From: Candidatus Levybacteria bacterium GW2011_GWA1_37_16
GTDB taxonomy: Bacteria > Patescibacteriota > Microgenomatia > Levybacterales > UBA12049
Length of the DNA: 55,413 bases
Assembly (NCBI GenBank): GCA_943357985.1
Contig: CALRGR010000006.1
Coordinates: 1-55,413, forward strand
Reading direction: 5' to 3'
Under the pieces are notes generated by a model that was not told the origin of the DNA, searched no databases, and saw nothing but the letters and a program-made list of their open reading frames with translations. Positions 1 to 55,413 of this stretch are shown here, piece by piece. The first letter of the stretch is position 1. Every line of letters begins with the position of its first letter. The position numbers were made by a program, and so were the translations under genes.

Positions 1-2
1 GA

Positions 3-1439
3 TCTGACTGTATCCAGCAGCCCGGCTCGGGAACAAGCTGCACAAATCAGCAATGCGTTGACCGCGGCCCTGTCACAATTTCGGGAAACATATTCACGGA
101 TTACAATGCAAATAGAATAAAGGACCCAGCCGAACCTACTTCTTCCTGCACGTATAATATAAGCGCTACTTATTTTAGTGCTCCTGGCGTTACCCCGGCT
201 CCGACCCCGGCCCCAACGGTTGGTCCGGGTTGTTATGGCGGATACCTTAGTGCCTGTCTTTATAATTGCGGCTTAGCAGGATATAACTGCCCAAATGGTG
301 GAAATAATTATTGTCCTTCCGCCTGTGCGCCTCTACCAACACCAATACCAACACCAATACCAACGCCTGCTCCCGTTGCCGTAAATCAAAGCGGAAGCAG
401 TTATTCTATAGCTAGTTCTCTGTACGGAACTTATACAGTTACTGCTTCTACTACATGCGGCACATTTACAGAACCGGCAGGCGGTTCTTTCTCTGTTATT
501 GCCGGCAATCAGCAAGTGTGCAGTACCGGCGGTTCTGCAAACGCATCATGCTATCTTGGCGGAATTAAAAACCTGCATTTTGGAGTAAAAGGCAATAATC
601 CATGGATTCAGTCAATTGGGGCCGACATAAGGCAAGACAGCGGGTTTTCCCAGCAGATTCCGGCAAATGCGTCCTGCGGTTCCTATGCATCTTTGCCAGG
701 CGCCGGCGGTTCTCCTGGGATTATTTATTCGGGAGGGAGTACTTCAAGCTTTGGAAGTGGACAAGCATCATCTACAAATTGGGTTGCAGGAGGAGCCACT
801 TATCCGTCAAACTATACTCCAGCCCGTCCAAATCTTATCCGTACGTCCTACAATTATCTTTTCTCAGTCGCAAAGCTTGCAGCTATTACACCTATTGATA
901 TTGGTATCTACTGTGCGGGCGGACTAAATGATTGTACGCTTCCTTCAAATCTTCCAAATGGTCTTTATATTTCAAATGGAAGCCTCACATTATCAAGCAC
1001 AACGTATACTTTTCCGGCAAACAAAAACTTTGTCATACTGGTAAACGGAAACTTGAATCTAAAAGGTAAAATATTAGTGCCAAGCGGTTCAACTGCCACA
1101 TTTTCATCTTCGGCAGACATAACAGTTGACAGAGGGGTTGGGCAAGCTAGTGTTTCTTCTACCAACTCTGATGTTGAAGGATTTTACTCAGCAGACAAAA
1201 ACTTTATAGCAGACGGGAATAATAACTGCGGAATAGGAACAGATCTTAGACTAAATATTGCAGGAGCAATTGTTGTAAACGCGGCACTGTCCGGCGGAAC
1301 TTTCCAGAATAACAGAAACCTTTGCGGAGGCAATGACAATTGTCCTGCGTTTTCAGTAAAAGAAAGACCGGATTTCGTACTTAATGCTCCTGAGTTTATA
1401 AAGCACCCAAGCTACATCTGGCAGGAATTAGCGCCGTAA
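3..1439 (+). CDS. Cys-rich surface-like protein upstream of pil genes (5' end missing)
   Basis: The reading frame is open from the window edge, so the N-terminus lies outside; 478 residues are visible. Two proline/threonine linkers (TPAPTPAPT near residue 58 and PTPIPTPIPTPAP near residue 112) separate cysteine-rich segments from a C-terminal region of about 300 residues rich in Asn, Ser, Gly and short beta-like strands. The linkers and the absence of membrane segments in the visible part suggest an extracellular, modular protein. It lies 20 bases before a PilX-like gene and pilMNO on the same strand, so a role as a pilus-associated or adhesive component is inferred from position. I recognise no enzymatic motif. 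A GTG at 516 is an internal codon, not the start. Confidence 0.75.
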   Translation, partial: SDCIQQPGSGTSCTNQQCVDRGPVTISGNIFTDYNANRIKDPAEPTSSCTYNISATYFSAPGVTPAPTPAPTVGPGCYGGYLSACLYNCGLAGYNCPNGGNNYCPSACAPLPTPIPTPIPTPAPVAVNQSGSSYSIASSLYGTYTVTASTTCGTFTEPAGGSFSVIAGNQQVCSTGGSANASCYLGGIKNLHFGVKGNNPWIQSIGADIRQDSGFSQQIPANASCGSYASLPGAGGSPGIIYSGGSTSSFGSGQASSTNWVAGGATYPSNYTPARPNLIRTSYNYLFSVAKLAAITPIDIGIYCAGGLNDCTLPSNLPNGLYISNGSLTLSSTTYTFPANKNFVILVNGNLNLKGKILVPSGSTATFSSSADITVDRGVGQASVSSTNSDVEGFYSADKNFIADGNNNCGIGTDLRLNIAGAIVVNAALSGGTFQNNRNLCGGNDNCPAFSVKERPDFVLNAPEFIKHPSYIWQELAP

Positions 1440-1459
1440 AAAAGGCAGGACCCGTCCAA

Positions 1460-2284
1460 ATGGTTGACACACAAGTCCACTCTTGTTACGCTAAAAGTAT
1501 GATCGGAAAAAGTCAAAATGGTCAAGTTCTCTTAATCATAGTTCTTATTATGGTTGTAGGTCTTACTGTGGGTCTTTCTCTTGCATCAAGGAGTATTGTA
1601 AGTCTTAGAACCTCGGAGGAAGAAATAACTTCTCAGCAAGCTCTTTCAGCAGCCGAAGCAGGCATTGAGCAAGCTTCAAAAACAAATACGGCTATTGCAA
1701 ATGGATCTTTTTTAAACAGTGCAACTTACAATACCTCAATTACTACGGTTTCCGGAAATAGTTTTCTGTTAAATGGAGGTAATTCAGTTTTAAAAGATGA
1801 TGCTGCGGATGTTTGGTTATCTGATTATTCAACAGATTCTGCAAAAATTTATAAGAACCCATGGAGCGGAAATTTGACTATTCTCTGGGGTAAAGGTAGT
1901 GCAGGTTGTACTCAAGCAGCTTTGGAAATTATTGTAATATCGGGAATTAAGGCCGCTCCCATAACACGCAAATATGCATTTGATCCATGCATAACCCGAA
2001 GCAGTACGAATAATTTTACCGCTCCTTCTGCCGGAGGATCATTCGGAGGTAAAAATTTTCCGTTTGGAGCAATAATCCCCATATCTAGTGGGCTAATTGT
2101 CCGCGTTGTTCCTCTTTACTCAGAAGCTTTGGTTGGAGTTTCTGCAGACTCAGTTCTGCCGTCTCAGGGCTTTATTGTTACATCTGTTGGAACTTCCGGA
2201 ACAGCCAGCAGGAAAGTAACCGTATTTCAAGGTTATCCAACTCTTCCCTCCGAGTATTTCCCATATGGTATTTTTTCTCCATAA
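1460..2284 (+). CDS. PilX-like type IV pseudopilin/pilus assembly protein
   Basis: The 274-residue product has a short basic leader ending in QNG, then a hydrophobic stretch (LLIIVLIMVVGLTVGLSLAS) followed by a Ser/Glu/Ala-rich amphipathic helix with SAAEAGIEQA. That is the arrangement of the PilX N-terminal domain, a minor pilin that is cleaved and inserted in the pilus base. The ATG at 1499 would give a conventional short leader; the ATG at 1460 has an AGGA ten bases upstream. The remainder is beta-rich and has two cysteine pairs. It is followed four bases later by pilM, so it probably shares that transcript. The pseudopilin call is firm in type; the exact orthology is inferred. Confidence 0.75.
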   Translation: MVDTQVHSCYAKSMIGKSQNGQVLLIIVLIMVVGLTVGLSLASRSIVSLRTSEEEITSQQALSAAEAGIEQASKTNTAIANGSFLNSATYNTSITTVSGNSFLLNGGNSVLKDDAADVWLSDYSTDSAKIYKNPWSGNLTILWGKGSAGCTQAALEIIVISGIKAAPITRKYAFDPCITRSSTNNFTAPSAGGSFGGKNFPFGAIIPISSGLIVRVVPLYSEALVGVSADSVLPSQGFIVTSVGTSGTASRKVTVFQGYPTLPSEYFPYGIFSP

Positions 2285-2287
2285 CTA

Positions 2288-3316
2288 ATGAGTAAAAAAT
2301 CTTTCGGACTTGATATTGGGACAAAGACCATTAAGATGGTTTCCTTGTCGCCTAGTAAAGACGGGTTTATTCTTGACGCTTCAATAATTACCCCAATGCC
2401 TGAAAAGGGGATGTTGTCTGAGTCTCCTCTTGATGAAGAAGAAATGGCTACTGCTATAAAAAAAGCCTTAAATGACAGTGGAATCGAGAGTAAATTTGTA
2501 AACATTGCATTACCGGAAACTCAAATATATACAAAGGTCATTGAAATGCCTGCGCTTTCAGATAAAGAGCTGTCGTCTGCTATATATTGGGAGGCAGAGC
2601 AGTATATCCCTATTCCTCTTTCTAGCATAACTTTTGTCTGGAGTATTTTAAAAAGGCCTCAAAAGTTCACGGCCGGAGACAAGATGGAAGTTTTAATGGT
2701 GGGAGCCCCAACTACGCTAGTTAATAAGTATAAGAAGATTATAAGCATGGCGGGTTTAACTGTAGTTTCTATGGAAACACAAATACTTTCTGCAATTAGA
2801 GCTTTGGTTGGTTCTCAATTTCCCCCGTCTCTTCTGGTTGACATAGGTGAAGTAAGTACATGTCTGGCTATAGTTAAAGATGGCATAATGATTTTTACTT
2901 ATTCAACTCCTACTGGCGGAGGTGCAATTAGCAGAGCAATTGCTTCAAGCTTTGGATTTTCAGCAGCCGAAGCTGAACAGTACAAAAAAACCTATGGATT
3001 TGCTGACCGTGTTTTTGGAGGGAAAATAGGTCTTGCAGCGCATCCTATTCTTATGACAATTCTAACAGAAGTAAAAAAGGCGCTCTCTTTTTATGACCAA
3101 AAATACAAAGACGAGCCAATTAAGCAAATTCTTTTATCCGGAGGAACTGCAAAGCTTCCGGGCATTGATGCTTTTTTTGCAAATAATTCGGGCATTGAAA
3201 CTGTTATTGCCACTCCATGGAAGCGCTTGGCAAGTCAGCAAATTCCAAAACAGATTTTAGACAACGGTGCAGAGTACACAATTGCTGCAGGTCTTGCCAT
3301 GAGGGATTATGAATAA
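2288..3316 (+). CDS. pilM: Type IV pilus assembly ATPase-fold protein PilM
   Basis: This is a 342-residue actin-like protein with the phosphate-1 motif GLDIGTKTIKM at residues 7-17, a second nucleotide-binding strand (LLVDIGEVSTCLAIV near 182) and an adenosine motif ILLSGGTAKLPGI near 281. PilM is the cytoplasmic member of the PilMNO alignment complex and binds the N-terminal tail of PilN. Length is normal for the family. Its stop overlaps the pilN start by eight bases, which supports coupled translation. No pilB, pilT, pilC or pilD is in the window, so the motor genes must lie elsewhere. Confidence 0.93.
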   Translation: MSKKSFGLDIGTKTIKMVSLSPSKDGFILDASIITPMPEKGMLSESPLDEEEMATAIKKALNDSGIESKFVNIALPETQIYTKVIEMPALSDKELSSAIYWEAEQYIPIPLSSITFVWSILKRPQKFTAGDKMEVLMVGAPTTLVNKYKKIISMAGLTVVSMETQILSAIRALVGSQFPPSLLVDIGEVSTCLAIVKDGIMIFTYSTPTGGGAISRAIASSFGFSAAEAEQYKKTYGFADRVFGGKIGLAAHPILMTILTEVKKALSFYDQKYKDEPIKQILLSGGTAKLPGIDAFFANNSGIETVIATPWKRLASQQIPKQILDNGAEYTIAAGLAMRDYE

Positions 3317-3845
3317 CGACATAAATCTTATTTCTGGAGATTTGGGTGTCTCACAACGGGCAACATGGAAACTTGATAGAGTCAAGCTTATTGCTAAGGT
3401 TACTGTACTTGGAGTAGGTCTTCTTTCAATACTACTCTTTCTTCTTAGTCGTGTATTTTCTCCTCAATCAATTATAAAACAGCAGAACGAAGTAATTGCG
3501 GGTATTGCCATTCTTGCCGATAAACAAGCAAAATTAATAGTTTTAAATCAGCGGGTAAATGATATTTCAACGATATTTAAAAAAAGAAAAAACTATGATC
3601 TTGTTTTAAGCGCCATTATTGCGGACTTCCCTGCCAATATTTCCATAACATCTCTTTCTGTAGACAAGTCAAAGATATCTGCAATAGTAAGCTCATCCTC
3701 TCTTATTTCTTTGAATGATTTTATAGATTCACTTAAGGGGATGGTTGAAAAGAAGCAATTTCTAAAAAATGTAACTATAAATAACCTTAATTTGAACGGT
3801 AAAACTTCAGGGTATATATTAACTTTAGATATGGATTTACTATGA
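3309..3845 (+). CDS. pilN: Type IV pilus alignment protein PilN
   Basis: The 178-residue bitopic inner-membrane protein begins with a short cytoplasmic tail containing INLI, which matches the PilN motif that docks into PilM. One transmembrane helix follows (about residues 31-47, VTVLGVGLLSILLFLLS), then a coiled-coil and a small alpha/beta domain. PilN pairs with PilO to form the periplasmic or extracytoplasmic platform of the pilus machine. The start overlaps pilM by eight bases and the stop overlaps pilO in an ATGA, so the three genes are translationally coupled. Confidence 0.88.
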   Translation: MNNDINLISGDLGVSQRATWKLDRVKLIAKVTVLGVGLLSILLFLLSRVFSPQSIIKQQNEVIAGIAILADKQAKLIVLNQRVNDISTIFKKRKNYDLVLSAIIADFPANISITSLSVDKSKISAIVSSSSLISLNDFIDSLKGMVEKKQFLKNVTINNLNLNGKTSGYILTLDMDLL

Positions 3846-4573
3846 ATAAAGATATAACTTTAGATTCCCAAACTTTAAAATCCTTATACGGAAATAATAA
3901 ACAGTATGTTATGCCGTTTGTTATGTTTTTTGTGTCTCTCATTCTTATTTTTGTTACAATTCTGCCGCAGTTTAATGATTTACTGTCTACTTTATCACAG
4001 CGGGAGGATGAAACTGCAAAGCTGCAAATTCTAAAAAATAATCTTATTTTTTTGACAAACACAGATGAAACCACTCTCAATTTTGAACTTGAGACTTCTT
4101 TGAAAGCCCTGCCGCAGACTAAGGATTTTGAAAGTGTTTTAAAATCCATATCCTTGGCGGCAAGTAAAGCAGGTGTGGGCTTGGGAAATTTTGAATTTAA
4201 AGTTGGAAATATTTTAAAAACTGAGTCAGGTAATGATCAACTTCCATCTCTTGCGGTTAAGATTATCATAAATGATGGAGTGGGCGGCGCTGCCCGTTTT
4301 ATGACTAATCTTGCAACGTTGCTTCCAATATCCGAGGTGAAATCCGTGGATATAAATGGAAATTATACAAACCTCAATCTTGTATTCTATTATAAAAATT
4401 TACCCTCTATAAAGGTAGCGCCTGATGTTAAACTTGTTCCTTTGTCATCTAAACAAACGCAGCTTCTAAAAGAAATTTCGTCTTGGGACAGTGGATCTAC
4501 TCCTTTTTTAGCCGTGCCAGAGCTTGAGTCTCCCACTGCTTCGCCTGCCTCAAATTCTAGTGTGCCTTTTTAA
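3842..4573 (+). CDS. pilO: Type IV pilus alignment protein PilO
   Basis: The 243-residue product has one transmembrane segment (about residues 23-42), a coiled-coil stretch with QREDETAKLQ, and a C-terminal ferredoxin-like domain. This is the PilO plan, which heterodimerises with PilN. Its C-terminal 25 residues are Ser/Pro-rich (ESPTASPASNSSVPF) and look disordered. It is the last gene of the pilus block and converges on trmD, overlapping it by 17 bases with no visible terminator hairpin between them. Confidence 0.82.
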   Translation: MNKDITLDSQTLKSLYGNNKQYVMPFVMFFVSLILIFVTILPQFNDLLSTLSQREDETAKLQILKNNLIFLTNTDETTLNFELETSLKALPQTKDFESVLKSISLAASKAGVGLGNFEFKVGNILKTESGNDQLPSLAVKIIINDGVGGAARFMTNLATLLPISEVKSVDINGNYTNLNLVFYYKNLPSIKVAPDVKLVPLSSKQTQLLKEISSWDSGSTPFLAVPELESPTASPASNSSVPF

Positions 4574-5243
4574 GAAGATCCGGTCTTAATTTGATTGTAA
4601 CTTTTTTTGACTCCTCTTTTTTCCATTGTTTGATTTTTTCATGGTTGCCCGAAATAAGTGTTTTAGGAACGGAAAGGTTATTGTAAATTCCGGGTCTGGT
4701 ATATTGAGGGTATTCAAGCGTTCCTTCAGAAAATGATTCGTCATCTGTTACGCCTTCTGGTAATACTCCTGTTATAAGTCTTACAACGGCATCTGTTACA
4801 AGCATGGCAGGGATTTCTCCTCCTGTTGTTATGAAATCTCCTACGGAAATTTCTTCATCAATAAAATTTTGCGTTCTGGCGTCGATTCCTTCGTAATGTC
4901 CGCAAACAAGTATTAAATGTGAAAGTTTTGAAAATTCTTCCGCTTTTTTTTGTTCAAAAGATTTTCCCTGTGGACCAAGAAAGACAACTCTTTGCTCTTT
5001 CCTGCTAAGGTTTTTGTCTAAGGAATGATTAATTGCTTCTGCCAGCACATCAACCCTAATAACCATTCCTTTTCCGCCTCCATAGGCTTTGTCGTCAACA
5101 GTTTTATGTTTTCCCAGGCCAAAGTCTCTAATGTCTATAGAATTAATTTCTACCAGTTTTTTGTCCCTTGCTCTTTTTACTATCGAATAGTCAAAGGGGC
5201 CTGTAAACATTTGGGGAAATAAAGTGAGAATGGATATTTTCAC
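4557..5243 (-). CDS. trmD: tRNA (guanine-37-N1)-methyltransferase TrmD
   Basis: TrmD methylates G37 next to the anticodon of tRNAs reading CNN codons and prevents +1 frameshifts. The 228-residue protein carries the SPOUT trefoil knot with LVCGHYEGIDARTQNFID followed by the SAM-binding loop VGDFITTGGE, and the family motif GGGKGMVIRVDV near residue 55. It starts with GTG. It is the last gene of the rpmF-nusB-rnc-rpsP-khpA-trmD transcript, an order close to the rpsP-trmD arrangement of other bacteria. Confidence 0.95.
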   Translation of the reverse strand: MKISILTLFPQMFTGPFDYSIVKRARDKKLVEINSIDIRDFGLGKHKTVDDKAYGGGKGMVIRVDVLAEAINHSLDKNLSRKEQRVVFLGPQGKSFEQKKAEEFSKLSHLILVCGHYEGIDARTQNFIDEEISVGDFITTGGEIPAMLVTDAVVRLITGVLPEGVTDDESFSEGTLEYPQYTRPGIYNNLSVPKTLISGNHEKIKQWKKEESKKVTIKLRPDLLKKAH

Positions 5244-5249
5244 TTGGTC

Positions 5250-5483
5250 TTAAGCGGTTTCTTCTAAGCTTATGTTTATTCTTTTATCAACTCTTATTGC
5301 CGGAATTCTCATTACGTTCCTAATTGCTCTAATTACTTTTCCTTCTTTTCCTATGATTTTTCCCATGTTGTCTTTTACAACATGAACAGTGAAGTTTGTA
5401 ACCCCGTCTTCTTCTGATTCATCTATCTTTATTTCTTCTGTACTAAGAATTGAGGAGATAATATATTCAAGTGTTTGTTTCAT
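5250..5483 (-). CDS. khpA: KH-domain RNA-binding protein KhpA
   Basis: A 77-residue single KH domain with the GxxG loop in IIGKEGKVIRAIRN, which grips single-stranded RNA. KhpA-type proteins are encoded next to rpsP in many Gram-positive bacteria and partner with KhpB to influence cell elongation and mRNA stability. The gene overlaps rpsP by one base and sits six bases before trmD, so it is cotranscribed with ribosome genes. No khpB is visible in the window. Confidence 0.9.
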   Translation of the reverse strand: MKQTLEYIISSILSTEEIKIDESEEDGVTNFTVHVVKDNMGKIIGKEGKVIRAIRNVMRIPAIRVDKRINISLEETA

Positions 5484-5710
5484 TATTTAGCTAATCTTGC
5501 GACCGTGTCTGAAGGTTTAGCGCCTACTGAAATCCAGTATTTAAATCTATCCATATCAATGGATTTTGATTCTTCTTTGCCCCTTTTTTCATACCAGCCT
5601 AAGGTTTCAATTGCGCGCCCATCCCGGTCGGAGCGTTTTTCTTTAACTACGATTCTGTACTTTTTTTCTCCCTTCCGGCCTGTTTTTGTAAGTCTAATTG
5701 TTACTGCCAT
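5483..5710 (-). CDS. rpsP: 30S ribosomal protein bS16
   Basis: The 75-residue protein begins MAVTIRLTKTGRKGEKKYRIVV and continues to GRAIETLGWYEK, the standard bS16 profile. It binds 16S rRNA helices early in 30S assembly. Start and length match the family. The gene lies between rnc (15 bases upstream) and khpA (one-base overlap). Confidence 0.97.
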   Translation of the reverse strand: MAVTIRLTKTGRKGEKKYRIVVKEKRSDRDGRAIETLGWYEKRGKEESKSIDMDRFKYWISVGAKPSDTVARLAK

Positions 5711-5725
5711 GGGTGTATTTTATCA

Positions 5726-6397
5726 TTATTTTGTTTTTTCCTCAAGTCCTTCGTTTGATAGTGCATTCTCCGCAGCATCTTTTTCTGCATCTTGCTTTGA
5801 GCGGCCCTTACCTATTCCTAAAACTCTATCATCTATTGTTACTTTTACTGTAAATACTTTATTGTGGGCTGGGCCTTGCTCATCTACAACTTTATACAAA
5901 AGATGAGATTGTCCTTTTGATTGAACAAATTCCTGAAGCAGGCTTTTTGCATCTTTTAAAGTTTTATCCGCCAGTGTTTCTGCCTTAGGAAGTAAAACTT
6001 CATTTAAGAATTGCGAAACTGCAGTAATTCCCTGGTCTATAAATAACGCTCCAACATATGCCTCAAAACTATCTGCCAGAAGGCTTTTGTTTTCTCTTCC
6101 TTTTAGTTGTTCTTCTCCCTTGGAAAGCCTCAAAAGACTTCCGAATTCAAGATTTCTTCCGACTTGCGCAAGGCTTTCGGTGTTTACCATTAGAGACCGC
6201 ATATTTGTGAGCTCTCCTTCATTGAAATTGGGATACTTTCTATATAAAAACTCAGAAACTACAAATGAGATTATGCTGTCTCCTAAAAACTCCATTCTTT
6301 CATTTGAAGAAATATCTTCTTTTGTTTCATTAAGATATGATCTGTGAGTAAATGCCTGAGTAAATAAATTTTTATTTTTGAGTTTTGGTAATGCCAT
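5726..6397 (-). CDS. rnc: Ribonuclease III
   Basis: RNase III cleaves double-stranded RNA during rRNA maturation and mRNA decay. The 223-residue protein has the signature [10 protein letters not shown] at residues 32-41, the second acidic pair in [14 protein letters not shown] (Asp109, Glu112) and a C-terminal double-stranded RNA-binding domain at about 150-215. It overlaps the end of nusB by 26 bases, so the two are read from one message. Confidence 0.96.
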
Positions 6398-6740
6398 CTT
6401 TTATAATATTTCCAAGCGCGCCGTTTATAAACGCCGGGCTTGTTTCTCCTCCGTACTCTTTAGAAAGTTCTACTGCTTCATCAATTATAACTTTTGGCGG
6501 CTGACTTTTCTCTATTAGAAGTTCATATGTGGCAAGACGCAAAATTGCCAAGTCAATTTTGTTTATTTTATCAATTGGAAATTCCGGAGCAGCTTTTTCA
6601 ATATAAGCATTAATAAAATCTTTATTTTCAATTATGGTTTTTGCATCATTGATTACTGGTTGTTTATGAAAATCAAACTTAAATAAAGCTTCAACTATTT
6701 TTTGTCGTTTTTTGTGCCTTGGGTCAAGAGCGGTTTTCAT
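6372..6740 (-). CDS. nusB: Transcription antitermination factor NusB
   Basis: A 122-residue all-helical NusB fold: an N-terminal RQKIVEALF-like helix, then [19 protein letters not shown] and the conserved [17 protein letters not shown] followed by FINGALGNI. NusB with S10 binds boxA RNA and supports rRNA transcription antitermination. It is sandwiched between rpmF (one-base contact) and rnc (26-base overlap). Confidence 0.93.
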
Positions 6741-6952
6741 TAGACTGTGGGCTTCGGTTCGATTTCTTTTTTAACTGTCTTTGCAAAAACGGAAGTCCCC
6801 TTGTAGTATCCGCAGTTTTTACAAACTTTATGAGGGCTTGCGGAAGCTTTACAATTTGGGCATGTAATTACATGAGAAGCCTTAAGCACTATAGATGCTC
6901 TTCTCTTCCCTTTTCTTTGAGTTGAATGTCTGCGTTTCGGTTCGTGTGGCAC
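6740..6952 (-). CDS. rpmF: 50S ribosomal protein bL32 (zinc form)
   Basis: The 70-residue product starts MPHEPKRRHSTQRKGKRRAS and has four zinc ligands, Cys31, Cys34, Cys44 and Cys47 (CPNC...CKNC), so this is the zinc-binding paralog type. The start is GTG at 6952. A promoter (TTGCAA at 6982-6987, 17-base spacer, TAAAAT at 6959-6964) places the transcription start at about the GTG, so the mRNA is probably leaderless. It is the first gene of the operon that runs down to trmD. Confidence 0.95.
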   Translation of the reverse strand: MPHEPKRRHSTQRKGKRRASIVLKASHVITCPNCKASASPHKVCKNCGYYKGTSVFAKTVKKEIEPKPTV

Positions 6953-6958
6953 GACTGT

Positions 6959-6987
6959 ATTTTATCTTATTTGAGGGTAGGTTGCAA
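6959..6987 (-). promoter_or_regulatory. Promoter of the rpmF-trmD operon (leaderless)
   Basis: Reading the minus strand, TTGCAA and TAAAAT are separated by exactly 17 bases, and the -10 ends seven bases before the rpmF GTG. Transcription would start at or next to the start codon. Confidence 0.7.
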
Positions 6988-7005
6988 TAACTAGGTTTTT
7001 TATTT

Positions 7006-7743
7006 TTAAGTAGAATTTGAAGGTAGAGTTGAAAGTTTATTAAAATAAGGTTTAATTTCCGCGGGCCTGTAGCCAAAAGTGTGGAAATTCTCAAGCTCCC
7101 ATTTTGCAAATTGTCTAATTTCCTCTTTTGCATATGGAGATTGAAGTGCCTGGATTAATGCTTCTGTTGGTTTCACAATTACACTGAATGAATGAGCTAA
7201 TTGGGTGCGTCTTTTTGCTGGTGTAAGATCATCCCCGTTAAATACATGGCTTAGGCCAAATCTCGAAGCTTGAATTTTATCTATTAAATCGGTAAGCTGC
7301 ACTTCTTTATCATTTTTCCCCTTCTCTACATAGCGACTATAAAGGTTCATAGTCAATTCTCTTAGGGGTTGGTTTTTGATTCTTTTTGCTATTGCTAGTC
7401 TAAAACTTAAACGTTCTCTTCTTTTTACAGGTCCTCTAAGGGAGTCATAGTTTGGATTAAGATGAGAAAGATCTCCAGCTAAAATTTCTCCTGCGTCATG
7501 AATATAAATCATGTGGGCAACTGTTGTAGCGTTAATCTCATTAAACATATGAGGAAAACGTTCTTGCATTTCTTCTAGTATCAAAAGCATTCCGTTAACA
7601 TGTTGAAGATCGGACTCTTCTCTGTCTGAAGATATTGATCCGTCTTTCCAACGTTGCACTTGTGAGAGTTGTCCTTCGTATTCTTGTTTTAATTCTTCAG
7701 GAATTGGGGGCCTGTATGTATGTTTTCTCTCTGCATTTGTCAT
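7006..7743 (-). CDS. HD-domain hydrolase (YfbR/HD_3-like)
   Basis: A 245-residue cytoplasmic protein with an HD metal-binding site: His48 in DLQHVNGM, the His-Asp pair at 82-83 in MIYIHDAGEILAGDLSH, and a later Asp in VQLTDLIDKIQAS near 152-155. The family includes 5'-nucleotidases and other phosphohydrolases; the substrate cannot be read from sequence. A near-consensus promoter lies directly upstream (TTGACA, 17 bases, TAATAT), with the -10 seven bases from the ATG. It is therefore transcribed on its own from a leaderless mRNA, downstream of recG. Confidence 0.75.
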   Translation of the reverse strand: MTNAERKHTYRPPIPEELKQEYEGQLSQVQRWKDGSISSDREESDLQHVNGMLLILEEMQERFPHMFNEINATTVAHMIYIHDAGEILAGDLSHLNPNYDSLRGPVKRRERLSFRLAIAKRIKNQPLRELTMNLYSRYVEKGKNDKEVQLTDLIDKIQASRFGLSHVFNGDDLTPAKRRTQLAHSFSVIVKPTEALIQALQSPYAKEEIRQFAKWELENFHTFGYRPAEIKPYFNKLSTLPSNST

Positions 7744-7750
7744 GGACTAC

Positions 7751-7780
7751 ATATTAATTAGCAGGATAAATTGTGTCAAG
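7751..7780 (-). promoter_or_regulatory. Near-consensus promoter of the HD-domain gene
   Basis: On the minus strand TTGACA (7775-7780) and TAATAT (7751-7756) are separated by 18 bases; the predicted start site is at the ATG at 7743. The -35 box lies three bases past the recG stop. Confidence 0.75.
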
Positions 7781-7782
7781 AG

Positions 7783-9798
7783 TTAATCTGGGGAGATTTG
7801 GGAGGAGGCAATGTTGTTTAGTTCTCTTTCGAGGGCGGGGAATTTTGATAATCTCGGCAAGATTTTTTCTGCTTCAGCGTTTGCCCGTTGGATTAAGGAA
7901 GTATCGGAAAAGCTTGCGACTTTTAATTTTGGCATTCCATGTTGCATGGTTCCAAAGATATCTCCGGGGCCTCTTAGCTTTAAATCAAGCTCGGCAAGCT
8001 CTGCGCCGTTTTGAATGCTTTCCATTCCCTTAAGACGTACCGATGCTTGCGGACTTTTAGATTCTGTAAAAAGCAAACAATATGATTGCATGTCTGACCT
8101 CCCTACCCTACCCCTTAATTGATGAAGTTGAGATAGTCCAAACCTTTCTGCTGCTTCAATTACAATTATGGTAGCATTTGGAATATCAATTCCTACTTCT
8201 ACCAAAGGCGTTGCAACTAAAATATCAAATTTCTTATTTTTAAAGTCTTCCATAATTTTTTGTTTTTCCTTTGATTTCATCTTCCCGTGTAGGAGCTCGA
8301 GCTTCAGGTTTTTAAGTGAATCTTTTTTGAGCTTTTCAAATTCTACTGTTGCAGCTTTAATTGTCTGCATTGTTTCAGATTCTTCTATGAAAGGACAAAT
8401 AATAAATGCCTGAGTTTTATTTGTTTTAATTTCTTTTTCAATCCATTTATATGCATCTTCTCTTTTTAAATTTGGAGTAAGCCAGGTTTTTATAACTTTT
8501 CTGCCGTGCGGCATATCACGCAAATATGAAACATCCAAATCCCCATAAATAGTAAGCGCAACAGTTCTGGGAATTGGAGTTGCCGTCATTGTTAAAAAGT
8601 GCGGATTGTTTCCCTTCAATCTTGCGATACTTCTTTGCTCCACTCCAAACCTTTGTTGTTCATCAATAACAACTAGCCCCAATTCCGACGGATCTATCTT
8701 TTTAAATAATACCGAATGAGTTCCTACTAAAATATCAAAGTCTCCTTTTAATTTTGAAGAACTTGTTGCAAGCCCCACCTTAAGTCCAGTTTTGTCAAAG
8801 AGATTCGATATGGTTTTGTAATGTTGTTGTGCCAGAATTTCCGTTGGAGCCATTAGTACCGATTTATATCCATTGAGATGGGATATGTACATGGAGACCA
8901 TTGCAACAACTGTCTTGCCACTCCCAACGTCTCCCTGAAGAAGTCTATTCATTGGTTTGTCTTGGTTCAAATCTTTTAATATTTCCTCAATAGCTTTTTC
9001 TTGAGAATTCGTCAGATTGAACGGAAGAGATTTGTAGAATGCTGATAATTCTTTCTCGAACTGTTTAATACCAAGCGGTATTCCTTTTACTTCTTCAATC
9101 CATTCTTCTCTTTTTGTTTTAGCTTTAAGTTGTAAAAGAAATAATTCGTCAAAAGCTAACCTTTCTCTTGCCTTATTTGCTTCATCTAAGTTTTTTGGAA
9201 AGTGAATTTGGGAAAGTGCATTTCTGAGTGGAAGTAATTTCTCGTTGGAAATAATCTCGCTTGGCAAAAAATCCGGAAAGTTGTCAGGAATTTCGTCCAG
9301 GAATTTCCTAACTTGGCGTCTTATCCATTTAGAACTTATTCCACGGGTCTCGGGATAAATCGGAACAAGTCTTCCCGTATGAATCGGTTCTTTCTCGGTC
9401 AAGAGTTCATAGTCAGGAGCAACCATCATAATCGAATTTTTGTCCGTACTTACCTTTCCAGATAGTGCAATTTTGTCCCCGACGCTTATGGTTTTGGCAA
9501 GATAGGATTGGTTAAACCATAGAATATCTATTACTCCGGTTGAGTCTTTTACTTTTGCTCTTTGAAGATTTTTCCATCGTTTAGTATATTGATTTTTCAT
9601 TTCCAACACTTCCCCATTTATAGTTACAGTTTCTCCGGGTTGGACATCCGAAATTTTTGAGATGAGTGAGAAGTCGTCATATCTAAAAGGGATATGGAGC
9701 AAAAAATCCCAAGGAGTTCTAATTTCCAGTTTCTCAAGCCTTCCGGCAAGCATTTTAAAATTTCTGCCGGTATCTTTTATGGGAGCATGAAGATCCAT
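7783..9798 (-). CDS. recG: ATP-dependent DNA helicase RecG
   Basis: RecG remodels stalled replication forks and Holliday junctions. The protein has an N-terminal wedge/OB region, Walker A in LLQGDVGSGKT, a DEQQ box (VVIDEQQRFGVEQR), the TATPIPRT motif III, and the motif VI region QLRGRVGRSDMQSYCLL. I place the start at 9798 (MDLHAPIKDTG..., 671 residues). The longer in-frame extension to 9885 is read in a different frame by a small membrane ORF and looks non-coding. The start is two bases after that ORF's stop, suggesting coupling from tyrS through the ORF to recG. Confidence 0.93.
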   Translation of the reverse strand: MDLHAPIKDTGRNFKMLAGRLEKLEIRTPWDFLLHIPFRYDDFSLISKISDVQPGETVTINGEVLEMKNQYTKRWKNLQRAKVKDSTGVIDILWFNQSYLAKTISVGDKIALSGKVSTDKNSIMMVAPDYELLTEKEPIHTGRLVPIYPETRGISSKWIRRQVRKFLDEIPDNFPDFLPSEIISNEKLLPLRNALSQIHFPKNLDEANKARERLAFDELFLLQLKAKTKREEWIEEVKGIPLGIKQFEKELSAFYKSLPFNLTNSQEKAIEEILKDLNQDKPMNRLLQGDVGSGKTVVAMVSMYISHLNGYKSVLMAPTEILAQQHYKTISNLFDKTGLKVGLATSSSKLKGDFDILVGTHSVLFKKIDPSELGLVVIDEQQRFGVEQRSIARLKGNNPHFLTMTATPIPRTVALTIYGDLDVSYLRDMPHGRKVIKTWLTPNLKREDAYKWIEKEIKTNKTQAFIICPFIEESETMQTIKAATVEFEKLKKDSLKNLKLELLHGKMKSKEKQKIMEDFKNKKFDILVATPLVEVGIDIPNATIIVIEAAERFGLSQLHQLRGRVGRSDMQSYCLLFTESKSPQASVRLKGMESIQNGAELAELDLKLRGPGDIFGTMQHGMPKLKVASFSDTSLIQRANAEAEKILPRLSKFPALERELNNIASSQISPD

Positions 9799-9800
9799 AG

Positions 9801-9908
9801 TTACTGAAGTAAGATGAGAAAAGGCAGGAATGAAGTAGCAATTAGCGCAAGAGTTACAGTTATTATTATAGCTTTCCCAATCCAAGTATGTTTTCTGAAA
9901 AACTCCAT
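9801..9908 (-). CDS. 35-residue single-span membrane protein
   Basis: This small ORF begins MEFFRKHTWIG, continues with a hydrophobic helix (AIIITVTLALIATSFLPFL) and stops at 9801. It has a positively charged N-terminus followed by one membrane span, the form of a real small membrane protein. Its ATG is one base beyond the tyrS stop, and its stop is two bases before the recG ATG, so it fits exactly between the two genes. I do not recognise a function. Confidence 0.6.
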   Translation of the reverse strand: MEFFRKHTWIGKAIIITVTLALIATSFLPFLILLQ

Positions 9909-9909
9909 A

Positions 9910-11076
9910 TTATTCTATTTTTATTTTAACAAATCTTCTCTTTCCTACCTTAAGAATTCCTTCTTCAATTTTTTCATCAGGATTTGTTATTTTCTTATCG
10001 TTTAATATTACTCCGCCTTGTTCTATGAGCCTTTTTGCTTCTGATTTGCTTTCAGCCAGATTTCCAACGATTAAAGTTTCAGAAGCTGTGATATTACTGT
10101 TTACTGTTAGTTCGAGAATGTTTGCCGGAACTTCTTTTTGCTGGACTGTACTTTTAAAATTCTTTTCTGCTTCTTCTGCTTTTGTATCTCCATGAAGTTC
10201 TTTGACTATTTGTCTTGCCAAATCTTTTTTTGCAAGCATTGGGTTCTTGTCTTTTTTAAGTTCTTCTTCAATATTCTTGACTGCTTGTATTGGAAGATTT
10301 GTACTAAGTAAAAAATAGGATACTACTAAGTCGTCATTAATGCTCATGACCTTTGCGTACATATCATTTGGATTATCATTTAGCCAAATTGCGTTACCCC
10401 AAGTTTTACTCATTTTTCTTCCGTCTGTTCCCATAAGGAATTCTGTGGATAGCACAAAGCTTTCTTTATTTCTCCATTTCTTCTGAAGAGTTCTGCCTGC
10501 CTGCATGTTGAATGTTTGATCCGTTCCACCAATTTGTAAATCGGTGTCTAAGAAATAACTATCATAAGCTTGCATCATTGGATATTGAGTTTCAGCAATT
10601 CCTATATTCTTTTTTTCATCTAATCTTTTGCGGATTAACTCGCGGCTTATGAAATCATTTAAAGAAAATGCATGAGAAAGTTTTACTATCTCTTTGTAAG
10701 TTAATTTTCTTAACCATTCACTATTGTGTACAACTTTTACTTTTGAAAAATCTAGAATCTTTTCTGCTTGTTTTTTGTATGTTTGAAAATTTTCTTCAAT
10801 TTGTTCAGAAGTTAGTAGCGGCCTTTCAGAATCTTTATCTGAAGTGTCTCCTATTAAAGCAGTGAAATCTCCAATAAGAAAAGTTACATTGTGCTCCATC
10901 TCTGCAAATTTTTGAAGTTTTCGTAAGGCAACAGTGTGGCCTAGGTGAATTTGTGGAGCAGTTGGGTCAATTCCAAAGTAGATATTAAGTTTTCCTGATT
11001 CGAGTTTCTGCTTAAGTTCTTCCTTGTTGGGTATTATATTTACCACTCCTCTAGTAAGTAACCCTTGGTCATTCAT
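9910..11076 (-). CDS. tyrS: Tyrosyl-tRNA synthetase
   Basis: A class I aminoacyl-tRNA synthetase of 388 residues with the HIGH variant HLGH at 44-47, the KMSKS variant KMSKT (GRKMSKTWGN), and a C-terminal S4 RNA-binding domain from about residue 330. It charges tRNA-Tyr. The start at 11076 is supported by an extended -10 (TGC-TATACT) ending six bases upstream, implying a leaderless transcript. It diverges from the penicillin-binding protein gene and leads a group with the small membrane ORF and recG. Confidence 0.95.
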   Translation of the reverse strand: MNDQGLLTRGVVNIIPNKEELKQKLESGKLNIYFGIDPTAPQIHLGHTVALRKLQKFAEMEHNVTFLIGDFTALIGDTSDKDSERPLLTSEQIEENFQTYKKQAEKILDFSKVKVVHNSEWLRKLTYKEIVKLSHAFSLNDFISRELIRKRLDEKKNIGIAETQYPMMQAYDSYFLDTDLQIGGTDQTFNMQAGRTLQKKWRNKESFVLSTEFLMGTDGRKMSKTWGNAIWLNDNPNDMYAKVMSINDDLVVSYFLLSTNLPIQAVKNIEEELKKDKNPMLAKKDLARQIVKELHGDTKAEEAEKNFKSTVQQKEVPANILELTVNSNITASETLIVGNLAESKSEAKRLIEQGGVILNDKKITNPDEKIEEGILKVGKRRFVKIKIE

Positions 11077-11082
11077 AGCAAA

Positions 11083-11116
11083 AGTATAGCATGAATACTA
11101 AAATATTTGCTATACT
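11083..11116. promoter_or_regulatory. Back-to-back promoters of tyrS and the PBP gene
   Basis: On the minus strand TATACT at 11083-11088, preceded by TGC, lies six bases from the tyrS ATG. On the plus strand TATACT at 11111-11116, preceded by TTTGC, lies ten bases from the ATG at 11127. Neither has a clear -35 box; the extended -10 probably compensates. Confidence 0.6.
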
Positions 11117-11126
11117 TAACTATAGT

Positions 11127-13445
11127 ATGGTTGATTATAGAAGCCGTCGCAGGCGAGGACTTTTTGGAAACCGCAAGATAGACATCTTTACTCTTAGTAA
11201 GCTCGCAAAATATGCCCTTTTTGGCCTAATAGGACTGGTGCCATTAATGGTTATTCTGTTTATCTGGTATGGACGAGATTTGCCTACTCCGGGAAAACTC
11301 GTAAATTCAGGTCTTGAAGAGTCCACTAGAATCTATGATAGAACAGGAATACTTCTTTACTCTGTTTATCAAAATGAAAATAGAACTTACGTAAAACTTA
11401 CAGATATCCCCAAGCAAGTTCAACAGGCAACAATTGCCATTGAGGATAAAGATTTTTATACTAATCAGGGATTTTCCGTGACAGGTTTTGTAAGAGGACT
11501 GCTCATAGACCCAATTTTGAGAAGACGAATCACTGGAGGTTCTGGTATTACTCAACAGCTAGTTAAGAATGTTCTTCTTACCTCAGAGAGGTCGCTTCCA
11601 AGAAAAATAAAAGAGCTAATGCTTGCCATTCAGGTTGATAGAAAGTATACAAAAGACCAGATTCTGGAGATGTATCTAAATGATGTTCCTTATGGCGGAG
11701 CAAATATTGGAGTTGAAGCGGCAGCCGAGAGTTACTTTGGTAAAAAAGTAAAAGAACTAAATTTGAGCGAATCTGCATTTTTGGCAGGACTTCCCCAGTC
11801 TCCAAGTATTTATTCTCCTTTTACCGGTCAAAAATATTACATAGAAAGAACTAAGCAGGTACTTACGCAAATGGAGAACGTTGGATACATAAATCAAAAA
11901 CAAGCAGACATTGCGCTTGAGGAAATAAAAAAGAAACAGTTTTCGTCCGCAGAAGATAGGGGCATAAAAGCACCCCATTTTGTTATGTATGTAAAGCAGC
12001 TTTTGGGTGAACAGTTTGGGGAAGCAATAGTTGAAAACGGAGGACTAACTGTTACAACAACGCTTGATTACAAAATAGAAAAAGAGGCAGAGGCAATTGT
12101 AAAGTCAGAACTTGATAAATTAAAGGGGATTAATGTAGGAAATGGTGCTGCTGTAGTTATGGATCCTAAGACAGGAGAAATTCTGGTAATGGTTGGAAGT
12201 AAGGACTATTTTGATACAGAAAATGACGGCAACTTCAACGCCGCCTTAGGAAGCCGTCAGCCCGGTTCTTCACTAAAACCCATCATGTACGCAACAGCTT
12301 TTGAAAAAGGATACACACCCGCGACTATGGTGATGGATGTCAAAACAGAATTCCCTTCGGGGGATCCTAAGAATCCCATTTATGCTCCGGTAAATTATGA
12401 CGGTAAATATAATGGGCCAATGCAGCTAAGATTTGCTTTGGGAAATTCTATAAATGTGCCCGCAGTCAAAATGCTTGCAAGAGTTGGAATAAAAGATGTT
12501 ATGCAAAATGCTTACGACATGGGAATTGAGAATTGGGAACCAACTCAAAAGAATATAGAAAATGTAGGACTCTCTTTGGTTCTTGGGGGGCGTGAAGCAA
12601 CACTTCTTCAGGAAGTAACTGCTTTTTCGGTTCTGGCAAATGGAGGAGTAAAACAAGATACTATTGCAATTTTAAAGGTAGTTGATTCTAAGGGGAAGAC
12701 TATATATGAAAATAAAAAAAGAAATGGAAATAGAGTGCTTCCTGCAAATGTGGCTTATCTTGTCTCTCACATCTTGCTGGATAATGTTGCTAGAGCGCTT
12801 GTGTTTGGACCAACTTCATACCTTAATATTCCAGGCAAGACTGTTTCTGTAAAAACAGGAACAACGGATGACAAGCGGGACAACTGGACTCTTGGATACA
12901 CGCCTTCTTTTGCTGCTGGAGTTTGGGTTGGAAACAATGATAATAGCCCTATGAACTCGGCAATCGCCTCAGGAGCTACTGGAGCATCTCCAATATGGTA
13001 TAGGATTATGAACTTTATTTTAAAAGGAAAAGCAGACGAACAGCCCGTTAAGCCTACTGATATAATTGCTTTGCAAGTTGACGCTGTTGGCGGTGGCCTT
13101 CCTGTTGACGGACACGCTACGCGCTCTGAGTATTTCATAAAAGGAACAGAGCCAACTAGTACTGCTATTTATCAAAAGATTCCTGTATCAAGAAAGCAAA
13201 ATGGTAAGAAGGCAAATCAAGCCGAAATAGATCGTGGCGACTATGACAATAGGGATTTCATAATATTCCGTGAAAACGATCCTTTTTCAAATGACGGACA
13301 AAATATGTGGCAAAAAGCAATTGACGGATGGATTGAGCAATATCACAAAGACGATCAGCTTTATCATCCGCCAACAGAGACTTCGGATTTTAAGTATGAG
13401 TCTCCTACTCCATCGGCAACATCTTCGGCAACGCCTGCTCCTTAA
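11127..13445 (+). CDS. Bifunctional class A penicillin-binding protein (PBP1A-like)
   Basis: The enzyme polymerises lipid II and cross-links peptidoglycan. After a basic cytoplasmic tail (RSRRRRGLFGNRK) and one membrane helix come the GT51 glycosyltransferase domain (EDKDFYTNQGFSVTGFVRG; ITGGSGITQQLVKN) and the transpeptidase domain with SSLK after RQPG (SxxK), GNSINVP (SxN) and VKTGTTDD (KTG). The C-terminus is a Pro/Ser/Thr tail. I start at 11127 (MVDYRSRRRR, 772 residues) because the -10 box at 11111 excludes the upstream ATG at 11091. The 3' end overlaps pheT by four bases. Confidence 0.95.
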   Translation: MVDYRSRRRRGLFGNRKIDIFTLSKLAKYALFGLIGLVPLMVILFIWYGRDLPTPGKLVNSGLEESTRIYDRTGILLYSVYQNENRTYVKLTDIPKQVQQATIAIEDKDFYTNQGFSVTGFVRGLLIDPILRRRITGGSGITQQLVKNVLLTSERSLPRKIKELMLAIQVDRKYTKDQILEMYLNDVPYGGANIGVEAAAESYFGKKVKELNLSESAFLAGLPQSPSIYSPFTGQKYYIERTKQVLTQMENVGYINQKQADIALEEIKKKQFSSAEDRGIKAPHFVMYVKQLLGEQFGEAIVENGGLTVTTTLDYKIEKEAEAIVKSELDKLKGINVGNGAAVVMDPKTGEILVMVGSKDYFDTENDGNFNAALGSRQPGSSLKPIMYATAFEKGYTPATMVMDVKTEFPSGDPKNPIYAPVNYDGKYNGPMQLRFALGNSINVPAVKMLARVGIKDVMQNAYDMGIENWEPTQKNIENVGLSLVLGGREATLLQEVTAFSVLANGGVKQDTIAILKVVDSKGKTIYENKKRNGNRVLPANVAYLVSHILLDNVARALVFGPTSYLNIPGKTVSVKTGTTDDKRDNWTLGYTPSFAAGVWVGNNDNSPMNSAIASGATGASPIWYRIMNFILKGKADEQPVKPTDIIALQVDAVGGGLPVDGHATRSEYFIKGTEPTSTAIYQKIPVSRKQNGKKANQAEIDRGDYDNRDFIIFRENDPFSNDGQNMWQKAIDGWIEQYHKDDQLYHPPTETSDFKYESPTPSATSSATPAP

Positions 13446-15313
13446 TTCTGTGTGGCGCCAAATTTTTCCTTGAGAGATTTAACTATTTTTTCGTGTATGA
13501 CTGCGACTTCCTCTTTTGTCAGATTTTTTTCTTTGTCCTGATAGATAATATGAAATGTTTTTGAGTCTTCAAATTCATCAATTAGAGTTACGCTGTAAAT
13601 TATGGAATTTTGATTTTTTATTGTTTCAATAATATCTTCTGTTTTAACTCTTTCCGACACTTTGATTGAAAGGTCTTCAATAACCGGTGGATATTTTGGA
13701 ATTGACTTGTAAATTTTCTGCGTATTTGCTTTTTCTTCAATCTCAGAAAAGTTAATTTCAAAAAATAATCCGTTGTCTATAATTTCTATCATGGAGGAAG
13801 GATCTTTTTTAATTCCAAATTCTCTAAATAATTTTTGAAGAACTCCTTTAATTTGTGCAAAGCTTAAATTACTTGAAATACCGGACAGAAAGTATTCCTC
13901 AACTGCTTTTCTATCAATTTTTCTGTAAACTTTACCAAGTTCAAAAAGGCTTATATCATTTCTAAATTTCTTATTTTCCATAAGACCTTTTATTAAGCCA
14001 ATTTTGAGTCCCGGTCTTAAATATTCAAACTCCCGGCTCACGGGATTATCTACCCGTAACACGTTTTTTCCAACAAGTCCGAATTTATCTAAGTCAACTT
14101 CAGATACTAGACTGTAGCTCTTTATTTCTGAAAAGCCAGCCGCAATAAGAATTTCTTTTGCTTTTAACTGTAAGGAATAGTCTTTGAAATAATCAATTCT
14201 GCTTACGGGTATTTCTCCGCTGGGTAATTTTCTTTCAATTTTATTGTATCCATAAAGCCTTGCGACTTCCTCAATAATATCTTCATCAATTTTTAGGTCA
14301 TTTCTATATGTTGGAATTTTTGTCTCCAGCACTCCCCCCTTTATTACCGGTTGTAAATTAAGTCTTTGTAAAATGTCGATAACGTCTTTATCTAAAATTG
14401 TAAATCCTAAATATCTTTTTATTTTTTCTAGATTTACCTTAACGCTCCAAGGTAAAAATTCCTTTGCCTTTAAATCATATAGATCACTTGCTATTTCCCC
14501 ACCTGCTATTTCAAGTATTAAATCAACGCATCTCTTAAGTGTAAATATGGTAACTCCGGCATCAACTGCTTTCTCAAAAATAGATGACGCATCGGATCTA
14601 AGTCCTAGTTTCGTAGAGGTGCTTCTAATAAGATTTGGTAGCTCAACGGGGACTCTTATAAAAACTGTTTTGGTATCATTGTAGGTTCCTGAATTCTTAC
14701 CGCCTTTTATTCCACAAAGATCTATAATTTTTCTGCTGTCTCTTATAACAACTGCGCCTTTTGGCAAGTGGTAAGAAATGCCGTCAACGCTTTCGAAAAG
14801 TTCCCCTTCCAAGGATTGGCCAACAGTCATTTCATGTCCTTCTATTTTGTCATAGTCAAAAGCGTGTAGTGGATTTCCCAATTCATACATGACAAAATTA
14901 GTAATATCAACAATATTATTTATGGAACGCATTCCAATTTGATCAAGCCTTTTTTTGAGCCAATCCGGCGACTCCCCTACCTTTACTCCCGTTATTATTA
15001 TTCCTGTAAATCTTGGATTGATAGCATAATCAGTTTTAATTTTAAGAGGAAGAATTTTAGTAGGTTTTTTCAATTCCTTTACTTTAGGAAGTTTTAATTT
15101 TTCATTCTCAAGACTTGCAATTTCCCGGGCTACTCCAACAATAGATAGCCAGTCGGGCCTATTGGGAGTTACTTCCAAATCCAATATTGAGCCCCCTTCT
15201 TTCTTCTTAATATTTTCAACTCCAAGACCTACTTCTGTTAATCTTTCAGCAAGATTTGCCTCGGATAAGGTAATTTTTACATAGTCTTTGATAAGTGAAA
15301 GCGGTGCTAACAT
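13442..15313 (-). CDS. pheT: Phenylalanyl-tRNA synthetase beta subunit, short form
   Basis: The 623-residue beta subunit starts directly in the B1 domain (LIKDYVKITLSEANLAERLTEVGL; LEVTPNRPDWLS) and lacks the N-terminal EMAP/OB tRNA-binding insertion that makes most bacterial PheT about 790 residues. The B3/B4 editing region, the B5 domain and the C-terminal ferredoxin-fold anticodon-binding domain (KYPPVIEDLSIKV...) are present. It follows pheS by two bases. Loss of the EMAP domain is a known variant, seen also in archaeal-type enzymes. Confidence 0.93.
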   Translation of the reverse strand: MLAPLSLIKDYVKITLSEANLAERLTEVGLGVENIKKKEGGSILDLEVTPNRPDWLSIVGVAREIASLENEKLKLPKVKELKKPTKILPLKIKTDYAINPRFTGIIITGVKVGESPDWLKKRLDQIGMRSINNIVDITNFVMYELGNPLHAFDYDKIEGHEMTVGQSLEGELFESVDGISYHLPKGAVVIRDSRKIIDLCGIKGGKNSGTYNDTKTVFIRVPVELPNLIRSTSTKLGLRSDASSIFEKAVDAGVTIFTLKRCVDLILEIAGGEIASDLYDLKAKEFLPWSVKVNLEKIKRYLGFTILDKDVIDILQRLNLQPVIKGGVLETKIPTYRNDLKIDEDIIEEVARLYGYNKIERKLPSGEIPVSRIDYFKDYSLQLKAKEILIAAGFSEIKSYSLVSEVDLDKFGLVGKNVLRVDNPVSREFEYLRPGLKIGLIKGLMENKKFRNDISLFELGKVYRKIDRKAVEEYFLSGISSNLSFAQIKGVLQKLFREFGIKKDPSSMIEIIDNGLFFEINFSEIEEKANTQKIYKSIPKYPPVIEDLSIKVSERVKTEDIIETIKNQNSIIYSVTLIDEFEDSKTFHIIYQDKEKNLTKEEVAVIHEKIVKSLKEKFGATQN

Positions 15314-15315
15314 AG

Positions 15316-16374
15316 TTAAAATTGTTCTAAAATTCTTAGATCCGGATTAGTTAAAAGTCTTAAGTCGTCCATTCCAAATTTAAGCGTTGCCATTCTTGAA
15401 AGTCCTGTCCCAAAAGCAAAGCCTGACCATATATCTGGATTTATTCCAACTGCTCTTAGTACGTTTGGATGAATCATTCCCGCTCCTAAAATTTCTACCC
15501 AGCCTGTTCTTTTACAAAAACTGCATCCCTGTCCGTCTGGCAGGCGGGCTTTTCCCTTACATACAACGCAGCTTATATAAGCTTCTGCTCCGGGTTCTAC
15601 AAATGGAAAATTATGACAGACAAATTTTACTTTAGTGTCTCTGCCAAAAAATTGTTTGAAAAAATAATCAAGAGTTGCGAATAGATTAGACATTGATAAA
15701 TTTTTATCCACCATAAATCCTTCTACCTGCCAAAATTCAAATCCATGAGATGCATCAACCTCCTCATATCTAAATACTTTTCCTGGGACCAAAACTCTGA
15801 AGGGTGGTTTTGTCTTTTCCATTATCCTGCCCTGCATATTTGAAGTTTGAGTTCTAAGAAGCATTTCTCCAGGAGAATAAAGCGTGTCGGTAGTATCTAG
15901 AAATAAAGTTTGCTGTGTGTCACGGCTAGGATGATCTTTTGGGATATTTAAAACCTCAAAATTATAGTGGTCTGTTTCTATTTCTGGGCCATCTGCAACT
16001 TGAAACCCAAGTGACTTAAAAATTTCAATTGTTTCATGCAGAACCTGACTAATTGGATGCATGTGTCCAATTTTTGGTTCGATTCCCGGAGCCGTAACGT
16101 CAATGGACTGCTTTATCTTGCTTGTTTTCTCGCTGGTTAGATCTAACTGCTTTTGCTCAAGCGCATTTTCAATTGTTATTTTTATTTCGTTAGCAAGTCT
16201 GCCTACTTCTGTTCTTCTTTCAATCGGCAATTTTGGTAATTCTTTCATTGCCAGAGTTAGCTTGCCGCTTCTTCCCAAGAATTGAAGCTTTGTCTCTTCA
16301 AGAGATTTCTTGTCTTCTGCTTCCCAAATAAAGGAAAGTGCAGTAGTCTTAATATTTATAAGTTCATCTTCCAT
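15316..16374 (-). CDS. pheS: Phenylalanyl-tRNA synthetase alpha subunit
   Basis: The 352-residue catalytic subunit has an N-terminal coiled coil (1-90) and class II motifs, including the motif 2 region VLVPGKVFRYEEVDASHGFEFWQVEGF and motif 3 FGTGLSRMATLKFGMDDLR. A CxxC...CxxC knuckle lies near residues 275-295 (CVVC...CSFC). Between the two pairs the peptide ARLPDGQG is encoded by a GC-rich palindromic repeat (15528-15549) that looks inserted into the gene. Together with PheT it charges tRNA-Phe; a tRNA-Phe gene is at 25559. Confidence 0.95.
   Translation of the reverse strand: MEDELINIKTTALSFIWEAEDKKSLEETKLQFLGRSGKLTLAMKELPKLPIERRTEVGRLANEIKITIENALEQKQLDLTSEKTSKIKQSIDVTAPGIEPKIGHMHPISQVLHETIEIFKSLGFQVADGPEIETDHYNFEVLNIPKDHPSRDTQQTLFLDTTDTLYSPGEMLLRTQTSNMQGRIMEKTKPPFRVLVPGKVFRYEEVDASHGFEFWQVEGFMVDKNLSMSNLFATLDYFFKQFFGRDTKVKFVCHNFPFVEPGAEAYISCVVCKGKARLPDGQGCSFCKRTGWVEILGAGMIHPNVLRAVGINPDIWSGFAFGTGLSRMATLKFGMDDLRLLTNPDLRILEQF
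15528..15549. repeat. GC-rich palindromic repeat inside pheS
   Basis: The plus-strand word CCTGTCCGTCTGGCAGGCGG is an imperfect inverted repeat, much richer in GC than its surroundings, and resembles the perfect palindrome at 21907-21926. In the pheS frame it encodes ARLPDGQG, so it kept the frame open. Confidence 0.55.
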
Positions 16375-16435
16375 ACGGTATTTAGCATATCACAAAGTTA
16401 GGCACAAAAAAATACATTCGATTCGCACTCAGTAC

Positions 16436-16469
16436 AAAAAAAACCCCACGTCGCTAAAGATATGCGGGG
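16436..16469 (-). terminator. Intrinsic terminator after rplT
   Basis: On the minus strand a CCCC(GC)...GGGG hairpin is followed by eight T residues. It ends the thrS-infC-rpmI-rplT message, so pheS probably has its own start site further on. Confidence 0.75.
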
Positions 16470-16490
16470 CTCTACGGATGTAACTAGCTA

Positions 16491-16841
16491 CTAATTATTT
16501 TTGACAGAGCTAACTATTTTTTTAAATGTTTCAATGTCATTTACAATTAGGTCGCTTAGAATTTTTCTATCAATTTCTACATTTGCTTTTTTTAGCTTAT
16601 CTATAAGTTGGCTGTATGAAACACCGATTGCTTTTGAAGCTTCGCCAATTCTTATAATCCATAAGGCTCTCATATCTCTTTTTCTGAGTTTCCTCCCGTG
16701 ATATGCGTAAGATCCAGCATGAAGCGCTGCTTCATGAGCACTTCTAATAAGTCTATTTTTGCTTCCTAGGAAGCCTTTTGTAAGACCCAATAATTTTTTA
16801 TGTTTTCTTCTTGAAACTACTCCTCTTTTAACTCTTGCCAT
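16491..16841 (-). CDS. rplT: 50S ribosomal protein bL20
   Basis: The 116-residue protein begins MARVKRGVVSRRKHKKLLGLTKGF, the basic N-terminal tail of bL20, and ends in the globular helical domain with ERK-like LSQLIDKLKKANVEIDRKILSDL. It assembles early into the 50S subunit. It is the last gene of thrS-infC-rpmI-rplT and is followed by a clear intrinsic terminator. Confidence 0.97.
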   Translation of the reverse strand: MARVKRGVVSRRKHKKLLGLTKGFLGSKNRLIRSAHEAALHAGSYAYHGRKLRKRDMRALWIIRIGEASKAIGVSYSQLIDKLKKANVEIDRKILSDLIVNDIETFKKIVSSVKNN

Positions 16842-16860
16842 ATTTGTTTACTTTCTCTAA

Positions 16861-17058
16861 TTATTTTGTTCCAAGCAATCTTCTAATTTTATTCGCAAAA
16901 GCACCTTTTAAGACGCCGGGTTCATTTTGTCTTCTTATCCTACTTTTTGATTTTATAAGTTTGTGGTGGCCTGCGTATTGATGGGAAAACAAAACCTTAC
17001 CGGTTTTAGTTACCTTGAATCTGCGGCTCACTGATCTCTTGATTTTTATTTTTGGCAT
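16861..17058 (-). CDS. rpmI: 50S ribosomal protein bL35
   Basis: A 65-residue bL35 (MPKIKIKRSVSRRFKVTKTGKVL ... LLGTK) of normal length and with the standard start. Its first 53 bases overlap the 3' end of infC in another frame, far longer than the usual few bases. The gene order infC-rpmI-rplT is the conserved bacterial one. Confidence 0.96.
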   Translation of the reverse strand: MPKIKIKRSVSRRFKVTKTGKVLFSHQYAGHHKLIKSKSRIRRQNEPGVLKGAFANKIRRLLGTK

Positions 17059-17605
17059 TTTTTCCTTTCTTGTCTGGTGAGAGAAGACATATTAACTGTT
17101 TTCCCTCAAAGTGCATATCTCTGTCTATTTTTGATACATCTTCTATTTGTACAATTGTCTTTTTTAAAGTTTCCTGTCCAAATTCCGGATGTGTAATTTG
17201 TCTTCCTCTAAATCTTACAACCAGTCTTACTTTATTTCCGTCTTCTAGAAATCTTCTTGCACGTCTTACTACAACTTCTAAATCGTGGTCGTTAATAAAA
17301 GGACCAACCCTAACTTCTTTTGTTTCTGTTGTTTTGGTCTTTTTCTTTTCCTCTTGCTTCTTTTTTTCTTGTTGATATAGGAATTTTTTAAAATCTACAA
17401 TTTTTGCAACCGGCGGAGTAGCATTTTCTGCTATTTCTACCAAATCCAATTCTTGTTCTCTTGCTAATGTTAATGCTGCGGTTTTAGTTAAAATTCCTAT
17501 CTGCTTGTTTTCGCTGTCTAAGACCCTTAAGCTTTGGGCAAATATCCTATCGTTAGTTCTGTAAAACTTCCTGTTGTCTTGTCTTCTTTTAAAATTTCTG
17601 CTCAA
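17006..17605 (-). CDS. infC: Translation initiation factor IF-3
   Basis: IF-3 checks the initiator tRNA and codon and prevents premature 50S joining. The 199-residue protein has the N-domain (FYRTNDRIFAQSLRVLDSENKQIGI), a Lys-rich linker and the C-domain (KEVRVGPFINDHDLEVVVRRARRFLEDGNKVRL). The last 20 or so residues (KKGKNAKNKNQEIS...) extend beyond the usual end and are encoded across the rpmI start. The only possible start is TTG at 17605, because an in-frame TAA lies 12 bases before it. Rare start codons in infC are a known basis for IF-3 autoregulation. It overlaps thrS by 17 bases. Confidence 0.95.
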   Translation of the reverse strand: MSRNFKRRQDNRKFYRTNDRIFAQSLRVLDSENKQIGILTKTAALTLAREQELDLVEIAENATPPVAKIVDFKKFLYQQEKKKQEEKKKTKTTETKEVRVGPFINDHDLEVVVRRARRFLEDGNKVRLVVRFRGRQITHPEFGQETLKKTIVQIEDVSKIDRDMHFEGKQLICLLSPDKKGKNAKNKNQEISEPQIQGN

Positions 17606-18821
17606 TTTCTTTTTTTAGGACACTTTGGAACTTAGAAAGTTCCATTGTTTTTGAGTCGCCTTTCTTGTCTCTTATAGACATTAAATTACCTCCTGCGACT
17701 TCTTTCTCCCCTATTATACCTAAATAAGGCACTTTTTGTAAAGTGGCTGTCCTAATTTTGGCTTGAAGTGTTTCTGACCTGCTATTTACCTCTACTTTAA
17801 TGCCGGCACCGGCAAGCTCAGAGGCCAGTTTTTCGGCGTGCTCCTTTTGGTTATCTGTAATCGGCAAAATTGTAACTTGAACAGGGGCAAGCCATAATGG
17901 GAAAGCTCCCTGATAATGTTCTGTCAAAATTCCAATAAATCTTTCTAAGCTTCCTGTAATTGCTCTGTGGATTATAACTGGTCTTTTCCCTTTTCCGTCT
18001 TCTGCTATGTATTTAAGACCCATCTTTTCCGGGATTTGAAAATCAAGCTGTATTGTTGCTAATTGCCAATCTCTTTTTTGCGAGTCTTTAATGTGAATGT
18101 CAATTTTAGGTCCATAAAAGGCTCCATCTTTTTCTTTTACGCCATACTCGACTTTTGAATTATTCAGAGCAGTTTTAAGTGCTTCCTCTGCCTGCCCCCA
18201 AAGCTTTTCATCCCCCATTGCTTTATCTGGCTTGGTTGATAGAAAAAATTCAGGCTTGAAATCAAATATTTTATAAAACTCAACAACCAATTTCAAAAGA
18301 TTTTGTATTTCTTCTTGAATTTGGTCTGGTCTTACGTAAATATGTGCATCGTCAATAGTAAATTGTCTTACTCTAAAAAGTCCGCCCAAAACTCCGGATA
18401 ATTCATTCCTGTGTAAAGTTCCAAAATCGCTGTATCTTATTGGTAAGTCATGATAGCTTCTTATTGTGTTTGAAAATATAAGAGCGGATTCGGGACAATT
18501 CATTGGTTTTAGAGAATAGCTTTCGCTTTCTACATCCAGGCTAAACATATTCTCTTTGTAGTGATCCCAGTGTCCTGATGTTTTAAATAGCTGACTCTTG
18601 GTCATAACAGGCGTTGAGATTTCTGTATAGCCTTCTTTGGCAAGAAGTTCTCTTATGAAATTCTGAAGTGTTAGATAAATTTTCCAGCCTTTTGGGTGCC
18701 AGAAAACTGCACCTGGGGCAACTTCATGGAAAGAAAACAAGTCTAATTCTTGGCCGATTTGGCGGTGGTCCCGCCTAGATGAGCTTTCGGCGAGGTTGGC
18801 TTTTAAATTTGAATTATCCAT
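17589..18821 (-). CDS. thrS: Threonyl-tRNA synthetase, minimal form without editing domain
   Basis: At 410 residues this is about 230 shorter than typical bacterial ThrS. It lacks the TGS and the SAD-type editing domains, starting a few residues before the class II catalytic core (RQIGQELDLFSFHEVAPGAVFWHPKGW). Zinc ligands are visible: Cys in LKPMNCPESA, His in FTIDDAHIYV and His in VIIHRAITGSLERF. Motif 2 is TLHRNELSGVLGGLFRVRQF. The C-terminal anticodon-binding domain begins near residue 310. Loss of editing implies that Ser-tRNA(Thr) must be avoided or cleared another way. It is the first gene of the thrS-infC-rpmI-rplT operon. Confidence 0.94.
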   Translation of the reverse strand: MDNSNLKANLAESSSRRDHRQIGQELDLFSFHEVAPGAVFWHPKGWKIYLTLQNFIRELLAKEGYTEISTPVMTKSQLFKTSGHWDHYKENMFSLDVESESYSLKPMNCPESALIFSNTIRSYHDLPIRYSDFGTLHRNELSGVLGGLFRVRQFTIDDAHIYVRPDQIQEEIQNLLKLVVEFYKIFDFKPEFFLSTKPDKAMGDEKLWGQAEEALKTALNNSKVEYGVKEKDGAFYGPKIDIHIKDSQKRDWQLATIQLDFQIPEKMGLKYIAEDGKGKRPVIIHRAITGSLERFIGILTEHYQGAFPLWLAPVQVTILPITDNQKEHAEKLASELAGAGIKVEVNSRSETLQAKIRTATLQKVPYLGIIGEKEVAGGNLMSIRDKKGDSKTMELSKFQSVLKKEIEQKF

Positions 18822-18824
18822 GAG

Positions 18825-19043
18825 TTATTTTAACAATTGGGAGTTACTTTGTACATAGAGGGTTATTTTTGCCACGAATGTTCCTATAACCGGAATTAAG
18901 TCAACTTTACTAAAAAGCATACTAATTATAGCAACAACAATTGTACTGCCTATAAAAACCCCAAGCGCCCACATAATTCCGCCAATAAAATTATTTAGAG
19001 CCATTTGTTTTCTGTTTCTTTCTACTTTCTCGTGTGGTTGCAT
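18825..19043 (-). CDS. Small two-helix membrane protein (DUF5665-like)
   Basis: I place the start at the ATG at 19043 (MQPHEKVERNRKQMALNN), giving 72 residues: a charged N-terminus, a Gly-rich membrane segment (GGIMWALGVFIGSTIVVAIISML), then a second hydrophobic stretch (LIPVIGTFVAKITLYV). Layout and the IGG-G-IGSTIVVA pattern resemble the DUF5665 family of unknown role; this assignment is from memory of the pattern. The gene ends three bases before thrS and may be its leader gene. Confidence 0.6.
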   Translation of the reverse strand: MQPHEKVERNRKQMALNNFIGGIMWALGVFIGSTIVVAIISMLFSKVDLIPVIGTFVAKITLYVQSNSQLLK

Positions 19044-19072
19044 GAAACTAGTATAGCTTATTTTTAAACGTG

Positions 19073-19169
19073 AAAAAAGCCCTAGAGATATTGATAATGA
19101 ATGCGCGCGTGCGCGGTGATGACGCAATGTCATCTAAATCCATTATCAAGGAATCTTTCGGGCTTTTTT
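19073..19169. other. Multi-branched palindromic structure with terminator ends
   Basis: AAAAAAGCCC (19073-19082) pairs with GGGCTTTTTT (19160-19169), and TTGATAATG (19091-19099) pairs with CATTATCAA (19141-19149). Inside lie two further hairpins: CGCGC-GT-GCGCG near 19104-19115 and GATGAC...GTCATC at 19118-19134. Either strand would end in a GC stem followed by six T, so it can act as a bidirectional terminator. It bounds the cassette at 19167-19708 on its left. Confidence 0.65.
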
Positions 19170-19260
19170 CTTGCACGAACATTTTGTTTGCGGAATCGGC
19201 AGAGGTAAACGCTCGCAGGCGTTATTCATGGAATTCTCCATGCTGCTACCACTAAGGCTA

Positions 19261-19587
19261 TCATTCGAGTCCGATCACCGGAGCTTGCCGTTGAGACCTC
19301 TTCTTTTGGTGATGGCGTCGTAGATAAGCGATAATGCCGATGATGGCTACCAATGTGGTAATGACCACATGGATTATCGCTTGCGTGATCAATAGTGGGT
19401 GCTCGATCGAGCTCCACCTGTTCATGGCAATCTTCACGACTGCGATCGTGATAAAGATCAGCAGGCATTCTGCAACGAGTGCAAACTTTTGCATTCGCCC
19501 ATTGGCGCCGTCTGATCCCACTAACTGGTACATGAACGTCGTAATGACGATCATACTAGCGGACCAATATGCCCAAAATAGTAACAC
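19261..19587 (-). CDS. High-GC three-span membrane protein of unknown function
   Basis: The 108-residue product has three predicted membrane helices (about residues 3-22, 35-54 and 66-88) and a basic, probably cytoplasmic tail (LRRHHQKKRSQRQ). The start is GTG at 19587 with an AAAGGAG Shine-Dalgarno eight bases upstream, one of few strong ribosome sites in the window. Codon use and GC content differ from all neighbours, which suggests acquisition from another lineage. A 48-base palindrome lies just upstream. I recognise no family. Confidence 0.65.
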   Translation of the reverse strand: MLLFWAYWSASMIVITTFMYQLVGSDGANGRMQKFALVAECLLIFITIAVVKIAMNRWSSIEHPLLITQAIIHVVITTLVAIIGIIAYLRRHHQKKRSQRQAPVIGLE

Positions 19588-19625
19588 GGAAGTCTCCTTT
19601 CGGGAGATTAACTTAAAATTTACTC

Positions 19626-19673
19626 ACAGTTACCTTACTAAGTACCAAAAAAGATACCTACTAAGGTAACTGT
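19626..19673. promoter_or_regulatory. 48-base operator-like palindrome before the cassette gene
   Basis: ACAGTTACCTTA (19626-19637) and TAAGGTAACTGT (19662-19673) are exact inverted repeats; with wobble the stem extends to about 20 pairs around a six-base loop. It contains TACCTTACT and TACCTACTA, both of which recur in the operator of the HxlR gene at 33234-33258. On the minus strand TTGACA overlaps its edge. Confidence 0.6.
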
Positions 19674-19707
19674 CAATTTCCGCAAACAAATTGTTAATGT
19701 GCAAGAA

Positions 19708-19743
19708 AATAAAAAACTTGCCTAAAGAGACAAAAGATAGGCA
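19708..19743 (-). terminator. Leader terminator upstream of the cassette gene
   Basis: On the minus strand TGCCTA...TAGGCA forms a stem followed by AGTTTTTT. It lies about 40 bases after the promoter at 19783-19810, so it would make a short RNA or act as an attenuator. Confidence 0.6.
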
Positions 19744-19782
19744 GCAAAAAATTGCCAACGCTTATCTCTGAAAGAAGCCTGA

Positions 19783-19820
19783 ATATTAGCAGGTTTGGGG
19801 TGTAAGTCAAACTATAGGTT
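19783..19820 (-). promoter_or_regulatory. Promoter with AACCTATAGTT motif
   Basis: On the minus strand TTGACT (19805-19810) and TAATAT (19783-19788) are 16 bases apart. The 11-base word AACCTATAGTT abuts the -35 box (19810-19820) and is identical to two copies near the promoter at 22682-22727. Confidence 0.6.
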
Positions 19821-19842
19821 TTTTAAATCGAGGCTGAAAGTG

Positions 19843-19916
19843 TGGGCCCAAGAGGATTCGAACCTCTGACCTTTGCAATGTCAATGCAACGCTCTAACCA
19901 ACTGAGCTATGAGCCC
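19843..19916 (-). tRNA. tRNA-Val(GAC)
   Basis: A full cloverleaf is visible: acceptor GGGCTCA/TGGGCCC with A73, D stem GCTC/GAGC, anticodon loop TTGACAT and T-loop TTCGAAT. CCA is not encoded. Confidence 0.95.
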
Positions 19917-19939
19917 GTTTAACCATTTTACCATAACCA

Positions 19940-20428
19940 CTAGAATCTCTTGAATGGCAATGCCTGTAGGCTCTTGTAAGCCGGTAGGAGATAGGGTTGT
20001 TTGTAGTCCGGTATTCTTCTAAATGATGTTTGCGCTTGTGCATTTTCTCTGTCAAGCATCTCAACTAAATCCCCTACTGAATGATTGTCCGGAAAAGCGT
20101 CTAAAAGTTGACCGGGTAAATAAACAGAGCTTGGTATTTCTCTAATCCCCAAAAGTGGAGCGTATCTGGATCTATGGTGCCCGTCTATTATTAGTAGTTG
20201 AGTTGCGTTTCCTCTAAGCAATGCGCATGCAATAATAGGGTTTTTTGTAAGAAATTGTGTGTCAGCTTCCATTTCCTTTAATACGGATTTTCTCTTGGCT
20301 TTTGTAAACTCGTTTTCACTTTGCCTGCCAAACAGATAAGAAACAGGGATAATCATCCTTTGTCCCGAAATTAATATCTCGCGAAGTTTTAGTTCATCCG
20401 GATAACGTATTCTGGATTCTATAGACAT
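19940..20428 (-). CDS. ParB/Srx-fold domain protein
   Basis: The 162-residue protein carries IIDGHHRSRYAPLLGIREIPSSVY (start near residue 79), the ParB/sulfiredoxin-type nucleotide-binding loop, preceded by a helical region and followed by a short C-terminal tail. ParB-fold proteins bind DNA or hydrolyse CTP/ATP; here no helix-turn-helix or dimer domain is evident, so a chromosome-partition role is not implied. It is followed downstream by tRNA-Val and sits four bases after the DUF5660-like gene. Confidence 0.65.
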   Translation of the reverse strand: MSIESRIRYPDELKLREILISGQRMIIPVSYLFGRQSENEFTKAKRKSVLKEMEADTQFLTKNPIIACALLRGNATQLLIIDGHHRSRYAPLLGIREIPSSVYLPGQLLDAFPDNHSVGDLVEMLDRENAQAQTSFRRIPDYKQPYLLPAYKSLQALPFKRF

Positions 20429-20432
20429 AGAA

Positions 20433-21053
20433 TTATCCTGTTTGGGTGGCTACTGTGCGTTCATTTGAAAGACCAAATGATGTCCCATGTTTTTTAAATT
20501 GTGTCCAGTATTTCTTGTCTTTCTTGCTATGCATTGCAGACATCCAGCCAACCGATTCTTCAATTCTTATCCTTGCGGTCTTAACAAGAGAGTACATCCA
20601 TTCAAGTAAATTCTGGTGATATTTACCTGGTTTTACAATCTGTGTTTCCACTATAACGTCCTTAAATTGTGTCGCAAGCTCTTGGGAAGAGTCAGTCAAG
20701 CGTTTTATTTCAACAAGGATTTCCTCTACTCTTACTCTGATTTCATGGTCTTCTGAGGAAGATGCTTTGTCGGCATGAATTATTTCTCTTCTATAATCTA
20801 TTCCAGGCTCTATTGCAGCATCTTTTATTTTTTTAAGATCCAAGGCTTCTCCTTCATGTAATTCCCCGCCTCCTTTGTGTGGCTGCCTTTTTTGAGGTTC
20901 TATTCCAAACATTTGGCCAAAGAAGTCGGAAGCTCCAGCTCCTGCTAAATCTTTTACTAAAGTAGTACCTGTCCCCTGGATAATATTTCCTAAAGATTCC
21001 AGTGGATTTTGATTAATAAAATTTCTTTGTTGTTTTTTGTCTTGTTTGCTCAT
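20433..21053 (-). CDS. DUF5660-like protein
   Basis: I start at ATG 21053 (MSKQDKKQQRNFINQNPLES), giving 206 residues. The N-terminus is Gly/Asn-rich with DFFGQMFG, followed by charged helices with coiled-coil character and a C-terminal helix pair (HQNLLEWMYSLVKTARIRIEESVGWM). No membrane segment or enzyme motif is visible. The pattern agrees with DUF5660, which I know mainly from Patescibacteria; function unknown. It lies 16 bases after the trigger factor gene and is probably cotranscribed with it. Confidence 0.65.
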   Translation of the reverse strand: MSKQDKKQQRNFINQNPLESLGNIIQGTGTTLVKDLAGAGASDFFGQMFGIEPQKRQPHKGGGELHEGEALDLKKIKDAAIEPGIDYRREIIHADKASSSEDHEIRVRVEEILVEIKRLTDSSQELATQFKDVIVETQIVKPGKYHQNLLEWMYSLVKTARIRIEESVGWMSAMHSKKDKKYWTQFKKHGTSFGLSNERTVATQTG

Positions 21054-21069
21054 GTTAGGCCTTAAACTA

Positions 21070-21897
21070 TCACAAACTCTTGAGGAAATCAAGCGTTTTT
21101 TGCTGTCTTAAAATGCTGGCTAGAAGATAGCTGTTTGCTTGCAAGCTTCTTTTTTCATTCTCATCTTTTGCCTTAGCGATGGCCTCATCAACGTCTTTAT
21201 GTTCCACAGTTATGTTTTCTTGCCTAGCAACTTCACCAAGAGCAAATTCAATCTTTATATCATTCTCTGCCTTTTGAGAATAATCATTTCTTAACTGCTC
21301 TGCGGTTTTACCTGTTGAGGCAAGATATTGCTCAAGAGACATTCCGAGTTTTTTTACTTCGTCTAAAGTTTGGGAAAGAAGTCTTTGAGTTTCCGTCTCA
21401 ATTATAAGAGCAGGTACTATTACTTTTGTGTTTTTAATAAGCTCTTCCATAATTTGATCAAAGTTGACTTCTTGTGGTTGTTTTCCAGGAATTACAATTT
21501 TACTTTTTGCTGTGATATTTTTTATTGCAGCTTTATAGTCTCCTAAGTCTATTTTTGGCGATTCGCAAGTCTCGGCAACAAAAGTTAAATCCTTTCCCTC
21601 TTCTAGCTTTTCAATGTGAACTCTTGGATTAACAATCGGGCTTAAGTTATGCTGCTTGACTGCAAAACTGTAGGCTTTCGGCAAAAGGGTTTTTAAAAGT
21701 TCTTCTTCTACTGACTGAGGATCAATTTTGTTCTCGACAAGTTTCTTAGGGGCTTTTCCTTTTCTAAAGCCAGGGACTTGAGTCTGTTTTGAATAGGCTT
21801 CGACAATTTCATCCCGTGTTTTTTTGAGTTCTGTTGCAGGAACGGTAATTGTAAGCGTAATCGTTCCATTTTCTTGTTTTTGAATAGTTGAGTTCAT
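21070..21897 (-). CDS. tig: Trigger factor lacking the PPIase domain
   Basis: The ribosome-associated chaperone is 275 residues long against about 430 normally. The ribosome-docking signature GFRKGKAPKKLV is intact near residues 43-54, and the C-terminal helical arms are present (EVKKLGMSLEQYLASTGKTAEQLRNDY; VARQENITVEHKDVDEAIAKA). The FKBP-type PPIase domain that usually sits between them is missing. Nascent-chain holding can survive without it. tRNA-Leu(TAG) and a palindromic repeat lie immediately upstream. Confidence 0.92.
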   Translation of the reverse strand: MNSTIQKQENGTITLTITVPATELKKTRDEIVEAYSKQTQVPGFRKGKAPKKLVENKIDPQSVEEELLKTLLPKAYSFAVKQHNLSPIVNPRVHIEKLEEGKDLTFVAETCESPKIDLGDYKAAIKNITAKSKIVIPGKQPQEVNFDQIMEELIKNTKVIVPALIIETETQRLLSQTLDEVKKLGMSLEQYLASTGKTAEQLRNDYSQKAENDIKIEFALGEVARQENITVEHKDVDEAIAKAKDENEKRSLQANSYLLASILRQQKTLDFLKSL

Positions 21898-21906
21898 AAT
21901 ATTTGG

Positions 21907-21926
21907 CCTGCCTGCCGGCAGGCAGG
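21907..21926. repeat. Perfect 20-base GC palindrome
   Basis: CCTGCCTGCCGGCAGGCAGG is its own reverse complement and sits between tRNA-Leu and tig. It is related to the imperfect copy inside pheS (15528-15549) and has the look of an interspersed REP-type repeat. Confidence 0.7.
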
Positions 21927-22009
21927 TGCCCAGGGGGAGACTTGAACTCCCATAACCTTGCGGTCAATAGGTCCTAAACCTATCGCGTCTGCCATTTCGC
22001 CACCTGGGC
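21927..22009 (-). tRNA. tRNA-Leu(TAG)
   Basis: Acceptor GCCCAGG/CCTGGGC with A73, anticodon loop TTTAGGA, a long variable arm (TGACCGCAAGGTTA) typical of class II tRNA, and T-loop TTCAAGT. CCA is not encoded. Confidence 0.95.
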
Positions 22010-22045
22010 GTAGTGACCCTGATGCAGAAACTCATTATATAGACT

Positions 22046-22600
22046 TTAGATAGAAATGGAAAGCGTATCTTGAGGGTTTCTAAGTCTGTACGCTTCAATT
22101 TGGTTCATGAAAGACTGTACTCTAACTGCCCATGTAGGAGAAGAGGCATATATTGCTCCAATTTCCCAAATATCTTTTGCTCCCCAACCATCTATGTATC
22201 TAACTCTTAGTCCTTGCGAAACAGTATCAATTCCTTGATCCCAAGAAGTAAAGTTTATTACGTTATCTCCATAAACTCCCCATCCCCAACCGTTATATGA
22301 ATTATAAGGGATTTGCTGTCCAAACGTAGATTCTAAGCCTGAAATAGCCGCAACAAATTTCCAGTCAAGGTCATATTTGTCAGCGTTTGCAACAAATGTT
22401 TTAGCATGAGGTGCAAGCGGAGAATTGTATTTTTCAAGATACTTTCTGAGTGTTTTTACACGTGTGTCTTCTGGTGTAGCTTCATTTATGCTTGCAAGCA
22501 CAGCAGAAGTTCCAGCAGCTTTTTCTTTTGCTAAAGCGCTTTTGGGGGAAACGAAAGAAAGAATTAAGACTAAGAGAAAAAACAATATAAGTCTTTTCAT
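22046..22600 (-). CDS. Secreted lysozyme/glucosaminidase-like protein A
   Basis: The 184-residue product has a signal peptide (MKRLILFFLLVLILSFV, cleavage after ALA near residue 24) and a domain beginning YLEKYNSPLAPHAKTFV. Glu90 in AAISGLESTFG is placed like the catalytic Glu of lytic transglycosylase/glucosaminidase folds, followed by NGWGWGVYG. It probably trims peptidoglycan outside the membrane. It is related to the gene at 22781. A strong promoter and an intrinsic terminator lie in its leader, suggesting attenuation. Confidence 0.78.
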   Translation of the reverse strand: MKRLILFFLLVLILSFVSPKSALAKEKAAGTSAVLASINEATPEDTRVKTLRKYLEKYNSPLAPHAKTFVANADKYDLDWKFVAAISGLESTFGQQIPYNSYNGWGWGVYGDNVINFTSWDQGIDTVSQGLRVRYIDGWGAKDIWEIGAIYASSPTWAVRVQSFMNQIEAYRLRNPQDTLSISI

Positions 22601-22611
22601 AAATCTGTTGA

Positions 22612-22623
22612 CCTAAATTTAGG
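22612..22623. promoter_or_regulatory. Operator-like palindrome before the start codon
   Basis: CCTAAATTTAGG is a perfect 12-base palindrome between the leader terminator and the ATG at 22600. It could be a protein-binding site or part of the leader fold. Confidence 0.35.
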
Positions 22624-22628
22624 CCAAT

Positions 22629-22672
22629 AAAAAATCCTAACGTACGCATGTATAAGACGCATACCTTAGGAT
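22629..22672 (-). terminator. Leader terminator/attenuator of lysozyme-like gene A
   Basis: ATCCTAA (minus strand) opens a stem of about 16 pairs with one mismatch, closing with TTAGGAT and followed by six T. It lies between the promoter and the gene, ending 29 bases before the start codon, so transcripts from the promoter must read through it. Confidence 0.75.
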
Positions 22673-22681
22673 CTATTACAG

Positions 22682-22727
22682 ACTATATCAAATAACTATA
22701 GGTTTGTCAAGCCCCTAACTATAGGTT
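22682..22727 (-). promoter_or_regulatory. Strong promoter with two AACCTATAGTT motifs
   Basis: TTGACA (22705-22710), a 17-base spacer and TATAGT (22682-22687) form a near-consensus promoter on the minus strand. The word AACCTATAGTT fills the spacer side of the -35 (22694-22704) and recurs upstream of it (22717-22727), as an operator would. Confidence 0.75.
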
Positions 22728-22780
22728 AGAAAGATATCCGAACTGGGCTAAATTAAGGCTAAGAAGGGTTTTTGGAAAGA

Positions 22781-23371
22781 TTATAGGGATAAGGAAGATA
22801 GAGACAAGACTCCCATGAAGTGATTTACGGAGTCTGCCCAGTCCCCTTTATTGTAAGGGGTATATTTGGTTTGTATTTGCTCAGGGGTTTCAAGTCCCTT
22901 GCCTATGTATTGTAACGCTAGAGTTTTGCTAACCGAATTAATTGCTTGTCCATAATCATCAAAGGTTGTCATTTTCTTACCATAAATTCCAAATCCCCAG
23001 CAATTATTAGAATCTTTTTTTATTTTTTTACATAGGTTTGATTCTTGCATTGCAATTGCAGGAAGAAGCCTAAAGTCAATATTGTACTTGTCTGCAGCAG
23101 TTACAACATTTTGAGCAAAAGGCCCAAGCGGAGATTTGTATTGGTTGAAAAAATCCTTAACAATTTCAACTCGTGCGTCTTTTTGGTCTATTATTCCAGT
23201 TAGGTTATTTTCGGCTGATGGTAACGCTGCATAGGCTGCAGACTGTGCTGAGGCTGAAAGTGTATTTAGGTGATGGAACTGGTAGGAAATGTAAGAAAGG
23301 TAAAAGGCGCTTGTAAGAAGAAGAATTGGGGGTACGAAAAAGAATATAGTGAGCAGGGCTATCTTTCTCAT
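22781..23371 (-). CDS. Secreted lysozyme/glucosaminidase-like protein B
   Basis: A 196-residue paralog of the gene at 22046. It has an N-terminal signal anchor (LLTIFFFVPPILLLTSAFYLSYISY) and the same domain start (FFNQYKSPLGPFAQNVVTAADKYNIDFRLLPAIAMQESNLC) with Glu110 in the catalytic place. Cys114 and Cys124 flank the active site and may form a disulfide, absent from paralog A. Membrane anchoring suggests action at the cell surface. Confidence 0.77.
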   Translation of the reverse strand: MRKIALLTIFFFVPPILLLTSAFYLSYISYQFHHLNTLSASAQSAAYAALPSAENNLTGIIDQKDARVEIVKDFFNQYKSPLGPFAQNVVTAADKYNIDFRLLPAIAMQESNLCKKIKKDSNNCWGFGIYGKKMTTFDDYGQAINSVSKTLALQYIGKGLETPEQIQTKYTPYNKGDWADSVNHFMGVLSLSSLSL

Positions 23372-23439
23372 GTGTAACTAATTATATTGCCATAGAGTGC
23401 TTATGTTGTCAAGTTTTAAGCGTGATATAATCATAAAAC

Positions 23440-23522
23440 GCCCGGGTGATGAAATGGTAGACATGCAACGTTCAGAACGTTGTTCCCGCAAGGGAATGAA
23501 GGTTCAAGTCCTTTCCCGGGCA
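23440..23522 (+). tRNA. tRNA-Leu(CAG)
   Basis: Acceptor GCCCGGG/CCCGGGC with A73, anticodon loop TTCAGAA, variable arm TTCCCGCAAGGGAA, T-loop TTCAAGT. An extended -10 (TGA-TATAAT) ends about ten bases upstream. Confidence 0.95.
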
Positions 23523-23529
23523 CTTATGC

Positions 23530-23634
23530 TACAATAGCGTCATGCCTGAAGCTGGAGAATCGTCTATTGATGTTCTGTCCTCACAAGGAAAATTGGCAAC
23601 TTAATCACAGAAAGCCCAACAGTCGATTCAACTG
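23530..23634 (+). other. Leaderless start followed by an in-frame stop before the DNA-binding gene
   Basis: An extended -10 (TGC-TACAAT at 23530-23535) is six bases before an ATG at 23542. That ATG opens MPEAGESSIDVLSSQGKLAT and then meets TAA at 23602-23604. The frame then continues without interruption into the 236-residue ORF at 23635. The natural gene therefore seems to start at 23542 with one nonsense codon; CAA to TAA would be enough. Confidence 0.6.
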
Positions 23635-24345
23635 TTGTCCGAATATATCACAGGACAAAAATTAATACCCGAAGAGTTGAGACCTTTTTTGGGACAAAAC
23701 ATAGAGAAACTGGGTTATTCTTTTACTGATAACACTTTAGGCAAAGTAAGAAAGTTTCATCAAGACTTTCGAAGAAAAGATGGTTTCCCTGTAGAATTCA
23801 CACCTGTTGACGTATTATTCCTAGCAAACCGCGTAGTAGATATGAGCCTTCCGGAAATAGGGAAGGCAGTAGGTGTAGGCAGAGAAACTATACGGAAGAT
23901 TTTTAAATATGCACAGTTGCCTTATGTAAAATCAGAAGAGGCTCATAAGAGAGACCTTAGGATTGGAAATGGCATCTACGCAACTGATCCAGAAACTGGT
24001 TTGACATATGGAGAGATTAATAGGAATAGAGTAGCGCATCTTGGTGGACAGGTAAGTAGTAGTCTCGCAAAGGAAAGGGGCACTGGAATTTTTGCCGTAG
24101 ATCCAGAGACAGCCGAGAAGTGGAATGTAATCAATGGGAGAAAACAAGCTAGGGAAAAATTAGGTATGTATGGAATAGATCCTGAAACAGGAGAAAGATG
24201 GGTTGTTATTGGTTCTCGAAATGGAGCTTCAAGGGGTGGTAGGAGATCATACGAGTTAAGAAAGGGCATACATGCATTATCAAGTGATCAAAAAAAAGAA
24301 GCGGGGAAATTAAGTATCTTAAGTCGTAAACAGAAAAGTGACTGA
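23635..24345 (+). CDS. HTH protein with four DPETG-type repeats
   Basis: The product (236 residues from a TTG) has a helix-turn-helix (DMSLPEIGKAVGVGRETIRKIF, about 69-90), then four copies of a short motif: GIYATDPETG near 113, GIFAVDPETA near 151, GMYGIDPETG near 177 and GIHALSSDQ near 211. Each is followed by a basic helix. The motif resembles the NUMOD-like modules that accompany homing endonucleases and phage DNA-binding proteins. No nuclease domain is present. The TTG start lacks a ribosome site, and an in-frame stop separates it from the likely true start at 23542, so it may be a recent pseudogene. Confidence 0.55.
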   Translation: MSEYITGQKLIPEELRPFLGQNIEKLGYSFTDNTLGKVRKFHQDFRRKDGFPVEFTPVDVLFLANRVVDMSLPEIGKAVGVGRETIRKIFKYAQLPYVKSEEAHKRDLRIGNGIYATDPETGLTYGEINRNRVAHLGGQVSSSLAKERGTGIFAVDPETAEKWNVINGRKQAREKLGMYGIDPETGERWVVIGSRNGASRGGRRSYELRKGIHALSSDQKKEAGKLSILSRKQKSD

Positions 24346-24364
24346 GGAAGTTTGCAAATTCTGA

Positions 24365-25306
24365 CTAGCTTTTAGGCTCTTCCAGGATTACTTCTATGTT
24401 TTTGAGGTCAAGTCTTGATTTGTGGAAGAAATATCCAACAGTCCCAAACGTAATTACAGGTGAAAGCCACGCAGGGATATGGAAGCCAAAGCTATCAAAG
24501 ATCATAATTGTACCTAGGAATAAGATAGAATACATTGCTCCATTTTTAAGATATTTATATTTTTTAATTCTATCTATGTTGCTTAATGTAAGCTTTCTAA
24601 GAACAAGCGCTCCTAAGCCGTTTCCTAGAAGAATTAGCGGTATAGAAAATGTAAATGCAAAAGCTCCAATTACACCATCTATGGAAAATGTTGAATCTAA
24701 AACTTCAAGGTAAGCAATTTTGGAAACGTCAGACATTCCTCCACCCAATAGTTTCTTTTCCTGCTGTTCTGCAAAATTACGGAATCCGTGAATTATGAAA
24801 AAAGCTGTAGAGCCAAGAATTGCAGCAAATCCAAGCATCGAATCTTTTTGTAGAGCAAACCAGACAATTATAGTAAGAAGAACCGAAACAATTGCAAAAA
24901 ACCAGGCTCCTTGTGCATGAAAAAACTTTTCTGCTCTAAGACCAAAATTTTTAGGTTCTAAAAAGAGCCAGCTGAAAAATAGAAAAATTAGAAATACTCC
25001 CCCACCAAGAAGAAGCAGAGGAGAAGATTTTTCAATAGCTTCCATTACGTTTGGATCATTTGAAAACGCGGCGGTAATAACTCCCATTGGTCCAAGGCTG
25101 GGGTTTGCAATGAATACTATTAGGAAAGGCAGAAGTCCACGGACAACAAAGACGGCAAATAGGAAGCCCCACAAAAGAAACCAGCGGCGGGCTTTCTTGC
25201 TCATGTTGGATAAGACTTCTGCGTTGATTATGGCGTTATCAACGCTTGTTATGATCTCAAAAAGGGAAAGCCCTAGGACGGTTAATATGATAAAAGCAAT
25301 TTCCAT
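24365..25306 (-). CDS. TerC-family membrane protein, DUF475 type
   Basis: The 313-residue protein has about eight membrane helices and the conserved acidic pairs of the TerC/DUF475 family: SLFEIITSVDNAIINA near the start and YLEVLDSTFSIDGVIGAFAFT in the second half. Members are linked to manganese export and metal or oxyanion resistance. It is monocistronic, convergent with the HTH gene (20 bases apart), and the family assignment is firm although the transported ion is not known. Confidence 0.85.
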   Translation of the reverse strand: MEIAFIILTVLGLSLFEIITSVDNAIINAEVLSNMSKKARRWFLLWGFLFAVFVVRGLLPFLIVFIANPSLGPMGVITAAFSNDPNVMEAIEKSSPLLLLGGGVFLIFLFFSWLFLEPKNFGLRAEKFFHAQGAWFFAIVSVLLTIIVWFALQKDSMLGFAAILGSTAFFIIHGFRNFAEQQEKKLLGGGMSDVSKIAYLEVLDSTFSIDGVIGAFAFTFSIPLILLGNGLGALVLRKLTLSNIDRIKKYKYLKNGAMYSILFLGTIMIFDSFGFHIPAWLSPVITFGTVGYFFHKSRLDLKNIEVILEEPKS

Positions 25307-25370
25307 AAAAATTGATTATATCAGTTTTCTTGAATTCGAGCCTTTTATCTTGTAGAATAATAACTCACGA

Positions 25371-25453
25371 GCGGACGTGGTGAAATGGTATACACGCAGC
25401 CTTGAGGTGGCTGTGCCTTAAAAAGCGTGAAGGTTCAAGTCCTTTCGTCCGCA
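25371..25453 (+). tRNA. tRNA-Leu(GAG)
   Basis: Acceptor GCGGACG/CGTCCGC with A73, anticodon loop TTGAGGT, a long variable arm, T-loop TTCAAGT. First of five tRNAs transcribed together. Confidence 0.94.
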
Positions 25454-25456
25454 CAT

Positions 25457-25532
25457 GGATCCATGGCTCAGCTGGTAGAGCGTCTCATTTACACTGAGAA
25501 GGTCAGAGGTTCGAATCCTCTTGGGTCCACCA
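25457..25532 (+). tRNA. tRNA-Val(TAC)
   Basis: Acceptor GGATCCA/TGGGTCC, A73 and an encoded CCA; anticodon loop TTTACAC; T-loop TTCGAAT. Three bases after tRNA-Leu. Confidence 0.95.
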
Positions 25533-25558
25533 AATTATTATTGTATAATAGGTTTCTT

Positions 25559-25631
25559 GCCGAAGTTGCCAATGTGGTCAAGGCGCGTGTCTGAAGAACA
25601 CGTTATTGGTGTTCGATTCACCACTTCGGCA
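25559..25631 (+). tRNA. tRNA-Phe(GAA)
   Basis: Acceptor GCCGAAG/CTTCGGC with A73, anticodon loop CTGAAGA, T-loop TTCGATT. A TATAAT box lies about ten bases upstream (TTGTATAATAGG). Confidence 0.94.
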
Positions 25632-25636
25632 CTCAT

Positions 25637-25710
25637 GCGGGTGTAGTACAATGGCAGTACACCTGGTTGCCAATCAGGTTACGAGGGTTCGATTCCCTTC
25701 ACCCGCTCCA
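25637..25710 (+). tRNA. tRNA-Gly(GCC)
   Basis: Acceptor GCGGGTG/CACCCGC with U73 and an encoded CCA, anticodon loop TTGCCAA, T-loop TTCGATT. Confidence 0.95.
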
Positions 25711-25727
25711 GAGTCAACCTAATATCT

Positions 25728-25798
25728 TGGGAGATCGTCTAATGGTAGGACAACAGACTTTGGATCTGTTTATCATGGTTCGAATCCATGTCTCCCAG
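25728..25798 (+). tRNA. tRNA-Gln(TTG)
   Basis: Acceptor TGGGAGA/TCTCCCA with G73, anticodon loop CTTTGGA, T-loop TTCGAAT. Last of the five-gene cluster. Confidence 0.95.
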
Positions 25799-25799
25799 C

Positions 25800-25851
25800 T
25801 CTTCGTCGTTTCACTCCTCAGAGTCTTCGACTCAATAAATAACGACGAAGA
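25800..25851. repeat. Palindromic element between tRNA-Gln and the GIY-YIG gene
   Basis: TCTTCGTCGTT (25800-25810) pairs exactly with AACGACGAAGA (25841-25851). Inside, GAGTC-TTC-GACTC forms a second hairpin. TCACTCCTCA could instead pair with the following TGAGG...AGTGA. There is no T-run, so this is not an ordinary terminator. Confidence 0.55.
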
Positions 25852-25888
25852 CATTGAGGAACGCAGTGACGAAATGATAAATTAATCT

Positions 25889-26137
25889 ATGGCTTTCTTT
25901 GTATATATTCTCCAGTGCGTAGATAAAACATACTATGTTGGTTGTACAAACAATCTTGAGAAGAGATTTATCGAGCATAACACATCTAAGAAAGGCTCTC
26001 ATTATACAAAGATTCGAAGGCCGGTTGCATTAAAGCATTCCGAAGAATTTACAACTTTAATTGAGGCACGACGTAGGGAGTTAGAAATAACAGGTTGGCG
26101 TAGAGCAAAAAAGGAAAATTTAGTTAAATCTATCTAG
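25889..26137 (+). CDS. GIY-YIG nuclease-domain protein (YhbQ/UPF0213 type)
   Basis: An 82-residue single GIY-YIG domain: FFVYILQCVDKTYYVGCTNN opens it (YIL...YVG replaces the name motif), an Arg in KRFIEH, the HYTKIRRPVALKHSEEF strand and the Glu in ARRRELEITGW. Such stand-alone domains occur in many copies in Patescibacteria genomes. The role, whether DNA repair or mobility, is unknown. It lies directly after a tRNA cluster and a palindromic element and overlaps the end of the convergent glycosyltransferase by eight bases. Confidence 0.88.
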   Translation: MAFFVYILQCVDKTYYVGCTNNLEKRFIEHNTSKKGSHYTKIRRPVALKHSEEFTTLIEARRRELEITGWRRAKKENLVKSI

Positions 26138-27320
26138 TGCTCCAGCCGTTTTCTTTAAGAGTTGACAATGCGTAAAAACGCGAAGGCATTAAAAATATTA
26201 CATGTATAAAACCATAAATTAGAAAAAGAAAAAATCCTAAGTCTCCGGTTCTGTATATTCCATAAAGCAATCTTGTTGTTGAAATTAAAAAGAGCAAGGT
26301 TATGTAAATAATGGCAGTGTTAACACTAGCAAAGAAAGCCGTATAAATTATTGCAGCCATAACAACAAGAGACATATATGGGAGTACTAACTGCATTAAC
26401 ATGTCATATACCATATAGAAATGTCTTGTTGGAACATTTTTTAGAGTCCATAATAGTTCTCTGTAAAAACTTTTATTCCATCTAATTTGTTGTTTTATGT
26501 ACCCTCTCATAGTACTTGGCACATGAGTATATGCAATCGCATTTTTTTCAAAACGTACAATATGTCCATCTTGCAAAACCAGATTTGTTAAATGTCTGTC
26601 GTCTCCGTAAGTGGAAACATGTCCAAGAAATGTTTGGGTAACATATTGTTCTTTTATTTTTTTAATAATTGATGCTCTGTAAGCAGAAAATGGTCCAGAG
26701 CAACACATTACAGCATTGAAATTACTCTGAGCAGCTCTCTCTTGATTAAAAGCTATCCAATATCTATAGAGAATGAGTTTTGTAAGTAGATTCTCGTCTT
26801 TATTAAGTACTTTTACATCTCCCGTAGCAGCGCCAACATTAGGATTTCTAAATTGTTTGATAATAGTATTTATTCCGTTTATTGGATCTATAACAGTATC
26901 TGAATCAATTGTAACAATTATATCTCCTGTAGATTTATCAAATCCTAATTTTTGAGCAAATCTTTTCCCTTTATTTTTTTCAAAAATAAAAACATCAAAA
27001 TTAGGCATTTTTTTGTATTTATTTAAAACTGGAAGAAGTTCTTTTATGTTTTTTGATCCGTCGTCTATAACTATTGTATTCAACTTGCCTAAAATTTGTT
27101 GATTGGTAATAGACTTAAGACAGCTTTCAAGTAGTTTGGGGTCTTCATTGTAGCAAGGAATAATTACAGTAACGGATAATTTGCTTTCTGAATTATCATG
27201 GGAAGATTTAAAGGCGTTTTGCTTTCTGCTATTTTTTTGTGCAAAAAACAGTTGCATTGATGTATAAAACAAAACTAGCATTGTATAAAAGCCTATGTAA
27301 AGATATATAAAGTTAATCAT
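26130..27320 (-). CDS. Membrane glycosyltransferase family 2 (hyaluronan-synthase/NodC-like)
   Basis: The 396-residue enzyme has one N-terminal membrane span, a GT-A domain and three to four C-terminal spans. Motifs are in order: VTVIIPCYNED, VIDDGS, VTIDSDTV (DxD), the acceptor-site GDDRHLTNLVL and the processivity motif QQIRWNKSF. This is the plan of processive beta-glycan synthases such as HAS, NodC and PgaC. It probably makes an extracellular polysaccharide; the sugar is unknown. It heads an envelope glycan block on the minus strand. The 145 bases upstream hold no recognised gene. Confidence 0.88.
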   Translation of the reverse strand: MINFIYLYIGFYTMLVLFYTSMQLFFAQKNSRKQNAFKSSHDNSESKLSVTVIIPCYNEDPKLLESCLKSITNQQILGKLNTIVIDDGSKNIKELLPVLNKYKKMPNFDVFIFEKNKGKRFAQKLGFDKSTGDIIVTIDSDTVIDPINGINTIIKQFRNPNVGAATGDVKVLNKDENLLTKLILYRYWIAFNQERAAQSNFNAVMCCSGPFSAYRASIIKKIKEQYVTQTFLGHVSTYGDDRHLTNLVLQDGHIVRFEKNAIAYTHVPSTMRGYIKQQIRWNKSFYRELLWTLKNVPTRHFYMVYDMLMQLVLPYMSLVVMAAIIYTAFFASVNTAIIYITLLFLISTTRLLYGIYRTGDLGFFLFLIYGFIHVIFLMPSRFYALSTLKENGWSTR

Positions 27321-27465
27321 TTTAATTTTTATAGATAGTCCAGGTGGTGAATAAGATATTCAAATCCTGGAAAAAAAGATGGGAAGAATGAAGTGCGGAT
27401 TAAAATCGGAACTACACAATTACTATCTCTAGTCTTATTATACCCTTTTGGCCTAAAATTAGATA

Positions 27466-27792
27466 CTATGAGTTTTGTTTCTTCAAGCTTCTAAGAAGAG
27501 ATAGCACTTTTCCTTTTTTTATCTTCAATCTTCTTATTTCTCCACCTGGTAGTTCAATAACTTTATTATAGATAGGGTTCCATAGGAAAATTCTGTTTTG
27601 TTTTAGGTTCGTCTTGATTTTAACTACTTTTTTCGAATTGTCCAAAACTAAAACATCTATTGGAAATCTTAATCCAAATGTATGAATTCCAAATCTTGTT
27701 TCAATTAAAACCGGAGATGCATATTTTTCAAACAGGAGCCCCAGCGATTTTTCTTTAAAGCCATTGAGGATCTTAAGTTTAATTTGAATCAT
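27466..27792 (-). CDS. DUF192 protein
   Basis: A 108-residue compact beta protein with the DUF192 core (FGLRFPIDVLVLDNSKKVVKI ... VIELPGGEIRRLKIKKGKVL). Unlike many homologs it has no signal peptide. DUF192 proteins are small beta-barrels of unsettled function. The gene abuts greA (one shared base), so it is its operon partner. Confidence 0.8.
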   Translation of the reverse strand: MIQIKLKILNGFKEKSLGLLFEKYASPVLIETRFGIHTFGLRFPIDVLVLDNSKKVVKIKTNLKQNRIFLWNPIYNKVIELPGGEIRRLKIKKGKVLSLLRSLKKQNS

Positions 27793-28238
27793 TAAGATAT
27801 TTTGGTTATAACGTAAGACACTATTCCTGTGGGGATTTCTATTGCTACCTTGTCTCCTGTTTTTCTGCCGGAGATTGCTCTTCCTAATGGAGAAAGTAGT
27901 GAAATTTTCTTTTCTTTTGGGTCTGCTTCTAAATCACCCACTACGTAGTAGGTTACTTCCCCGCTTTTACTTACTAAAGTAACTGTATTTCCAATGTTAA
28001 CAGATTCCTTATCTGTTTTTTCAATGATAATGGATTTTTTTATATCAAGAGAAAGCTTCTTGATTAAATAGTCAATGTGAGAAAGCTTAAATCTTGCAGC
28101 TTTATAGTATCCGTTTTCGGAAAGATCACCCATATCTCTGGCTTTTTTCAAATCTGCCACAGCAATAGGACGCTGCGCAACTGCATTTTTGTAATCTTTT
28201 TTAAGCTTATCAAAGCCTTTCTTTGTAGACCTAATCAC
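27792..28238 (-). CDS. greA: Transcription elongation factor GreA
   Basis: GreA enters the RNA polymerase secondary channel and stimulates cleavage of backtracked RNA. The 148-residue protein has the coiled-coil hairpin with the acidic tip in ARDMGDLSENGYYKAA and the C-terminal FKBP-like domain ending KTGDKVAIEIPTGIVSYVI. The start is GTG at 28238; an extended -10 (TGC-TACAAT) six bases upstream suggests a leaderless transcript. Confidence 0.92.
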   Translation of the reverse strand: MIRSTKKGFDKLKKDYKNAVAQRPIAVADLKKARDMGDLSENGYYKAARFKLSHIDYLIKKLSLDIKKSIIIEKTDKESVNIGNTVTLVSKSGEVTYYVVGDLEADPKEKKISLLSPLGRAISGRKTGDKVAIEIPTGIVSYVITKIS

Positions 28239-28253
28239 CGTCTTATTGTAGCA

Positions 28254-29999
28254 TTAGTTAGTGGTTATAAAGGTTTGGCAAAAAACTTCACTACTTAGTT
28301 TTTCTATCCGCAGGTCAGAAAAGCGGATTCCAAAAGGGTAAAGATGCAGGGAATAATTTCCACATGTTCTATCGTTTGCTATAGAGTAAATTGCCCCACT
28401 GTCACTTAGTTGAGCAATTGTTAAAGGCTTGCCTTTATATCTAATGTCTCTTTTGCATTTAATCCCGGACTCAAAAATTACCACGCTGTCCTTTGGTATG
28501 TTCCTTGTTTCTTGACAGGTAATAAAATGTATATTATTGAAAGTGTATTTTTGAGACTTAAATATTTTCGCGACTTCATCCTGGCTTGTACGATTGTACG
28601 AGTTGGTGTAAAACAGGTAATGTTTCAAGGGAGTTTTTGGATCTCCAGTAACCACAAAAATGCTGCTATTTCCATCCTGCAAGGATAAATATTTAGACAG
28701 TACCCTTGCGCTTAGATTGAAAGCTTCGGAATTGTAGATGGGGTTTCTGAAGAAATATATATTTGCAAAATTAATAAAGTGCGCAGCGTAAAGCAAAATT
28801 GTCACGGTTATAATAAGTTTTTTATAAAAACTATTTTTAACTAAAGAGATGATGTAGTAAATACCAAAGCCTATAAACAAGAGCAATATAAGACTAAGGA
28901 GTTGAGATCTAATTGCATAGGAAACCCCAACGTTACTTACTACTGATGGTATCGGGGAAACTGCGACAAGACCTGTTAGAAACAGCCACAGTTTCATATT
29001 TTTCTTAAATAATGCACACAGGCCAACAATAAGGAAAATAGCGTCTATGTAATAAAATGTTCCATGATTCCAAAGACTAAATAGATATTTTGCATCACCG
29101 TGTAAAAAAAGAAAGTTTGGGGAGAAGGCGTTAAAGTATTTGTCTATAGAGTCTTTTAGAAATAGCACTACTTTGTTAGAAAGAACATTGGTTAATGGTG
29201 TCTGAATAGACAATCTCCTCTCGCTATTTGTTGCTTCTATAATAGAAGGTAAGTTGGGAGTTGAAATCTCATTGGTTCGGACTTGAGAAGATGTAAAAAT
29301 GCTAAACGCAAAATACAGCAACATTACAAGACAGAAAGAGAAAAGAGTTAGATATTGTTTAAAAAATCTTCTCTTGTTTACCACAACCCATACGTATAAC
29401 AAAACAATTAATAAAAAGGGCATAAGGATTAATTTTGTCCCAATGTAGCTGTAGAATGCGATAAGAAGAAAAGGAAAGGAAAAAAGAATTTTCCACCCTT
29501 TGGCAATAAGAAGAATATATAAGGCTACTGCAAATCCACATATTGCAAGGGGTGTATCATATGCAGTTCTTCCAAAATAAATAAGCCAAGGATTAATGCT
29601 TGCAATAAGACCAACGATTAATCCTTCTTTTTCCCCAAACAGTTTTCTTGCTATGGCATATATTGTGGCAACGGTTACGGTTCCTATAATTGCATATATC
29701 AGTTTTGATGTAAAAAGAGAGAGTGGTAAAATGCCTACGAATAGTGCGGCTACAATCGAAGGAATTTCTGCTTGAGGAAAGCTGCTTGCGGGAGGAGTCA
29801 AAGATAGCGGGCTCCATGTCCCGCTTATGTCGCTCCCATTTAAAAATAATGCCTTTGCGTTAAGTAGATAATCTAGCTCATCATTGCTTATTCCGACCGG
29901 AATTCTATCTAGCCAGAGCGTCCTTATAAACAGAGAAAATAAGACAACAAAAAGTAACGGAAGTAATGAATGAAAACTTTTCTTCCAGGATTTAAACAT
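28254..29999 (-). CDS. GT39/ArnT-like polytopic glycosyltransferase
   Basis: The 581-residue protein has about 11-13 membrane helices in its first 400 residues and a soluble C-terminal region. ISNDELDYLLNAKALF near residue 36 carries the acidic residues expected in the first external loop of GT-C enzymes of the PMT/ArnT family. FGRTAYDTPLAICGFAVALY and the neighbouring SINPWLIYFGR also match the family. It probably transfers a sugar from a lipid carrier to protein or envelope glycan. Confidence 0.75.
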   Translation of the reverse strand: MFKSWKKSFHSLLPLLFVVLFSLFIRTLWLDRIPVGISNDELDYLLNAKALFLNGSDISGTWSPLSLTPPASSFPQAEIPSIVAALFVGILPLSLFTSKLIYAIIGTVTVATIYAIARKLFGEKEGLIVGLIASINPWLIYFGRTAYDTPLAICGFAVALYILLIAKGWKILFSFPFLLIAFYSYIGTKLILMPFLLIVLLYVWVVVNKRRFFKQYLTLFSFCLVMLLYFAFSIFTSSQVRTNEISTPNLPSIIEATNSERRLSIQTPLTNVLSNKVVLFLKDSIDKYFNAFSPNFLFLHGDAKYLFSLWNHGTFYYIDAIFLIVGLCALFKKNMKLWLFLTGLVAVSPIPSVVSNVGVSYAIRSQLLSLILLLFIGFGIYYIISLVKNSFYKKLIITVTILLYAAHFINFANIYFFRNPIYNSEAFNLSARVLSKYLSLQDGNSSIFVVTGDPKTPLKHYLFYTNSYNRTSQDEVAKIFKSQKYTFNNIHFITCQETRNIPKDSVVIFESGIKCKRDIRYKGKPLTIAQLSDSGAIYSIANDRTCGNYSLHLYPFGIRFSDLRIEKLSSEVFCQTFITTN

Positions 30000-30032
30000 A
30001 AAAGTCTAGACCAAGCATATTATATAGAAAGC

Positions 30033-31541
30033 TCACTGGAGGTCAATATTAAAATCTTGTTTTAGTTTTTCAATTCTAATTTTCGGAATACTTTTTATCT
30101 TGTCTTTTCTTACATATAAGCAGGTAGGTTTTCTTTCTGATGTAAAGTTTTTATATTGACTTTTATACTGCTTTGGGATTAATCTCTCTAAGTTTTTCTC
30201 TTTTGGGCAAGAACCATAGTAAAAAACTGGCGGATTTTCCTCAAACATTGTAAGTCTTGCATTAGAGTAGTTTTCAAATCTTGGCATAAAGGAGGTATAC
30301 CACGAATACTTATAAGGAGAAGGAAGATCTACTTGCCAGTGAGTCAGTTCATCAAAGCCGTCGGCAAAATAAGTGTCATTCTCATTTTTTAAGACACTTA
30401 TTACATTTCCCGCCTCAAGTATTTTCCCGTAGTTTGTGATAAATTCTTCGTGTGGGCTTATCTTTTCCACAAGAAAAGAGCGAGGCACATACAAAACAAA
30501 TGCCAAAGCTAAAAACAGTAATGTAGGAGCAAAGTATTTTTTGGCATAACTGCAAATAAGCAAGAACGTAAAGGATACTAGCAGTCCGTACCAAGGAAGA
30601 AGATGAAATGCTGCATAGAATATTTTTCCAGCCTCCGTACTCCTTATATTTGCCAGTCCTAAAATCAGGAATATAACAAAAAATAATTTATATTTTTTAA
30701 GCCTTATTAAATTTATTGCATGCAGAATAAATAATAAATTTATGGAAGACAAAAGTAGCATAAGGGCATTTCTTTCACTACTTAAGATTATATAAAATGG
30801 GTAAAAAAATGATCTTAAGAGATCAAGTATCTCCAACTGTCCTTTAAACATGATTGAGTTATAAACAAATACATTTTGAAAATATTCCCTAAGGGGTATT
30901 AGCAAGAGCGTGGTTGCAAAGAGGAGAAAAAAGACAAAAATAGGATAAATTTTAATTCTTTCACGATTTCCGTAAAAAATTAATACAAAAAGAAAGAGCG
31001 CAACGGGAATATATGGTTCTCTCATAAAAATGACAAACCAGGTAAAGACCGAAGCTAAAAAATAGTCTATGGGTAATATTTTTTTCTTTGAGAATTTATA
31101 AAAAACAATAACGGAAAGATAGACCAGCGGATAGACTATTAAGCCTTCGGCAAGAAATCTGTCCCCAAATAAATAAAACTTGCTAAATTCATAAATTATT
31201 GCAAAAAAGACCATGGGTAACCCAAACCTGAGGATTAACATAAAGTTGAAAATAAAACCAAAAAATAAAACAAATTGCCTGTGTTTTAAAATTAGGTCAT
31301 ATACATTTGTAGGATTTATCTGCTGAATAAAAGCGCTTATATGCGGCATTAGCATTTGATGGTTAAAGAAAATATCCGAGTAAAGAGTTTTGCCTTCATT
31401 TATGAAGTATCCTGCGGCTATATTAAAACAATCATCAAAGCATCCAAAGGCACTAACCCGGGGCATGTAAATTTTATATAAAATAAAATAAGCAACAAGA
31501 AGAAAGAATAAGATAGAAAGAGTTTTAGAAATTTTTATCAC
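30033..31541 (-). CDS. Polytopic membrane protein, GT-C-like
   Basis: 502 residues with ten or more membrane helices, an early loop containing CFDDCFNIAAGYFINEGKTLYSDIFFNHQ, and a short soluble C-terminus ending in basic residues. The D-D pair and the GKTLY-D-FFNHQ loop resemble lipid-carrier dependent glycosyltransferases. It follows the terminator of the DUF378 gene and precedes the GT39-like gene by 33 bases, so it probably starts the envelope glycan transcript. Confidence 0.65.
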   Translation of the reverse strand: MIKISKTLSILFFLLVAYFILYKIYMPRVSAFGCFDDCFNIAAGYFINEGKTLYSDIFFNHQMLMPHISAFIQQINPTNVYDLILKHRQFVLFFGFIFNFMLILRFGLPMVFFAIIYEFSKFYLFGDRFLAEGLIVYPLVYLSVIVFYKFSKKKILPIDYFLASVFTWFVIFMREPYIPVALFLFVLIFYGNRERIKIYPIFVFFLLFATTLLLIPLREYFQNVFVYNSIMFKGQLEILDLLRSFFYPFYIILSSERNALMLLLSSINLLFILHAINLIRLKKYKLFFVIFLILGLANIRSTEAGKIFYAAFHLLPWYGLLVSFTFLLICSYAKKYFAPTLLFLALAFVLYVPRSFLVEKISPHEEFITNYGKILEAGNVISVLKNENDTYFADGFDELTHWQVDLPSPYKYSWYTSFMPRFENYSNARLTMFEENPPVFYYGSCPKEKNLERLIPKQYKSQYKNFTSERKPTCLYVRKDKIKSIPKIRIEKLKQDFNIDLQ

Positions 31542-31552
31542 TAACTTAATAT

Positions 31553-31592
31553 AGCTTAAAAAGGATTGTTTTTCTACAATCCTTTTTAAGCT
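31553..31592. terminator. Bidirectional intrinsic terminator
   Basis: AGCTTAAAAAGGATTG (31553-31568) pairs exactly with CAATCCTTTTTAAGCT (31577-31592) around an eight-base loop. It follows the DUF378 gene on the minus strand. Confidence 0.85.
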
Positions 31593-31631
31593 TACTAAAA
31601 CCTGCCCTAGTAAACAGTAAAGTTTTACTTT

Positions 31632-31835
31632 TTAACTGCAGATTTTGCAATCTTTCTTGTGCCCTATCCCTACATAAACAGCTGATAAACCGATTAAGGT
31701 ATAAACAACGGTTTCTGCTCCTGGCATTGTGCCAAGAAGAGTTGTTACGAGATTTAGGTTAAAAAGACCAACTAGTCCCCAATTAAGGGCACCAACTAAA
31801 ACAAGAAGAATCGCTACCATGTGAAGATTTTTCAT
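31632..31835 (-). CDS. DUF378 small membrane protein
   Basis: A 67-residue protein with two membrane helices and the DUF378 core (LLVLVGALNWGLVGLFNLNLVTTLLG ... VYTLIGLSAVYVGI). It ends with a short Lys/Cys tail (KKDCKICS). The ribosome site is a full AAGGAGGTG, which is exceptional in this window. A TTGACT...TACATT promoter lies about 50 bases upstream. The combination suggests high expression from a leadered message. Function unknown. Confidence 0.85.
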   Translation of the reverse strand: MKNLHMVAILLVLVGALNWGLVGLFNLNLVTTLLGTMPGAETVVYTLIGLSAVYVGIGHKKDCKICS

Positions 31836-31938
31836 TTAATTCACCTCCTTTCAAATTAATACTAATTTAATGTAGACATAAAAAAACTTCTAAGTCAAGG
31901 ATTTTAAGTTAGGTTTTAAGATGATAGAATATAAATTC

Positions 31939-32886
31939 ATGAGAAAGGCTTGGATATTTCTAATAGTTGCTGTAGTTGTTGCTATTTTTGCGTATGGATT
32001 GAGCCTAAAGATTCTTGATAGGGAGTATGGTGTTACGTCTCCCCTGCCTTCATTCTTAAGCATAATAGAGAACAGCGAAGTCTCAACTTTAGACATTTGG
32101 ACGCCCGTTATAGGGGCTCTATTTACAAGTTCCGGCGTTCCTGAAATTTCCGCTAAATCGGCTCTTATTTATGACACAACTACCAAGAAGACGCTTTACT
32201 CTAAAAATGCTCTTGAGAGGCTTCCTATGGCTTCTCTCACCAAGATAATGACTGCCGTAGTAGCACTAGAAAACAGCAAAAAAGATAACTATATTGTTAA
32301 AGAGAGAGATTTGGTTGGAGAAGATAGCATGGGATTATCCAGGGGAGAAGTTATGAGCCTAAATGAGCTTTTGTATGGACTTATGCTTTACTCTGGAAAT
32401 GATGCCGCCGAGACAATTGCAAGCAACTACACAAAAGGACGTGAAGGATTTATTAAGGCCATGAATGATAAGGCAAACTCTTTGGGTCTTAAGGACACGC
32501 ATTTTACAAATCCAACAGGACTTGAAGGAGATGGCAATCAATACACAACTGTTCATGATTTACTTGTAATTACAGACTACGCAATGCGTTTTGAGCAGTT
32601 TGCAAAGGTAGTTGAAACTTTTCAACATCATATTCCATACACATTAGATCACAAAGAGTTTTTTCTGGAAAACACTACAAATCTTTTGACAAGTTACCCG
32701 GGAATCAAAGGTGTGAAGATAGGTTACACGCCGGAAGCCGGAGAGTGTTTGGTCACTTATCTTGATTACAAAGGCCACAAAATTATAGGAATTATTTTGG
32801 GGAGTGATAACAGAAGACAGGAAATGAAAGATCTTTTAGATTTTGCCTTAGAATCGGAAGGTGTTCCTCCCCCTCCCCACGGTTAA
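31939..32886 (+). CDS. dacA: D-alanyl-D-alanine carboxypeptidase (PBP5/DacA type)
   Basis: The serine carboxypeptidase trims stem peptides of peptidoglycan. A signal anchor (WIFLIVAVVVAIFAYGLSL) is followed by SxxK in MASLTKIM (Ser99, Lys102), the SGN triad near 152 and KIG near 260 (GVKIGYTPEAG). The C-terminal PBP5 beta domain and amphipathic helix are missing, so the N-terminal anchor holds it to the membrane. I choose ATG 31939 because a TATAAA box ends five bases before it; ATG 31921 is the alternative. The end (PPPPHG) lies in a repeat also found at 33963. Confidence 0.9.
   Translation: MRKAWIFLIVAVVVAIFAYGLSLKILDREYGVTSPLPSFLSIIENSEVSTLDIWTPVIGALFTSSGVPEISAKSALIYDTTTKKTLYSKNALERLPMASLTKIMTAVVALENSKKDNYIVKERDLVGEDSMGLSRGEVMSLNELLYGLMLYSGNDAAETIASNYTKGREGFIKAMNDKANSLGLKDTHFTNPTGLEGDGNQYTTVHDLLVITDYAMRFEQFAKVVETFQHHIPYTLDHKEFFLENTTNLLTSYPGIKGVKIGYTPEAGECLVTYLDYKGHKIIGIILGSDNRRQEMKDLLDFALESEGVPPPPHG
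32857..32886. repeat. Direct repeat copy 1 (GAAGGTGT...CACGGTTAA)
   Basis: Thirty bases covering the end of dacA. The core recurs at 33963-33986 with a four-base deletion and more weakly at 34556-34584. Its TTAA supplies the stops of both dacA and the convergent hxlR-type gene. Confidence 0.55.
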
Positions 32887-33218
32887 TTTAGAGATTTTTG
32901 CCTTTTTAACTTATGAACGTCTCCCCATTCCTGCATTAGTTTCATGATTGGAAGCAACGTCTTGCCATAGTCTGTAAGGGAATATTCAACATGAGGTGGA
33001 ATAACAGGGAATACTTTTCTCTTAATAATTCCATCATTTTCAAGCTCACGCAATTGTTGAACCAACATTTTCTGCGTGATACCTGAAATTCCTCTTTCCA
33101 ACTCGTTAGTTCTTAAGGAATTTGTCTTAACCATAAAAAGAATAAGAGGTTTCCATTTCCCACCTATGATATGTAGAGTTTCTTTTACCGATGAACATTC
33201 TATCGTTATTGTCTTCAT
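32883..33218 (-). CDS. HxlR-family transcriptional regulator
   Basis: A 111-residue winged helix protein: SSVKETLHIIGGKWKPLILFMV, then LRTNELERGISGITQKMLVQQLRELENDGIIKR and HVEYSLTDYGKTLLPIM. These are the hallmarks of HxlR/YodB/HypR regulators, many of which sense quinones, aldehydes or disulfide stress. One cysteine near position 8 (ECSSVKE) is placed like the redox-sensing Cys of YodB/HypR. A palindromic operator lies between it and the divergent gene at 33294. Confidence 0.9.
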   Translation of the reverse strand: MKTITIECSSVKETLHIIGGKWKPLILFMVKTNSLRTNELERGISGITQKMLVQQLRELENDGIIKRKVFPVIPPHVEYSLTDYGKTLLPIMKLMQEWGDVHKLKRQKSLN

Positions 33219-33233
33219 GCTTACTTTTTTATT

Positions 33234-33258
33234 AGTACCTTACTTTATAGTAGGTACT
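33234..33258. promoter_or_regulatory. Imperfect palindromic operator of the HxlR gene
   Basis: AGTACCT(T)AC and GTAGGTACT form an inverted repeat around TTTATA. It lies in the hxlR leader and touches the -35 of the divergent gene, so one bound dimer could control both directions. Confidence 0.65.
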
Positions 33259-33286
33259 TGTACTTTAAGACATTATAGCATATAAA
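33258..33286 (+). promoter_or_regulatory. Promoter of the gene at 33294 (leaderless)
   Basis: TTGTAC (33258-33263), a 17-base spacer and TATAAA (33281-33286), seven bases before the ATG. On the opposite strand TATAAT at 33272-33277 is the likely hxlR -10. Confidence 0.6.
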
Positions 33287-33293
33287 TCAAGCC

Positions 33294-33956
33294 ATGGAAA
33301 GAGAAAAGCAAAATAGGTCTCCGCAGGAGTTAAATGCGGAATTTGGGAAAATTCTTGGTGCATTGCCCGGGCCAACTTCACAAGACTTTGAGGATAATTT
33401 TGAGATAAGCGAAGAAGCGCAGGCTGTTCTTGATGGTTTAATACCACGAGATTGGTTAGATGATGATCCTACAGGAACTGTGCGAGAGATATGGACTGAT
33501 TTAGCAAAAGTTGAAGCGTCTAAGAATAGACGTGAGAATAGCTTGTATGGAGGAATATTGATGTCTAAATTCCAAGAATTAAGGCCTTTTGTACAAGGAA
33601 CAGAAGCTTTTAGGGAACATTTACCAGAGGAGTTAAGATTATTTATTAAGATTGGGGGTGCTTGGGGAGAATATTTGCACGGCGATGACCAGGGAGGTAT
33701 TTTCCATTCGGAATCAGTAAGGCCAATTGAAGAAAGAAGTTATCAAGAGCTTTATCAGCGTGTTCGTTGGTTTGGTAAGGGTATATTTCCTGATCCATGG
33801 TGGAAAGAGCCGGACTATGCTAACGAACCTGCTTATCAAGAAATGGTGTCTTTGGGAAAAAGATGGAAAAATGAATTTGTGCAAAAGTATGGATATTCTC
33901 CGCTTGATGGATTTGGAAGAGAAATCGAATTCAGAGGCGACGGTAAAGAACTTTAA
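33294..33956 (+). CDS. Acidic soluble protein of unknown function
   Basis: 220 residues, acidic, with no membrane segment or signal. The N-terminal third is a charged region (ISEEAQAVLDGLIPRDWLDDDP), the middle is helical, and the C-terminal half is rich in Trp and Tyr (YQRVRWFGKGIFPDPWWKEPDY; KRWKNEFVQKYGYSPLDGFG). I recognise no family. It diverges from the HxlR regulator across a shared operator, so it is a plausible target of that regulator. Confidence 0.7.
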   Translation: MEREKQNRSPQELNAEFGKILGALPGPTSQDFEDNFEISEEAQAVLDGLIPRDWLDDDPTGTVREIWTDLAKVEASKNRRENSLYGGILMSKFQELRPFVQGTEAFREHLPEELRLFIKIGGAWGEYLHGDDQGGIFHSESVRPIEERSYQELYQRVRWFGKGIFPDPWWKEPDYANEPAYQEMVSLGKRWKNEFVQKYGYSPLDGFGREIEFRGDGKEL

Positions 33957-33962
33957 AAGTTA

Positions 33963-33986
33963 GAAGGTGTCCCTCCCCACGGTTAA
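33963..33986. repeat. Direct repeat copy 2 (GAAGGTGT...CACGGTTAA)
   Basis: Twenty-four bases between two convergent genes, matching the dacA end at 32857-32886 apart from one change and a four-base gap. It overlaps the stop of the methyltransferase gene. Confidence 0.55.
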
Positions 33987-34528
33987 ACACTTAGTGGAAA
34001 TTTTCTAAAAACAGTGTAGGTTTGAGAAATAAGAGGAATATCTACTTCTCCAATCTTGGGATTTTTTCTAAAGTCGTCTAATTGCATTCCCTCTCTTAAA
34101 CCACAGCTAACGCTGCTATATATTAGACATCCATTGGGCTTAAGCGTTCTCATTACATCGTCAAACTCTTCTTCTGAAAGGTGAACGTCTTGAATGAAGG
34201 CCGCATCGAAGGCCTCGTCTACAAAAGGAGAGTGTTCAATTTTTCCGTATAGTGCGTTTTTATTTTGGGAATGTGCCGTTTCCAGATTGGTCACTTTGCC
34301 GCTGTCCAGATTGACAATTTCTTCCGGGGTAAAAACAATACTTAGAGACAAGGTGTCATTCCCACTGCCCGGATAGTAGATTCTGGATATGGGAAATTTA
34401 TCCCTAATTCTTTGTAAATCTATTAGTCTTTGTAATCCTGTTGGTGCTACATCTTTTCTGGGAGCAAACTTATCTACCAAAAAGGTTGCTACTTTTTCTG
34501 CGGTTCTATTGCCAAGTCTTTCAAACAT
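33983..34528 (-). CDS. Class I SAM-dependent methyltransferase-like protein
   Basis: 181 residues with a Rossmann-type motif I (RIYYPGSGNDTLSLSIVF), motif II with the acidic strand end (IVNLDSGK), the DEAFDAAFIQDVHLSEEEFDDVMRTLKPNG segment typical of motifs IV-VI, and a short C-terminus. The substrate cannot be predicted. Length is at the lower end for this fold and no cap domain is visible. Confidence 0.7.
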   Translation of the reverse strand: MFERLGNRTAEKVATFLVDKFAPRKDVAPTGLQRLIDLQRIRDKFPISRIYYPGSGNDTLSLSIVFTPEEIVNLDSGKVTNLETAHSQNKNALYGKIEHSPFVDEAFDAAFIQDVHLSEEEFDDVMRTLKPNGCLIYSSVSCGLREGMQLDDFRKNPKIGEVDIPLISQTYTVFRKFPLSV

Positions 34529-34555
34529 TTTTGGATTATATCAAAATTAGAGTCT

Positions 34556-34584
34556 GAAGGCATTACTCTCCCACAGCACGGTTG
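34556..34584. repeat. Possible third, diverged copy of the GAAGG...CACGGTT repeat
   Basis: GAAGG at 34556 and CACGGTTGA at its end keep the order and spacing of the copies at 32857 and 33963, but the middle differs. It lies between the methyltransferase gene and tRNA-Leu. Confidence 0.3.
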
Positions 34585-34619
34585 ATTGAACCACTGATTT
34601 AAGTTAGAATATAGACTCA

Positions 34620-34702
34620 GCCGTGGTGGTGGAATGGCATACACGGAGGCCTTAAGAGCCTTTGTCAGCAATGGCATGAGAGTTCGACTCTCTCCCGCGG
34701 CA
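34620..34702 (+). tRNA. tRNA-Leu(TAA)
   Basis: Acceptor GCCGTGG/CCGCGGC with A73, anticodon loop CTTAAGA, variable arm TGTCAGCAATGGCA, T-loop TTCGACT. Confidence 0.94.
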
Positions 34703-34719
34703 CATTATGAGTTAGATTT

Positions 34720-34795
<76 letters not shown>

Positions 34796-34823
34796 ATAAC
34801 TAGATCAGTGCAGATAGGTATTG

Positions 34824-34930
34824 TATAATAGTTGCGCGACAGCGTCGGCTCGTTACGGATTTTACCCGAGCAGCGCAACCTTAAAGAGAAATCGTGTGGG
34901 AAAAACCGCGAGGTTTGTCCCAACAGAGTC
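34824..34930 (+). ncRNA. Unassigned structured RNA candidate with its own promoter
   Basis: A TATAAT box (34824-34829) is followed by about 100 bases of GC-rich, foldable sequence ahead of tRNA-Gly. Visible stems are GTTGCGC/GCGCAAC (34831-34837 with 34873-34879), GCTCG/CGAGC inside it, and TGGGA/TCCCA enclosing AAACC-GCGA-GGTTT, which has a GNRA loop. CGCGAC (34835-34840) could alternatively pair with GTCGCG at 34928-34933, reaching into the tRNA-Gly acceptor. It does not match SRP, 6S or tmRNA signatures that I can check by eye. Confidence 0.45.
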
Positions 34931-35001
34931 GCGGGTGTAGTTCAATGGTAGAACGCAACTTTTCCAAAGTTGTCACGAGAGTTCGATTCTCTTCACCCGC
35001 T
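34931..35001 (+). tRNA. tRNA-Gly(TCC)
   Basis: Acceptor GCGGGTG/CACCCGC with U73, anticodon loop TTTCCAA, T-loop TTCGATT. Confidence 0.94.
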
Positions 35002-35031
35002 CACATTTCGATAAGGCTCAAATATGAATAT

Positions 35032-35104
35032 GTGCTCGTAGCTCAATGGATAGAGCACCTCCCTTCTAAGGAGGTGGTTGGTGGTTCGATCCCACTCGGG
35101 CACA
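35032..35104 (+). tRNA. tRNA-Arg(TCT)
   Basis: Acceptor GTGCTCG/CGGGCAC with A73, D stem GCTC/GAGC, anticodon loop CTTCTAA, T-loop TTCGATC. Confidence 0.94.
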
Positions 35105-35123
35105 CAATATTTATAAGCGAAAT

Positions 35124-35196
35124 GGTGGATGTAGTTCAACAGTAGAACGCCTGCTTGTGGAGCAGGAGGTCGCGGGGGCGGCACCCGTCATCCACC
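35124..35196 (+). tRNA. tRNA-His(GTG) with aberrant T-loop
   Basis: G-1 at 35124 faces C73 at 35196; acceptor GTGGATG/CATCCAC; anticodon loop TTGTGGA. The T-stem GCGGG/CCCGT encloses GGCGGCA in place of the nearly universal TTCRANY loop. The D-loop is AACAGTA, with A at the usual G18. Stems are intact, so this is not a random pseudogene, but the elbow contacts must differ. Confidence 0.8.
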
Positions 35197-35198
35197 CA

Positions 35199-35531
35199 CT
35201 ATTTTTTGGCTTTGGTTTCCTCTATGTCTTTGAGGAGTTCTGCTTTTAAAGCTTCCGCAGTTTTCCTAATCTTGTTCTCTATGTTTTCAGCTTTAGTCTT
35301 AAGTAAATCCCAAATCTTGTCATGATTATCATCTCTTACGTGTCTAAGAAATTCTTTTTTATCTTCCTGTGGAAGCTCGGATAAGACTGTATCTAAAACT
35401 GCATGGTGAATGTTGCTTTCGGCAAGAGACAGAAGATGTACTCTTTCATCCTGGGTTAAATCCATATCCGCAATTTCAATAGAAATTGACGTTGTGTCAA
35501 CTACGTGGCTATAAAAATGTTTATTTTTCAT
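35199..35531 (-). CDS. Helical coiled-coil protein (DUF5663-like)
   Basis: 110 residues, almost entirely helical, with short amphipathic helices (LTQDERVHLLSLAESNIHHAVLDTVLSELPQEDKKEFLRHV) and a C-terminal coiled coil rich in Lys/Glu/Ala (NKIRKTAEALKAELLKDIEETKAKK). No membrane span. The helix pattern resembles DUF5663-type proteins of Patescibacteria, a tentative link. It follows the gene at 35537 by five bases and is probably in one transcript with it. Confidence 0.6.
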   Translation of the reverse strand: MKNKHFYSHVVDTTSISIEIADMDLTQDERVHLLSLAESNIHHAVLDTVLSELPQEDKKEFLRHVRDDNHDKIWDLLKTKAENIENKIRKTAEALKAELLKDIEETKAKK

Positions 35532-35536
35532 TGTAC

Positions 35537-36412
35537 TTATTGTACTACGTTAATTGGCCCCAATGGAATTTTATCTTCCGGATCGTCAATAAAGAAATAA
35601 ACAACAGAGCCTACTTGTGATCCGTCTACTCTTTCTAGGTAATGCATTACTTCGGGTGACCCTCCAAGATGCTTTTTCGTCCATTGGGCAGGTCCTGCAT
35701 CTCCAATAACTACAACCATTGCCTTGCCATTGTCGGGATTTACTATCAGCATTTTTTTGAATCTAAAAAATTCGGAAAATTTCCTAACATTTTCATTGTA
35801 TCCAGGAGCAAGAAAAGTTTGAATTGCCAGATAGTATTTTTCCCTCATGTTATCCTGTTGAGTCATTTGAGATGAAGAGGGGGCAAAATACCTCCATGCT
35901 CCAAGCCCAGGAGCCATTCCAGAACTCCAGTATTGTCTTGCGTCATTTTCGTTGTCAAAATGAGTTGACATAGTATCTCCCGAATATCTTGCTAAATGCT
36001 GCTCTGCGCCAATTCTTCCATAATTTCTCTCAAGTCTTATTCCATTTTCCTCTGCGCTAATAGCTAATCCATAATTCCGTTTTAAAATTTCTATGGTTTT
36101 GTTTTCCTGGTCTTTTGTCAATGGTTGGGCTTGTTCCGGCAAGGCGGACAAAAGGTCTGATATTAAAAAAACTTTTTTATCTATCGTTGCCGCAAGTTCC
36201 TGACCTGATGCAACAGGAATGTGGTTTACAAGAAGCGGTTTTCCCGGAGATGCAAGAATCAATAAGCCCCCAAGAGAACTTACCATTATTTGCTTGGAAT
36301 TTTTGCTTAACCACTCAAGGGAGTCTTTGTGCTTTTCAATAAGAGTTTTTTGTAAGTTTTTGTGACGGGCTGTCCACTTTTCTTTTAGATTGCGATAATG
36401 AGAATTAGGCAT
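35537..36412 (-). CDS. Membrane-anchored protein with RlpA-like barrel end
   Basis: The 291-residue product has a basic N-terminus, one membrane segment at about residues 42-57 (IMVSSLGGLLILASPG), a middle helical region, and a C-terminal domain with IVNPDNGKAMVVVIGDAGPAQWTKKHLGGSPEVMHYL. The last part recalls the double-psi barrel of RlpA-type cell-wall proteins (NPxNGK-VVV-V-D-GP). The role is therefore probably at the wall, but the match is by eye only. Confidence 0.6.
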   Translation of the reverse strand: MPNSHYRNLKEKWTARHKNLQKTLIEKHKDSLEWLSKNSKQIMVSSLGGLLILASPGKPLLVNHIPVASGQELAATIDKKVFLISDLLSALPEQAQPLTKDQENKTIEILKRNYGLAISAEENGIRLERNYGRIGAEQHLARYSGDTMSTHFDNENDARQYWSSGMAPGLGAWRYFAPSSSQMTQQDNMREKYYLAIQTFLAPGYNENVRKFSEFFRFKKMLIVNPDNGKAMVVVIGDAGPAQWTKKHLGGSPEVMHYLERVDGSQVGSVVYFFIDDPEDKIPLGPINVVQ

Positions 36413-36449
36413 TACTTAAACTATATCACAGAGGATTGGCGTCAATCTA

Positions 36450-36677
36450 CTATGCTCCTTTTGGAGGTTGCGGTTCATCGTTGCTGTCAGGCCTGGGGCG
36501 GGGAATTCTGGTCACGTTTGTTCCCTGAAAAGGTCTTTGTAAGTCTGCTTGTTCGGTCTGCCACGTTCTGTCTATAACTTCCTGGTCACTGAGATTTTGA
36601 GTAATTAATGCTGGAGTGACGTTTGGTATCTCTTCTGCTTGTGATGACTTTCTACTAAATTTAAATATTTCCCACAT
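36450..36677 (-). CDS. Small disordered protein of unknown function
   Basis: 75 residues with no hydrophobic segment, many polar residues and a Pro-rich C-terminus (IPRPRPDSNDEPQPPKGA). It starts MWEIFKFSRKSSQAEEIP. Position between an envelope gene and dinB gives no clue. It may be a genuine small protein, since the frame is clean and codons look normal. Confidence 0.45.
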   Translation of the reverse strand: MWEIFKFSRKSSQAEEIPNVTPALITQNLSDQEVIDRTWQTEQADLQRPFQGTNVTRIPRPRPDSNDEPQPPKGA

Positions 36678-36748
36678 TTTCTTTAATGGATTAGGTTAGC
36701 CTATGTTATCCATAATATGTAATGTACAGTTTAAACATCCTTGTGTCA

Positions 36749-36767
36749 ATCCCGATTCAATCGGGAT
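36749..36767. repeat. ATCCCGATT/AATCGGGAT inverted repeat
   Basis: Nine-base exact arms around one base, in the gap before dinB. There is no T-run, so it is not an obvious terminator; it resembles short interspersed palindromes. Confidence 0.5.
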
Positions 36768-36841
36768 CAATGGGAAATTTGATAGCAAGAGTATTATTTT
36801 GTTCTATTGTTTTTCGCCTATAATTCGAATATTATTTAATT

Positions 36842-38122
36842 ATGCATACTGCTCGTGTTGCCCGTCTTGACTCGCTTCAGCCGAGGCAGATTATGCATAT
36901 AGACTTTGATTCTTTCTTTGCAAGTGTAGAACAGCAATATAATCCCCTGCTTCGCGGAAAACCAATTGGCGTGACTGCTGCAAATGGAACGCCAAATGGC
37001 GCTTGCATTATTGCTTCAAGCAGAGAAGCAAAGAAACTTGGGATTCAAACCGGAACCAGAGTTTGGGAAGCTATTAACATTTGTCCTTCAATAACATTTG
37101 TTAAGTCAGATTTTTTAAAATACTTGGAGATAAGCAAAGTTTTTCTTAAAATTTGCTCAGACTACTCCCCTTTTGTAGAGCTTTTTTCTTTGGATGAGGT
37201 TTTTATAGACATAACTCCAACTATTCATTTGTTTGGTAGTCCCGAAAATATAGTCAGGCTCATAAAGACAAGAATTAGAGATGAGATTGGAGAGTATATA
37301 ACTGTTTCTGTTGGGGTTTCTCATAATAAACTTCTTGCAAAACTTGCCTCTTCTAGAAATAAACCAAATGGTTTTGGAAAAATTGAAGAAAATGACATTG
37401 ATAGTATTTACTCAACAATAGAACCAACAGATTTATGCGGAATAGGCAGAGCAATGGGTTCACGCCTTAATAAGATAGGAATCAAAAATCTTCTACAAAT
37501 TAGAAATTATTCTAAGGAAAAATTAGTCTTGGAGTTTGGTCCGGCCTACGCGGATGTTTTGGAAAATATGGCTTGGGGTAGAGACGACCGTCCTGTTGTC
37601 CCCTATTATTTGCTAAATGAAACAAAATCTGTAGGGCGCAGCTACTGTCTGCATCAAAATGAGTATGACAAGAGAATTGTTATGCAGAATTTATATGAGT
37701 TATGTGAAGAAGTAGGGATTAAGCTTAGACGGCTAAATAAGAAAGCAAGGGGTGTTTCCGTTTCGCTTGCCGGAACATGTGACATTCATGGACGGAAGAC
37801 TTATGGGGATTATTTTGACACTGGCGCCGAGATTTTTAAAAGACTTAAACCGATTCTTGAGAAACATACTTGCTCAGTCTCAAGAGAGTACGTCAGGCAA
37901 ATTAGTATCTCAGTTCATAATTTGAAGGATAACGGAGACTTGCTTCTTTCCTTATTCGACAATCCCAAAAAAGACAAAGTTCAAGCTACGATTGATAGGA
38001 TAAATGATAGGTTTGGCGATCATACAATAAGAAATGGTTTTCTTCTCTACTCCGACAAGCTTACAACTATGCCAAACGGTTACATGGCAGATAGGTTTGA
38101 GAGGGCAAATCTTGCTACCTAA
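36842..38122 (+). CDS. dinB: Y-family DNA polymerase IV
   Basis: DinB performs error-prone translesion synthesis. The 426-residue enzyme shows MHIDFDSFFASVEQQ (catalytic Asp21), FSLDEVFIDIT (second catalytic acidic pair near 118), the VSVGVSHNKLLAKLASSRNKPNG motif and the HhH-containing thumb (DLCGIGRAMGSRLNKIGI). The little-finger domain follows. No beta-clamp peptide is obvious at the C-terminus. A TATAAT box at 36819-36824 lies 17 bases before the ATG. It overlaps the convergent ATP-cone gene by eight bases. Confidence 0.93.
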   Translation: MHTARVARLDSLQPRQIMHIDFDSFFASVEQQYNPLLRGKPIGVTAANGTPNGACIIASSREAKKLGIQTGTRVWEAINICPSITFVKSDFLKYLEISKVFLKICSDYSPFVELFSLDEVFIDITPTIHLFGSPENIVRLIKTRIRDEIGEYITVSVGVSHNKLLAKLASSRNKPNGFGKIEENDIDSIYSTIEPTDLCGIGRAMGSRLNKIGIKNLLQIRNYSKEKLVLEFGPAYADVLENMAWGRDDRPVVPYYLLNETKSVGRSYCLHQNEYDKRIVMQNLYELCEEVGIKLRRLNKKARGVSVSLAGTCDIHGRKTYGDYFDTGAEIFKRLKPILEKHTCSVSREYVRQISISVHNLKDNGDLLLSLFDNPKKDKVQATIDRINDRFGDHTIRNGFLLYSDKLTTMPNGYMADRFERANLAT

Positions 38123-38936
38123 TTTTATCGGCTTCCATTACAAATTTTATTTCGGATAGAACTTTTTCTTTTTTGTCATTTGTAAGTCCAAGCATTTGTA
38201 AAGATTTTGGATTTTGATAAATAGTTTTACAAAGGATAATCCCCTGGTCTAAAAGTTTTTGTTTTTCAAAAGAAGATAGAGAAGAAAGAACGGTTATTGG
38301 ATGAAGTCTTGATTTTTCAATTAAATCCCTAAGTCCTGCATTTTTCGGATAGTCCCAGCTTAATATTTTCATCCCGGCGCACAAAGCATAGCTTAAAGCA
38401 TCTGATGTGACTTTTGTATTTGTAGCAATCCAAGCTTCTCTTAAGTCATATTTTTCTTTTACGTCATCAAATCTTGCTTTTGTATAAAGAGAAACTTTGA
38501 CATCGGAGCGGGCTCCAGGCGTATTATGGAATTTTGCTTCTATCATAAATTTTGTTTCATTTTTTTCTGCTATAACATCCACTTCATGAGAAACGCATTT
38601 GCCAGAAAGAACTTGCCGTGTTTGAGTTTTGTAGCCATCGGTTTTTAGAAGTTCGGAAACATAATCTTCAAATGGATATCCAGTTGGGCCAAAATCCATA
38701 ATTGCGTGCTTTAGAGCATAAATTGCCCTGCTAAAAGGATGGGAAGATGTTTTTAAAAATTCTGTTATATGGCTGTATATTTCAGATGTTGGAATATTTT
38801 CATAAAGCTTTGATTTGACGTGCTGCAAAACCTGTTGGTGTATTGAATTGGGAATGCCTGCTCTTTTTATGGAGTTATTAATTTTCTCCTCATTAAACGG
38901 TTCTTTTTCTCCGTTTGCCTTTATAACAGTTATCAC
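38115..38936 (-). CDS. ATP-cone fused to a PD-(D/E)XK nuclease domain
   Basis: Residues 1-95 form an ATP-cone (ITVIKANGEKEPFNEEKINNSIKRAG ... FSRAIYALKHAIMDFG), the allosteric nucleotide-binding module known from ribonucleotide reductase and NrdR. Residues 90-180 look like an Mrr-type nuclease: HEVDVIAEKNETKFMIEAKFH supplies Asp120 and Glu133-x-Lys135. A helical C-terminal region follows. The fusion suggests a nuclease gated by ATP/dATP. It converges on dinB with an eight-base overlap. Confidence 0.75.
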   Translation of the reverse strand: MITVIKANGEKEPFNEEKINNSIKRAGIPNSIHQQVLQHVKSKLYENIPTSEIYSHITEFLKTSSHPFSRAIYALKHAIMDFGPTGYPFEDYVSELLKTDGYKTQTRQVLSGKCVSHEVDVIAEKNETKFMIEAKFHNTPGARSDVKVSLYTKARFDDVKEKYDLREAWIATNTKVTSDALSYALCAGMKILSWDYPKNAGLRDLIEKSRLHPITVLSSLSSFEKQKLLDQGIILCKTIYQNPKSLQMLGLTNDKKEKVLSEIKFVMEADKIR

Positions 38937-39027
38937 AAATATATAGTATTGTTTCTTAAAATTTTCTGCAACCCCAATACTTCAGATAAGATTATCGAAT
39001 TTTTGGTATTGTTTGGGACAGTGTATC

Positions 39028-39056
39028 TTGAAACGTTTAGTCAAAGACGCTATACT
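39028..39056 (+). promoter_or_regulatory. Promoter of the MFS transporter gene
   Basis: TTGAAA (39028-39033), a 17-base spacer and TATACT (39051-39056). The predicted start near 39063 leaves a leader of about 30 bases that contains a terminator-like hairpin. Confidence 0.7.
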
Positions 39057-39064
39057 GGAAATAT

Positions 39065-39084
39065 AAAGGCATGGGCCTTTTTTT
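39065..39084 (+). terminator. Terminator-like hairpin in the MFS leader
   Basis: AAAGGC-ATGG-GCCTTT followed by more T residues, ending eight bases before the ATG at 39093. It may act as an attenuator, since it lies between promoter and gene. Confidence 0.55.
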
Positions 39085-39092
39085 ATTGCAAA

Positions 39093-40256
39093 ATGGACAA
39101 AAGAATACCTCTCCTATATGTAACAGTTTTTATTAATATTTTAGGATTTGGAATGGTATTTCCTCTTTTCCCTCTTTTTGCTGAAACCCTTAAGGCATCG
39201 GTTTTGGATATTGGCCTTTTGGCAGCTTCCTTTTCGTTTGCACAATTTCTTACCTCACCACTCTTAGGCCGGATGTCAGATAGATTTGGCAGAAAGCCCA
39301 TTATCATCTTTTCAATAATAGCCTCTACAATATCTTTTTTTATTGCAGCTTTTGCGCCAAGCCTGACTATTCTATATGTCTCTAGGATAATTCATGGAGT
39401 TGCTTCCGCAGGGATTTTTCCCATAGCGTCTGCTTATATTGCCGATATTACCTCACCTGTAGACAGAGCCAAGTATCTGGGTAAAATTGCAGGAGTGTTC
39501 TCTCTAGGATTTATGTTTGGTCCTGTAATTGGCGGATTTTTGGGAAGCAGCGGCTTCACATTGCCATTTCTTGTAGCTGCTATTGTTTCCTTGCTAAATC
39601 TTGCGTTTATATCTGTAATGTTGCCAGAATCTTTAACTAAGAAAGCAGAAAAAATGGTTTTGAGGGAAGGCCTTTTCAATTTTACACAAGTTTACCATGG
39701 GTTAAGAGGAGATTTTGGAGTTTTATTTTTCCTGCTTTTTTCTTGGGCTTTTTATATTGGAAATTTTCAAGTTGCAATACCTCTTTACATGCAAAAACTT
39801 TTTTCTGCAGGAACCGTAGAAAACGGCATATTTTTTTCCGTAACCGGTGCCGCTGCAACAATTGCACAATGGTTTTTTCTTCCCCTTGTAATTAAAAGGA
39901 TTGGAGAGCTTATGACGATATTAATAGGCATTGGGCTTATGATAGTGGGGCAATTTTTTGCGACTATTTGGGCATCACAAATTCTTTTCTATTCCTTCTT
40001 TATTGTATCTATAATTGGAAGCGGGCTTAGCCGTCCAACAGTGAATGCGGTGTTATCCAAAGCAACACGCACAGGGCAAGGAGCTACAATGGGACTTGCT
40101 TTTTCATTTGAAAGCTTGGGCAGGGTTGTTGGACCACTTATTGCAGGAGTTACAATATCTTCATTTGGACTCCGCTTCCCCTTTTGGGCAACAGTAGTAG
40201 TCCTTACTGTTGGTCTGATTCTCTTCTGGAAAATTGAGATGAAGAAAGACAAATAA
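39093..40256 (+). CDS. Major facilitator superfamily drug/solute exporter
   Basis: I start at ATG 39093 (MDKRIPLLYVTVFINILGFG), 387 residues, because upstream sequence holds the promoter and leader hairpin. The protein has 12 membrane helices, the loop 2-3 motif GRMSDRFGRKPIII (motif A), a motif C-like GPVIGGFLGSSG and a repeated RVVGPLIAGV in the C-half. These are typical of DHA1-type efflux carriers; the substrate is unknown. It converges on the gene at 40259 with two bases between. Confidence 0.87.
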   Translation: MDKRIPLLYVTVFINILGFGMVFPLFPLFAETLKASVLDIGLLAASFSFAQFLTSPLLGRMSDRFGRKPIIIFSIIASTISFFIAAFAPSLTILYVSRIIHGVASAGIFPIASAYIADITSPVDRAKYLGKIAGVFSLGFMFGPVIGGFLGSSGFTLPFLVAAIVSLLNLAFISVMLPESLTKKAEKMVLREGLFNFTQVYHGLRGDFGVLFFLLFSWAFYIGNFQVAIPLYMQKLFSAGTVENGIFFSVTGAAATIAQWFFLPLVIKRIGELMTILIGIGLMIVGQFFATIWASQILFYSFFIVSIIGSGLSRPTVNAVLSKATRTGQGATMGLAFSFESLGRVVGPLIAGVTISSFGLRFPFWATVVVLTVGLILFWKIEMKKDK

Positions 40257-40258
40257 TG

Positions 40259-42703
40259 CTAATTTCTCTTCTGAAAAACCACAAAGTCTCCCCTGCTAAT
40301 TAGCAGTTTGTATCTGCCGTCTTTTTTAAGTTGTTCTACTATTTCTTTTTGAGATGCCAGCGAAGGCTGGGCAAATGGATCATTTAAGAGAAATGCTACT
40401 ATATCGGCGTTCTCAATGCCCTGTGGAATCGTAAAAATATACTGTCTTTTTGATAAATGTGAACCAAGATTATTAGTTGCTGCAACTTTGTATTCTTGCG
40501 GTATCTTTTTTATAAAAGACTGAATTAGCTTTCTGTCAGGAAGTTGTTTCGTAAACATGTCAATGTTTGGGTTTTTAGCTCCAGGCAAAGGTCCAAAGTT
40601 GTGAACAGATATTAAAGTTGAAAAAATGACCAAAAACAAAACTATATTTAACGTCTCTTTCTTAGGAAGCCATTTTGTTAAATTTTTTGCTCCAAATATT
40701 GCGGCAATAAAAACAAAGGGTGTAATAACAGCAGTATATTGATAATAAATTTGATGCAGATTTGTATTATTGCTTAAAAGATTAATACCTAAATCGGGAA
40801 CTGCAAAAATTAAAGCTAGCGGAGATAGAAATGAAATAAATCCAAGAGGAAGAAACGTGTGTAAAAGATATGCAGGCCTATCCCCCGTAGCTATTATTTC
40901 AATAATTTTTCCGGGGGAAAATAAGATGTTTCTTATTACATTAAATGGAGAGTCTCCAAAGTCGGAATAGTAAGAAAGAGCAAAATGGCTCCCTTCCCGA
41001 GCTTGCGGTATTGCTATCCAAATAAGGTAATAGAAAATAAAAAAAGAGACACCCGATACTCCTAGCCCAAACAAAAAATTAAATAGTGTAGTCTTTAATC
41101 TTAGGGGAAATTTTTTCCTTGCAATACCTACTGCTTGGAAAAATAGAATATAGAGTCCAAATACTGCTATAACAAGCCAAACTTGTTCTTTTGTAAGTCC
41201 AGCAAGGATTGCAAAAAATAAAAAATGTAAATATTTTTTTTGAATAAAATAGTAAAAAGCGCCAAGCAATAAAGTGGTGGCAAGAGTTACTGGGTGGAAG
41301 TCATACAAATTTGTAAATTGAAGAGATGGGTTAAGAAGGTATGCAAGAGAAAAAAATGCTGCCGCATTTTTACTATTCAAAATCATTTTGGCAATTTTAA
41401 AAACAAAAACTGCTCCTAGTGCCAGCACTATTGTCTGAAGTCCCAACAGTACTTGCGGATCTGCCCAAATGAGATAAAGTGGTGCTGTAAAGATTAAGAT
41501 GAAGTCTGCGTGTCCGGAAAGCCTTGAAACTATGTTTACGCCGTCGGTTGTTTGGAAAATTCTTCCATTGGCTGTATTCCACACAGTTTGGTCCATATTT
41601 CCAAGATCGAACCTCCCTGTATGAAAATTATCGTAACGCAATAAAGTTGCTGTCGTGAAATAAATTATGTAAATAATAATTGCCACCCCTGTTAAAATTT
41701 CTTGTTTGTGGGTTGAGATAAAGCTTTCCGTCTTTAGGACTAATTCACTTTTAGTTTTATTCAATATGAATGTAAAACCCAGAAAAACAAGTTCGGAAAT
41801 AATAAAAGTTACTCTGGCAAGAATTGCGGAAGCAGAAGCGAGTGGAAGAGGCATAAAAGTTGTAAGTCCATAAATTATTACGCCCTCCCTAACTCCAAGT
41901 CCAATTGGTACCAGAAATGAAAGATAGCCAACAAGGAGGGATAGGACAAAAAAGCCGACAAGCTGCCAAATTAGAACGGGCGTCAGGAAGCTAATGGAAA
42001 TAATTGTTAAGTATGTTCCTAAACCAAAAAAGAAAATACCTATGGAGCTCATTGCTAGAAGATGTAAATTTATAATCGGAGGAAATATTGGTAAGGAATT
42101 TGTTGCATGTTCTAGCACGGATTTTTTAAGAAACGGAATTTTAGTCTTCTCTATGTAAGCCGCCAAGCGTTTTGCAAAAGTAAATATTACGGAAGATATT
42201 ATTGCACCTACAACTAAAATAACAAGAATCAGATTTTTGACCAGAGGATCCATAGAAAAATGATTAATTATAAGGGGTATTGTCAAAAGAGATACTATGA
42301 AACATCCTACCAAAAATGCCTCCGCCTCTATGGCTAAAGAATATGCAACTGCCTTTTTCTTTAGACCATCCTTTGAAAAAGATAGAGTTTTTGATATTAG
42401 TGGCCAGATAAATCCTGGGGCAAATCTTTTTATTTCCGCCATCTCCCAAAGAAAAACTGTTTTTCTAAAAGGTGCCCTGTGTCCCTTTTCTTCAATAATT
42501 TTGTGCCAAAGATATGCGCGGCAAAAAAAATAAATAAGAAAAGAAACGATTGAAAAAAACAATAGTGCAGGATTGATGTGCTCAAAACGGGAGATAATTG
42601 ATTTGTTTTGGATTACAATTCTTCCAATAAACAATACCGCAAGAAGGGAGATTGGCCAGCCTATGAAAAATTTAAAAAATTGAAAAAACTTTTTAAGTGA
42701 CAT
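40259..42703 (-). CDS. Flippase-like (LPG_synthase_TM) domain fused to DUF2079
   Basis: 814 residues with two membrane modules. Residues 1-320 are a UPF0104/LPG-synthase-TM type domain (RAYLWHKIIEEKGHRAPFRK; LVPIGLGVREGVIIYGL), related to the AglD/MprF flippase region. From about 345 a DUF2079 domain begins (TLLRYDNFHTGRFDLGNMDQTVWNTANGRIF; SRLSGHADFILIFTAPLY), with GT-C-like architecture. A lipid-linked sugar might be flipped and used by one polypeptide. It begins eight bases after the MacB-like permease gene and may share its transcript. Confidence 0.82.
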   Translation of the reverse strand: MSLKKFFQFFKFFIGWPISLLAVLFIGRIVIQNKSIISRFEHINPALLFFSIVSFLIYFFCRAYLWHKIIEEKGHRAPFRKTVFLWEMAEIKRFAPGFIWPLISKTLSFSKDGLKKKAVAYSLAIEAEAFLVGCFIVSLLTIPLIINHFSMDPLVKNLILVILVVGAIISSVIFTFAKRLAAYIEKTKIPFLKKSVLEHATNSLPIFPPIINLHLLAMSSIGIFFFGLGTYLTIISISFLTPVLIWQLVGFFVLSLLVGYLSFLVPIGLGVREGVIIYGLTTFMPLPLASASAILARVTFIISELVFLGFTFILNKTKSELVLKTESFISTHKQEILTGVAIIIYIIYFTTATLLRYDNFHTGRFDLGNMDQTVWNTANGRIFQTTDGVNIVSRLSGHADFILIFTAPLYLIWADPQVLLGLQTIVLALGAVFVFKIAKMILNSKNAAAFFSLAYLLNPSLQFTNLYDFHPVTLATTLLLGAFYYFIQKKYLHFLFFAILAGLTKEQVWLVIAVFGLYILFFQAVGIARKKFPLRLKTTLFNFLFGLGVSGVSFFIFYYLIWIAIPQAREGSHFALSYYSDFGDSPFNVIRNILFSPGKIIEIIATGDRPAYLLHTFLPLGFISFLSPLALIFAVPDLGINLLSNNTNLHQIYYQYTAVITPFVFIAAIFGAKNLTKWLPKKETLNIVLFLVIFSTLISVHNFGPLPGAKNPNIDMFTKQLPDRKLIQSFIKKIPQEYKVAATNNLGSHLSKRQYIFTIPQGIENADIVAFLLNDPFAQPSLASQKEIVEQLKKDGRYKLLISRGDFVVFQKRN

Positions 42704-42711
42704 TGGAGATA

Positions 42712-43902
42712 TTATTCATATCTTAGTGCTTCAATTGGCGAAAGTCGAGATGCTCTTATTGCTGGAGCCATTCCAAATACCACACCCACTAATACAGAAA
42801 ATCCAAAAGCAATAAATATTGACCAGGGAGTAACTTGAGAAACAAAAAAGTTAGATAAAATTAAGGATGCTCCTACTCCAAGAGCTATTCCCAAAGAGCC
42901 TCCAGTAAGCGAAAGTATTACAGACTCAAGCAGAAACTGTCTTAATATGTCTGATCTTTTAGCTCCAATTGCTTTCCTAAGTCCTATTTCTTTCGTGCGT
43001 TCTGTTACCGATACAAGCATTATATTCATAATGCCAATGCCGCCAACCAGAAGTGAGATTGCTGCAATTCCCCCAAGAGCAATTGATAAAATATTTGTTA
43101 TATTGTTAATTGTTGAAAGAGTAGATTCTTGAGTTTCAAGCGTAAAGTCATCCTCTGTTAATCTTTTAAGGAGAATTTTGCTAACGTCATTTTTAACAGT
43201 TGCAACTAGTGTAGATTTTTTTGCAGAAACATATATGGTATTCACGTTTGTTATTCCAAATTGTCTTTGGGCAGCAGTAATTGGAATTATAATTGTATTG
43301 TCTTGATCTATTCCAAAAAGTGCTCCTTTTTTAGCAAGAGTTCCAATAATTGTATATTTTTCTCCCGCCACTGAAATTTTTTGTCCTATTGGATTTGTTC
43401 CATTAAATAGATTTGTTACAATAGTTTGTCCTGCAATTGCTACTTTTTCTCCGGAACGCTCTTGGCCTAAAGAAAAAAATATGCCCTTTACTATGTCTGT
43501 TTTTACAACTTGTGGATAATTTGCCGTAGCTCCTAAAATTGAAACTCCTTTATCTGTTTTATTTTTATATTTCAATGCTGCTAATTGTTGTACAACGGCT
43601 CCAATGTCTGCGGAATTTTTAAGTCTTTGTTGTAAGAGCCTTGAGTCTGATAGAAGAAGTTTATTTGAGACAACTCCTCCTGGAGTTCTTGCTCCTCCAA
43701 CTCTTCCTGGAATTACAAAAATTAAATTTGATCCAAGACTTGAAATTTCAGAAGTAATATATGCTTGAAGTCCAGAACCAATTGAGACTAAAAGGATAAC
43801 TGCAAAAACTCCAATTACAATTCCAAGCGTTGTTAGGATAGTTCTTAATTTATTTGCAACGAGTGACCTAAATGATATTTGTATTATTTCTCTTAGATTC
43901 AT
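42712..43902 (-). CDS. MacB/FtsX-type ABC transporter permease
   Basis: 396 residues: an N-terminal helix ([24 protein letters not shown]), a large extracytoplasmic MacB-PCD domain, and three C-terminal helices with [40 protein letters not shown]. With the ATPase and the fusion protein beside it, it forms a MacAB-type exporter of peptides, antibiotics or lipoproteins. It overlaps nothing and is two bases from the ATPase gene. Confidence 0.9.
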
Positions 43903-43904
43903 AG

Positions 43905-44585
43905 TTATTTAACTATTTCTCCATCTCTTATTTTTATTATTTTGTTTGCAGTTTTTGCTATATCTATTTCATGAGTAATTAAAATTATTGTTTTGCCTTG
44001 TCTATTTAGTTCTTTGAAGATTTTCATGACTTCTTCTCCTGACTTTGTGTCTAGATTTCCTGTTGGTTCATCAGCAAGTATTATTTTGGGGCCGTTCATA
44101 AGAGCTCTTGCTATAGCAACACGTTGTTGTTCTCCTCCTGATAATTGATTTGGTCTATTTCCCATTATATTCTCAAGCCCCAATCTCACAAGCAGTTCCT
44201 TTGCTTTGGTTTCTCTTTTACCTGTTTCCATTCCTGCGTACATTCCAGGAAGCATTACATTTTCAAGCGTTGAAAGTCTTGGAAGAAGATTAAATTGCTG
44301 GAAAACAAATCCAATTTCCTCGCTTCTTAGTTTTGCTAAGCTATCCTCCGATAATCCGCTTGTTTGTTTTTCATTTATTTCATAGGTGCCGCTTGTAGGG
44401 GTATCTAAGAGCCCAATAATGTTCATGAGCGTTGATTTGCCGGAGCCTGATGGACCTGTTATTGCATAAAAATCGCCCTCTGCAATTTTTAGTGTAATTC
44501 CTTTTAAAACCGGAGTTACAACATCAATGGTCTTATATTCCTTTTTAATGTGGGCAAGATTAATTACCGCTTTTTGCGTTTTCAT
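43905..44585 (-). CDS. MacB/LolD-type ABC transporter ATPase
   Basis: The 226-residue ATPase has Walker A ([15 protein letters not shown]), Q-loop ([19 protein letters not shown]), ABC signature ([17 protein letters not shown]), Walker B ([13 protein letters not shown]) and the H-loop ([11 protein letters not shown]). Its GPSGSGKST and FVFQQFNLL context match the LolD/MacB branch. It lies three bases after the adaptor gene in a three-gene operon. Confidence 0.94.
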
Positions 44586-44588
44586 TTA

Positions 44589-45632
44589 TTACTTTTTTGG
44601 TAATTGTGAGGGTTGAAGTATTACGATGTCCCCTTCTGATAATCCACTTACTATCTGACTGTCTGAATCATTTTTAAATCCTAGCTTTACAGTTTTTTTA
44701 ACTATGCCAGAAGAAGTTTTTACATAAACGCTGTTTCCATCTATTGCAAAATTTGAAACAGTTAATATATTTTTCTTTTCCGCAAGAATAATTTCTGCGT
44801 CTGCATTCATGCCAATTCTGTATAGCTTGTCTGCATTGTCTAATAAATCTGTTTTGATTGTATATGCATTTCCGCCTGTTGATGTTGTATGGCTTGAGAA
44901 ATCAATACTTGAAACAGTTAGGGTGATAGTATCGTTTGGGAAAGAATCCAAAACGATTCTTACTTGTTGTCCTATTTTAATTTTAGATACGTCTGCTTCA
45001 TCTACATCCATTTTAAATAACAAATTTTTGCTATCTGCAACTTGATATGTTGTGGTAGTTGAAACATCAGCTCCCGGAATTATTGCGTCCGCTCTTATTA
45101 TGGAGCCGTTTAATGGGCTTACTAGGCTTGAGTCTGCAAGTTGCTTTCTAGCTATTATATAATCGTCGTAAGCGTTGTTTTGAGTTGCTTCTGCGGCGGT
45201 TTGTGTTACTTTTTGAGCAAAAGTTAAATCGGTTGCTCTTTTTGTTTGATCATAGACTTGCTCAACAACTGCTTTTGCTGCATTAAAATCTTGCCATGCT
45301 TGTCTAAGATTTGCCTGGAGTTTTGTTGAATCAATAGATGCAATTATTTGTCCCTTGTAAACGCTCTCGCCAACCCTTGCTCCAACATATGTTAGCTGTC
45401 CTAACGTTTGGAAAGTTAAGCTAGCAGAACTTGTTGAATCAACACTCCCTGTTACGGAAACGCTTTGAATAATATCTGAATATTTAATGGTTTGAGTTTC
45501 TAGAACTGCGGCTGGTTTTGGTTTTATAACAAACCCAATAACAACAATAACAATAATTAAAACCGCAGAAATTATTTTGTGATCCTTAATAAAGGAAAGT
45601 GGTTTTTTAAATAAGTTTTTTATTTTTTTCAT
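44589..45632 (-). CDS. MacA/HlyD-like membrane fusion protein
   Basis: I start at ATG 45632 (MKKIKNLFKKPLSFIKDH), 347 residues, since the ORF extension crosses a tRNA fragment. A single signal anchor (IISAVLIIVIVVIGFVI) is followed by a biotinyl-lipoyl-like hairpin (VSVTGSVDSTSSASLTF; ASIDSTKLQANLRQAWQDFNAAKAVVEQ), a beta-barrel (KIKIGQQVRIVLDSFPNDTITLTV) and a membrane-proximal domain. It links the ABC exporter to the exterior. Its upstream region is the scar of the tRNA-Arg island. Confidence 0.9.
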   Translation of the reverse strand: MKKIKNLFKKPLSFIKDHKIISAVLIIVIVVIGFVIKPKPAAVLETQTIKYSDIIQSVSVTGSVDSTSSASLTFQTLGQLTYVGARVGESVYKGQIIASIDSTKLQANLRQAWQDFNAAKAVVEQVYDQTKRATDLTFAQKVTQTAAEATQNNAYDDYIIARKQLADSSLVSPLNGSIIRADAIIPGADVSTTTTYQVADSKNLLFKMDVDEADVSKIKIGQQVRIVLDSFPNDTITLTVSSIDFSSHTTSTGGNAYTIKTDLLDNADKLYRIGMNADAEIILAEKKNILTVSNFAIDGNSVYVKTSSGIVKKTVKLGFKNDSDSQIVSGLSEGDIVILQPSQLPKK

Positions 45633-45639
45633 TTTGTTT

Positions 45640-45664
45640 GTGCGCCTGAAGGGAATCGAACCCC
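45640..45664 (-). repeat. Partial tRNA-Arg 3' end (attachment-site-like direct repeat)
   Basis: The 25 bases match the T-arm and acceptor end of tRNA-Arg(TCG) (47138-47162) at all but two positions, in the same orientation. No D-arm or anticodon arm precedes it, so it is a fragment. It bounds the caspase-like gene on the far side of the tRNA. Confidence 0.8.
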
Positions 45665-45675
45665 TGCCTGCAATT

Positions 45676-47118
45676 TTAAGTTTGGACATTGGGGTCAATA
45701 GGTCTACCCTTAATGAAGGTGATAGTTTTAGCTCCAGGGAATTTTACTTTAAAAAATAATTTGCCACCTTCTTCAGTTATTTTGAACGATGAACTACCGG
45801 CAGTATCTTCACTTGGAGCGATAATTGTCCCATAGCTTTCAGATATGAGACTGGCAATTCCTTTTTCGCTTTTTCCCGTACTGCATGAAATCAAAACAAT
45901 AGTGGGGTTATCAGTGAAATAACCAGAGTACTTTGCCATACGTTCTCTTTTAAAAACACTGTCAATAAAAAATTCAGGGTAGCTTAATCTTTGTTCGGAA
46001 GAGTCGTCCTTACCAAATTCTATAGTGTTTTTATCTCCATGTCCTCCTACAATTGCAAATGAAATTTTATGACTGTCTCCATATTTCCTAGACAATTTAT
46101 GTAGTCGTTTAACAATATCTAACTTACCATTTGTTTCAACCACCCGTAGCGAATACTTCCCTTTTAATTGTTTCCGCAGACTATTCAGTCCTTTTCTGGT
46201 CTCATAAAATGCTCCGTTATGATCAAAAGAGTTAAATAGAATTACTCCGTATGGGAGATCTGTTTTGTCTACTTCATCGTACTGGGCTATCAGCATTTCT
46301 TCAGGATAACGTGCAAAGTTGCATATTCCAAATTGTTTATTTAAAAGAGTGCCAATTCCTGGCCTTTTTTTTTCAAGACTAACCAAAGCATTAAGATTTT
46401 CACTCACAACGAATACACCAGGAGAAGAGTCAAGCCATCTATCAATCAACTCGCTAGAATCAATGCCTAAATTATTTAGCTTATCTCTAATAAATCTAAT
46501 GGCTATCTCCTGTCCATGTCCTTTATGGTAAAAAGCAACACTTAGATAGTGATCCATCATTTGAGTTAATGCTTCGTCTGCTTTTCCTGCAGTATCTTTA
46601 TCATCCGATGAACCTGCCATTTCCAAAGCAGCAAAAGTAACAATTGGACTCACGCCAGATTCCAAATAATTAAGTTTTAGAAGATTAAGATTCCGTACGA
46701 AAATTTCGGTTGCTTTTCTTTTATCCCTACCTTGTCCAAATGCTACGATAGCTTCGGCACACTGGTTTCGTGTTTTCAAAGTGTCCTTACCTACGGGATT
46801 AGATAAATGCGATTCAATTACATCTAGATTTTCTTCTACTAAATCCAACCCTAATAGGACTGAAGATTCCATTTTTGAATTTCTTTCTAAAATGTTAATA
46901 ACCTCAATGGCAGAATTAAAGTAATCATCTGTTCTCAAAGCTTGCGACAATAAACTTTTCTTGGAAGAGAAAGCAATATAAAGCCTTTCCGGATCCGGAC
47001 TACGGAGTGCGTTGCTGTGTAACTCGCTACTGAGTTCTTCAAATTCTGCTTCTGTAAAATTACTTACTGGTCCTTGCTGACCTGGAATACCATTTCCTTC
47101 ACCTTTAATCTCTGTCAT
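45676..47118 (-). CDS. Caspase-like (clan CD) protein on a tRNA-Arg island
   Basis: The 480-residue protein has a long helical N-terminal part (residues 1-260, HEAT-like in pattern) and a C-terminal alpha/beta domain. This domain shows YGVILFNSFDHNGAFYETRKG, then His360 in FAIVGGHGDKNTIEFG and Cys412 in TIVLISCSTGKSEKGIASLIS. A His-Gly after one hydrophobic strand and a Cys after the next is the dyad of clan CD peptidases (caspase, CHAT, gingipain). No signal peptide is seen, so it probably acts in the cytoplasm. It is the only gene between tRNA-Arg and a copy of its 3' end. Confidence 0.65.
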   Translation of the reverse strand: MTEIKGEGNGIPGQQGPVSNFTEAEFEELSSELHSNALRSPDPERLYIAFSSKKSLLSQALRTDDYFNSAIEVINILERNSKMESSVLLGLDLVEENLDVIESHLSNPVGKDTLKTRNQCAEAIVAFGQGRDKRKATEIFVRNLNLLKLNYLESGVSPIVTFAALEMAGSSDDKDTAGKADEALTQMMDHYLSVAFYHKGHGQEIAIRFIRDKLNNLGIDSSELIDRWLDSSPGVFVVSENLNALVSLEKKRPGIGTLLNKQFGICNFARYPEEMLIAQYDEVDKTDLPYGVILFNSFDHNGAFYETRKGLNSLRKQLKGKYSLRVVETNGKLDIVKRLHKLSRKYGDSHKISFAIVGGHGDKNTIEFGKDDSSEQRLSYPEFFIDSVFKRERMAKYSGYFTDNPTIVLISCSTGKSEKGIASLISESYGTIIAPSEDTAGSSSFKITEEGGKLFFKVKFPGAKTITFIKGRPIDPNVQT

Positions 47119-47138
47119 ATATAATTTTCCTATTCTAG

Positions 47139-47211
47139 TGCGCCTGAAGGGATTTGAACCCCCAACCCCTTCGTCCGAAGCGAAGTGCTCTATCCATTGA
47201 GCTACAGGCGC
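47139..47211 (-). tRNA. tRNA-Arg(TCG)
   Basis: Acceptor GCGCCTG/CAGGCGC with A73, D stem GCTC/GAGC, anticodon loop CTTCGGA, T-loop TTCAAAT. Its 3' part is repeated at 45640-45664. Confidence 0.95.
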
Positions 47212-47223
47212 AAGCGAAGCTTA

Positions 47224-47252
47224 TTGCCTCGATTTACTACTTATAGTATACT
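47224..47252 (+). promoter_or_regulatory. Promoter of tRNA-Lys
   Basis: TTGCCT (47224-47229), a 17-base spacer and TATACT (47247-47252), about 12 bases before the mature tRNA. Confidence 0.7.
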
Positions 47253-47264
47253 AAATTTCATAAT

Positions 47265-47337
47265 GGGCCGCTAGCTCAACTGGCAGAGCAATTCCCTCTT
47301 AAGGAATCGGTTCGGGGTCCGACTCCCCGGCGGCTCA
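47265..47337 (+). tRNA. tRNA-Lys(CTT)
   Basis: Acceptor GGGCCGC/GCGGCTC (one G-U) with A73, anticodon loop CTCTTAA. The T-loop is TCCGACT, with C at position 55 instead of the usual T. Confidence 0.93.
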
Positions 47338-47343
47338 CAGGAA

Positions 47344-48384
47344 TTAGCTGGTTATTTTGGAGAGATAGGGAATTTTGTGAACGACGTAGGCAATAATAAA
47401 GGATACTCCAGCAACAGACAAAAAGAATATAGGGTCAAACCATACCTGCCTGATTATCTGAGGGTCTGCTTGAAAAAAATGCACTCCAAATTTATACCAA
47501 ATAAATTCAAGCACTATTACGTGTATAAAGAAAACGAAAAATGATAATCTGGCCACAGTTTTAATTAAATTTAAATGCGGTAGGGCTTTATTAAATAAAT
47601 AATAAAGAATACTTCCTAAAACCGCCGTATATAAAAGTACGCTTGGCCTCCATTGAGAATAGAATTTTAAATAGTTGCTCGTTTTTAAATATCCACTTTG
47701 TCCCTCCATAAAGACGTATCCTGCAAGAAGGAAAGTAATAGCCAATAGCATAATCTTCCATTTTTTAATAAAGACAAGAATTATGTTCTGATGGTGCGAA
47801 GCTAAAGCTCCTAAGAGAAATATGTAAAAGTTAAGCATGGCGATAGTTACGGGATAAAAAAATGGAAGGGAATGAATGTAATAGTCTTGGTACAGAATGT
47901 AGACCTGAATTACGCCAAGAAGAAGTAGCACCCACTTGTCTGTAAGTATTTTGTAAAAAATATGGAAAAGCGGAAAGGCTATGTATAAAACTAGAAGTGA
48001 TGGGATAAAATATAATTGGTAAGACGCGCTCCCAAGACCCAGAGTAGTAAGGAAGTTTATATTGTGCTTGGTATATACAAAAAAATAATAAATAAAGCTC
48101 CAGAAAACATAAGGAATTAAAATTCTACCTAATCTCTTTTTAAGATACACAAAGTAGCTTATGTTGGCGGAGTAGTTTAGCTCAAGAACAAATCCTGAAA
48201 TCATAAAAAATAAAGGAACAGCAAAGCGACTAATTTGGTTTAGAAAAAGTGTCCATGGTACTTTTGTTATATCAAGGTGATTTGCCTCAAGAGTTCTGGT
48301 AGTCGTATGAATAAGAACAACTGCCAAAATTGAAATAAAACGTAAAATATCAATTGCTGGATTATATTGTTTTTGCTCCATCAT
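47344..48384 (-). CDS. Acyltransferase family 3 membrane protein
   Basis: 346 residues with about ten membrane helices. The N-terminus matches the acyltransferase-3 domain: IDILRFISILAVVLIHTTTR with the catalytic His, then RFAVPLFFMISGFVLELNY and KKRLGRILIPYVFWSFIYY. Members O-acetylate or O-acylate exported polysaccharides. It lies near no polysaccharide genes but could modify the glycan made by the block at 26130-31541. Confidence 0.87.
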   Translation of the reverse strand: MMEQKQYNPAIDILRFISILAVVLIHTTTRTLEANHLDITKVPWTLFLNQISRFAVPLFFMISGFVLELNYSANISYFVYLKKRLGRILIPYVFWSFIYYFFVYTKHNINFLTTLGLGSASYQLYFIPSLLVLYIAFPLFHIFYKILTDKWVLLLLGVIQVYILYQDYYIHSLPFFYPVTIAMLNFYIFLLGALASHHQNIILVFIKKWKIMLLAITFLLAGYVFMEGQSGYLKTSNYLKFYSQWRPSVLLYTAVLGSILYYLFNKALPHLNLIKTVARLSFFVFFIHVIVLEFIWYKFGVHFFQADPQIIRQVWFDPIFFLSVAGVSFIIAYVVHKIPYLSKITS

Positions 48385-48416
48385 TAAATTCTATCAGGTA
48401 GTAATTTAAAAATAAA

Positions 48417-49100
48417 TTAGGTAAATTTTGTAAGGTTGAAGGATTTTCTATGAAGCTTAGATAGGCCATGTTTTTTAATCGCTGCTTGATGAGCCTTAGT
48501 TCCATAGCCTTTATGCTTTCCGAATCCGTACTGAGGGTATCTTTTCGATAGTTTTCTCATAAGCTCATCTCTTTCAACTTTTGCAATAATTGAAGCTGCT
48601 GCTATTGAAATACTAATTCTGTCCCCTTTTATAATTGCTTTTTGATTTTTAAGCCCTATTCTTTTTACATATTTAATATGAAAGCCATCGACCAATAAAT
48701 AGTATTTAGTATTAGATAGTATGTATTTTGTATCTTTGTCTTTTTTATACTTACTACTTTCTACTTTATACATAATACTTGCGATAGCTTTTCTGAAAGC
48801 TATCCGAGTTGCTTTGCCTATGCCGACTCGATTTATAATCGGAACTCCAACTGTCGCGATTGAGTACGACGCGCAGGTGTTTTTAATTAATTCCGAAAGT
48901 TTTTCTCGAGCACTTGGCTTCAAAAGCTTTGAATCATTAATTCCAAAACCATTTATCTCACCCGTCTCAGACTTAAAAACAACTGCTGCTACTGTTACAG
49001 GGCCTGCAAATGCGCCCCTGCCAACTTCATCTACGCCAATGATATATTTATTCCCCTTATTCCATAATTTGGTTTCTTCGGAGAAATTTGGTAAAATCAC
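48417..49100 (-). CDS. rnhB: Ribonuclease HII with low-complexity insertion
   Basis: RNase HII nicks RNA at RNA-DNA junctions. Motifs: YIIGVDEVGRGAFAGPVTVAAVVF, INDSKLLKPSAREKL, LLVDGFHIKYV, KGDRISISIAAASIIAKVERD and YGFGKHKGYGTKAHQ, with the catalytic DEDD residues. I start at GTG 49100 (VILPNFSEETKLW), because TATAAT at 49107-49112 lies six bases upstream, giving a leaderless mRNA. A Lys/Tyr/Ser-rich stretch (SSKYKKDKDTKYILSNTKY) between two core strands (48702-48767) is an insertion. Confidence 0.92.
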   Translation of the reverse strand: MILPNFSEETKLWNKGNKYIIGVDEVGRGAFAGPVTVAAVVFKSETGEINGFGINDSKLLKPSAREKLSELIKNTCASYSIATVGVPIINRVGIGKATRIAFRKAIASIMYKVESSKYKKDKDTKYILSNTKYYLLVDGFHIKYVKRIGLKNQKAIIKGDRISISIAAASIIAKVERDELMRKLSKRYPQYGFGKHKGYGTKAHQAAIKKHGLSKLHRKSFNLTKFT

Positions 49101-49162
49101 AAACCTATTATACAGATTTGATTTGACAGCTATATGCTTATTTGCTAGCATTTTATTTATCT

Positions 49163-49567
49163 ATGAAAACAATCTTAAGAAATACAGCAACTTATGGCCT
49201 TGGTCTTTTCTTTCTAGGTTTGATTGACGAAGGTTTAGTAATCCAAGGAGGAGTAGGTACTTATGTGGTAGGCGGGCTTGCTCTATGTCTGCTTTTTATG
49301 ATTGTGAAACCAATTCTTAACATTTTATCCCTGCCGCTTAATCTTATTACTCTTGGCCTTTTCTCTTTTCTGACAAATACTATAATTTTATATCTGGCTA
49401 CGGTATTTGTGCCTCAAATAAGAATTATGGCCTTTACTTTTTCAGGGGCTAGTTTTTCAGGTTTTATAATTCCTTCACTTTCCTTCAATACATTCTTTGC
49501 TTTTGTTGTATCAGCAGGGCTTTTGGCTCTTATTGTAGGATTTATATCATGGTTAACAAAAAGGTAG
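49163..49567 (+). CDS. Phage holin family 4-type (YvlD-like) membrane protein
   Basis: The 134-residue protein (from ATG 49163, MKTILRNTATYGLGLFFLG) has four membrane helices and the core LLFMIVKPILNILSLPLNLITLGLFSFLTNTIILYL of the holin 4_2/YvlD family. These are small membrane proteins of unclear function, not proven holins. TTGACA (49123-49128), 17 bases and TAGCAT form its promoter, back to back with rnhB. It overlaps yvcK by 19 bases. Confidence 0.85.
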   Translation: MKTILRNTATYGLGLFFLGLIDEGLVIQGGVGTYVVGGLALCLLFMIVKPILNILSLPLNLITLGLFSFLTNTIILYLATVFVPQIRIMAFTFSGASFSGFIIPSLSFNTFFAFVVSAGLLALIVGFISWLTKR

Positions 49568-50499
49568 TTTGTTTAGGAGGCGGCGTAGGGACCGCAAATT
49601 TACTTTCCGGAATAAAAGATGAGTTTTCAGATATTAATGTTGTGGTTTCCGTTGCGGATGACGGAGGTTCTGCCGGAAGGCTTAGGAGATATTACAAGAT
49701 TCCTCCAACAGGAGACATTGTTAACTGTATGATTGCCTTATCGGATGCAGATAAAGTAATGTTGGATCTTTTAAAATTTAGATTCCCCGGAGAAAGATAT
49801 GGCCCTGATAACATTTTGCCGGGTCAAAAAATTGCAAATCTTATGTTTGCCGCTTTGATGCTTAACGCAAATAATATTAGTGAAGCAATTGGCAAGATGA
49901 AGGAAGTTTTCCAAGTTAAAGCAAATATTTATCCGTCCGCTCTTACAAAGATTTCCTTAAGAGCAAAGACTTCAACCGGACATATTGTAAGACGTGAAGA
50001 AAACATAGATATGGGACGCTTCAAAGGCCGGATTAAGAGATTATATATTTATCCTCAAAATCCAAAAGTTGATGTTAGGGCTATTGAAGCAATTAAAGAA
50101 GCAGATGTTATTATTGCAGGCCCCGGTGATTTGTATACTACAATTCTTCCAACAATTATTATTCCAAAAATAGCCGAAGAACTTAAAAAATCAAAAGCAA
50201 AAAAAATATTTGTTGTAAACGTAGCTAACAAATTCTTTGAAACTCCAAATTACTCTGTTTCCGACTTTATTGCCGCTATTAAAAAACACTGTGGATTTCA
50301 GCCCTTTGACACATTTCTTATAAATAACAATGTAGAGTACAAAATTCCTGATGGGTTTAGAAAAGAGTATTCCATAGCACCTTTAAGTAAGGATAAAAAC
50401 ATTGCCGTTGATTGTGTCTACAGAGATTTAATTAACGAAGAGTTTCCTATATACCACAGCTCCAAGAAACTTGCCAAAGCTATAGTTGAATATATATAA
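49549..50499 (+). CDS. yvcK: YvcK/CofD-like protein (gluconeogenesis factor family)
   Basis: The 316-residue Rossmann-type protein has GGGVGTANLLSGIKD, the SVADDGGSAGRLRRYY motif, PPTGDIVNCMIALSD and IIAGPGDLYTTILPTIIIP. YvcK binds UDP-sugars and is needed for growth on gluconeogenic carbon and normal cell shape; it supports peptidoglycan synthesis in several bacteria. The start overlaps the holin-like gene by 19 bases. secG follows eight bases later. Confidence 0.92.
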   Translation: MVNKKVVCLGGGVGTANLLSGIKDEFSDINVVVSVADDGGSAGRLRRYYKIPPTGDIVNCMIALSDADKVMLDLLKFRFPGERYGPDNILPGQKIANLMFAALMLNANNISEAIGKMKEVFQVKANIYPSALTKISLRAKTSTGHIVRREENIDMGRFKGRIKRLYIYPQNPKVDVRAIEAIKEADVIIAGPGDLYTTILPTIIIPKIAEELKKSKAKKIFVVNVANKFFETPNYSVSDFIAAIKKHCGFQPFDTFLINNNVEYKIPDGFRKEYSIAPLSKDKNIAVDCVYRDLINEEFPIYHSSKKLAKAIVEYI

Positions 50500-50507
50500 T
50501 AGAGAAG

Positions 50508-50723
50508 ATGTTGTTTACCATTATATTGCAGATTATAGTTTCCGCCCTTCTCATAGGCGCAGTTTTGCTTCAAAGTCAAAGCGGAGGCTTGTCTACTGCC
50601 TTTGGTGGAGGAGGAGAATTTTATAGAAGCAGAAGAAGTCTGGAAAAGTTTCTGTATGCGGCAACTATAGTTTTGGCTGCGGTTTTTGGACTCTTATCTG
50701 TTATTCTCCTTATCCCCCGATAA
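50508..50723 (+). CDS. secG: Protein translocase subunit SecG
   Basis: A 71-residue two-span SecG: ILQIIVSALLIGAVLLQSQSGGLSTAFGGGG followed by a second hydrophobic helix. SecG assists protein export with SecY and SecE. The Gly-rich loop and LQSQSGG motif are diagnostic. It lies eight bases after yvcK and eleven before the substrate-binding-like gene. Confidence 0.93.
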   Translation: MLFTIILQIIVSALLIGAVLLQSQSGGLSTAFGGGGEFYRSRRSLEKFLYAATIVLAAVFGLLSVILLIPR

Positions 50724-50733
50724 CCTTGTTTTT

Positions 50734-52101
50734 ATGATTTTCTTTAAAAGAAAAAGACTTATAATTTGGCTGCTTAAGGCATATATTAAAAAGCATGGCA
50801 AGACAATTATTTTCTTTTTTGTGGCAGGGATTTTTGTTTTTTCTTTTCTTTTCTTAACCAAAGATATTTTTATTGGTAAAGTTCCTTTTGTACAAAAACA
50901 AACAGTAGGCCTTGTGGGTTCATATGACATCAATAGTTTGCCTGCCGAAATTCTTCTTAGTGTATCCAAAGGGTTAACTACCGTAGATAATAAGGGAAAT
51001 ATTTCTCCTTCTTTGGCGTCTTTCTGGAAAATTGAAGATAATGGAAGAAAATATACATTTAGACTTATTAAAAATGTTGTTTTTAGCGATGGAGAAAAAT
51101 TTACCTCAAAAAGCATAAATTATGGATTTTCAAATGTTAGCACACAAAGACCCGATGATTATACGATTGTCTTTAGGTTAAAAGATAATTATTCTCCGTT
51201 TCTAGTCACCGTTTCAAGGCCTATATTTAAAAAAGGTTTTGTTGGCATTGGTGATTATAAAATAAAAAACATAAACCTGAATGGAAGTTTTGTGGAAAGC
51301 CTGTCACTTTCTTCAAATAAAGATAAGTATGGAAGCATTTCGTATCAATTTTACCCTACTCAGGCGTCGCTTAAGACAGCGTATGTGCTGGGAGAAGTTT
51401 CTCAGGTAAAAGGGCTTACCGATTTGAAATTTAAAAACTCATCTTTTTCTTCTTTTAAAAGTACAAAGGTAACAAGGGCAATAGACAACACTAAGCTTGT
51501 TTCTCTTTTTTATAATACAAAAGATGGCACACTATCGGATAACAGAGTGAGAAAAGCTCTAACTTACGCTTTGCCGGATTCATTTCCTATGGGTCTTAGG
51601 AATTCAAGTCCCTTTCCGCCAGATTCATGGGCAAGAGCCGAATCTGCGGTTTCGGAAATAAGACAGGATTATAATCATTCCAAACTTCTTTTATCTGAGT
51701 CTCAAACTGCAAGTGATGGTGCTAAGCTTTCTTTTGAAATAAAAACCCTTCCTCAGTATGAAGATGCTGCAAAAATTATCGTTGATTCTTGGAAAAAACT
51801 GGATGTCAACGCAACAGTTAAAGTAGTTGATTCAATTCCATCTTCTTTTCAAATTTTTCTGGGAGATTTTAATCTTTCAAAAGACCCGGATGAATATCCC
51901 CTTTGGCATTCATCTCAACCCAATAATATAACAAGATATAAAAACTTGAGGATAGATAAGCTTTTAGAAGATGGAAGAAAAGAAGTAAGTATAGAAGAAA
52001 GAAAAAAGATTTACTCTAGTTTTGAAAAATATATTCTGGATGACTCCCCTGCTTCATTCCTCTATCTTCCCTACAGCTTTGATGTTGTCCGGTCTAATTA
52101 A
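50734..52101 (+). CDS. Membrane-anchored oligopeptide-binding-like (SBP_bac_5) protein
   Basis: I start at ATG 50734 (MIFFKRKRLIIWLL), 455 residues. An N-terminal signal anchor (TIIFFFVAGIFVFSFLFLT) is followed by an SBP_bac_5 fold: ILLSVSKGLTTVDNKGNISPSLASFWKIEDNGRKYTFRLIKNVVFSDGEKFTS, then VRKALTYALPDSFP. There is no lipobox cysteine, so it is tethered by a helix and not by lipid. No Opp/Dpp permease is nearby. It is shorter than typical OppA (about 540). It may bind peptides scavenged by the cell. Confidence 0.85.
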   Translation: MIFFKRKRLIIWLLKAYIKKHGKTIIFFFVAGIFVFSFLFLTKDIFIGKVPFVQKQTVGLVGSYDINSLPAEILLSVSKGLTTVDNKGNISPSLASFWKIEDNGRKYTFRLIKNVVFSDGEKFTSKSINYGFSNVSTQRPDDYTIVFRLKDNYSPFLVTVSRPIFKKGFVGIGDYKIKNINLNGSFVESLSLSSNKDKYGSISYQFYPTQASLKTAYVLGEVSQVKGLTDLKFKNSSFSSFKSTKVTRAIDNTKLVSLFYNTKDGTLSDNRVRKALTYALPDSFPMGLRNSSPFPPDSWARAESAVSEIRQDYNHSKLLLSESQTASDGAKLSFEIKTLPQYEDAAKIIVDSWKKLDVNATVKVVDSIPSSFQIFLGDFNLSKDPDEYPLWHSSQPNNITRYKNLRIDKLLEDGRKEVSIEERKKIYSSFEKYILDDSPASFLYLPYSFDVVRSN

Positions 52102-53380
52102 GGTTACCATTCATTGCCTTGGAGCGGAGTTTTCTATGATATGTTATTGCAAATCTGTGTGCTTCATCTCTAATTTTCATAACTAGGTTTAAAGGGTCGG
52201 ACCCTCTAGGTAAAGAAATTTCCTGTAAGTCTGGGGTAATAATGGTTTCAAGTCTTTTAGCAAGTCCAATAATTGGAACGTCGACGCCCGACTCCTCGAT
52301 TGCCTTTTTTGCGGCAGAAACTTGACCTTTCCCTCCGTCTATAATAATCAGTCCCGGCATTGCCCAGTCTTTTCTCGCAAATCTTCTTTTCAAAACTTCC
52401 TGCATCATTGCAAAATCATTAGGGCCCAGAGTTCTTTTTATTTTAAATCTTCTGTACTCGGAAGTATTTTTTGTGCCGTTTTCAAATACAACCATAGAGC
52501 CTGTTGCCAATTTTCCGGAAATGTTTGATATGTCGTAGCACTCTATTCTCTGAACACTCTTAACTCCCACACCTTTTTCATTTAAGACAGTCCTTAAGGA
52601 GGTCATTTCCTTATTTCTGAGATCTTCTTCAAGGTTAGGATTAATTTCATAGTCAAAAGGTTTATGAGACTCGCTTGTGACAAATTTAATTGCGTCGATT
52701 TTCCGCTGGATCTCACCTGCTTTTTCAAACTCGTCAAGATTGCTTAATCGGTTTCTCTCTTTCTCAAGCCCAGCAATTACTTTCCTTGTGTTTCCTTTTA
52801 AGAAATCTATGATTCTCCTAATATTTTTTTTATATTCATTGAGCTGGAGATCTAAAAGCAACGGAGGACATGGACAAAGACGCAAATGGTTATAAAGACA
52901 CATTTTTTTAGGATGGTTAATAACCGATTGATAAGGAAAAATTTTCCTTATGGTTTTTAATACCAAGCGTACAGATGATGCACTTGGGAAACGGCCAAAG
53001 TAAATAGATTTTTTATCATCCTCTTTTCTTGATATTAAAACAGCAGGATATTTATCTTTAACATTTACTCTAATAAGAGGATAAGTCTTATCATCTAACA
53101 GTTTTATATTATAAAATGGTTTGAACTGTTGAACCATATCTGCTTCAAGCAGGAATGACTCAATTTCCGATTGAGTTTTTATAACCTTAATTTTGCTTAT
53201 TTTTGAAACCAGTTGTTTGGTTTTATATCCTAAATCTGAAGAGTTTGAAAAATAAGAAGAGACTCTGCTTTTAAGATTCTTTGCCTTACCAATATAAAGA
53301 ACATCACTCTTTTTGCTTAAAAAGATGTAAATGCCCGGACTTTGAGGTAATAATAAATATGAAAGTCGTGAATATAACAA
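52094..53380 (-). CDS. uvrC: Excinuclease ABC subunit C, truncated at the C-terminus
   Basis: UvrC makes both incisions in nucleotide excision repair. The 428-residue protein has the GIY-YIG nuclease (PGIYIFLSKKSDVLYIGKAKNLKSRV), a UVR motif near 200-240 and the RNase H-like second nuclease (IECYDISNISGKLATGSMVVFENG; IIIDGGKGQVSAAKKAI; ...DEAHRFAITYHR). It ends shortly after this, without the C-terminal double HhH that most UvrC use to bind DNA (about 600 residues in total). The start overlaps the transglutaminase-like gene by 77 bases. Confidence 0.92.
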   Translation of the reverse strand: MLYSRLSYLLLPQSPGIYIFLSKKSDVLYIGKAKNLKSRVSSYFSNSSDLGYKTKQLVSKISKIKVIKTQSEIESFLLEADMVQQFKPFYNIKLLDDKTYPLIRVNVKDKYPAVLISRKEDDKKSIYFGRFPSASSVRLVLKTIRKIFPYQSVINHPKKMCLYNHLRLCPCPPLLLDLQLNEYKKNIRRIIDFLKGNTRKVIAGLEKERNRLSNLDEFEKAGEIQRKIDAIKFVTSESHKPFDYEINPNLEEDLRNKEMTSLRTVLNEKGVGVKSVQRIECYDISNISGKLATGSMVVFENGTKNTSEYRRFKIKRTLGPNDFAMMQEVLKRRFARKDWAMPGLIIIDGGKGQVSAAKKAIEESGVDVPIIGLAKRLETIITPDLQEISLPRGSDPLNLVMKIRDEAHRFAITYHRKLRSKAMNGNLN

Positions 53381-55139
53381 TTAAAGCACCCCCTACGGCC
53401 AAAAGCTGAACTTTTGAGAAATTAAACGGAGATATTAAAATTTTTGCCGTAATGACTTTTTGGCCGATTGTGATTGTAACCTGGTCTTGCCTATTTGTCA
53501 AAAGAGATGGAGTAGTGAATTTAAGAGGTATAGAAATGTTTCCATAAGGAGGGATTGAATCTATGCTAATTTCTTGGTTTTGAGGTTCTAATATATCCGT
53601 CTCTACTTTAATAGTCTGAGGTTGGGATATCTGACCTCCCTCATTTTTTATTATAATTTGTCCGTAAACAGGTGCCCAAGGAAAAGCAGACTTTGTGATC
53701 TCTAAGTCTGTTTTAAAGGTTGAAAGAGTTTCGTCAAGGTGGGTATCAACATTTACCAACACGTCTTTTTTATTTTCTTGTCCGGGTAGTTTATATCCTC
53801 CTGCCGGAACAGGATAACCGCTGTCTTTACCTTTTATAACAAAAGCTAAATGGTCAAAATCCAAAACATTAAAATAGTCAACCCCTCCGGTTGTTTTTCC
53901 CCAAGTGGGATCAACCATAATCCAAGTTTTTCTATCATTATCATAATACTCAGGCCACGCATGCAAGATATCCTTTACAAGCGACAATGGTCTCTCCCGT
54001 GAGTTTTCGGTGAAAGCATATCCATCTACTTCTCTGGCCGGAATTCCTGCTGCACGTGAAAGTGCTATGAAAAGATCATTAAACTCAAGGCAAACAGCAG
54101 ACGTAGGTTCATCCAACACTTTTTGGGCTCCAAGCCTAGGCTTATTAGTTGTTACTCTTGAAAAATCATAGCTTAAAGTTTTTACGACGTAGTTGTAAAT
54201 TGCCTGAGGAGTTTTAAGATTATTTGCCAGTTTTTTTATTTGTATATTGTCTGATTGCCAGAAAGGCTGCGGTTTTAAATATTCTGCTTTTAAGCTTTCA
54301 GATAATTCTTCCGGGCGGGAAATCAAACTTACTTTAGCTTTGCCTTTTACATGTACATCTAATTTCTGAGAAGCTGAGAGTACATACTCTGCTAGCCAAT
54401 TTCCATCCGAATCAACTCTGACGTTTACAGGAGCAGGTATCATCTGATTAATTTCGCTGTCTTGATAATTTGTATTTGGGGGAAGCGCAATTTCTGTTTT
54501 AATTTTAAAAAGATTGTTATTGTATAGATGATAAGTTAGGTCAAAAGAATAAACCTGGTAGTCTCCATATGCAATATAAACTCCTGATTTTCCCAAAGTC
54601 TCTTTAGTAAAGGTTAAGTTACTAGATGTTGAGTTGATAACTGCCGGCTTTATATAAGCTGGTGCTCCAAGCGCTGAGGGAGTAATTACGTTAACGCTAA
54701 AGACAGAAAAATCGTTTTGATTTGAAAGTCCCGGAATGTTTACTTCAAGAATCCTTCCTAGATTTTCAGCAATTCCCTGTGTATCAAAAGATAAATTAAA
54801 AGTTAATTTTTGCTCCAGACCAACAACTCTTTGGTTAAATGGAATGCCAACGGTTGTTCCCCTTGTATCCTTTGTAATGTCTGGTTTTATCTCACCTTCT
54901 GCGTCAGATGCTTTGATGTTTTCTATATCTGTCACGCCAAGTTGGATCTTATAATAAGAGGCGTAGTAGTTAGTGGTTTTGTTTGTTAGGATAACTTTGA
55001 AATTTACGCGAGCATTGCCATTTTGAGAGATGTTATAAGAGATAGAGTAATTGGTTGAGAAATTTTCCTCTGCATAAGCATTGCGGACAGAAAAAAAGAA
55101 AATAATTACAACAAAAAGAAGAAATAATATTTTTTTCAT
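53304..55139 (-). CDS. Secreted transglutaminase-like domain protein, membrane anchored
   Basis: 611 residues. An N-terminal signal peptide (MKKILFLLFVVIIFFFSVRNAYA) leads to about 290 residues of beta-rich sequence, then a transglutaminase-like core with Cys350 (TSAVCLEFNDLFIAL), His393 (ILHAWPEYYD) and Asp410 (IMVDPTWG). A C-terminal beta domain and one membrane helix (VQLLAVGGALIVIFTTFIFII) anchor it outside. It probably cleaves or cross-links peptides at the surface. TATAAT at 55149-55154 gives a leaderless start. Confidence 0.85.
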   Translation of the reverse strand: MKKILFLLFVVIIFFFSVRNAYAEENFSTNYSISYNISQNGNARVNFKVILTNKTTNYYASYYKIQLGVTDIENIKASDAEGEIKPDITKDTRGTTVGIPFNQRVVGLEQKLTFNLSFDTQGIAENLGRILEVNIPGLSNQNDFSVFSVNVITPSALGAPAYIKPAVINSTSSNLTFTKETLGKSGVYIAYGDYQVYSFDLTYHLYNNNLFKIKTEIALPPNTNYQDSEINQMIPAPVNVRVDSDGNWLAEYVLSASQKLDVHVKGKAKVSLISRPEELSESLKAEYLKPQPFWQSDNIQIKKLANNLKTPQAIYNYVVKTLSYDFSRVTTNKPRLGAQKVLDEPTSAVCLEFNDLFIALSRAAGIPAREVDGYAFTENSRERPLSLVKDILHAWPEYYDNDRKTWIMVDPTWGKTTGGVDYFNVLDFDHLAFVIKGKDSGYPVPAGGYKLPGQENKKDVLVNVDTHLDETLSTFKTDLEITKSAFPWAPVYGQIIIKNEGGQISQPQTIKVETDILEPQNQEISIDSIPPYGNISIPLKFTTPSLLTNRQDQVTITIGQKVITAKILISPFNFSKVQLLAVGGALIVIFTTFIFIITSKSGHLHLFKQKE

Positions 55140-55340
55140 TTATAGCTTATTATACATATCTTATCCGGAGCCCCACAACTTCCCTTTCCGCAGCGGACTT
55201 GTAGAGCATGCGAATGATAGTAATTAAGCCTCTTATAATCCTGAAGTATAGTTTTCTGAAGGGAAAGAAATATAATTTTGATACAAAAATTTTCTAATTT
55301 ATTAGGGCACCTTATCCACAAAAAACTTCCCTACATATAA

Positions 55341-55376
55341 ATATTCCATTTTGGCATATTCCATTGTGGAATATAA
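55341..55376 (+). promoter_or_regulatory. Autoregulatory operator and promoter of the XRE gene
   Basis: TATTCCATTTTGG (55341-55353) is followed by the exact palindrome ATATTCCA-TTG-TGGAATAT (55355-55373), which repeats its core and overlaps TATAAT (55371-55376). The ATG at 55386 is nine bases after the -10. Confidence 0.65.
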
Positions 55377-55385
55377 TATTAATTT

Positions 55386-55413
55386 ATGAGTAAAGCAATA
55401 TATTCTCAAGAGC
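55386..55413 (+). CDS. XRE-family helix-turn-helix regulator (3' end missing)
   Basis: Only nine codons are visible (MSKAIYSQE). They match the start of Patescibacteria XRE regulators that I recall as beginning MSK-IYS-E, so this is a tentative identification helped by the palindromic operator over its promoter. The mRNA is probably nearly leaderless. Confidence 0.45.

Follow-up and report, generated by a model that had tools for sequence, protein, structure and literature searches.

Peptidases of family C14, comprising caspases, metacaspases and orthocaspases, share the caspase fold, in which the histidine of a GHG motif and the catalytic cysteine follow adjacent strands. The TPR-CHAT protein Csx29 of type III-E CRISPR systems combines helical repeats with a subsequent His/Cys caspase-like protease. 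A signal transmitted via the TPR region of Csx29 positions the catalytic histidine and cysteine and thereby activates the protease (PMC10028731). On the level of DNA, tRNA-integrated islands and integrase-less hitchhiker elements (CIMEs and tycheposon-like elements) comprise a direct repeat of a tRNA 3' end, while the tRNA itself is restored. CIMEs are known as deletion remnants located between att sites. Hitcher elements depend on functions that are supplied from elsewhere (PMC11389934). The locus described here resembles both groups, since it combines a protein of helical repeats and a predicted caspase fold with a direct repeat of a tRNA 3' end.

The window, i.e. the whole stretch of DNA that was analysed, has a length of 55,413 nucleotides. 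The features of the locus are as follows:

44589-45632, minus strand: MacA/HlyD-like membrane-fusion gene (Pfam HlyD_D23, E 7e-12)
45640-45664, minus strand: 25-nt fragment of the tRNA-Arg 3' end (T arm and 3' strand of the acceptor), one copy of the direct repeat
45676-47118, minus strand: ORF of a 480-aa protein with predicted caspase fold, sole gene of the insert
45697-46251, minus strand: C-terminal caspase-fold domain, residues 290-474 (AlphaFold2, Foldseek)
45883-45885, minus strand: codon of Cys412 in the SCSTG motif, proposed catalytic cysteine, invariant in 24 homologs
46039-46041, minus strand: codon of His360 in the GHG motif, proposed catalytic histidine, invariant in 24 homologs
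46276-47052, minus strand: N-terminal, all-helical repeat region, residues 23-281 (AlphaFold2 model)
47138-47162, minus strand: last 25 nt of tRNA-Arg, second copy of the direct repeat
47138-47211, minus strand: intact tRNA-Arg(TCG) (ARAGORN; Rfam tRNA, 70.3 bits)
47265-47338, plus strand: tRNA-Lys(CTT), kept alongside tRNA-Arg(TCG) at this place in several relatives

The preliminary description of this DNA had reported a copy of the last 25 bases of tRNA-Arg, with two changes and in the same orientation, at a distance of 1.5 kb. The comparison of the fragment GGGGTTCGATTCCCTTCAGGCGCAC with the end of tRNA-Arg GGGGTTCAAATCCCTTCAGGCGCAC confirmed this, showing two mismatches over 25 nt in direct orientation, with the copies 1,498 bp apart. 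This corresponds to the direct repeat that characterizes a tRNA-integrated genomic island. Based on the base composition, about 5e-10 such matches would be expected in 1.5 kb. Among the direct repeats flanking the caspase-like gene, the tRNA-Arg repeat reached a score of 19 compared to 10 for the runner-up, and no detached 3' copy was found for any other of the window's 14 tRNAs. As also described before, a single protein of 480 residues lies between the copies, being encoded by the only ORF of at least 80 aa. Its ATG is located 19 nt beyond the end of tRNA-Arg and its stop codon, said to abut the tRNA fragment, 11 nt ahead of it. The fragment in turn ends 7 nt ahead of the ATG of the membrane-fusion gene. 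This gene indicates what originally adjoined tRNA-Arg, and the fragment is likely the displaced original 3' end of the tRNA. The G+C content fails to set the insert apart, and scans for promoters and terminators yielded no more than was obtained with shuffled sequences.

The comparison with related genomes that had been recommended revealed empty sites. The membrane-fusion gene was detected in 34 of the 73 genomes of the same family. In G054, G057, G004 and G005, which belong to other genera of this family, tRNA-Arg(TCG) lies upstream of it on the same strand, at distances of 56, 22, 80 and 152 nt, respectively. This order of tRNA-Arg and membrane-fusion gene corresponds to the state to be expected prior to the insertion, so that empty sites as required for a tRNA-integrated genomic island exist in four genomes. 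G034, an incomplete genome of the same genus, yielded no hit for either the caspase-like or the membrane-fusion gene and can therefore not be used as an empty site. A comparison of the tRNAs themselves showed that the first 49 nt of tRNA-Arg are identical in the window, G054, G057 and G004, while all three differences between the window and these relatives fall within the last 25 nt. The fragment keeps the G of the relatives in the TTCGA motif, which the intact copy of the window has lost. This pattern fits a 3' end replaced by incoming DNA and, with three positions, gives weak support to it. At the tRNA-Arg(TCG) sites checked in relatives, no comparable close copy of the 3' end was observed 1.5 kb downstream. 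Altogether, the scar and the four empty sites bear out the proposed integration at the tRNA 3' end; the one-gene tRNA insertion is real and cleanly delimited, and its origin by integration is well supported.

Further observations were made at the tRNA-Arg loci of relatives. In L014 (G046, ~1150-1344, minus strand), tRNA-Arg is apparently split at the anticodon arm by an insert of ~120 nt, which holds a complete, different tRNA-Arg(TCG) and carries the short inverted ends CTCGCC/GGCGAG. Matches restricted to the 3' half were also obtained by the tRNA search in G024 and G036. L007 (G058) comprises a different tRNA-Arg(TCG) at 2705-2777, followed by an apparent relic of the usual 3' half (TCGGACGAACGGG ... 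GGGGTTCAACTCCCTTCAGGCGCGC), which suggests repeated replacement at this locus. In L022 (G001), a small GIY-YIG-like ORF or remnant is located directly behind tRNA-Arg (1051-1124).

The tRNA replacements and older tRNA-Arg relics at the same locus in L014 and L007 would be in line with an origin of the repeat without site-specific recombination: a duplication would have placed one copy of tRNA-Arg on either side of the gene, or the tRNA would have travelled together with the gene, and degradation of the copy adjoining the membrane-fusion gene would then have left a 3' fragment. However, the fragment has a sharp boundary at the T arm and lacks any degraded 5' part, and both the gene order of the empty sites and the sequence pattern match an insertion at the tRNA 3' end, which makes such a duplication very improbable.

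For the insertion at the tRNA 3' end, it is assumed that a one-gene insert of 1.5 kb entered the 3' end of tRNA-Arg(TCG) via site-specific recombination. The incoming DNA would have rebuilt the 3' end of the tRNA, and the original end would have been displaced by 1.5 kb to its present position next to the membrane-fusion gene. The earlier statement that an integrase is absent holds true: the ORFs between the repeats comprise none, in contrast to the integrase of its own expected for a tRNA island, and the only two tyrosine recombinases of the genome lie outside the island and are both Xer-like by length and sequence. Since the insert contains no recombinase, we infer either an enzyme acting in trans, namely Xer or a helper, or a recombinase gene that was lost by deletion.

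A more extensive deletion would lead to a different origin, namely the reduction of an integrative element of larger size (prophage or integrative conjugative element) to its att sites with one cargo gene between them. In agreement with this, both att-like repeats have remained intact and Patescibacteria genomes lose DNA. Nonetheless, the gene fills the insert except for 19 nt on the side of the tRNA and 11 nt on the side of the fragment, and such an exact trimming on both sides is unlikely; moreover, the insert contains no remnant of an integrase or phage gene. Due to this tight fit between the repeats, the trimming of a larger element appears less natural, and this origin is regarded as rather unlikely.

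For the encoded protein, a His-Gly/Cys dyad of clan CD type behind a helical repeat region had been proposed from the sequence, together with a structure prediction as a check. In the AlphaFold2 model, residues 23-281 form helices and residues 290-474 an alpha/beta domain, for which a separate prediction gave a pLDDT of 88 and a pTM of 0.87. In a Foldseek search of this domain against the PDB, 50 of 50 among the matches listed were caspases (best E 4.8e-5, probability 1.00), with modest TM-scores of ~0.38. Within the model, strand 352-358 ends at His360 and strand 401-410 at Cys412, which are the positions of the catalytic residues in caspases. Both residues were found at the places given before, and in an alignment of 24 homologs only L259, D299, E328, H360 and C412 (window numbering) are invariant among the residues of the domain. 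According to the model, the His-Cys dyad thus ends adjacent strands as in the clan CD fold, and the predicted caspase fold of the 480-aa protein is well supported.

Neither a signal peptide nor a membrane segment was evident on inspection of sequence and model by eye. The protein is probably a cytosolic, stand-alone cysteine protease of caspase-like type. The helical-repeat region may sense or bind a trigger and subsequently free the C-terminal caspase-fold domain, whose His360/Cys412 pair would then cleave protein targets. By analogy to Csx29, we propose a stand-alone sensor-protease.

None of the models in Pfam, NCBIfam, PADLOC and PHROGs describes the family of this protein. Similarity to Pfam models was limited to DUF4347 (PF14252), which gave 15.4 bits for residues 323-443; since this lies below the cut-off of 24.6, membership was rejected, and none of the other homologs matched DUF4347 (20 homologs tested against Pfam). 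An assignment to C14 (PF00656) was rejected as well, with a Pfam match in 0 of 20 homologs, and a C14 search of the window's genome also gave no match. The same holds true for CHAT (PF12770), for which no Pfam match and an hhalign probability of 6 were obtained. Compared to this, hhalign against the C14 domains of Patescibacteria gave a probability of 74.5 (E 2.7e-5) with histidine and cysteine in register. By profile comparison, the family is closer to C14 than to CHAT, and model matches place it in neither of them; it is undescribed and unnamed.

Iterative searches detected homologs in 3 of 73 genomes at the level of the family, 12 of 374 at that of the class and 10 of 380 at that of the phylum, where the genome of the window is part of all three counts. 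The caspase-like family accordingly occurs in ~3% of the sampled genomes of the phylum, sporadically and in single copies. The named records belong to Levybacteria, Liptonbacteria, Berkelbacteria, Doudnabacteria, WS2, Magasanikbacteria and two unclassified bacteria, i.e. all of them come from candidate phyla (CPR) or from bacteria without classification. When the contigs of GTDB were searched by pattern, the single protein gave 0 matches, and a subset alignment recovered homologs. Neither tblastn against phages and plasmids nor pattern scans of viral contigs detected a homolog, so that a phage or plasmid carrier was not seen. The homologs show no grouping by host family in their tree, which is poorly resolved.

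At 21 homolog loci (gene names assigned by eye), the gene stands alone, with differing neighbours and no recurring partner. The neighbours are mostly housekeeping genes, including purine synthesis, secA, recG, pnp, map, rplI and others. Genes of toxin-antitoxin or phage-like type adjoin 4 of the 21 homologs as a raw count. These are a ParE-like pair in L065 (7339-7913), a PIN/Phd pair in L070 (4619-5256), a RhuM-Fic gene in L122 (5778-6752) and a Bro-N gene in L123 (2346-3188), and a link to mobile or conflict genes is possible.

The preliminary description had further called the gene tRNA-borne and suggested a search for homologs next to tRNA genes. For the window this is correct, and 3 of 27 homologs (window, G126 and G560) start on the same strand less than 20 nt from a tRNA 3' end, compared to 2 of 257 other genes of the same loci (Fisher p 0.007; p = 0.04 once the window is left out). 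The gene of G126 lies 19 nt behind tRNA-Trp and that of G560 ~4 nt behind tRNA-Ile, neither with a repeat, and the homolog of G062 lies 413 nt behind tRNA-Ser. As a general rule, the claim does not stand: most homologs are located elsewhere, and a scar sought at the other homologs was found at none, leaving the window as the only one with a repeat. A 12-nt repeat in L064 was rejected as a tRNA scar, as it sits inside pepQ and probably occurs by chance. In relatives of G126 (L139, L140 and L134), the gap between tRNA-Trp and pepQ contains different genes in each relative, which indicates a variable spot. In L034 (G062), a small GIY-YIG-like ORF or remnant was observed at 6100-6480, directly behind tRNA-Ser.

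The sparse distribution, the changing neighbourhood and the lack of a partner gene suggest a conflict role as the likeliest one, i.e. that of a mobile anti-phage or cell-death effector, with the chances about evenly balanced. This is also in line with reports that the genes transferred in Patescibacteria are enriched in defence functions (PMC12455944) and that CPR genomes are densely equipped with defence systems (PMC12259885). PADLOC gave no match for the protein of the window and scattered, weak single matches among the homologs, none of them convincing, and the neighbourhoods of the homologs are not defence islands. The unmatched defence models and the housekeeping neighbours in many genomes (purine synthesis, secA, recG, pnp, rplI) could also point to a protease with an ordinary regulatory or housekeeping function inside the cell, or to an effector directed against the host bacterium of the epibiont rather than against phages. 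A housekeeping function is disfavoured by the occurrence in only ~3% of the genomes at a new location each time. A secretion signal would have supported an effector of this kind, but neither a signal peptide nor a membrane segment was evident by eye in sequence and model. Both are considered doubtful.

Taken as a whole, the explanation that a self-contained gene for a sensor-protease was acquired horizontally, became fixed at a tRNA through site-specific recombination and acts as a mobile conflict effector has about as much for it as against it. In a further generalization, integrase-less single-gene cassettes would shuttle among the tRNA 3' ends of CPR bacteria via Xer or a helper, one cargo being a one-protein caspase-like immune or suicide effector; this is improbable.

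If the proposed explanation is true, bacteria whose genomes lie well below 1 Mb harbour an unnamed one-gene caspase-like family about as often as recognised proteases of CHAT or C14 type, i.e. in ~3% compared to ~2% of the sampled genomes. The lone gene of a sensor-protease would then represent a minimal unit for studying the function and the spread of a caspase-type switch, and at a tRNA it could serve as a self-contained, portable switch for defence or cell death. The clean scar left by one gene at a tRNA also raises the question of single-gene insertion in genomes nearly without recombinases of their own.

Compared to CIMEs and tycheposon-like elements, the insert of the window consists of a single gene of 1.44 kb and comprises no integrase, relaxase or packaging genes. 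Compared to C14 peptidases, in which the cysteine lies in a D-x-C-H-S-G motif, the family shows SCSTG and adds long N-terminal helical repeats. While Csx29 combines a pseudo-domain with an active domain, the protein of the window comprises one predicted caspase domain and stands without a CRISPR partner.
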